32,085 nucleotides of DNA from an uncultured Bacilli bacterium (GTDB taxonomy: Bacteria; Bacillota_I; Bacilli_A; RF39; UBA660), in assembly GCA_947626035.1 (NCBI GenBank), contig CANQQR010000009.1:1-32085 (forward strand). Reading direction: 5' to 3'. Numbering within the stretch: position 1 is the stretch's first letter; each line of letters opens with the position of its first letter. The notes below the pieces were generated by a model, which did not search any database, had not been told where the DNA came from, and was given only the letters and a program-made list of their open reading frames with translations. A program made the position numbers and the translations under genes. Positions 1-32,085 of this stretch are shown here, piece by piece.

Positions 1-75
1 TAATTTTCTTTATATAAAGTCAAATTTATTTGATGAAAATTTATTATTTTAAGTTAAATTAAATTTTTAATGTAT

Positions 76-107
76 AAATATATAAGAATTGTTTTTCTTA
101 TATATTT
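76..107 (-). terminator. AU-rich hairpin at the dnaJ 3' end, putative terminator
   Basis: AAATATATAAGAA (76-88) pairs with TTCTTATATATTT (95-107); dnaJ stop codon 98-100 lies in the stem. Confidence 0.5.
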
Positions 108-1249
108 CTGTTTAGTTTTTCAAATTTTCTAAATGCTTCATTATCGCTTAAATCTGTTTTTGATAATTCGTTAAATATTTCTTTTTGTGTTTTTGTTAAT
201 TTGTTAGGTATTATAAGTTTTAATACTATGTATAAGTCCCCTGGTCTACCTGAATGGACATTTGCAATACCTTTTCCTTTTACTCTTAGCATTTCTTCTG
301 GTTGACTAGATGCTGGTATTTTTATTTCTATTTGTCCATAAAGTGTGTTTATTGTTTTTGTTGTTCCTAATACTAAGTCAGTTATTGTTACTGGCAAATC
401 CATGTATAGGTCACTTTCATCTCTTTTGTAAAGTGGGTGTTCTTTTACTTCAAATTCTATGTATAAGTCTCCGTTAGGACCACCGCCTATTCCAGCCTCG
501 CCTTTTCCGGACATTCTTATTTGTTCGCCTGTGTTTATTCCTTTTGGTATATCTACTGTAAATGTTTTTCTTTGTTTTATTTTACCTTTTCCACGACATT
601 CAGAGCATGTTGTTTTGAATGTGTAACCACTTCCGTTACATTCTCTACATGTAGTTTTTGTCATTATTGTACCAAGTATTGTTCTTGTTTGTTCTTGGAC
701 TACACCAGAGCCTCCACATGTACTACAGGTCTTTTTATCGAATCCTCCCTCGCCGTTACAGTTAGGACAGTTGTCTACTACATCTATTGTTACGTCTTTT
801 TTTGCACCGTAGGCTGAGTCGTTAAAATCTATTTTAAGGTTATAGACTAAGTCGTTACCTCTTCTACTTCTTTGAGATGAGTTTCTTCTTCCAAAGCCTC
901 CCATGTTACCAAAACCAAATGAAGAAAAGTCGTTGCCGCCAAATAGGTCATCAAAAATGCTAGAAAAGTCAAATCCACTAAAGTCATAGCCACCAGAAGA
1001 ACCTCCATTAAAGCCACCTGCATTGTTGTTAAATGCATTATGTCCATACTTATCATATTTTGCACGTTCAGTTTCATTACTTAGTACTGCATATGCTTCT
1101 TGTGCTTCTTTGAATTTTTCTGGTCCATCTGGGTCTTTACATACGTCTGGATGGTATTTTTTTGCTAGTTTTCTAAATGCACTTTTGATTTCATCTTGGC
1201 TTGCAGTTTTACTTACGCCTAATACTTCATAGTAATCTCTTTTATTCAC
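98..1249 (-). CDS. dnaJ: Chaperone DnaJ
   Basis: J-domain with HPD ([10 protein letters not shown]), G/F-rich linker, four CxxCxGxG-type zinc motifs; downstream of dnaK. Confidence 0.97.
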
Positions 1250-1271
1250 AATATACCTCCCTAGTAAAATT

Positions 1272-1294
1272 AAGGGGCTAAATTTATGCCCCTT
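1272..1294 (-). other. dnaK-dnaJ intergenic stem-loop
   Basis: AAGGGGC (1272-1278) / GCCCCTT (1288-1294), 7 bp GC-rich stem between dnaK stop and dnaJ SD. Confidence 0.6.
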
Positions 1295-1301
1295 TTACTT
1301 T

Positions 1302-3137
<1,836 letters not shown>

Positions 3138-3662
3138 TTATTTATTTACTTTTACCATTGCTGGTCTTATTAATTTATCTTTATACATATAACCTTTTTT
3201 TAGTACTTCTAGTACTACGTTTTCAGGTAAATTTTCGTTATGTTCTGTTAGAACAGCTTCAGCAAAATGTGGGTCAAATTCTTTTCCCTCGACATCTATT
3301 GGTTTTACTTCTAGGCTATCCATTATTCCTATTAGTCTAGTGTATACCATTTTGAAGCCTTTTAAGAAGTTACTTACTTCGTCAGATAAGTCGTTGTCGT
3401 CCATCATTATTGCTCTTTCAAAATCGTCTATTACGTCTAATAAAGATTTGATAAAGCTTTCTCCCTCGTATTTAAACATGTTGCTTATTTCATTTTGTGT
3501 TCTTGTTTGATAGTTTATGAATTCTGCTTGAAGACGAGTGTATTTGTCACTTTCTTTTGTAAGTTCTTCTTTTAATAAATCTATTTCAGATGGCTTTTTT
3601 TCTTCTTTTGTCTCTTTTTCTATGTTTGTTTTTTCTTTTTTTGTTTCTTTAATTTTAGACAT
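3138..3662 (-). CDS. grpE: Nucleotide exchange factor GrpE
   Basis: Coiled-coil N-terminus, C-terminal GYMYKDKLIRPAMVKV typical of GrpE; position between hrcA and dnaK. Confidence 0.95.
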   Translation of the reverse strand: MSKIKETKKEKTNIEKETKEEKKPSEIDLLKEELTKESDKYTRLQAEFINYQTRTQNEISNMFKYEGESFIKSLLDVIDDFERAIMMDDNDLSDEVSNFLKGFKMVYTRLIGIMDSLEVKPIDVEGKEFDPHFAEAVLTEHNENLPENVVLEVLKKGYMYKDKLIRPAMVKVNK

Positions 3663-4666
3663 TAATTGCCTCCTTTATTTTCAATTTTTCTTTTTATATA
3701 TTCGAGTAAGTTTAATACTCTTTCGTAGTCCATTCTTTTAGGACCGATTATTGCTAGAGTTCCCTCACGTTTACCAGTGTTGTATTTGGTTTTTATGACT
3801 GTGACGTTGTCATCTAGATCTGTTTCGCTACCAATATATACTTTAACCTCGTCGTCAGTTTCTTCAATTTTACTTACCAAATCTTTGCTTTCAAATTTAC
3901 TTATGATGTTTTTTACATCATCAACTCTTGAGAATTCTGGTTGTTTTAATATATTAGTTTTTCCTGTCCATCTTACGTCTTCTTTTTCGTTTTGAAAATT
4001 ACTTAGTGCCTCATAAAACGCGTTATAGAGAACTTCATAATTTTTTACGTAGTTACCTATTATAGGTTTTATTTTAAATTCAAGACGTGAGGCTACTTCA
4101 TCTAGTGGCGTTCCTACTAACATTTTGTTTAGTAGTTCACATGTTTTTTCTACTTCTTTTAAGTCAATATTATTAGGTATGTTTATTTCTTTGTTTTCTA
4201 CGTGACCTTTATCAGTTACTACTATTGCAACTGCGTTTTCTTTTGATATAGGTATTACTTCTACTTTTTGAAGTAAGTTTTCACTTGATGCTTTACCTAG
4301 TATTACTGATGTGTAGTTTGTGATATCGCTTATTATTTCTAGACTTTTTTCTATTGCACTGTTTAAGTCAAGTTCTTTGTTTGAGAAGATTGTTTGTAGT
4401 TTTAGCATGTCTTCTCCACTTATCTTTTTAGGTTCCATTAGATTGTCTACATAATAGCGGTACCCTTCTTCTGAAGGAATTCTGCCTGAAGATATATGTT
4501 GTTTTTCTAAGTAACCCATTTGTTCTAATAAAAGCATGTCATTTCTTATGGTTGCACTAGAGCATTTGAATTTTTTACATAGACTTTGGCTTCCTATTGG
4601 ATGTGCATTTTTTATATATTCTTCTACTACTACTTTTAGAATATTTTTTTGTCTTTCGCCTAGCAC
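3662..4666 (-). CDS. hrcA: Heat-inducible transcription repressor HrcA
   Basis: N-terminal winged helix (ERQKNILKVVVEEYIKNAHPIGSQSLCKKF), C-terminal IIGPKRMDYERVLNLLEYI; first gene of heat-shock operon. Confidence 0.97.
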   Translation of the reverse strand: MLGERQKNILKVVVEEYIKNAHPIGSQSLCKKFKCSSATIRNDMLLLEQMGYLEKQHISSGRIPSEEGYRYYVDNLMEPKKISGEDMLKLQTIFSNKELDLNSAIEKSLEIISDITNYTSVILGKASSENLLQKVEVIPISKENAVAIVVTDKGHVENKEINIPNNIDLKEVEKTCELLNKMLVGTPLDEVASRLEFKIKPIIGNYVKNYEVLYNAFYEALSNFQNEKEDVRWTGKTNILKQPEFSRVDDVKNIISKFESKDLVSKIEETDDEVKVYIGSETDLDDNVTVIKTKYNTGKREGTLAIIGPKRMDYERVLNLLEYIKRKIENKGGN

Positions 4667-4682
4667 AATATATACCTCCTTT

Positions 4683-4708
4683 TTAGCACTCTAATTTTGA
4701 AGTGCTAA
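4683..4708 (-). promoter_or_regulatory. CIRCE element (HrcA operator), 1-nt shorter spacer than consensus
   Basis: TTAGCACT-N10-AGTGCTAA upstream of hrcA; consensus TTAGCACTC-N9-GAGTGCTAA. Confidence 0.9.
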
Positions 4709-4712
4709 ATAC

Positions 4713-4741
4713 ATTATAATATTATGTTTTAGCATTGTCAA
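4713..4741 (-). promoter_or_regulatory. SigA-type promoter of hrcA operon
   Basis: Minus strand TTGACA (4741-4736), 17-nt spacer, TATAAT (4718-4713). Confidence 0.88.
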
Positions 4742-4755
4742 TATATGACTGCTAA
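4729..4755 (-). promoter_or_regulatory. Degenerate second CIRCE-like repeat overlapping the -35
   Basis: TTAGCATTG-N9-GACTGCTAA, 27 nt like canonical CIRCE. Confidence 0.6.
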
Positions 4756-4766
4756 TTTTTTTCATG

Positions 4767-4790
4767 TTAAAACCTAGTTGTTATAACTAG
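4767..4790 (-). terminator. Putative terminator after the asnS-containing operon
   Basis: Minus strand CTAGTT-ATAAC-AACTAG followed by GTTTTAAC. Confidence 0.45.
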
Positions 4791-4827
4791 ATCCTAGGAA
4801 TGATACTAGATTTTTTAAGTTTTGTTT

Positions 4828-5547
4828 TTAATCTATTGTTTCTTGTGTTTGTTCTAGTCCTATTTTGTCTGTTTCTTCTATTTTTAAAACGGTTGTGTTA
4901 TTAAATATACTGCTAATACTTTCTGTGTTTATTTTGTCTTTTGTTTCTATATCGTATATAAATGTGAATTCATAATTTTTGTTTTCAGTTATGTTTTCAT
5001 TTAATGTTTTACGTACTTTTATAGTGTATACTTCGTCGCTTTGGAATGCTCTTAGTGTTAGATAGTAATACGCACCATCTATGCTTGGCTCAAGATTTAG
5101 TACTTGGTATGTTCTTATAAATTTTTTAGTTTTGTTATCTTTACAAAATGATGAAGTGTATTTTAAGTCAGTATTTCCTATGTAGTAGTTACCATTAGTA
5201 CATTTTAATATATTTATGTCTTTATCTTGATATGTTTTATTGTTAGTTAGTTCATATAATACTGTTTTGTCTTCATATTCTTTTTTTAATGTAAAGTCTC
5301 TTTCTATTAATTCTTCTAGGCTATTAAATACGTTTTCATAATTTCTTAATTCTTGTTTTCCTAGGTATATGTTTTGTACATCATTTACAGTATAAATTGC
5401 ATTTTCTTCGTTTAGGTAGTATAGTTCTATGTTTTCTATTGTTTTTTCTTTTAAGCATTTATTTCTAGTTTCTTTTAGTTTAAATCCTATAACACCACCT
5501 ATTAAAGCAGATAATAATATTATAATTATATATTTTAAATATTTCAT
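4828..5547 (-). CDS. Uncharacterised membrane-anchored protein, single N-terminal TM
   Basis: Intact ORF; N-terminal YLKYIIIILLSALIGGVIGFKL; no family recognised. Confidence 0.8.
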   Translation of the reverse strand: MKYLKYIIIILLSALIGGVIGFKLKETRNKCLKEKTIENIELYYLNEENAIYTVNDVQNIYLGKQELRNYENVFNSLEELIERDFTLKKEYEDKTVLYELTNNKTYQDKDINILKCTNGNYYIGNTDLKYTSSFCKDNKTKKFIRTYQVLNLEPSIDGAYYYLTLRAFQSDEVYTIKVRKTLNENITENKNYEFTFIYDIETKDKINTESISSIFNNTTVLKIEETDKIGLEQTQETID

Positions 5548-5565
5548 AGTACCTCTTTATTCTTT

Positions 5566-5958
5566 TTATTTTAGTTTTTTAGTGTATGCTTCTTTTTTTA
5601 TTATTTCAAGTAGTTCGTCTTTTGTTAAGTCATATTCGTTTTTTATGTATGTTACGTTTCCATCAAAGTTAGTTAAGTCACAGTCTTTGTCAACTACGTC
5701 GCTTATGAATTGAAGTGAAGAGTCTGGACCTTTTACCACTAGTGTTCTTTCGTCGTCGCTTATTAGTGTTATTTGTTTATCTATTGGTAACTCTAATGTT
5801 CCATATTCATTTGTTAAGTAATTAGATAGTTCACTATAGTGTCTCATTCTAATTTCTTCAGTCATACCATTTAAGTCTATTATAAATATTCTTCCGTTTG
5901 GTAGTACTTTTATTTCTTTTATTGTTCCTTTTTTAAATTCTAATTCTAATTTTTTCAT
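5566..5958 (-). CDS. Uncharacterised 130-aa protein downstream of asnS
   Basis: Intact ORF with SD (GGAGGAACAAATG), collinear with asnS. Confidence 0.8.
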   Translation of the reverse strand: MKKLELEFKKGTIKEIKVLPNGRIFIIDLNGMTEEIRMRHYSELSNYLTNEYGTLELPIDKQITLISDDERTLVVKGPDSSLQFISDVVDKDCDLTNFDGNVTYIKNEYDLTKDELLEIIKKEAYTKKLK

Positions 5959-5967
5959 TTGTTCCTC

Positions 5968-7344
5968 CTAAAATTCACAGTTATTTGGTGTTCTTGGGTA
6001 TGGAATTACGTCTCTTATGTTTTCTATTCCAGTTACGTATATTAGAAGTCGCTCGAATCCCATTCCAAATCCAGAATGAACGCATCCACCAAAGCGTCTT
6101 AAATCTAGATACCATTTTAAGTCAGTATCGTTCATGTTCAATTCTTTCATTCTGTTTATTAGTTTTTGATAGTCAGCTTCTCTTTCACTACCACCCATTA
6201 ATTCTCCTGCACCAGGTACTTCTAAATCTACTGCTGCAACAGTTTTTCCATCTGGGTTTTGTTTCATGTAGAATGCTTTTATATCTTTAGGCCAATCAGT
6301 TATAAATACTGGACCATTAAAATATTCTGTTATGTATTTTTCATGTTCTTTTGCTAGGTCTTCTCCATATTCTGGAGGGAATTCCCATTTTACATCTGCT
6401 TTTTTTAGTATAGTTATTACGTCTTCATGTTTTATTCTTGTAAAGTTACTGTTTACTAGTTTTGTTAGTTTTTCTATTAGGCCAGGTTCTACAAATTTAT
6501 TAAATAAATTCATTTCGTCTTCACAGTTATCTAGTATATATTTTACTACATATTTTAGCATGCTTTCCATTATGTCCATGTCGCCATTTATATCACAGAA
6601 TGCAATTTCGGGTTCAATCATCCAAAATTCGTTAGCATGTGTTTTTGTGTTTGAGTTTTCTGCACGGAAAGTTGGTCCAAATGTATAGACTTTTTTATAA
6701 GCAAGTGCGAATGTTTCAGCTTCTAGTTGTCCTGATACTGTTAGGGATGCTTTTTTTCCGAAAAAGTCTTTTTCATAAGGAACGCTTTTTTCTTTTGTTA
6801 GTCTATCTAAGTCTAGTGTTGTTACTTGAAACATTTCTCCTGCCCCTTCGCAGTCAGAAGATGTTATTAGTGGAGCATGGAAGTAAACGTAGCCGTTTTC
6901 TTGGAAATATTTATGTATTGCGTATGCGGCTATACTTCTTACTCTAAAGACTGCGTTAAACAGATTAGTTCTTGGACGAAGATGAGCTACTTCTCTTAAA
7001 AATTCTCTTGTTGGGCGTCCTTTTGATTGTAGTGGGTAATCATCATCTACGTCTCCTAGCAATGTTATTTCTTTTACTTCAAGTTCATATTCTTGGTTTG
7101 CACCTACTGAATTTATTAGTACACCTTTTACGTTTATTGCACTACCGATTTTTAATTTTGTTAGTGCATCAAATGAGGCTAATTTATCACTATAGACTAG
7201 TTGCAAGTTTTTTGCACAAGTTCCATCATTAAAGTCTATAAAGCCATAGTCTTTACCTTTTCTATGGTTTTTAATCCATCCGTTTATTTCTATTTCTTTG
7301 TTTAATAATTCTTTATATTTTGTATGTATTTCTTTTAAGTCCAT
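5968..7344 (-). CDS. asnS: Asparaginyl-tRNA synthetase
   Basis: OB-fold (INGWIKNHRKGKDYGFIDFNDGT), class II motifs (TFGPTFRAENSNTKTHANEFWMIEPE; GFGMGFERLLIYVTGIENIRDVIPYPRTP). Confidence 0.97.
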   Translation of the reverse strand: MDLKEIHTKYKELLNKEIEINGWIKNHRKGKDYGFIDFNDGTCAKNLQLVYSDKLASFDALTKLKIGSAINVKGVLINSVGANQEYELEVKEITLLGDVDDDYPLQSKGRPTREFLREVAHLRPRTNLFNAVFRVRSIAAYAIHKYFQENGYVYFHAPLITSSDCEGAGEMFQVTTLDLDRLTKEKSVPYEKDFFGKKASLTVSGQLEAETFALAYKKVYTFGPTFRAENSNTKTHANEFWMIEPEIAFCDINGDMDIMESMLKYVVKYILDNCEDEMNLFNKFVEPGLIEKLTKLVNSNFTRIKHEDVITILKKADVKWEFPPEYGEDLAKEHEKYITEYFNGPVFITDWPKDIKAFYMKQNPDGKTVAAVDLEVPGAGELMGGSEREADYQKLINRMKELNMNDTDLKWYLDLRRFGGCVHSGFGMGFERLLIYVTGIENIRDVIPYPRTPNNCEF

Positions 7345-8006
7345 TATAATTTTTTCCTTTCTTCTAAATTATCATATATTATATCGCTAATTACTCTTTT
7401 TATGTAGCTATAATTTCTTTCTATGCCAAGTAATTTGTCTTCAAATGAAGCAGCTACTAATGCATTTCTTATATATTCAAAGTTTCCTATATTTCTAAAT
7501 AAGCTGTTACTAAATGTGATGTCATGACTTTTTAAAAAGAATCTTAGGAAGCATAGTGTCGTTCTTGTGTTACCTTCTCTAAAGGGATGAGTTTTCCAAA
7601 TTTCTGTTATCATTTTAGATATAAAGTCTATTTGTTCTTCTGTTTTAAGTTTATCAAAGTCAATACTTCTTATTGTATTAAATATGTTTGCTAAACTAGC
7701 TTCTATGTCTTCTGGTTCAGCATATGCAACTGATAATCTTCCTAATATTCTTTCTTCTTTTTCTATATGTATATTTCTAAAGCGTCCTGCGAATGGGTAG
7801 ACATCCCTAAATATGTATTGATGTAAGAAGCACAGATATTCTACACTTGGTATAAATTCTTTATTTTCACGTATAAGTTCATTTAGTCTTACTATAGCAA
7901 AGTCTGATTCTGCTTTTTGTAATTCTTTTTTACTTATTATACCTAAATTATTTTTGAGGCAGCAATTTTCATAGTCATAGTCTCTATCGATTATTTTTTT
8001 CTTCAT
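7344..8006 (-). CDS. Fic/DOC family protein
   Basis: Fic motif HPFREGNTRTTLCFLRFF; upstream YIFRDVYPFAGRFRNIHI region typical of Fic. Confidence 0.92.
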   Translation of the reverse strand: MKKKIIDRDYDYENCCLKNNLGIISKKELQKAESDFAIVRLNELIRENKEFIPSVEYLCFLHQYIFRDVYPFAGRFRNIHIEKEERILGRLSVAYAEPEDIEASLANIFNTIRSIDFDKLKTEEQIDFISKMITEIWKTHPFREGNTRTTLCFLRFFLKSHDITFSNSLFRNIGNFEYIRNALVAASFEDKLLGIERNYSYIKRVISDIIYDNLEERKKL

Positions 8007-8169
8007 TTTTATAATATTCCTTTAACTTTTTTATTATTTCTTGTGTGTTTATTTTATCATTTTCTTCTTCTATTATTAGATTTTTTAGATATTCTGATGG
8101 AGGCAAGCCATCTATTTTGTTTAAAGACTCTGCTAATTCCCATATTTCTTCTTTTGTTAATTCTTCCAT
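7984..8169 (-). CDS. VbhA-like antitoxin of Fic
   Basis: About 61 aa from ATG 8169 (SD AAGGTGG); LAESLNKIDGLPPSEYLKNLI resembles the VbhA inhibitory helix region; overlaps fic by 23 nt. Confidence 0.75.
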   Translation of the reverse strand: MEELTKEEIWELAESLNKIDGLPPSEYLKNLIIEEENDKINTQEIIKKLKEYYKNEEKNNR

Positions 8170-8218
8170 AATTACCACCTTACTATTTATTAATGTTATA
8201 CTTTACTTCCATGTTTTC

Positions 8219-8248
8219 ATTATAGCATACACATATTCGCTTATGCAA
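8219..8248 (-). promoter_or_regulatory. Promoter of antitoxin-fic-asnS operon
   Basis: Minus strand TTGCAT (8248-8243), 18-nt spacer, extended -10 TGC-TATAAT (8224-8219). Confidence 0.7.
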
Positions 8249-8307
8249 GCGTTTTTGTTATTTTTTTTAATTCTTTTATTGAGAATTTTCCTGTTCTATA
8301 AAAAAAG

Positions 8308-8341
8308 CAAGTATTTATGCTGTTTTATAAACACTTACTTG
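8308..8341 (-). terminator. Terminator of rplU-prp-rpmA operon
   Basis: Minus strand CAAGTAAGTGTTTAT...ATAAATACTTG followed by CTTTTTTT; stem includes rpmA stop. Confidence 0.7.
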
Positions 8342-8602
8342 TTTTTTATCTTTTCCTTTTCTTTCAAATTTTACTACGCCATCAATTAGTGCGAATAATG
8401 TATGGTCTTTTCCCATTCCACAATTTTGTCCTGGGTAAATTTTAGTTCCTCTTTGACGATAGATTATTGAACCACTTGTTACAAATTCTCCATCACTAGC
8501 TTTAGCGCCAAGTCTACGACCAGCAGAGTCTCTACCGTTTTTAGTTGATCCGACACCTTTGTGTGATGCGAATAATTGTAAATCTAAATTCATAAATTTC
8601 AC
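8315..8602 (-). CDS. rpmA: 50S ribosomal protein L27 with cleavable N-terminal extension
   Basis: GTG start with [44 protein letters not shown]. Confidence 0.97.
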
Positions 8603-8604
8603 GT

Positions 8605-8910
8605 TTATTCCTCCTTAATCTTAATGTTTTTTGGGTATAATTCTTCAGCACTTTTGAAAGTCATTATTAGATTTTCTAATAGTGTGTTTGTTATGTTATC
8701 TTTTTTTATGTTTTTTAGTAAAAATTCTTTTTCTTCTTTATATTCTATACTATTTTTGTCAAACATAAGACACGCGTTTACTGAAGTAATTAATGAACTA
8801 CTTATTCCTGCACATACTATATCTTTCCCATATTCATCATATTTAGCATGTCCAGTTATTTTTAGTTCTGTTATTATATTGTTTTCTTTTTTAAAATTTA
8901 CTTTAATCAT
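8605..8910 (-). CDS. prp: Ribosomal-processing cysteine protease Prp
   Basis: [19 protein letters not shown] with His/Cys catalytic pair; between rplU and rpmA. Confidence 0.95.
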
Positions 8911-8913
8911 AGA

Positions 8914-9216
8914 TTACTTCACATCTATTTTCTTTATTACTATTTTAGTGTATGGTTGTCTATGACCTTGTTTATTTCTAAATTTCTTTTTAGGTTTGTA
9001 TTTAAATACTACAACTTTCTTTTGTTTTCCATGTTTTAATACAGTAGCAGTTACTGTAGCACCTTTAACAGTTGGTGTTCCTACTTTTCCGTCTACGTAT
9101 AAAACTTCATCAAATACAACGTCAGTGTTTACTTCATTATTTAGTTTTTCTACATAAAGTTCAGTTCCCTCAGAAACTAAATATTGTTTTCCACCTGTAA
9201 CAAATATCGCTTTCAT
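8914..9216 (-). CDS. rplU: 50S ribosomal protein L21
   Basis: [45 protein letters not shown]. Confidence 0.98.
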
Positions 9217-9312
9217 TTTTTACCTCCTTCAATTAGACTCGCCATTAAGGTAAAAGTTTTACTTTTTTAAAACCTATTTCTGTGCGGTTGTAGAGAAAGA
9301 TTTCTACAAACA
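9217..9312 (-). ncRNA. L21 leader (ribosomal protein leader), probable
   Basis: 5' UTR of rplU with hairpin TGTAGA/TCTACA and CCGCACAGAAATAGGTTTTA...GGCGAGTCTAATTGAAGGAGG, resembling Firmicutes L21 leaders. Confidence 0.7.
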
Positions 9313-9317
9313 AACCG

Positions 9318-9347
9318 ATTATACCATAAATATATGAGTTAAGTCAA
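9318..9347 (-). promoter_or_regulatory. Promoter of rplU operon
   Basis: Minus strand TTGACT, 18-nt spacer, extended -10 TGG-TATAAT. Confidence 0.75.
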
Positions 9348-9374
9348 ATTATTAGCCAATTATTTTGTACTTAT

Positions 9375-10580
9375 TTAGTCTTCATTTTTAAGTAACCAGT
9401 CTATTATATTTATTATTTTTATGCCATTAATATCGTTATTTATAGTTTTGTCCATTGTCAATATAATTTTTTCATAGTTATCATTTATACTTTCTAAACT
9501 TCTAACTTCTCTAGTTAATACATTTGTATCAACTAGTGTTTTTGTAACTTGATAATATTTTATTACATTAGGATTTTCGGCCACAAAATCAACTTCGTAC
9601 TCATTAGATTTTCCTATGTTAACTTTGTAACCTCTTCTTATTAGCTCTATATAAACTATATTTTCAAGTATATGTCCCTCATCAATGTTTCTAAAGCCTG
9701 ATATTATATTTCTAATACCAGTGTCACATATATAGTATTTCCCTAAAGTTTTTAATATTTCTTTACTTTTTATATCAGTTCTTTCAGCTTTATACATAAT
9801 AAATGATTTTTCTAACATATTTAAGTAATTATCTATTGTTTGGTGGTTAGATTTAGTTATTTTATTACTATTTAAGTATGCGCTTATTTTTGTTGAAGAT
9901 ATGGGACTTCCAATATTATTTGTTAAAAATTTTATAATATTTTCTAATAATGCTACATCTTTTATGTTGTTCTTATCAATTATGTCTTTTTTTACTATTG
10001 TGTTATATATATCGTTTAAATAAGATAAAACTAATTCACTTTTATCTTTTATTTGTGTTATTGCAGGCAAGCCACCATATTTTAAATATTCATTAAATTT
10101 GGTTTCTATATCTTTTTCGTCATAATTATTAAATTTTAAAAATTCTTTAAAAGATAATGGGTACATTTTTATTTCTATGTATCTACCCGACAAAAAAGTT
10201 GACAGTTCAGAAGATAATAAATATGCATTTGAGCCAGTTATATAAATATCTATGTCAAAATCTACTTTAAAAGAGTTAATCGCTTTTTCCCAAGATTCTA
10301 CGTTTTGTATTTCGTCTAGTAATAAATATATTTTTTCATTTCTTATTTTTTCTTTTATAAAATTATATAAATCTTTATAATTTTTTATTTCGTCATAATT
10401 AGCAGATTCAAAATTTATATGAATTATATTTTCTTTTTTTATTCCATTATTTAGAAGATAATCTTTAAACATCAATAATAATGTGGATTTTCCACTTCTT
10501 CTAACACCAGTTATTACTTTTATAAATTCAGTATCTTTTGCTTCTACTACTTTATTTAAATAGTTCTCTCTTATTATCAT
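9375..10580 (-). CDS. AAA family ATPase, AAA_14/DUF4143 type
   Basis: ITGVRRSGKSTLL P-loop, IYLLLDEIQNV Walker B, C-terminal YYQVTKTL nuclease-like DUF4143 region. Confidence 0.9.
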   Translation of the reverse strand: MIIRENYLNKVVEAKDTEFIKVITGVRRSGKSTLLLMFKDYLLNNGIKKENIIHINFESANYDEIKNYKDLYNFIKEKIRNEKIYLLLDEIQNVESWEKAINSFKVDFDIDIYITGSNAYLLSSELSTFLSGRYIEIKMYPLSFKEFLKFNNYDEKDIETKFNEYLKYGGLPAITQIKDKSELVLSYLNDIYNTIVKKDIIDKNNIKDVALLENIIKFLTNNIGSPISSTKISAYLNSNKITKSNHQTIDNYLNMLEKSFIMYKAERTDIKSKEILKTLGKYYICDTGIRNIISGFRNIDEGHILENIVYIELIRRGYKVNIGKSNEYEVDFVAENPNVIKYYQVTKTLVDTNVLTREVRSLESINDNYEKIILTMDKTINNDINGIKIINIIDWLLKNED

Positions 10581-10598
10581 TATTTCTTCACCGTAATA

Positions 10599-10627
10599 AT
10601 ATTATCATATTATATCAATTTTGTAAA
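10599..10627 (-). promoter_or_regulatory. Promoter of the AAA_14 ATPase gene
   Basis: Minus strand TTTACA (10627-10622), 17-nt spacer, TAATAT (10604-10599). Confidence 0.6.
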
Positions 10628-10677
10628 GTTTTGCTAGTACATTTGCAAAACTTTATTTTTTTTCAGAGTTTTGCAAA
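10623..10677. repeat. Inverted repeat AAAGTTTTGC/GCAAAACTTT plus a third half-site
   Basis: 10625-10634 and 10645-10654 perfect 10-bp arms; AGTTTTGCAAA at 10667-10677. Confidence 0.85.
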
Positions 10678-10754
10678 CAGACTTTTATTTTTTTTAGACA
10701 CTATCTTACATTTATGTGCAATATATATCTCATAACTTTTAAATGTTATAGTTA

Positions 10755-10789
10755 AGAAAAAAGAGCAAGAATTTTTATTATTCTTACTC
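10755..10789 (-). terminator. Terminator of the S1-type protease gene
   Basis: Minus strand GAGTAAGAA-N9-TTCTTGCTC followed by TTTTTTC. Confidence 0.7.
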
Positions 10790-10814
10790 AAATTATAATT
10801 TAATACGGTTTTAT

Positions 10815-12023
10815 TTATTCATACCTTGTATAATTAAACTCATTTAATATATTGATATTTTTAGTAAAAGTCATTGTGTAATTACTACTTGTTTTGTTGT
10901 TTGATACAATACCGATTAAGGTTGCTCCACCCTCTTTTTCAACTGGTAGAAATACAGGGCCTCCACTATCTCCGGCTAAAGAATATATATCTGTTTGTAC
11001 CATATCACTTAAAGTAACACTATCTATTTTTAGACTTGTGCTATTGCTTTGAATTGTTCCAGCTGTATAGCCAGTAGCTCCTCCTGCTTTTGCAACTGCT
11101 GTTCCCACTAAGAAAAGTGGACATATTTCTATAGTATTTAACTTTGTTATAGAACCAGATGCAAATGCTAAATCATTTGAAAGTGTATAAGAACCGTGCA
11201 TTTCAACAAAGGCTGCATCTACTGAACCAGCAACTTTTAATTTGTATGCATAACCGCCAGTAGCATTTAAATTGCCACTATTTACAAAGCAATGACCTGC
11301 AGTAAAATAACCCATTATATTATTAACTGTTGCTCCAAATCCAAATGAACAATTATTTGACATTCCACTTGTTCCAATACTTTGACCTGGTTTTAGTGCT
11401 GATGTAAATTCTCTTTCTTCAGTTTGTACAATTTTAATTAAATCAGTATTAATTAAATTTTGTCTTATATTATTATTTTTTGTTTCTGATATACTCTTTT
11501 TTACTTCTAATACTACTTGATTATTATGTATATCAATGTAATTACCTATTACTTCTTCTACTTTTGGTAAAATATTATCTGTTATATAATCATTTGTTTT
11601 TTCTAATTCTTCATAATTGTTGTTAACATATTCAATTTTTATAGTTGGGTCAAGATTAATAAGTTCGTTATAAATTTTGTATTCTTCACTTGCTGTATCT
11701 GGTATATTCTTTTCTACAATTTGTAAAACTAAATTATAAGAATCGTCACTTATGTACATTCCACCATAATAACTTGGGTAAGTACTATTGTAATATGACT
11801 TCATTTTATTGTTTAGTTTTTCTCCAATTGATACTTCATATGTGTTTCTTTTTAAATATTCTTCATAATCAACACCATATGCGTCTATTAATGCACTTGT
11901 CATTTCGTCTTTTTCCTTAACAGTTGTATATAATGATTGACTTGTTAATCCATATACTTTTGTTGGAATAGATATGATTGCTACTATTCCTAAGAAAAGC
12001 ATTTTTTTAAAATTCTTATTCAT
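10815..12023 (-). CDS. Secreted trypsin-fold (S1, streptogrisin-like) serine protease with N-terminal prodomain
   Basis: Signal peptide; FTAGHCF, SVDAAFVEM and SLAGDSGGPVF provide a His/Asp/Ser triad. Confidence 0.88.
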   Translation of the reverse strand: MNKNFKKMLFLGIVAIISIPTKVYGLTSQSLYTTVKEKDEMTSALIDAYGVDYEEYLKRNTYEVSIGEKLNNKMKSYYNSTYPSYYGGMYISDDSYNLVLQIVEKNIPDTASEEYKIYNELINLDPTIKIEYVNNNYEELEKTNDYITDNILPKVEEVIGNYIDIHNNQVVLEVKKSISETKNNNIRQNLINTDLIKIVQTEEREFTSALKPGQSIGTSGMSNNCSFGFGATVNNIMGYFTAGHCFVNSGNLNATGGYAYKLKVAGSVDAAFVEMHGSYTLSNDLAFASGSITKLNTIEICPLFLVGTAVAKAGGATGYTAGTIQSNSTSLKIDSVTLSDMVQTDIYSLAGDSGGPVFLPVEKEGGATLIGIVSNNKTSSNYTMTFTKNINILNEFNYTRYE

Positions 12024-12373
12024 TTTATTTTCCTCTCTTTCCTTTAGAATTTTTTAATACTACTTATTAATTATTTGTTTTATCACCTTTCCTCTCCTAT
12101 GAATAGGCCAGTTAATTCTAATTAGTTATTAAATGACCTTTAATATAATTAAGATAGTATTATATATTTATATTAGCGTTTTACTTATCGTATACTATCG
12201 CCCTTACATATTAATTTTTATATATTTTACATCATTTTCCTCTAAAAGTAAAGAGTTAATTAATAATATGCATATTTGCATATTTGACATGCTATAAAAT
12301 TGGCGTTTAAATATTTTAATAAAATATAACTTTACACTTTTTTAAAAAAGTACGTACATTTTTAAAATATTAA

Positions 12374-12416
12374 AAAATCTCTCAATGCAGTATGAACGCT
12401 GTATTTGGGAGATTTT
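12374..12416 (-). terminator. Terminator after permease-like gene
   Basis: AAAATCTC...GAGATTTT stem (12374-12381/12409-12416) with inner CAA..CAG/CTG..TTG pairing. Confidence 0.7.
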
Positions 12417-12477
12417 ATCTTTTAATAATTATTGTATGTTAGATTTTTATACATTAATTTTAAAAGTGTGAGTTAAT

Positions 12478-13881
12478 TTATAATTTGTATAATTTGTATT
12501 TTTTCGCTTTTTTTAATAGTCCTATGTTTTTAAATAAAAGTATTAGCGCTAGTATTATAGTAATTATTACTAAGATGTTTCTTAGTGTTATTATTATTTT
12601 ATTTTCATTATTTAATTCTTCTTTTAAATTAGTATAATTTTTAGTTTCTATTATGTAATTTTTATTTTTTAATAGTGTTTTTATTTCTTGTTTGTTTTTG
12701 ATATTTATTAATAGTTCTTTTGTTTCAATTTTGTTTGCATATTGTTTTATTAGTTTTTCATTTACATATATTTCTGGACTAGTAAAGTATTTGTCTTCGT
12801 CTAGGTTTGTTAATATAATACCTTTTATTGTTACTTCTTTGTTAGATAATTCTTTTATTTTGTCAGTTTTAAGTGTGGCTTTAGTGTTTAATATGTTATT
12901 TTCTTTTAGAAAGTCTATTATAAAGTCATTTAGTTTAGTGTTTTCTTTTATGTTGTTCCAGCTTTCTAATAGTTTACCTTTAGTTAGTATGTTTATGAAG
13001 TTTAAGTCAACTACTATTTCGTTATTTTGTAAGTCTATTGAAGTTTTGTATGTTAGTCCATCATATATGTCTATATTATTAAAGGTAGTTATGTACCCAA
13101 GTTTTACATTATAATCATTGTTTTGGTAGTTTAGTGTGTTTGTGTAAACTTTGTTGTCTAGGATGTTAAAGCCAAAGTTATTAAAGAAATTATTATTTAT
13201 TACTACTTCATTTATTTTGTTTTTATAGTTGTTTTCAAATTCTTTATATAGATTATCATTAGTTTTTGTTTTTAATTCTTCGTATTTACTTAGGTCTTCG
13301 TCAATTATTCCTGTTATTATTATGAAGTTATTTCCATATTTAATTTGCTTTTGTGATGTGATTAGTTCTTCATATGAAGTGGGTTTGTATGTGTCTGAGT
13401 TGTTTAAGTTTTCGTTATTGTTAATTATTGTTCCATTTTCTATTATATAATCTGCTAGAATTTTATGTATTAGTACTTCATTAGGTTTTGTTGGTATGTT
13501 TCCTATTATGTTAATGTTTTTATATTCTTCGCTTGTTAGTTCTTTAAATTTTAGTGTTCTATCACTAAGTAAACTATAGTAAGCAGAGTTATTTTTGTCA
13601 GTGTTAACTGTAATTTTGTAGTTTGAGTCATTTAATTTGTATATTTCTTTATATTCAACACCTATTTCTTTTAGTTCACTATCAGTAAAAGCATCATTAT
13701 TTTTCTTTTTTAGTGTTATTGAGTAGTCGTTATTTTTTATAAGTGTTTTAAATATTGAGTTTTGATTATTCAATTTTAAAAATTCCATAAAAATTATAGA
13801 TATTAAACTAACTGATATTAATATTATTAAAATTTTATTTTTGTTCATAAATAGCACCTTCTTTTGATTTAATTTTAACAT
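12478..13881 (-). CDS. MacB/FtsX-like permease extracellular-domain protein, apparently truncated
   Basis: One N-terminal TM, long extracellular region, one C-terminal TM (NILVIITIILALILLF) then stop; no adjacent ABC ATPase. Confidence 0.55.
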   Translation of the reverse strand: MLKLNQKKVLFMNKNKILIILISVSLISIIFMEFLKLNNQNSIFKTLIKNNDYSITLKKKNNDAFTDSELKEIGVEYKEIYKLNDSNYKITVNTDKNNSAYYSLLSDRTLKFKELTSEEYKNINIIGNIPTKPNEVLIHKILADYIIENGTIINNNENLNNSDTYKPTSYEELITSQKQIKYGNNFIIITGIIDEDLSKYEELKTKTNDNLYKEFENNYKNKINEVVINNNFFNNFGFNILDNKVYTNTLNYQNNDYNVKLGYITTFNNIDIYDGLTYKTSIDLQNNEIVVDLNFINILTKGKLLESWNNIKENTKLNDFIIDFLKENNILNTKATLKTDKIKELSNKEVTIKGIILTNLDEDKYFTSPEIYVNEKLIKQYANKIETKELLINIKNKQEIKTLLKNKNYIIETKNYTNLKEELNNENKIIITLRNILVIITIILALILLFKNIGLLKKAKKYKLYKL

Positions 13882-14027
13882 AGAATAAAATTAAAATAAA
13901 TTATCTAATAACATTTTTTAGTTATTTGACAATTTATTTCTCCTTATATTATTTCTTTTAAATAAGTTTGTTTATTTTGTGTCACAACAATAACACAAAA
14001 ATATTTGAAGTAACTTATAAAGCAAAA

Positions 14028-14048
14028 GAAAAAAAGCACCTAAGTGCT
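14028..14048 (-). terminator. Terminator of lipoprotein gene
   Basis: Minus strand AGCAC-TTAG-GTGCT followed by TTTTTTTC. Confidence 0.8.
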
Positions 14049-14049
14049 C

Positions 14050-16527
14050 TTATTCTTCTACAGTTATTTCATCAGGTATTTTAGTTTCTTCTGCATCTAT
14101 AACTATTTCAGTTCTTTCTGTGTCTTCTTTTGTTTCTCCACTTTTAGAAGTTGATGGCACAGTTACTTCTGTTTCATTAGTAGTTGGAACTTCAGTTATA
14201 GGTTCACTTGTTGGAACAGAACTTAAACTTATATTTTTAGTAACTGTAGCTTTTATTGTTACTTTGATTTCTTTACCTGTGTCTTTATCAGTAAATCTTA
14301 GAACAAGGTCTCCACTTTCAAAGTACTCAGTTGTTAACCATACTATGAATGCAGTGTCAGAACCACCTAATTCTTTTGCTTTAGCGAAGTCTGCTTCTGT
14401 TAATTCATAGTTAGTTTTACCACTTGTTTGGTCTAATTTACCACAAGCAATACCTAAGTCTAGCATTAATGCAAACCAGTGTCCATCTTCACTAGTACTC
14501 TTTCCACTTTCCCAATTAGTCATGGCTTTTTCGTTTAAGCTTAGACCAATAGTATAGTTTTCAGTTTTGTAGTCTCTTGTTAATGGACTAGTGATTTCTA
14601 CTGCTTTTTGGTTATCAGCAATAGCTTGTGCATGCTCGTCACCAGCAAATGTGTCAGTAGTTACTTCTGGAAGTTCTGCTTTAGTAAGACCATTAAATTT
14701 AACGCTTACTGTTACTTCTTTACCAGTTACTTTATCAGTGAATGTAATTGTGAAACCTTGTTCTGCATCGTTATCGCTTAACCAAATGATTAATTGCTCG
14801 CCATTATTTTCCCAACTTAGCAATGAATATGTCCTATCAACATCTTCTATTTTGTATATACTTTCGTCTGTTGTTATATCAGAAATTGGTATATTTAGGT
14901 CTACCATTAATCCAAACCATTTTGCTGTTTGACCATTTGCTTCCCAAGACTTCATAAGACTTGTTTCATTAACATTAACATTTACTACTGTTTTTGCTTC
15001 GTCTTCGTATGTTTTTTCTACGGTAAATGCACTTTGGTTAAATTCGATTTCAGCTTTATGTGGTTCAGTCTCTGGTTTTATAGCTTTAGGAACTGCAGCA
15101 GTAACACTATTTATTTGCATTTCTGCTGGGATGTATTTAACAGTTAATGTTATTTCACGTCCTTTATTTGTGTGGAATTTATATTCTTTTGTACTTTCCT
15201 TAGTGTCTCCTTTTAGCCATAGCATTAGTTCATTAGCACTTTCTGCACCAAATTTACCTAAATCTGTTCTGTCTTCGTCATTGATTACATAATCAGTATC
15301 AGATATTATTTCGCTTGCTGGTACACCTAGGTCAACTAGTAAACCATACCACTTAGCACTTTCGCCTGACTTATTTGTATAGTTTTCAAGTCTACTTGTT
15401 TCTCTTACTTCAATGTACTTGTTATCATCTTCGTCAGTTTCTATAGTTGTTTCAAATTTTCCTTGATTATTTTTAACTGCTTCTACATCAGTAGTAGTAT
15501 CAGTAAAGTCATCAGGTATTTCTGCTGGCGTAGCGCTTTCAAGTACTAATGGTTTACCACTATAGTATGCATAAAATTCTAGATTACTTGTTATTCCATT
15601 TTCGTAGTAGAAGTCTATATATGTATCTTTTTCTGCTACTGCATTTTTATTATACCAATAGTAGAACTCATAATCTTCTGTACCATATTCTTCTTCGAAA
15701 TCAGGAATTGCATTTTGATAATCATTTAATGTAGAATTTTCTATTACTTCAAATGTTGTAAGTAATTGACAAGTTGAATCTACGCATTCTCCATAGAATG
15801 AAACAGTGTATGTATATGGGTCTCTCCATCCAGCTACAAGATTTATGTTATTATATACAGGTGTATTAAAGTCATATATCTTACCATTTAAGTACCAACC
15901 TGTGAAGATTTTTCCGTCACGTGTTGGTGCACTAGGTGCGACTACTTTGTAACCCTCATAAACAGTTTTAGCGTTTACATTTGTTCCACCATTACTGTCA
16001 AAAGTTACAGTATATGTACTTAATTCTTCCCATACAGCTTCTAATGTTATATCCCCTGTTACTGGAGTGTTAAAGTCATAAGGCTTACCGTTAAGTCTCC
16101 ATTCTACGAACTTGTAACCATATCTTGTTGGAGTCTCTGGCATTTCAAGAGTTTCCCCAGATATAATACTTATAGTTTTTATGTTACCATTTTTGTCGTC
16201 TAGTGTTACTGTGAAACTGTCGCTTTCAGATTCTCCTATACCACTCCATTTAGCTTCTAGAGTGATATCTTCTTTGATTTTAGTATTAAAATCAAATTCC
16301 TCATCGTCGTCTAAATCAAGATACCATCCTTCAAATGTATACCCTGTTTTAGTTGGATCTTCTGGTCTTTTAGCTCTTGAGCCCTCTTCTACAGTTTGGC
16401 TTTTTACACGAGTTCCACCATTACTATCAAAGTCAACTGTATATTCGTTTACAGTTTTACTACAACTACATGCAGTAAGTAAAAGAGCGGACACTAAAAC
16501 TAATAAACCAGCTTTTAGTTTCCTCAT
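14050..16527 (-). CDS. Surface lipoprotein with InlB-type (Listeria-Bacteroides) repeats and three copies of an unrecognised domain
   Basis: Lipobox LLLTAC; repeats such as YTVDFDSNGGTRVKSQTVEEG...PTKTGYTFEGWYLD; three W(F/Y)(G/A)L(M/L)(V/L)DL units. Confidence 0.9.
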   Translation of the reverse strand: MRKLKAGLLVLVSALLLTACSCSKTVNEYTVDFDSNGGTRVKSQTVEEGSRAKRPEDPTKTGYTFEGWYLDLDDDEEFDFNTKIKEDITLEAKWSGIGESESDSFTVTLDDKNGNIKTISIISGETLEMPETPTRYGYKFVEWRLNGKPYDFNTPVTGDITLEAVWEELSTYTVTFDSNGGTNVNAKTVYEGYKVVAPSAPTRDGKIFTGWYLNGKIYDFNTPVYNNINLVAGWRDPYTYTVSFYGECVDSTCQLLTTFEVIENSTLNDYQNAIPDFEEEYGTEDYEFYYWYNKNAVAEKDTYIDFYYENGITSNLEFYAYYSGKPLVLESATPAEIPDDFTDTTTDVEAVKNNQGKFETTIETDEDDNKYIEVRETSRLENYTNKSGESAKWYGLLVDLGVPASEIISDTDYVINDEDRTDLGKFGAESANELMLWLKGDTKESTKEYKFHTNKGREITLTVKYIPAEMQINSVTAAVPKAIKPETEPHKAEIEFNQSAFTVEKTYEDEAKTVVNVNVNETSLMKSWEANGQTAKWFGLMVDLNIPISDITTDESIYKIEDVDRTYSLLSWENNGEQLIIWLSDNDAEQGFTITFTDKVTGKEVTVSVKFNGLTKAELPEVTTDTFAGDEHAQAIADNQKAVEITSPLTRDYKTENYTIGLSLNEKAMTNWESGKSTSEDGHWFALMLDLGIACGKLDQTSGKTNYELTEADFAKAKELGGSDTAFIVWLTTEYFESGDLVLRFTDKDTGKEIKVTIKATVTKNISLSSVPTSEPITEVPTTNETEVTVPSTSKSGETKEDTERTEIVIDAEETKIPDEITVEE

Positions 16528-16713
16528 ACTCTCTCCTTTCTTTTTATGTCCTTATGCTAGATAAGAAAAAATACCATATTAATACAAAAAAGTTCAAAGG
16601 CTATAAAATTCTTTTTCGTAAAAATTCTGGTATCACCCCCATCATAACTTCAGGTACATCTAAATTAAATTTTAGCATTTTAATATTATAAGGTCAAATA
16701 TATTTACATTATT

Positions 16714-17466
16714 TTACATATAAAATTTAAAATAGTCTTGCTCATATATTTTAAGTCCATTTTTTATTATATAGAAGTTTTTGTTTCTTTTTGTTTGTTT
16801 TATGTTTTTTATTGTGTTTTTCTTTTTAAATGTTATTTTTTTGAGTTTTCTTTCTAGTAGTAGTTTTGGTAAGCGGTATTTATGGATTAGTGTTTCTTCT
16901 ATTATTTTTGTTATTAGGAAAAGAATTATTAATATTATTATTAGTTTGTAGTCAAATAGTAGTATTATAGGTACACATATTATGCTTATTATTATGGTTA
17001 TTTTGTGGCTTAGGCAGTAAGGAAGTATTAAATCTAGTACGTTATTTAGTAGTCTTCCTCCATCTAGTGGTAGTATTGGAAGTAAGTTAAATTTTAGTAA
17101 TAAATTGTTTATTAGTTTTATGTTTTCATATGTTAGTTGGTTTACTATTCCGTTTTTGTGTAAATAAGTTATTAGTGCGAAAAATAGGATTTGGAATATT
17201 GGACCCATTATTATTAAGAGAATTTCTTTTTTTATGCTTAGGTTTAGGCTTTCGTCTAGGATGGTTACCCCTCCAAACATGAATATTCTTATTTCTTTTA
17301 CGTTTAGGTTTAGTAAGAGTCCAGTTAAGAAGTGGCCTAGTTCATGCACGAGTATTAGTAAGATGCTTAAAAAGACTATTTCAAAATAACCTGCTAATAG
17401 AGATAGTAATATTATTAGGTATGTAGTTATGTCTATTTTTATTTTATTTAATATATGTGTTATAGT
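16714..17466 (-). CDS. spoIVFB: SpoIVFB-like M50 intramembrane metalloprotease
   Basis: LILVHELGHFL HExxH motif, NLLPILPLDGGRLL; in-frame hydrophobic N-terminus upstream of the called GTG (open back to TAG at 17467-17469); next to spoIVFA-like gene. Exact start unknown. Confidence 0.82.
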   Translation of the reverse strand, partial: TITHILNKIKIDITTYLIILLSLLAGYFEIVFLSILLILVHELGHFLTGLLLNLNVKEIRIFMFGGVTILDESLNLSIKKEILLIIMGPIFQILFFALITYLHKNGIVNQLTYENIKLINNLLLKFNLLPILPLDGGRLLNNVLDLILPYCLSHKITIIISIICVPIILLFDYKLIIILIILFLITKIIEETLIHKYRLPKLLLERKLKKITFKKKNTIKNIKQTKRNKNFYIIKNGLKIYEQDYFKFYM

Positions 17467-18040
17467 CTAGCACTTCTTTCTCACTTTCAAATTTTAGGTA
17501 TAGTGTTTTATTTGCTACACCTATTATTGTTCCTTTTTCTATGTAGTCATATATTTTTATGTCTTTTGCTTCTACATTACCATATGTTACGTTTATTCCA
17601 TTACTTTGTTGTACGATTACAGTCATTCCATATTCTTCTTTGTTTCCTATAAAAACTACTAAGCCACTTTCTAGCATTTTTACGTTATAGTTTTCACTTA
17701 CTGAAAGTTTTGCTCCACCGTTATAGTCTTCTACATTGTAGTACTCAAGGTTTTCGTTTTCCCAGACTGGTTTTGCAGTTTCTTTTTTAGTTATGTTTAG
17801 CAAGTATTTTTTATAAAGATTATTAACTTTAGAGAAGTTATAGTTTGTTTCAAATAGGTTTTTGTTTAATTCTTTTTTGAATTTTGGACTTATGTTATTT
17901 ATTATTAGTATTAATAGTACTAAGGTAGTTGTTAGTAGTGTTCTTTTTATTATTGATTCTCTATATGATTTTTTGTTTTCTTTTGTTTCGTTTTTTATTC
18001 CTTTATCTTTTAAATAGTCTTCTAAAGTCATTTTAGTCAC
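17444..18040 (-). CDS. spoIVFA: SpoIVFA-like membrane protein with degenerate LytM/M23 domain
   Basis: TM near residues 30-50, C-terminal GMTVIVQQSNGINVTYGNVEAKDIKIYDYIEKGTIIG; adjacent to the M50 gene. Confidence 0.75.
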   Translation of the reverse strand: MTKMTLEDYLKDKGIKNETKENKKSYRESIIKRTLLTTTLVLLILIINNISPKFKKELNKNLFETNYNFSKVNNLYKKYLLNITKKETAKPVWENENLEYYNVEDYNGGAKLSVSENYNVKMLESGLVVFIGNKEEYGMTVIVQQSNGINVTYGNVEAKDIKIYDYIEKGTIIGVANKTLYLKFESEKEVLDYNTYIK

Positions 18041-18109
18041 CTATGATATTTTATGTTTTTTAATTATTTTTATGTTTATTTTGGTTTGTAAATGTTTTAT
18101 AATGGGTAT

Positions 18110-18457
18110 ATGAAAAAAGTTAGTGAAAGTTTAGTTATTGAGAAAAAAAGTAAATTTTATGGGTTTAGGTATGATATTGATAGTTTAGAAGAGGTTTCTT
18201 TTATTTTAGATAGTTTAAGAAAGGAACATAAAAAAGCAAAGCATATTTGTTATGCTTTTAGGTTTCAAAATGTGGAAAGGAAGTATGAAGATAAGGAGCC
18301 TAGTAATAGCGCTGGGTTACCTATTTTGGAGGTAATTAACCATAATAATTTAGATAATACTCTTATTGTTGTTGTTAGGTATTTTGGTGGTACTTTGTTA
18401 GGGCGAGGGTTACTTACTAGGACTTATAGTAAGGCTGCAAGGTTACTTGTTAATTAA
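18110..18457 (+). CDS. YigZ/IMPACT family protein (N-terminal domain only)
   Basis: KSKFYGF, KAKHICYAFR, EPSNSAGLPIL, VVVRYFGGTLLGRGLLTRTYSKAA; likely start MKKVSES. Confidence 0.92.
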   Translation: MKKVSESLVIEKKSKFYGFRYDIDSLEEVSFILDSLRKEHKKAKHICYAFRFQNVERKYEDKEPSNSAGLPILEVINHNNLDNTLIVVVRYFGGTLLGRGLLTRTYSKAARLLVN

Positions 18458-18507
18458 AGTTTTTAAGAAAATTGTGTACTTTTTAGGAAAAAAGTATATA
18501 ATATATT

Positions 18508-18562
18508 AAGAAAAGCACTGATTATTAAGGGATTTAGTAATCGTTAACAATGTGCTTTTCTT
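18508..18562. terminator. Bidirectional terminator hairpin between yigZ-like gene and spoIIP cluster
   Basis: AAGAAAAGCAC...GTGCTTTTCTT with inner GATTA/TAATC, U-rich flanks. Confidence 0.75.
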
Positions 18563-18563
18563 T

Positions 18564-18893
18564 TTAGTTTGTAAATAACTTACTTAATACTTTTATAAAT
18601 CCACCTAGTCCTTTTGTGACTAGTTTTTCTGTATATTCTCCTGTTTTTAGGCCTAGCTTACTTACGTTGTTACTGTAGTCTTTGTATTTTGTTTCTAGGT
18701 AGTCACTTGCAGTTATGTCTTTTCCTTCTTTTACATCGTTTTCAAATTTTTTCATTGATTTTTCTGTTAGTATCATTTTGTTATATTCTCTATAGTCATA
18801 GTAGCCTCCTTTAAAAAGCGCGTATATTCCTATGTATATTACAAATAGTATTATTACTACTACTTGTACTGGATTTTTCTTTTTCTTTTTCAT
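18564..18893 (-). CDS. Small uncharacterised single-TM protein coupled to spoIIP
   Basis: 109 aa, N-terminal TM; start overlaps spoIIP stop (ATGA). Confidence 0.8.
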   Translation of the reverse strand: MKKKKKNPVQVVVIILFVIYIGIYALFKGGYYDYREYNKMILTEKSMKKFENDVKEGKDITASDYLETKYKDYSNNVSKLGLKTGEYTEKLVTKGLGGFIKVLSKLFTN

Positions 18894-19876
18894 TCTTCAC
18901 CCCTGATTAGTTCTTCTAAGCATATTGCTAGAGCTTCCATGGTGTTATTTACTTCTTCTATTTTGTTATATTCACCGCCTACTTCTATTAGTACGGTTTT
19001 TCCGTCTAAATCTGGGTTATATATTCCGTATATGGGTTCTTCGTCACTTCTTAATATTCCACGGCTTAGGCCACTGTAGTTTTTTTCTATTATTTCGTTT
19101 AGTTTTTCAGCAAATCCTACGTTGTTTTCAGCTTTTGTGTGACCCATTCCAGTTACTAAGAGTACTCTAGCGTAGGGTTTTTCGTTTATTTCTTTGTATG
19201 TTACGTCTAAAGGAGCTGCATCTCTATGGATGTCTATTAGGTATTTTATAGTTGGGTTTTGTTTTTGGGCTTCACGTGCGAAATATTCTGTTGCGTGGTA
19301 TGAGTCGTTATAGTTCATTCCATTATTGTTTAGATATTCTTTTACGTTATTTGTTTCTACTATTGTGTTAATGCCTAGGTTGTTTAGGTTTTCTCTTAGT
19401 ATGTAGGACGCGATTAGTACGTTTGGTTTTACAGAGTAGTCGTATACTGCTTCACTATTATATTCTTCTAGTTGGTGGGTGTTATATAAATATACTATTG
19501 GGCTTGTTACTTTAGTGGGTTCAGGGTCTATTACATATTCACTTTTGGATTCGTTATAGTCATAGTTATCTCTTTTTATGTTTGAAAATACGCTTAGGTT
19601 GTTTTTTTCTACTATTTTGTTTAGTCCGTTATATATTATGTATTTTGGACTTGTGACGTTTTCTTTTAGTAAGTTTTTTATGAATACGCTGCTGTTTGAT
19701 ATTTCTCCCATCATGCTTCCTAGTAGTAAGTTTTTTGTTGTGTCTTTGTCTTTTGTTAATAAAATTAATGTAGATAAAAAGGAAAGAGAAAAAAGTAATA
19801 TGTATATTATTTTGTTAGTGTTTACTTGTTTTTTCTTTCCAATAAATCTTTTCTTCATATAATTCACCTCTTTCAA
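18890..19876 (-). CDS. spoIIP: Stage II sporulation protein P (amidase/endopeptidase)
   Basis: VYLYNTHQLEEYNSE, DIHRDAAP, VLLVTGMGHTKAENN, GILRSDEEPIYGIYNPDLDGKTVLIEVGG. Confidence 0.9.
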   Translation of the reverse strand: MKEVNYMKKRFIGKKKQVNTNKIIYILLFSLSFLSTLILLTKDKDTTKNLLLGSMMGEISNSSVFIKNLLKENVTSPKYIIYNGLNKIVEKNNLSVFSNIKRDNYDYNESKSEYVIDPEPTKVTSPIVYLYNTHQLEEYNSEAVYDYSVKPNVLIASYILRENLNNLGINTIVETNNVKEYLNNNGMNYNDSYHATEYFAREAQKQNPTIKYLIDIHRDAAPLDVTYKEINEKPYARVLLVTGMGHTKAENNVGFAEKLNEIIEKNYSGLSRGILRSDEEPIYGIYNPDLDGKTVLIEVGGEYNKIEEVNNTMEALAICLEELIRGEE

Positions 19877-19914
19877 ATAAATTATATATTAAAGATTATG
19901 AATTATTTGTCGAA

Positions 19915-20655
19915 TTAAAACATTCTATTTAAAGCTATACTTATTATGCTACTTAAATCGTCTACGTAGTGGTCTATGTTTATTTTGCTTATTAGTAAGT
20001 CTGGGTTTTCTTTTTTTACTTCTTTCATGTTTATTATGGTAGGTATGCCTATACATATTACGTCTTTTTTTAATGTTTTTTTAGATATTTCTTTACTTAC
20101 TTCGTTTAGTGCGCTGCCTGGGTACAAGCCACCAGTAGATATTTGTATAGTTGTGCCTATTCTTTCTATGTGTGTTGCTTTTAGTGAGTCTATTATTACT
20201 ACTAAATCTACTTCTAGCATGTCACTTATTGCTTTTATGAATTTTACACTGTTTATGTTGGTTAAGCCTTCTACATCTTTATATATTTTATATAGTTTGT
20301 TTCCGGCTACTAGTTTTTCTATTACTAAGTAACCAAATTTGTCTGTTGTTATTTCTTTGTTTCCAAGGCCACAAAAGAGTATTTTTTTGTTTTTATCTAT
20401 TTTTAGTGTTTCTGTTAGTTCTTTTATTTTATTTGATATTATTTCTATTAGGTCTTCAACACATGAAGATATGTCACTTTTTTCCCATAGTATTGTTATG
20501 TATTTACCTTTGTTTCTGTTTATCATTTTGCTTTTTGAGTGGTCTATGTTTATTTCGTTTATTTTGAATATGCTTTTTGTTTCTTCTTTTGCTGTTAATT
20601 TGCTACTATTTATAAGGGGTTCACTTTCTTCTATTAATATATTATCTTTGAACAT
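19915..20655 (-). CDS. gpr: GPR-type germination protease (compact)
   Basis: ILFCGLGNKEITTDKFGYLVIEKL; GGLYPGSALNEVSKEISKKTL; VICIGIPTIINM. Confidence 0.82.
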   Translation of the reverse strand: MFKDNILIEESEPLINSSKLTAKEETKSIFKINEINIDHSKSKMINRNKGKYITILWEKSDISSCVEDLIEIISNKIKELTETLKIDKNKKILFCGLGNKEITTDKFGYLVIEKLVAGNKLYKIYKDVEGLTNINSVKFIKAISDMLEVDLVVIIDSLKATHIERIGTTIQISTGGLYPGSALNEVSKEISKKTLKKDVICIGIPTIINMKEVKKENPDLLISKINIDHYVDDLSSIISIALNRMF

Positions 20656-20690
20656 GTATTAATCACCTATTAATTAAAATGGCTAAACTC

Positions 20691-20719
20691 TTGCTTTTTA
20701 TACTCTTTTTTGGTAAAAT
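20691..20719 (+). promoter_or_regulatory. Promoter of rpsT
   Basis: TTGCTT, 17-nt spacer, TAAAAT; SD GGGAGGTG follows. Confidence 0.7.
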
Positions 20720-20749
20720 CTACTTGTATTTAAAAGGGAGGTGCAAGAG

Positions 20750-21019
20750 ATGGCTAATATTAAAAGTGCTAAAAAGAGAATTATAACAAGTAGGAAGAGT
20801 GCTTTACTTAATAATGATGTTAAGTCAAGTATGAAAACTAGTATTAAGAAATTTTTAAAGGCTGTTAATGATGGAGACAAAGATCAAGCATTGGTTAAGT
20901 TAAATATTGCAGTTAAGAATATTGATAAGGCTCAGGCTAAAGGTGTAATTAAGAAGAACACTGCTAGTAGGTATAAGTCTAATATTAGTAAAAAATTTAA
21001 TCTTTTAAGTAGCAAGTAA
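20750..21019 (+). CDS. rpsT: 30S ribosomal protein S20
   Basis: MANIKSAKKRIITSRKSALLNN; SD at about 20735-20742. Confidence 0.96.
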   Translation: MANIKSAKKRIITSRKSALLNNDVKSSMKTSIKKFLKAVNDGDKDQALVKLNIAVKNIDKAQAKGVIKKNTASRYKSNISKKFNLLSSK

Positions 21020-21032
21020 TTGCTATTTTTTT
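21010..21032 (+). terminator. rpsT terminator with stop codon in the tetraloop
   Basis: TAGCAA-GTAA-TTGCTA then TTTTTTTC; TAA stop 21017-21019 inside GTAA loop. Confidence 0.85.
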
Positions 21033-21054
21033 CTTTTTATATTATTATTGTTTT

Positions 21055-21951
21055 ATGAAGATAAAAAGTTTTATATTTACAATTTTAATGATGGGGATTG
21101 TTTTAATAGTTTATTTAAATATTGATAGTATTAGTAAAACTATTAAAAGTTTTTTGGTTAGTGATAATTATGTTTCTGTTTTAGATAGTAATTCTTATAA
21201 GAGAACTTATAGTTATACTAGGTTTTATAATAGTACAGAGTTTAGTCCTATTAATTATTATGATATAGAGAATGTTTATTATAATATTTTAAATAATGGA
21301 CATGATGATTATACTTTTTATTGTGATAAAGAGTACTCTAATTGTTTAAATGATATTAAGGAGATAGCGCTTAATGATAATTTACTTAGTAAGATTAATA
21401 ATTATGTTCATCCTTTTAATAGTTTTAATAATATTGATACTGTTATTTCTAAGGATGGTAAGGTTAGAGTTAAGGTTACACATAAGTATGATGAAGAGAA
21501 GATTGAGGTTATTAATAATAAGGTTAATCAGATTATTAGTAGTTTAGGGTTAGATAATTTGAGTGTTAAAGAGAAAATTGGAAAGGTTCATGATTATATT
21601 ATTAATAATACTGTTTATGATAATGAACAGATTAGTGGTACTTCTGAGTTTGATAGTACTAGTGCTTATGGGGTTTTGATAGAGGGCGCTGGTGTTTGTT
21701 CTGGGTATAGTGATGCGATGGCGATTTTTTTAGATAGGTTTGATGTTCCTAATTTAAAGATTAGTAGTGAAAATCATATTTGGAATTTGGTTTATTTAGA
21801 TGGTAAGTGGTTACATCTTGATTTGACTTGGGATGATACTGAGAATACTTTATATAGTGATAATTATTTTTTGATTACAAAAGAAAAACTCTTTGATTTA
21901 GATAACAAAGAGCATATGTTTGATACATCATTTTATTTAGAAGCCAATTAG
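21055..21951 (+). CDS. Membrane-anchored transglutaminase-like protein
   Basis: GAGVCSGYSDAMAIFLDRF, ENHIWNLVYLDGKWLHLDLTWDD (Cys-His-Asp). Confidence 0.88.
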   Translation: MKIKSFIFTILMMGIVLIVYLNIDSISKTIKSFLVSDNYVSVLDSNSYKRTYSYTRFYNSTEFSPINYYDIENVYYNILNNGHDDYTFYCDKEYSNCLNDIKEIALNDNLLSKINNYVHPFNSFNNIDTVISKDGKVRVKVTHKYDEEKIEVINNKVNQIISSLGLDNLSVKEKIGKVHDYIINNTVYDNEQISGTSEFDSTSAYGVLIEGAGVCSGYSDAMAIFLDRFDVPNLKISSENHIWNLVYLDGKWLHLDLTWDDTENTLYSDNYFLITKEKLFDLDNKEHMFDTSFYLEAN

Positions 21952-22812
21952 TGCTTCTACTTTTTTTATGGTGTTGTTAAAGTTTTCAAAGTCTACTTCT
22001 ACCCAGTTTACGTTTTTAAATTGATGTGTCATAAATGTGATTTGTCTTTTTGCATAGTTTCTTGTTCTTCTTTTTGCTTCATTTATTGCTATGTTTATTG
22101 GTATTTTGTGATTTATGAAGTTTAGGAATTCTCTATAGCCTATTAGTGTCATTAGTTTTGGAGCATCCATGTTGTTTAGGCTTCTACATTCTTCTAGTAA
22201 GCCATCACATAGCATTTCGTCTACTCTTACGTTTAAGCGTTTGTAAAGAGTTTCTTTGTCTTTAGTTAGGCCTATTAGTGTGAAGTCGTATAGTGGTGTG
22301 TCTTTTTCTTCTTTGTTTTTTATTATTTCTCCTGTTTCTTCGTAATGACTTAAAAATCTTTCTAGTCTTTTTCGGTTATTTACGTGAATGTTATTTTCTT
22401 TATAGATGCTGTCTACTTTGCTTTTTAGTTCTTCGTTTGTTAACTTTTCATATGTTTTTTTGTTTTCTTCTTCTTTAAATTTATAGTCATATAAAAGTGC
22501 TTTTAGGTATAGACCAGAGCCACCTACGATTATTACGTTTTTGTTTTCTTTTATTAGTCTGTTTAGTATAATTCTACCTTGTTCTTGGTAGTCTTTTACT
22601 GTGAAATTTTCTTTTATGCTAACTAGGTTTAGCATGTGATGTGGTATGTTTTCCATTTGGTCTTCTGTTATTTTTGCAGTTCCTATTACAGGTTCAATGT
22701 ATACTTGTGTTGCGTCTGCGTTTATTATTTCTGCATGCATTTTTTTTGCAAGTTCGATACTTAATTTTGTTTTGCCTACTCCAGTAGGTCCTAATATTAC
22801 TATTATTTTCAT
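21937..22812 (-). CDS. miaA: tRNA dimethylallyltransferase MiaA
   Basis: ILGPTGVGKTKLSIELAKK, INADATQVY, GGSGLYLKALLY, GYREF, RRTRNYAKRQITF. Confidence 0.97.
   Translation of the reverse strand: MKIIVILGPTGVGKTKLSIELAKKMHAEIINADATQVYIEPVIGTAKITEDQMENIPHHMLNLVSIKENFTVKDYQEQGRIILNRLIKENKNVIIVGGSGLYLKALLYDYKFKEEENKKTYEKLTNEELKSKVDSIYKENNIHVNNRKRLERFLSHYEETGEIIKNKEEKDTPLYDFTLIGLTKDKETLYKRLNVRVDEMLCDGLLEECRSLNNMDAPKLMTLIGYREFLNFINHKIPINIAINEAKRRTRNYAKRQITFMTHQFKNVNWVEVDFENFNNTIKKVEALIGF
21938..21968. terminator. Bidirectional terminator in overlapping 3' ends of transglutaminase-like gene and miaA
   Basis: TAGAAGC-N8-GCTTCTA then CTTTTTTT on plus. Confidence 0.75.
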
Positions 22813-24579
22813 TTAGTTCACCCTTTTAAACATTTTTTCTAAATCATGTAATGTATATTTTATTATTGTTGGTCTTCCATGAGGACAAGTGTATGGGTAC
22901 TCACAGCTAAATAATCTTTTTATTAATATTTCTTGTTCTAGCGTACCTATTGATGTGTTTGCTTTTACACTCATTTTGCATGATAGGTTTATCGCTAGTT
23001 GTTCGTTAAATTTTACTCTGTCAAATTTAGCGTCCATGTTTGTTATTAAATCAAATATTTTGTTTATTGTTTCTGTTTCGTAACCTTCTCTAACCCAGGT
23101 TGGATGGGCTAGTACTCTTATTGTGTTTACACCAAATTCTTCAAATGTTATGCCTAAGTCTTCTATTAGGCTTTTATTTTCTAGTACTTTCATATATTCG
23201 TTTTTTGTTAGTTCTATGTTTATTGGAAATAGAAGACTTGTTGTGTATATTTTTTCTTCTTTTAGTGCTTTCATGTATTTTTCATAGTTGATTCTTTCGT
23301 TTGCTGCGTGTATGTCTATTATGTATACGTTAGATGTGTCACTTGCAAATAGGTATGTTCCAAGTGCAAGGCCAACTCTATTTATTATATCACTATTTAA
23401 GTCACTATGGGGTTCTATATTATATTCTAGTGTGTCTTCGTTTAGTGAGAAGTTTAGTGTTTCTTCTTCTACGCTGTTATATGTGTTATAGTTTGTGTAG
23501 TTACTAGTTTCGTTGTTTGTAGGAAAGTTATAAGAAGACGAATTTTCTGTAATTTCTTTTATGTCTTCTTGTGCTTCGTAACCTTTATATGTGTTGTCTT
23601 TTTTGTTTAGTGCATCTCTTATAAGTGCGAATAGGAGGTCTTCTAGTGTGTCCATTTTGCTAAATTTTATGTCTTGTTTTGTTGGATGGATGTTTACGTC
23701 TACTAGTGTTGGGTCTACGTTTATGTTTATTACTGTAATTGGGTATTTGTTTTCTGCTAGGAATGTGTGGTATGCGTCTTTTATTATTCTGTTTACGTAG
23801 TTATTTTGGACTATTCTTCCGTTTACTAGTATAGTCATTCCTGTTTTTGTGCTTTTGTTTATGTTTATGTTACTTATATACCCGTCTATATCGTAGTCTA
23901 GGTTGCTTCCTTTTATTTTTACCATGTTTTTGCTTACTCCGTAGCCATATATTTCGTGTATTGTTTTTAGTAAGTCAGAAGAGCCTGTTGTTTTTAGTAT
24001 TTCTTTGTCTTCACTTTTTAGAGTGAAGCTTATGTAAGGATGGCTTAGGCTTAGTTTTTCTATTAGTGATACTATGCTGTTTAGTTCTGTGTAAAAACTT
24101 TTTAGGAATTTTAGTCTAGCTGGTGTGTTATAGAATATGTCTTTTACTGTTACTATTGTTCCCTCGCTTATATTTGCTTCGGTGTTTTCTATTACTTTAC
24201 CACCTTTTATTACTATTTTTGTGCTAGTGGTTTTGTTAGATGTTACTAGTTCTACTTCACTTACACTTGCAATTGAGGGAAGTGCTTCTCCCCTAAAGCC
24301 TAGAGTACTAATAAAGAATAAGTCGTTTTCGTTTTTTATTTTTGATGTTGCATGTGGTGTGAAACAAAGAAGGGCGTCAGATGCGTCCATTCCTATTCCG
24401 TTGTCTGTTACTTTTATTTCTTTTATTCCAGCGTTTATTAGTTCTATTTTTATTTTTGTGCTTTTAGCGTCTATGCTGTTTTCTACTAGTTCTTTTACTA
24501 CACTTGCTACTTTTTCTACTACTTCTCCTGCAGCAATTTTGTTTGATAATGATTCGTCCATTACTTTAATTATGCCCAT
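22813..24579 (-). CDS. mutL: DNA mismatch repair protein MutL
   Basis: NKIAAGEVVEKVASVVKELVENSIDA, GFRGEALPSIASV, C-terminal CPHGRPTIIKYT. Confidence 0.97.
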   Translation of the reverse strand: MGIIKVMDESLSNKIAAGEVVEKVASVVKELVENSIDAKSTKIKIELINAGIKEIKVTDNGIGMDASDALLCFTPHATSKIKNENDLFFISTLGFRGEALPSIASVSEVELVTSNKTTSTKIVIKGGKVIENTEANISEGTIVTVKDIFYNTPARLKFLKSFYTELNSIVSLIEKLSLSHPYISFTLKSEDKEILKTTGSSDLLKTIHEIYGYGVSKNMVKIKGSNLDYDIDGYISNININKSTKTGMTILVNGRIVQNNYVNRIIKDAYHTFLAENKYPITVININVDPTLVDVNIHPTKQDIKFSKMDTLEDLLFALIRDALNKKDNTYKGYEAQEDIKEITENSSSYNFPTNNETSNYTNYNTYNSVEEETLNFSLNEDTLEYNIEPHSDLNSDIINRVGLALGTYLFASDTSNVYIIDIHAANERINYEKYMKALKEEKIYTTSLLFPINIELTKNEYMKVLENKSLIEDLGITFEEFGVNTIRVLAHPTWVREGYETETINKIFDLITNMDAKFDRVKFNEQLAINLSCKMSVKANTSIGTLEQEILIKRLFSCEYPYTCPHGRPTIIKYTLHDLEKMFKRVN

Positions 24580-24591
24580 AAGTCACTCTCC

Positions 24592-25593
24592 TTATATCAT
24601 TTTGTTTCGTTTTGTTATTATGTTTTCGTTTACTGTGTAGATAGTTATTTTACCTTGTTTTGGTGTTTTTATAAAGCCTACGTCTTCTATTACTATGTCA
24701 GTAGAGTCATCTATAGTTACTTCTATTTTAGGTAATGTTTTTAAGTTACTGTTTCTTTCTACTTTCATTTTTGTGTATTTTAAGTCATTGTTTAGGTAGA
24801 ATATTAAGTCTACTTTTTCGTTAGTGTTGTTTTCTATTCTTAGTATGTTTGATACTTCTATCATGAAGCCTTGTTTTAGTGTGTATATTTTAGGTTTTAT
24901 TTCTTTTTTTGGAAGTAAACTTTTATATTCTTTTATGTCTATATAGTTTACTATAGAATTTTTGTTTATGAAGCCAGGTGTGTCTATTATTTTTAAGTTA
25001 CTATTTAGGTCTATGTTTATGTTTTCTGTAGTGGTATTTGGTACTATGCTTGTTGTTATGTTTGATATTTTACCTACACTTTTTAGGAAACTATTTATAA
25101 GTGAACTTTTTCCAGAGTTTGTGTAACCTATTACGTATATGTTTTTTACATTATCTTTTTTTAGCTTATTTATTAGTTCATTTATGTTGTACATTTTTTT
25201 GCTGCTTACTACAAATATGTTTTCTTTTATGTTATAGTTTTCTTTTATGTAGTTTATTAGTTTTTTGTCTTTTACACTTTTTGGAAGTAAGTCTTTTTTT
25301 GTTAGGACTAGGTAGATTTTGGTTTTTATGGAATTTATAAGTGCTAGATGATTTTTTGTTAAGGTAAGTGAGTCTACTAGGTATATACAAGGGTATTTTG
25401 TTTTGTTTATTTCTTTTATTAGTAAGTTTACGTCTTGTTGTTTATCTATAATGGTAGCTTCTCCGTAGTGAGTTATTTTAAAGCATCTTTCACAGTATAG
25501 AGATTTTTCTAGTACTTTTTCATTTATGTAACCTGGAGCTTTTTTGTCAGTTGTTTGTAGTGGGGAGCCACAACCTATGCATGTTTTAGTCAT
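24592..25593 (-). CDS. yqeH: Circularly permuted GTPase YqeH
   Basis: N-terminal CIGCGSPLQ..CERC zinc motif, then TKKDLL, GYTNSGKSSLIN, DTPG. Confidence 0.93.
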   Translation of the reverse strand: MTKTCIGCGSPLQTTDKKAPGYINEKVLEKSLYCERCFKITHYGEATIIDKQQDVNLLIKEINKTKYPCIYLVDSLTLTKNHLALINSIKTKIYLVLTKKDLLPKSVKDKKLINYIKENYNIKENIFVVSSKKMYNINELINKLKKDNVKNIYVIGYTNSGKSSLINSFLKSVGKISNITTSIVPNTTTENINIDLNSNLKIIDTPGFINKNSIVNYIDIKEYKSLLPKKEIKPKIYTLKQGFMIEVSNILRIENNTNEKVDLIFYLNNDLKYTKMKVERNSNLKTLPKIEVTIDDSTDIVIEDVGFIKTPKQGKITIYTVNENIITKRNKMI

Positions 25594-26110
25594 AATATTT
25601 TCCTTTTTTGAATAGATCTCTTTTATCTAAAATTTTTATTATTATTTTTTCTATTATACGATTAAATAGTGTTACAAATCTGTCTTTTTTACATAGTCTA
25701 TTTACTAGTATACTAGTCATTCCTTGTGAGTTTGCACCTAATATGTCTGTTAGGAATTGGTCTCCTATACAGGCTACTTCTTCTGGTTTAGCTCGGTAGA
25801 TTGACAATATTTTTTGGTAGTTTTTTTTGAATGGTTTTCTTGCACTTGCGCATGAGTCCATTTCTAGTTCGTCTCTAAATGGTTGGACACGTTTTTTACT
25901 GCTATTGGACATTAGTACTGGTCTTAGTCCTAGTTCTTTTATTTTAAACATTAGTTCTTTTGCTTCTTTACTCGGTTTATCAAATTCTATTCCTGCGATT
26001 GTGTTATCTAAATCAAATACGACTATTCTTACCCCTTGTTTTGCTAGTTTTTCATAGTCTATTCTGTATATGCTTTGATAGTACATGTCAGGTACAAATT
26101 TATCTATCAT
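25586..26110 (-). CDS. yqeG: YqeG family HAD-type phosphatase
   Basis: VVFDLDNTIAGI, LMSNSSKKRV, ACIGDQFLTDILGAN; likely start MIDKFVPDM. Confidence 0.92.
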   Translation of the reverse strand: MIDKFVPDMYYQSIYRIDYEKLAKQGVRIVVFDLDNTIAGIEFDKPSKEAKELMFKIKELGLRPVLMSNSSKKRVQPFRDELEMDSCASARKPFKKNYQKILSIYRAKPEEVACIGDQFLTDILGANSQGMTSILVNRLCKKDRFVTLFNRIIEKIIIKILDKRDLFKKGKYYD

Positions 26111-26123
26111 ATAATACTCCTTT

Positions 26124-27401
26124 TTAATATTCACTATATTCAAATTCATGGTTTAAAATGCGGACGGTGTCACCAGATACAGCACCTAGTTTTTTTAGTT
26201 CGTCGTCTACACCAAGGTTTTTTAGTTTTCTTGCAAATCTAAGGGAAGCTTCGTCACTGTTGAATCTTGTTTTTTTAAGTAGTGTTTCTAGTTTTTCGCC
26301 TGTTATAATCCATGTGTGGTCGTTTTCTTTTTTTATAGTGTATGGTTTTTCTTCTTTGAATTCGTATAGTACGTAGCTTTCAAATTCGTTTTGGTCGTTT
26401 ATAGGACTTCTGTCTATTTCGTTTAGTAGTTTAGATAGTTCTCTTGTTAGTTCTTTTAGTCCTGTTTTTGTTATGCTACTTGTTTCTATTATTATTTCGT
26501 TTTTGTATTTTTCTTTGAATTTTTTTAGGTTTTCATTTGATTCTTTATAGTCCATTTTGCTTGCGATTATTATGCTTTTTTTGTTATATAGTTTTTCATT
26601 GTATGCTAGTACTTCGCTTTTTAGTGTTTCGTAGTCGTCTATTGGGTTTCTTCCGTATATTCCACTCATGTCAATTACGTATGCTAGTATTTTTGTACGC
26701 ATGGCGTGTTTTAGGAATTTGTCTCCTAAGCCAATACCGGTGCTTGCACCTTTTATGATACCAGGTAAGTCTGCTACTACGAATGAAGAAGAGTCTACTT
26801 TTACTACACCTAAATTAGGGGTTAGTGTTGTAAATGGGTAGTCAGCGATTTTTGGTTTTACTTCTGATATTACACTTATTAGGCTGCTTTTTCCAGCACT
26901 TGGGAAACCTATTAGGCCTACGTCGGCTAGTAGTTTTAGTTCGCATTTTACTGTTTTTTCTTCTCCAGGTAAGCCATATTCACTTGTTGTTGGGGCTTTG
27001 GTTTTGTTTGATTTAAATGATGCGTTTCCTCTTCCGCCTTTTCCACCACGAGCGACTATATATTCTTCTCCATCTTTTGTTATGTCACATATTATTAGGT
27101 TGGTTTCTGTGTCTATTAGGGTTGTACCAACAGGAACTTTTATGATTGTGTCTATTCCACTTGCACCTGTTTTTAGGGCACCACTTCCGTTTTTTCCTTT
27201 TTCTCCTTTTATTATTTTGTTGTATCTTAAGTCAATTAGTGTTTTTAAGCCACCGTCGCCTTTAAATATGATGTTACCGCCCATTCCACCGTTTCCACCG
27301 TCAGGGCCTCCCATTTCTACAAATTTTTCATGACGAAAACTAGAGGAGCCATCTCCTCCACGTCCCGCGATTAGTTTTATTGTTACTTCATCTATAAACA
27401 T
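26124..27401 (-). CDS. obgE: GTPase ObgE/CgtA
   Basis: Gly-rich Obg fold (GGDGSSSFRHEKFVEMGGPDGGNGGMGG), GFPSAGKSSL, ADLPGIIKGAS, C-terminal OCT domain. Confidence 0.97.
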   Translation of the reverse strand: MFIDEVTIKLIAGRGGDGSSSFRHEKFVEMGGPDGGNGGMGGNIIFKGDGGLKTLIDLRYNKIIKGEKGKNGSGALKTGASGIDTIIKVPVGTTLIDTETNLIICDITKDGEEYIVARGGKGGRGNASFKSNKTKAPTTSEYGLPGEEKTVKCELKLLADVGLIGFPSAGKSSLISVISEVKPKIADYPFTTLTPNLGVVKVDSSSFVVADLPGIIKGASTGIGLGDKFLKHAMRTKILAYVIDMSGIYGRNPIDDYETLKSEVLAYNEKLYNKKSIIIASKMDYKESNENLKKFKEKYKNEIIIETSSITKTGLKELTRELSKLLNEIDRSPINDQNEFESYVLYEFKEEKPYTIKKENDHTWIITGEKLETLLKKTRFNSDEASLRFARKLKNLGVDDELKKLGAVSGDTVRILNHEFEYSEY

Positions 27402-27483
27402 AAATTTTTTTCACCTAACTTAATTTTATCATAGTATGTGGAAAATGGGAATAAATTTCCTAAAGGTTATTCTTTATAGAAAA

Positions 27484-27524
27484 AAAGACTTATTAATCTT
27501 TTTTATAAGTTTTAATTAGTCTTT
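27484..27524 (-). terminator. Terminator including last codons of the 27493-28918 gene
   Basis: Minus strand AAAGACTAATTAA / TTAATAAGTCTTT, 12 of 13 pairs, followed by T-rich tract. Confidence 0.75.
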
Positions 27525-28918
27525 CTTTGTTTTCTTCGTTTAATATGCTTAAAATGTTTATTTCTTCTTTTAGTATTTTTAGGTTTAAGTTTTTGTTTTT
27601 CTTTCTATTTTTTATTATGATTTCTTCTAGGCGACTTATTAACCTTTTTATTATGCGTTTGTCTTTTGGGAAAAGCATTTTTACTTTTATTTTGTGTGTT
27701 TCCTTGTCAAAGTATGTGTATAGTGTTTCTTGTTCTTTACTTTCTAAAGAGACAATAGCTTTTGTTAGTTCTTCTATGGTTATTTTAAATGATATTTGGT
27801 TTTCTATTGTTATTTTTCTTGTTTCTTCCATGTTTTTTAGTCTTTTTTCAATGTATGGCTTTATTATACTGAATATGTATTTTGAGTCTTCTCTTTTAAA
27901 GTCGCCAGTGTTTGTTTCTTTTTTTAGGTCAGGACCGTATTTTCTTTTTAGTATTTCATAGTGTTCTTTTGTTATTATGCTTTTGATTCTTGTTTCAAAT
28001 TCTTCTTCTGTTTCATCTATGTATTTGTATTTTATAAATAGTTGGAAGAATGGTTTTAGGTGTTTTACTTTTGTTTTACTTAGTATTTGTGACATTCCTC
28101 TTTTACTTACTATTTTGTCTTTTTTAGAAGATTCTATTAAGACTTTTTTTGTTAGGTTATTTCCAAAATAAGAGTACAATCTTGTTTGTTCGTTTATTGG
28201 TAAAGATTTTACTACTATTTGTAGTTCTTCTAGTGGTGTGTTAAATATATCTGTTATTCCTATGATTATGTAACCGTTTTGTAGTTTGTTTAGTACATCT
28301 ATTATGTAAGGTATTATTCTTTTGTTTATTTCAAGGTTTTCTCCTACTGTTATTATACATTCGTATTTTACGTTTTTTAAGTCTAGGCCAAATTTTTTTA
28401 TTAGTAATTTGTAGTCATGAGTTCCTAGAAGTGCGAGTACTTGGTTTACTACACTTTCACTTGCTTTAAAGAAGTTATAGAAGTTTAGTCCATTTAGTAT
28501 TTCTAGTTCTGTTCTTCTTTTACTTATTATTAGCCAGAGTTTGTCTATTATTTCTTTGTTTCTCATTTTTGTGATTTTGTCTATATTTTCTAGTGGGTCA
28601 TTATTTATGAATGAGTATTCTTTTAAGAAGTTTATTTTTTCAATTTCAGTTATTTTTTCTAAGGCATATTCTATTTCTTCTTTTTTTGTACCTAGGAATA
28701 TTTCGTATATGTTTTGTTTGTAGAGAGAGAAAGATATTATTTTTTTTAGTTTATTTAGTAAGTAAATAGATTTACTACTTGTTGTGCTTTTTTTGCTTGT
28801 TTTTTCCCAGATTGATAAAAAGATGGCTTGTTCGTTTTTAGTTAGTAAATTAATGTATTTGGTTATTTTTTCGTCTTCTGTTTCTTTTAGTATTTCATAG
28901 AGTTCAGTTTTGAACATT
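27493..28918 (-). CDS. Uncharacterised protein with repeated sigma-region-4-like segments
   Basis: Start MFKTELYEI with SD AAGGGGG; recurring units like HDYKLLIKKFGLDLKN and EHYEILKRKYGPDLKK. Confidence 0.8.
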
Positions 28919-28947
28919 TTATTTTCCCCCTTAATTGGACGGTTATA

Positions 28948-28976
28948 ATTGTAGCAATTTTTAGTACATTTGTCAA
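28948..28976 (-). promoter_or_regulatory. SigA-type promoter of the 27493-28918 gene
   Basis: Minus strand TTGACA, 17-nt spacer, TACAAT. Confidence 0.85.
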
Positions 28977-29016
28977 ATGAGGTTATTTTTTTTGTTTTGT
29001 TAAATATAATTAAAGT

Positions 29017-29709
29017 ATGATAGAAAAGATAATTAGATTTTTTAAAAAGTTTGCATTTTTTACTACTAGTTATAGTATTAATGTGTTTCCGCCTCCACTT
29101 AGTAAGGAAGAGGAAGATAAGTATATTTTTCTTTCTTGTAATGGAGATAAGGAAGCAAGAAGTATTTTGATTGAGCATAATTTGAGGCTCGTTGCGCATA
29201 TTGTTAAGAAGTTTGAGAATTTTAATGAGAGTGCGGATGATTTGATAAGTATTGGGACTATTGGATTAATAAAGGGGGTTGATACTTATAATCCTAATAA
29301 GCCTGTTAAACTTATTACTTATGCAGCTAAGTGTATAGAAAACGAGATTCTTATGTATATTAGACAGAATAAGAAGAGTCAGTTAAATGTTAGTTTGAAT
29401 GATTCTATTGGGTATGATAAGGATGGGAATGAGATTACTCTTGCTGATGTTATTAAGGATGATTATGTAGATTCTAGTGAGGTTGTTAATTTAAAAGATA
29501 ATGTTACTCTTTTAAAAAAGTATATTGATGTTTTAAATAAGAGAGAGAAAGATATTATTATTAGAAGGTATGGGCTGCTTAATAAAAAGGAAGAGACTCA
29601 ACGGGAGATTGCAAAGGAGCTTAATATTAGTAGAAGTTATGTTTCTAGGATTGAAAAAAGGGCTTTAGTGAAGTTAATGAGGGAATTTATTAAGCATAAT
29701 AATGTATAA
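29017..29709 (+). CDS. sigK: Sporulation sigma factor SigK with apparent pro-sequence
   Basis: LIEHNLRLVAHIVKKFEN, EDLISIGTIGLIKG-type region 2, QREIAKELNISRSYVSRIEKRAL region 4; hydrophobic N-terminus ending TTSYSINVFPPPLS like pro-SigK. Confidence 0.92.
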   Translation: MIEKIIRFFKKFAFFTTSYSINVFPPPLSKEEEDKYIFLSCNGDKEARSILIEHNLRLVAHIVKKFENFNESADDLISIGTIGLIKGVDTYNPNKPVKLITYAAKCIENEILMYIRQNKKSQLNVSLNDSIGYDKDGNEITLADVIKDDYVDSSEVVNLKDNVTLLKKYIDVLNKREKDIIIRRYGLLNKKEETQREIAKELNISRSYVSRIEKRALVKLMREFIKHNNV

Positions 29710-29712
29710 AAT

Positions 29713-29745
29713 AAAGAACAAATTGTTAATGATTTGTTCTTTTGT
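29713..29745. terminator. Bidirectional terminator between sigK and HTH gene
   Basis: AAAGAACAAAT-N8-ATTTGTTCTTT then TGTTTTATT. Confidence 0.8.
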
Positions 29746-29746
29746 T

Positions 29747-29995
29747 TTATTCAAAGAATTTGTTTAAAGGTACACCTAGTACTTCACTTATTTTGTATAG
29801 ATTATATATGCTTATGCCTTGACTAACTTTTGTGCTTTCCATGCTTCCTATAAGTGATACACTCACACCTATTTTTTTAGCTAGGTCACTTTGTGTCATT
29901 GAGTGTTTATTAGCATTATATAAGATTCTATACTTCTTTATATTTTTACCGACTATATTATTTACTATTTTTTCATTTTTCATTTTAACCCTCAT
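29747..29995 (-). CDS. XRE-family HTH regulator (small)
   Basis: MTQSDLAKKIGVSVSLIGSMESTKVSQGISIYNLYKISEVLGV. Confidence 0.9.
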   Translation of the reverse strand: MRVKMKNEKIVNNIVGKNIKKYRILYNANKHSMTQSDLAKKIGVSVSLIGSMESTKVSQGISIYNLYKISEVLGVPLNKFFE

Positions 29996-30010
29996 TTATT
30001 TTATAAAGTT

Positions 30011-30060
30011 AATGGGCCAGACTGAACTCACTACTTTTCAATTTTAAAGTCCGGCCCATT
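30011..30060. repeat. GC-rich inverted repeat downstream of the surface protein gene
   Basis: AATGGGCC(a)GACT ... AGTC(c)GGCCCATT; 8 bp, 1 mismatch, 4 bp, 24-nt loop. Confidence 0.85.
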
Positions 30061-30070
30061 TATTATTTAT

Positions 30071-32085
30071 TTAGTTTTCTTTTGCATCGCATGAACTATC
30101 TGAAGTGACTTCATATGGGTCACCAGCGGTACCGCTACCAGATAACTGAACACAAGATTTCAGAGAAATTACTGGACGCACGACGCGATTCGACGCGTTG
30201 TCGGACGAGTAGTGCAAGTAACCAGCGAAGCTAGAACCGCCCACAAAAAACACGGACGCGTTGTTACTTTTGAAGTGACACGGACTCATTGTCCACCACC
30301 AGTTCAATCCGGTTGAGCTTCCTCCGGAAGCGTTCCTATAGTAGTAAGCACTATCGTTGTTAGTTCCATAGAAGCCTCCTGCAAACACTACTTCGTCTGC
30401 GGTCATTAAACCTATTGGCTTTGTTAGAGCACCGTTACCACCAGAAGCTTGACTTACACTAAACATATCTTTCTTTCTCTCTGCGTCAGGTGAGTCAAAA
30501 TTTGCTTTTCCATCTCCACCTACGCCACATTTGAATGATGGATGATTTTTTGTATTATCTGCTTTATTTGTTACGAATTTTCTATAGCCATTATAATACA
30601 TTGTTCCACTTGATGCCCATTCTGATGTTTTTTCTCCATATGTGCTTCTATCATTACAATATATTGCTGTTTTACTTATGTATTTATCATAACTTTGTAA
30701 GTTACTTGTATACCATTTTTCTAATTCTGTCATTATTGGACTTGGTGTTGCATTTCCTCTTATTGCAGATAATGTACTTCCTGTACTATATTTAAAACCT
30801 ACATACGCTGTGTTATTATAGTTACTTGCATTGTATGCAAATCTTCCATTACTTCCAATACTACCACTATTCATTATATAAGCATCTGACCCTGCCGTAC
30901 TAGTCCCCGCATATAAGAGCCTTATACTTTCGTCTTCGTTTAATCTTATTATTCTCCAGTATTTATTCGCAAAATGTACCCAGTTATCGGTAGCATTTCC
31001 TGCATAATAATATACTGTCTTTCCACCCTCAGTATAATTTCCATCTTCATAATATTTAGAAGAAGCTGATACTACTGTTCCAAAACTTCCATCTGCCCTC
31101 TTTCCTACATTCTTAAATATTTCATCAAATTTTGCTAAAGCCTTACTCTTAGCTAATACTGCATTAAATGTACAAGTTACATCACTTGATATTCCTGATA
31201 CTGTTAATGTGGAATTATTACTGTTATAACTTGCTGTTGCTCCTAGACATGATGGATTAACACCATCAAATGTATAACCATCATTTGCTTTTACTCCTGT
31301 AAATGTTGTTGAACCATTTGTTAGTGTACTAGTATAATGCGTTGCTCCACCTATTCCATTTCCTACTGTTAATACTACTTTCGGTAATAATTTTCCTGTT
31401 AATGTACATGTATTATCTCTATTTATTTCTGTTACTTTTACTGTGTTATTACTTCCAAATGCTGCTTTTGCTCCATTATCGCATGTTATTTTTTGACTTT
31501 CAAATGTATAATTTGTTTTTGGTGTTACTCCTTCAAATGTTAATTCTCCTCCTGTTAATGCATTTGATACCTTTGTGTCACTTCCTGTTCCATTTCCTAC
31601 TGTTAATTTTACTGTTGGTAGTTTTCCTATTTTAAATGTACATACTGTTTCTCCTGTTATTCCATTTACTGTTACTGTTGGCAAATTATATGTTGCTTTT
31701 GCATTTCCTGTACATGTTACTTCTTTAAATTGATAACCTGACTTTACTGTTACATTAAATGTTGTTGTTCCTATTCTTCCTATTACTTTATTGGTTGGTG
31801 TTCCTAGGTTTGCTCCATCTGTTGGTTCTGCAACTATTGATACTGAATAACCTCTTTTAAAGTCTACTGTACATGTTGATGGCCCTTGTTTTCCATTTGT
31901 TACTTCTATATTTTCATTCTTCCATGTTGCTTCTACCCCATTTGTACATTTCACACTACTAAATATATATTCATCTACTGATGGTAATGTTGGTTGTTCT
32001 ATTCCTTCTATTGTGTATTTTACTAGTATTACTTTCCCTTTACTATATATTCTATATGGGTCTTCTTTTGTTCCACTTCCTGTTA
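30071..32085 (-). CDS. Large surface protein with Cys-containing repeats and C-terminal CLec/DGR-variable-protein-like domain (5' end outside window)
   Basis: Open frame continues past 31954 to the window edge (GSGTKEDPYRIYSKGKVILVKYTIEG...); repeats LPTVKLTVGNGTG / LPKVVLTVGNGIG; C-term WWWTMSP...NRVVRPVISLKS. Confidence 0.85.
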   Translation of the reverse strand, partial: TGSGTKEDPYRIYSKGKVILVKYTIEGIEQPTLPSVDEYIFSSVKCTNGVEATWKNENIEVTNGKQGPSTCTVDFKRGYSVSIVAEPTDGANLGTPTNKVIGRIGTTTFNVTVKSGYQFKEVTCTGNAKATYNLPTVTVNGITGETVCTFKIGKLPTVKLTVGNGTGSDTKVSNALTGGELTFEGVTPKTNYTFESQKITCDNGAKAAFGSNNTVKVTEINRDNTCTLTGKLLPKVVLTVGNGIGGATHYTSTLTNGSTTFTGVKANDGYTFDGVNPSCLGATASYNSNNSTLTVSGISSDVTCTFNAVLAKSKALAKFDEIFKNVGKRADGSFGTVVSASSKYYEDGNYTEGGKTVYYYAGNATDNWVHFANKYWRIIRLNEDESIRLLYAGTSTAGSDAYIMNSGSIGSNGRFAYNASNYNNTAYVGFKYSTGSTLSAIRGNATPSPIMTELEKWYTSNLQSYDKYISKTAIYCNDRSTYGEKTSEWASSGTMYYNGYRKFVTNKADNTKNHPSFKCGVGGDGKANFDSPDAERKKDMFSVSQASGGNGALTKPIGLMTADEVVFAGGFYGTNNDSAYYYRNASGGSSTGLNWWWTMSPCHFKSNNASVFFVGGSSFAGYLHYSSDNASNRVVRPVISLKSCVQLSGSGTAGDPYEVTSDSSCDAKEN

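Follow-up and report, generated by a model that had tools for sequence, protein, structure and literature searches.

The GC-rich block close to where an AT-rich gene ends (3′) in the DNA analyzed here (32,085 nucleotides, hereafter the window) is, with high confidence, the variable region (VR) of a chromosomal diversity-generating retroelement (DGR) in which a single reverse transcriptase (RT)-Avd pair is served by many templates. The window is contig C9 of a MAG from an uncultured Bacilli bacterium (G000; 1.43 Mb, 77 contigs, 92.5% complete, 3.4% contamination). The initial annotation had read the block as a DGR target, and this reading is supported by the presence in the genome of an RT, Avd, noncoding template repeats (TRs) and several sister VRs whose mismatches are nearly confined to template adenines. 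The features of the window considered here are the following:

30071 to 32083, minus strand: target gene, with 670 aa readable; repeats at the N-terminus precede a variable domain at the C-terminus
30162 to 30287, minus strand: VR, AGTCCG...TTTCTCT, its extent set by likeness to the TR cores
30162 to 30184, minus strand: invariant 3′ anchor GTCGTGCGTCCAGTAATTTCTCT, shared unchanged by the six TRs and by many VRs
30013 to 30058, minus strand: inverted repeat TGGGCCGGACT...AGTCTGGCCCA, directly past the stop codon of the target gene
29747 to 29983, minus strand: small gene past this hairpin, by position the counterpart of the XRE-type regulator on contig C71

The 5′ end of the target gene is missing, as its ORF runs past the contig end, and close paralogs elsewhere in the genome show one or both ends; the protein translation given earlier does correspond to the C-terminus of this ORF. 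A composition count confirmed the GC-rich block, with 53.3% GC over 30181-30300 and 51.1% over 30160-30345, against 33.1% for the rest of the gene and 29.3% for the window. The NNC-rich codons attributed to the block were also recovered: third codon positions in the VR are 44% C, 25% G, 28% T and 3% A, compared with 5% C, 6% G, 31% T and 58% A in the gene upstream of it. A GC jump from 33% to 53% could also be expected of a horizontally acquired or composition-shifted domain without hypermutation, but the noncoding cassettes contain the same GC-rich segment and the sister VRs differ from them at adenines, so that we rejected this explanation and give it virtually no credence. Since about 35 VRs related to that of the window are found in its own genome, on large and small contigs, the block is not a chance feature. 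The VR lies at the 3′ end of the target gene and carries an invariant 3′ anchor, as expected of a DGR member; past this anchor, a possible counterpart of an IMH, the TR reads on TTTAATGAAT and the VR reads on GAAATCT. AlphaFold models of the target were of low confidence, and a C-type lectin (or Ig-like) fold is therefore not shown; a search of PDB sequences gave no match to the target either.

The inverted repeat past the target gene is possibly a cruciform or the leader of the next gene. The same hairpin, followed by a small XRE-type gene, recurs after targets on C71, C12, C17, C33, C35 and C18, and the regulator downstream of the C71 target matches HTH_19 (2.3e-14). Convergent with the target-gene unit, a 230-aa ORF (29017-29709, plus strand) appears by eye to be of sigma-factor type. 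Two VR domains within one ORF were observed in the target genes of L031, L032, L028 and L035.

The initial annotation had placed both the template and the RT outside the window, and an RT and templates were found there. The genome has one matching DGR-type RT gene, on C71, identified by PF00078 (1.7e-19, genome search) and a PHROG RT profile (5e-75), with the motifs IGNMTSQ and YMDD and the reverse transcriptase 8ub7 as its best PDB match. Avd lies directly upstream; its matches to bAvd (1.2e-6) and NF033474 (5.6e-8) fall below the curated cut-offs, and it also matches the PHROG "Avd protein of DGR" (2.3e-10). An ORF with a MutS_I domain (2.5e-6) adjoins the RT on the downstream side. This setting is conserved and chromosomal in the relatives L127-L131, uncultured Bacilli MAGs of which some are named for rabbit gut samples, where Avd, RT and MutS_I are followed by ABC-transporter-type and pseudouridine-synthase-type genes, both named from their sequences by eye. 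The expectation of one template beside the RT did not hold, as the AAC-rich noncoding templates form an array on another contig, C45. A point against our explanation is that C45 and C71 are both short, in a MAG with 3.4% contamination. Three cassettes lie directly upstream of Avd in L131, and none was found near the RT in the other four loci within the stretches examined. A second, unrelated DGR was observed in the same genome at L024 (G000:C1:96000-101500), with a 386-aa RT, a TR-like segment of its own (CNVNNNGNANYNSATN) and a 260-aa ORF that contains a VR-like segment; it is probably phage-borne.

Contig C45 carries six tandem noncoding cassettes, spaced 351-569 bp apart, which follow the 3′ end of another target gene. 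Each consists of a leader, the TR as an AAC-rich core, and a conserved tail ~80-100 nt long, and a TATAAT- or TACAAT-like box precedes the leader in five of the six. The cores differ in length by multiples of a codon, and their best-matching VRs tend to vary in length with them. The template contig also has a T-box-like leader (L039 94-277, minus strand; 56.6 bits, below the gathering score).

The adenine test compared VRs with all six TRs in codon alignments. Changes at template adenines were scored leniently, which favors A mismatches, and the Fisher p values include no correction for selecting the best template among the six. The VR of C71 differs from TR3 at 16/36 A sites and 0/87 non-A sites (p 1.5e-10), and that of C65 from the same template at 19/36 and 1/87 (p 1.5e-11). 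Similar patterns were obtained for C39 against TR2 (15/35 A, 2/85 non-A; p 6e-8), C54 against TR4 (16/39 A, 3/87 non-A, all three in the last codon; p 2.6e-7) and C24 against TR6 (18/35 A, 4/88 non-A; p 1e-8). Zero to four non-A changes in ~87 sites cannot, however, stem from the choice of template. A template of the kind that the initial annotation had proposed to search for in the rest of the genome, with differences nearly confined to adenines, was found for several sister VRs, but not for the VR of the window itself, whose best match of the six (TR6, C45:6764) shows 18/35 A and 12/88 non-A mismatches (p 2.7e-5, again uncorrected for best of six). In this comparison its mismatches are enriched at template adenines and not confined to them.

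No exact template for the window VR was present in the assembly among the six C45 TRs compared, and of all cassettes retrieved from the genus, none beats those of its own genome. A mosaic of the six templates was also tried and rejected, as 12, 10, 9 and 8 non-A mismatches were left with zero, one, two and three switches. One explanation is that the window VR is a decayed relic, a former DGR target that is no longer written, which the 12 non-A mismatches would fit, as would the several other VRs in the genome that are still further from all templates. We consider this possible but rather unlikely, as this VR has kept its 3′ anchor and a template-like codon composition. In addition, a long first part and GCAGGTCAG are common to the VRs of C12 and C3:19218 and are features of a template absent from the assembly, so templates are likely missing and that of the window VR may be among them. 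We therefore think that this VR was probably written from a template missing in the fragmented assembly, or has drifted since. Most VRs of the related genomes G001 and G006 are left unexplained by the cassettes found there, and this, like the non-A mismatches of the window VR, counts against our explanation.

Across 30 cassettes from nine genomes, the leader pairs with the end of the tail in a 10-bp helix, and the tail also contains a stem-loop. Standard pairs fill 99.4% of the cells in these helices, and double changes occupy 62 cells versus 21.8 expected from shuffles (0/500 shuffles), while controls with slid partners brought pairing down to 40-52%. The helices were first spotted by eye in the same sequences, so the slid control partly favors them, and we regard the double changes as the stronger evidence. 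RNAalifold predicted an extra helix, between the invariant TR end UUUCUCU and AGAGAAA in the tail. Judged from sequence alone, the cassettes resemble individual RNA genes whose leader and tail are structured and covary; an Rfam search of the cassette contig and the 3′ part of the window returned no match to the cassette tail.

Silent cassette arrays serve antigenic variation in vlsE and pilS, and the arrays described here share with them variable cores within conserved flanks, here sometimes near an expressed target. The cassettes could thus be silent donors, an archive of former VRs used in RecA-type gene conversion, with the RT uninvolved in most changes. Near-verbatim copying does occur, as one G001 VR is a single mismatch in 131 from a cassette, and the direction of copying is therefore not always clear. 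However, the mismatches of many pairs are confined to template adenines, and covariation supports an RNA structure in the cassettes; gene conversion requires neither feature, and neither of them, like the RT, is shared with vlsE and pilS. The genome also encodes the RT and Avd of a DGR, and a classic DGR is present in an outgroup, so that we find this explanation unlikely and retain that of a DGR with many templates.

Templates may also be rewritten from one another. The closest cassettes within arrays are 93-97% identical in their flanks and mostly 70-80% in their cores, and core columns with a majority of A depart about twice as often as the other core columns (p 4e-4 in G001, 0.007 in G000 and 1.5e-6 in G006), a modest column-wise A excess; no consistent excess at A columns was found in the flanks. 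An adjacent pair of G001 cassettes has 11 core mismatches, 10 of them at an A of one member (p 1.8e-5). This is one of 28 directed pairs, among which no analogous bias for C, G or T was detected, and over all cassettes it is the only close pair with a clear-cut pairwise A bias.

Targets are also found in prophages. Contigs C7 and C10 carry large phage-type ORFs, with an integrase-like ORF on C7 (ORF lists read by eye), and each has a ~210-aa gene in which a 90-bp VR stretch matches TR5. The mismatches are 9/24 and 13/24 at A, respectively, with 0/66 at non-A sites in each. A gene of the same kind in G001:C3 compares with a G001 cassette at 14/35 A and 2/89 non-A, and two prophage-type genes of G006 fit less well (12/22 A, 6/71 non-A; 8/21 A, 5/70 non-A). 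The prophage gene had no match among IMG/VR or INPHARED phages, and the cassette tail had none in IMG/VR.

With the tail model, G006 has 71 cassettes on six contigs, mostly 250-400 bp apart, and G001 has 30. The RT is present in six of nine genus genomes, one copy each, and the three without it are less complete. When the tail covariance model was run on 145 family genomes, six cassettes were found in G000, 28 in G001 and one in each of three other genera, and none in the remaining 140 genomes; this run used stricter filters, and weak matches may be lost. RT relatives occur in 46/145 genomes of the family. An outgroup genome, G091 (L190), from another genus of the family, has a DGR with a homologous RT (55% identity), Avd, the target domain and adenine-biased mismatches (19/28 A, 2/80 non-A), but as a compact classic locus with a lone TR between the target gene and Avd. 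The simplest account, which remains an inference, is that a single-TR ancestor gave rise to the arrays within this genus.

DGRs have been described with one or few templates, and a large survey of DGR variation has reportedly been published in Nucleic Acids Research. The system shares with the classic DGR of BPP-1 type an RT, Avd, an AAC-rich noncoding TR, a VR at the 3′ end of the target, adenine-confined mismatches and a fixed 3′ anchor, but differs in its tandem arrays of six to ~70 TRs, every one of which has a leader and a structured tail to itself, in templates mostly away from the RT, in its dozens of targets and in its prophage targets. Some known DGRs likewise have several TRs or many targets remote from the RT: 271 of 948 DGRs had multiple VRs, 79.9% of those with a single TR, one had two TRs and six VRs, and one atypical locus had six TRs and few A substitutions (PMC6642488, BMC Genomics 2019), and remote targets have been recorded in cyanobacteria (PMC7517822) and Trichodesmium (PMC8867640). 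In the open literature, with preprints outside the scope, we found neither template-to-template rewriting nor any ordered array in which tens of templates share an RNA structure, and a prior description of template arrays cannot be excluded.

We propose that each cassette is transcribed separately, and that two helices, one joining leader and tail and the other pairing the TR 3′ end with the tail, would hold the RNA for RT-Avd. The RT would then copy the TR, placing random bases opposite adenines, and the cDNA would replace the VR of any gene with a matching 3′ anchor, the putative targets being dozens of surface-type proteins, including that of the window, and a small prophage gene. The same process appears to rewrite templates too, so that arrays may grow by duplication and diversify. 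Whether the genus as a whole maintains a self-renewing library of mutagenic RNA templates, grown by tandem duplication, rewritten mutually at adenines and directed at host surface genes and at RT-less prophage genes with an acquired landing sequence, we judge to be an even question. The covarying leader-tail structure in 30 cassettes is a ready test set for the RNA parts that a DGR needs. If one RT does draw on tens of structured template RNAs, nature would offer a multiplexed system of hypermutation, opening the questions of how a template is chosen and how it avoids losing its adenines, and the prophage targets would show phages drawing on a diversification machine of their host.
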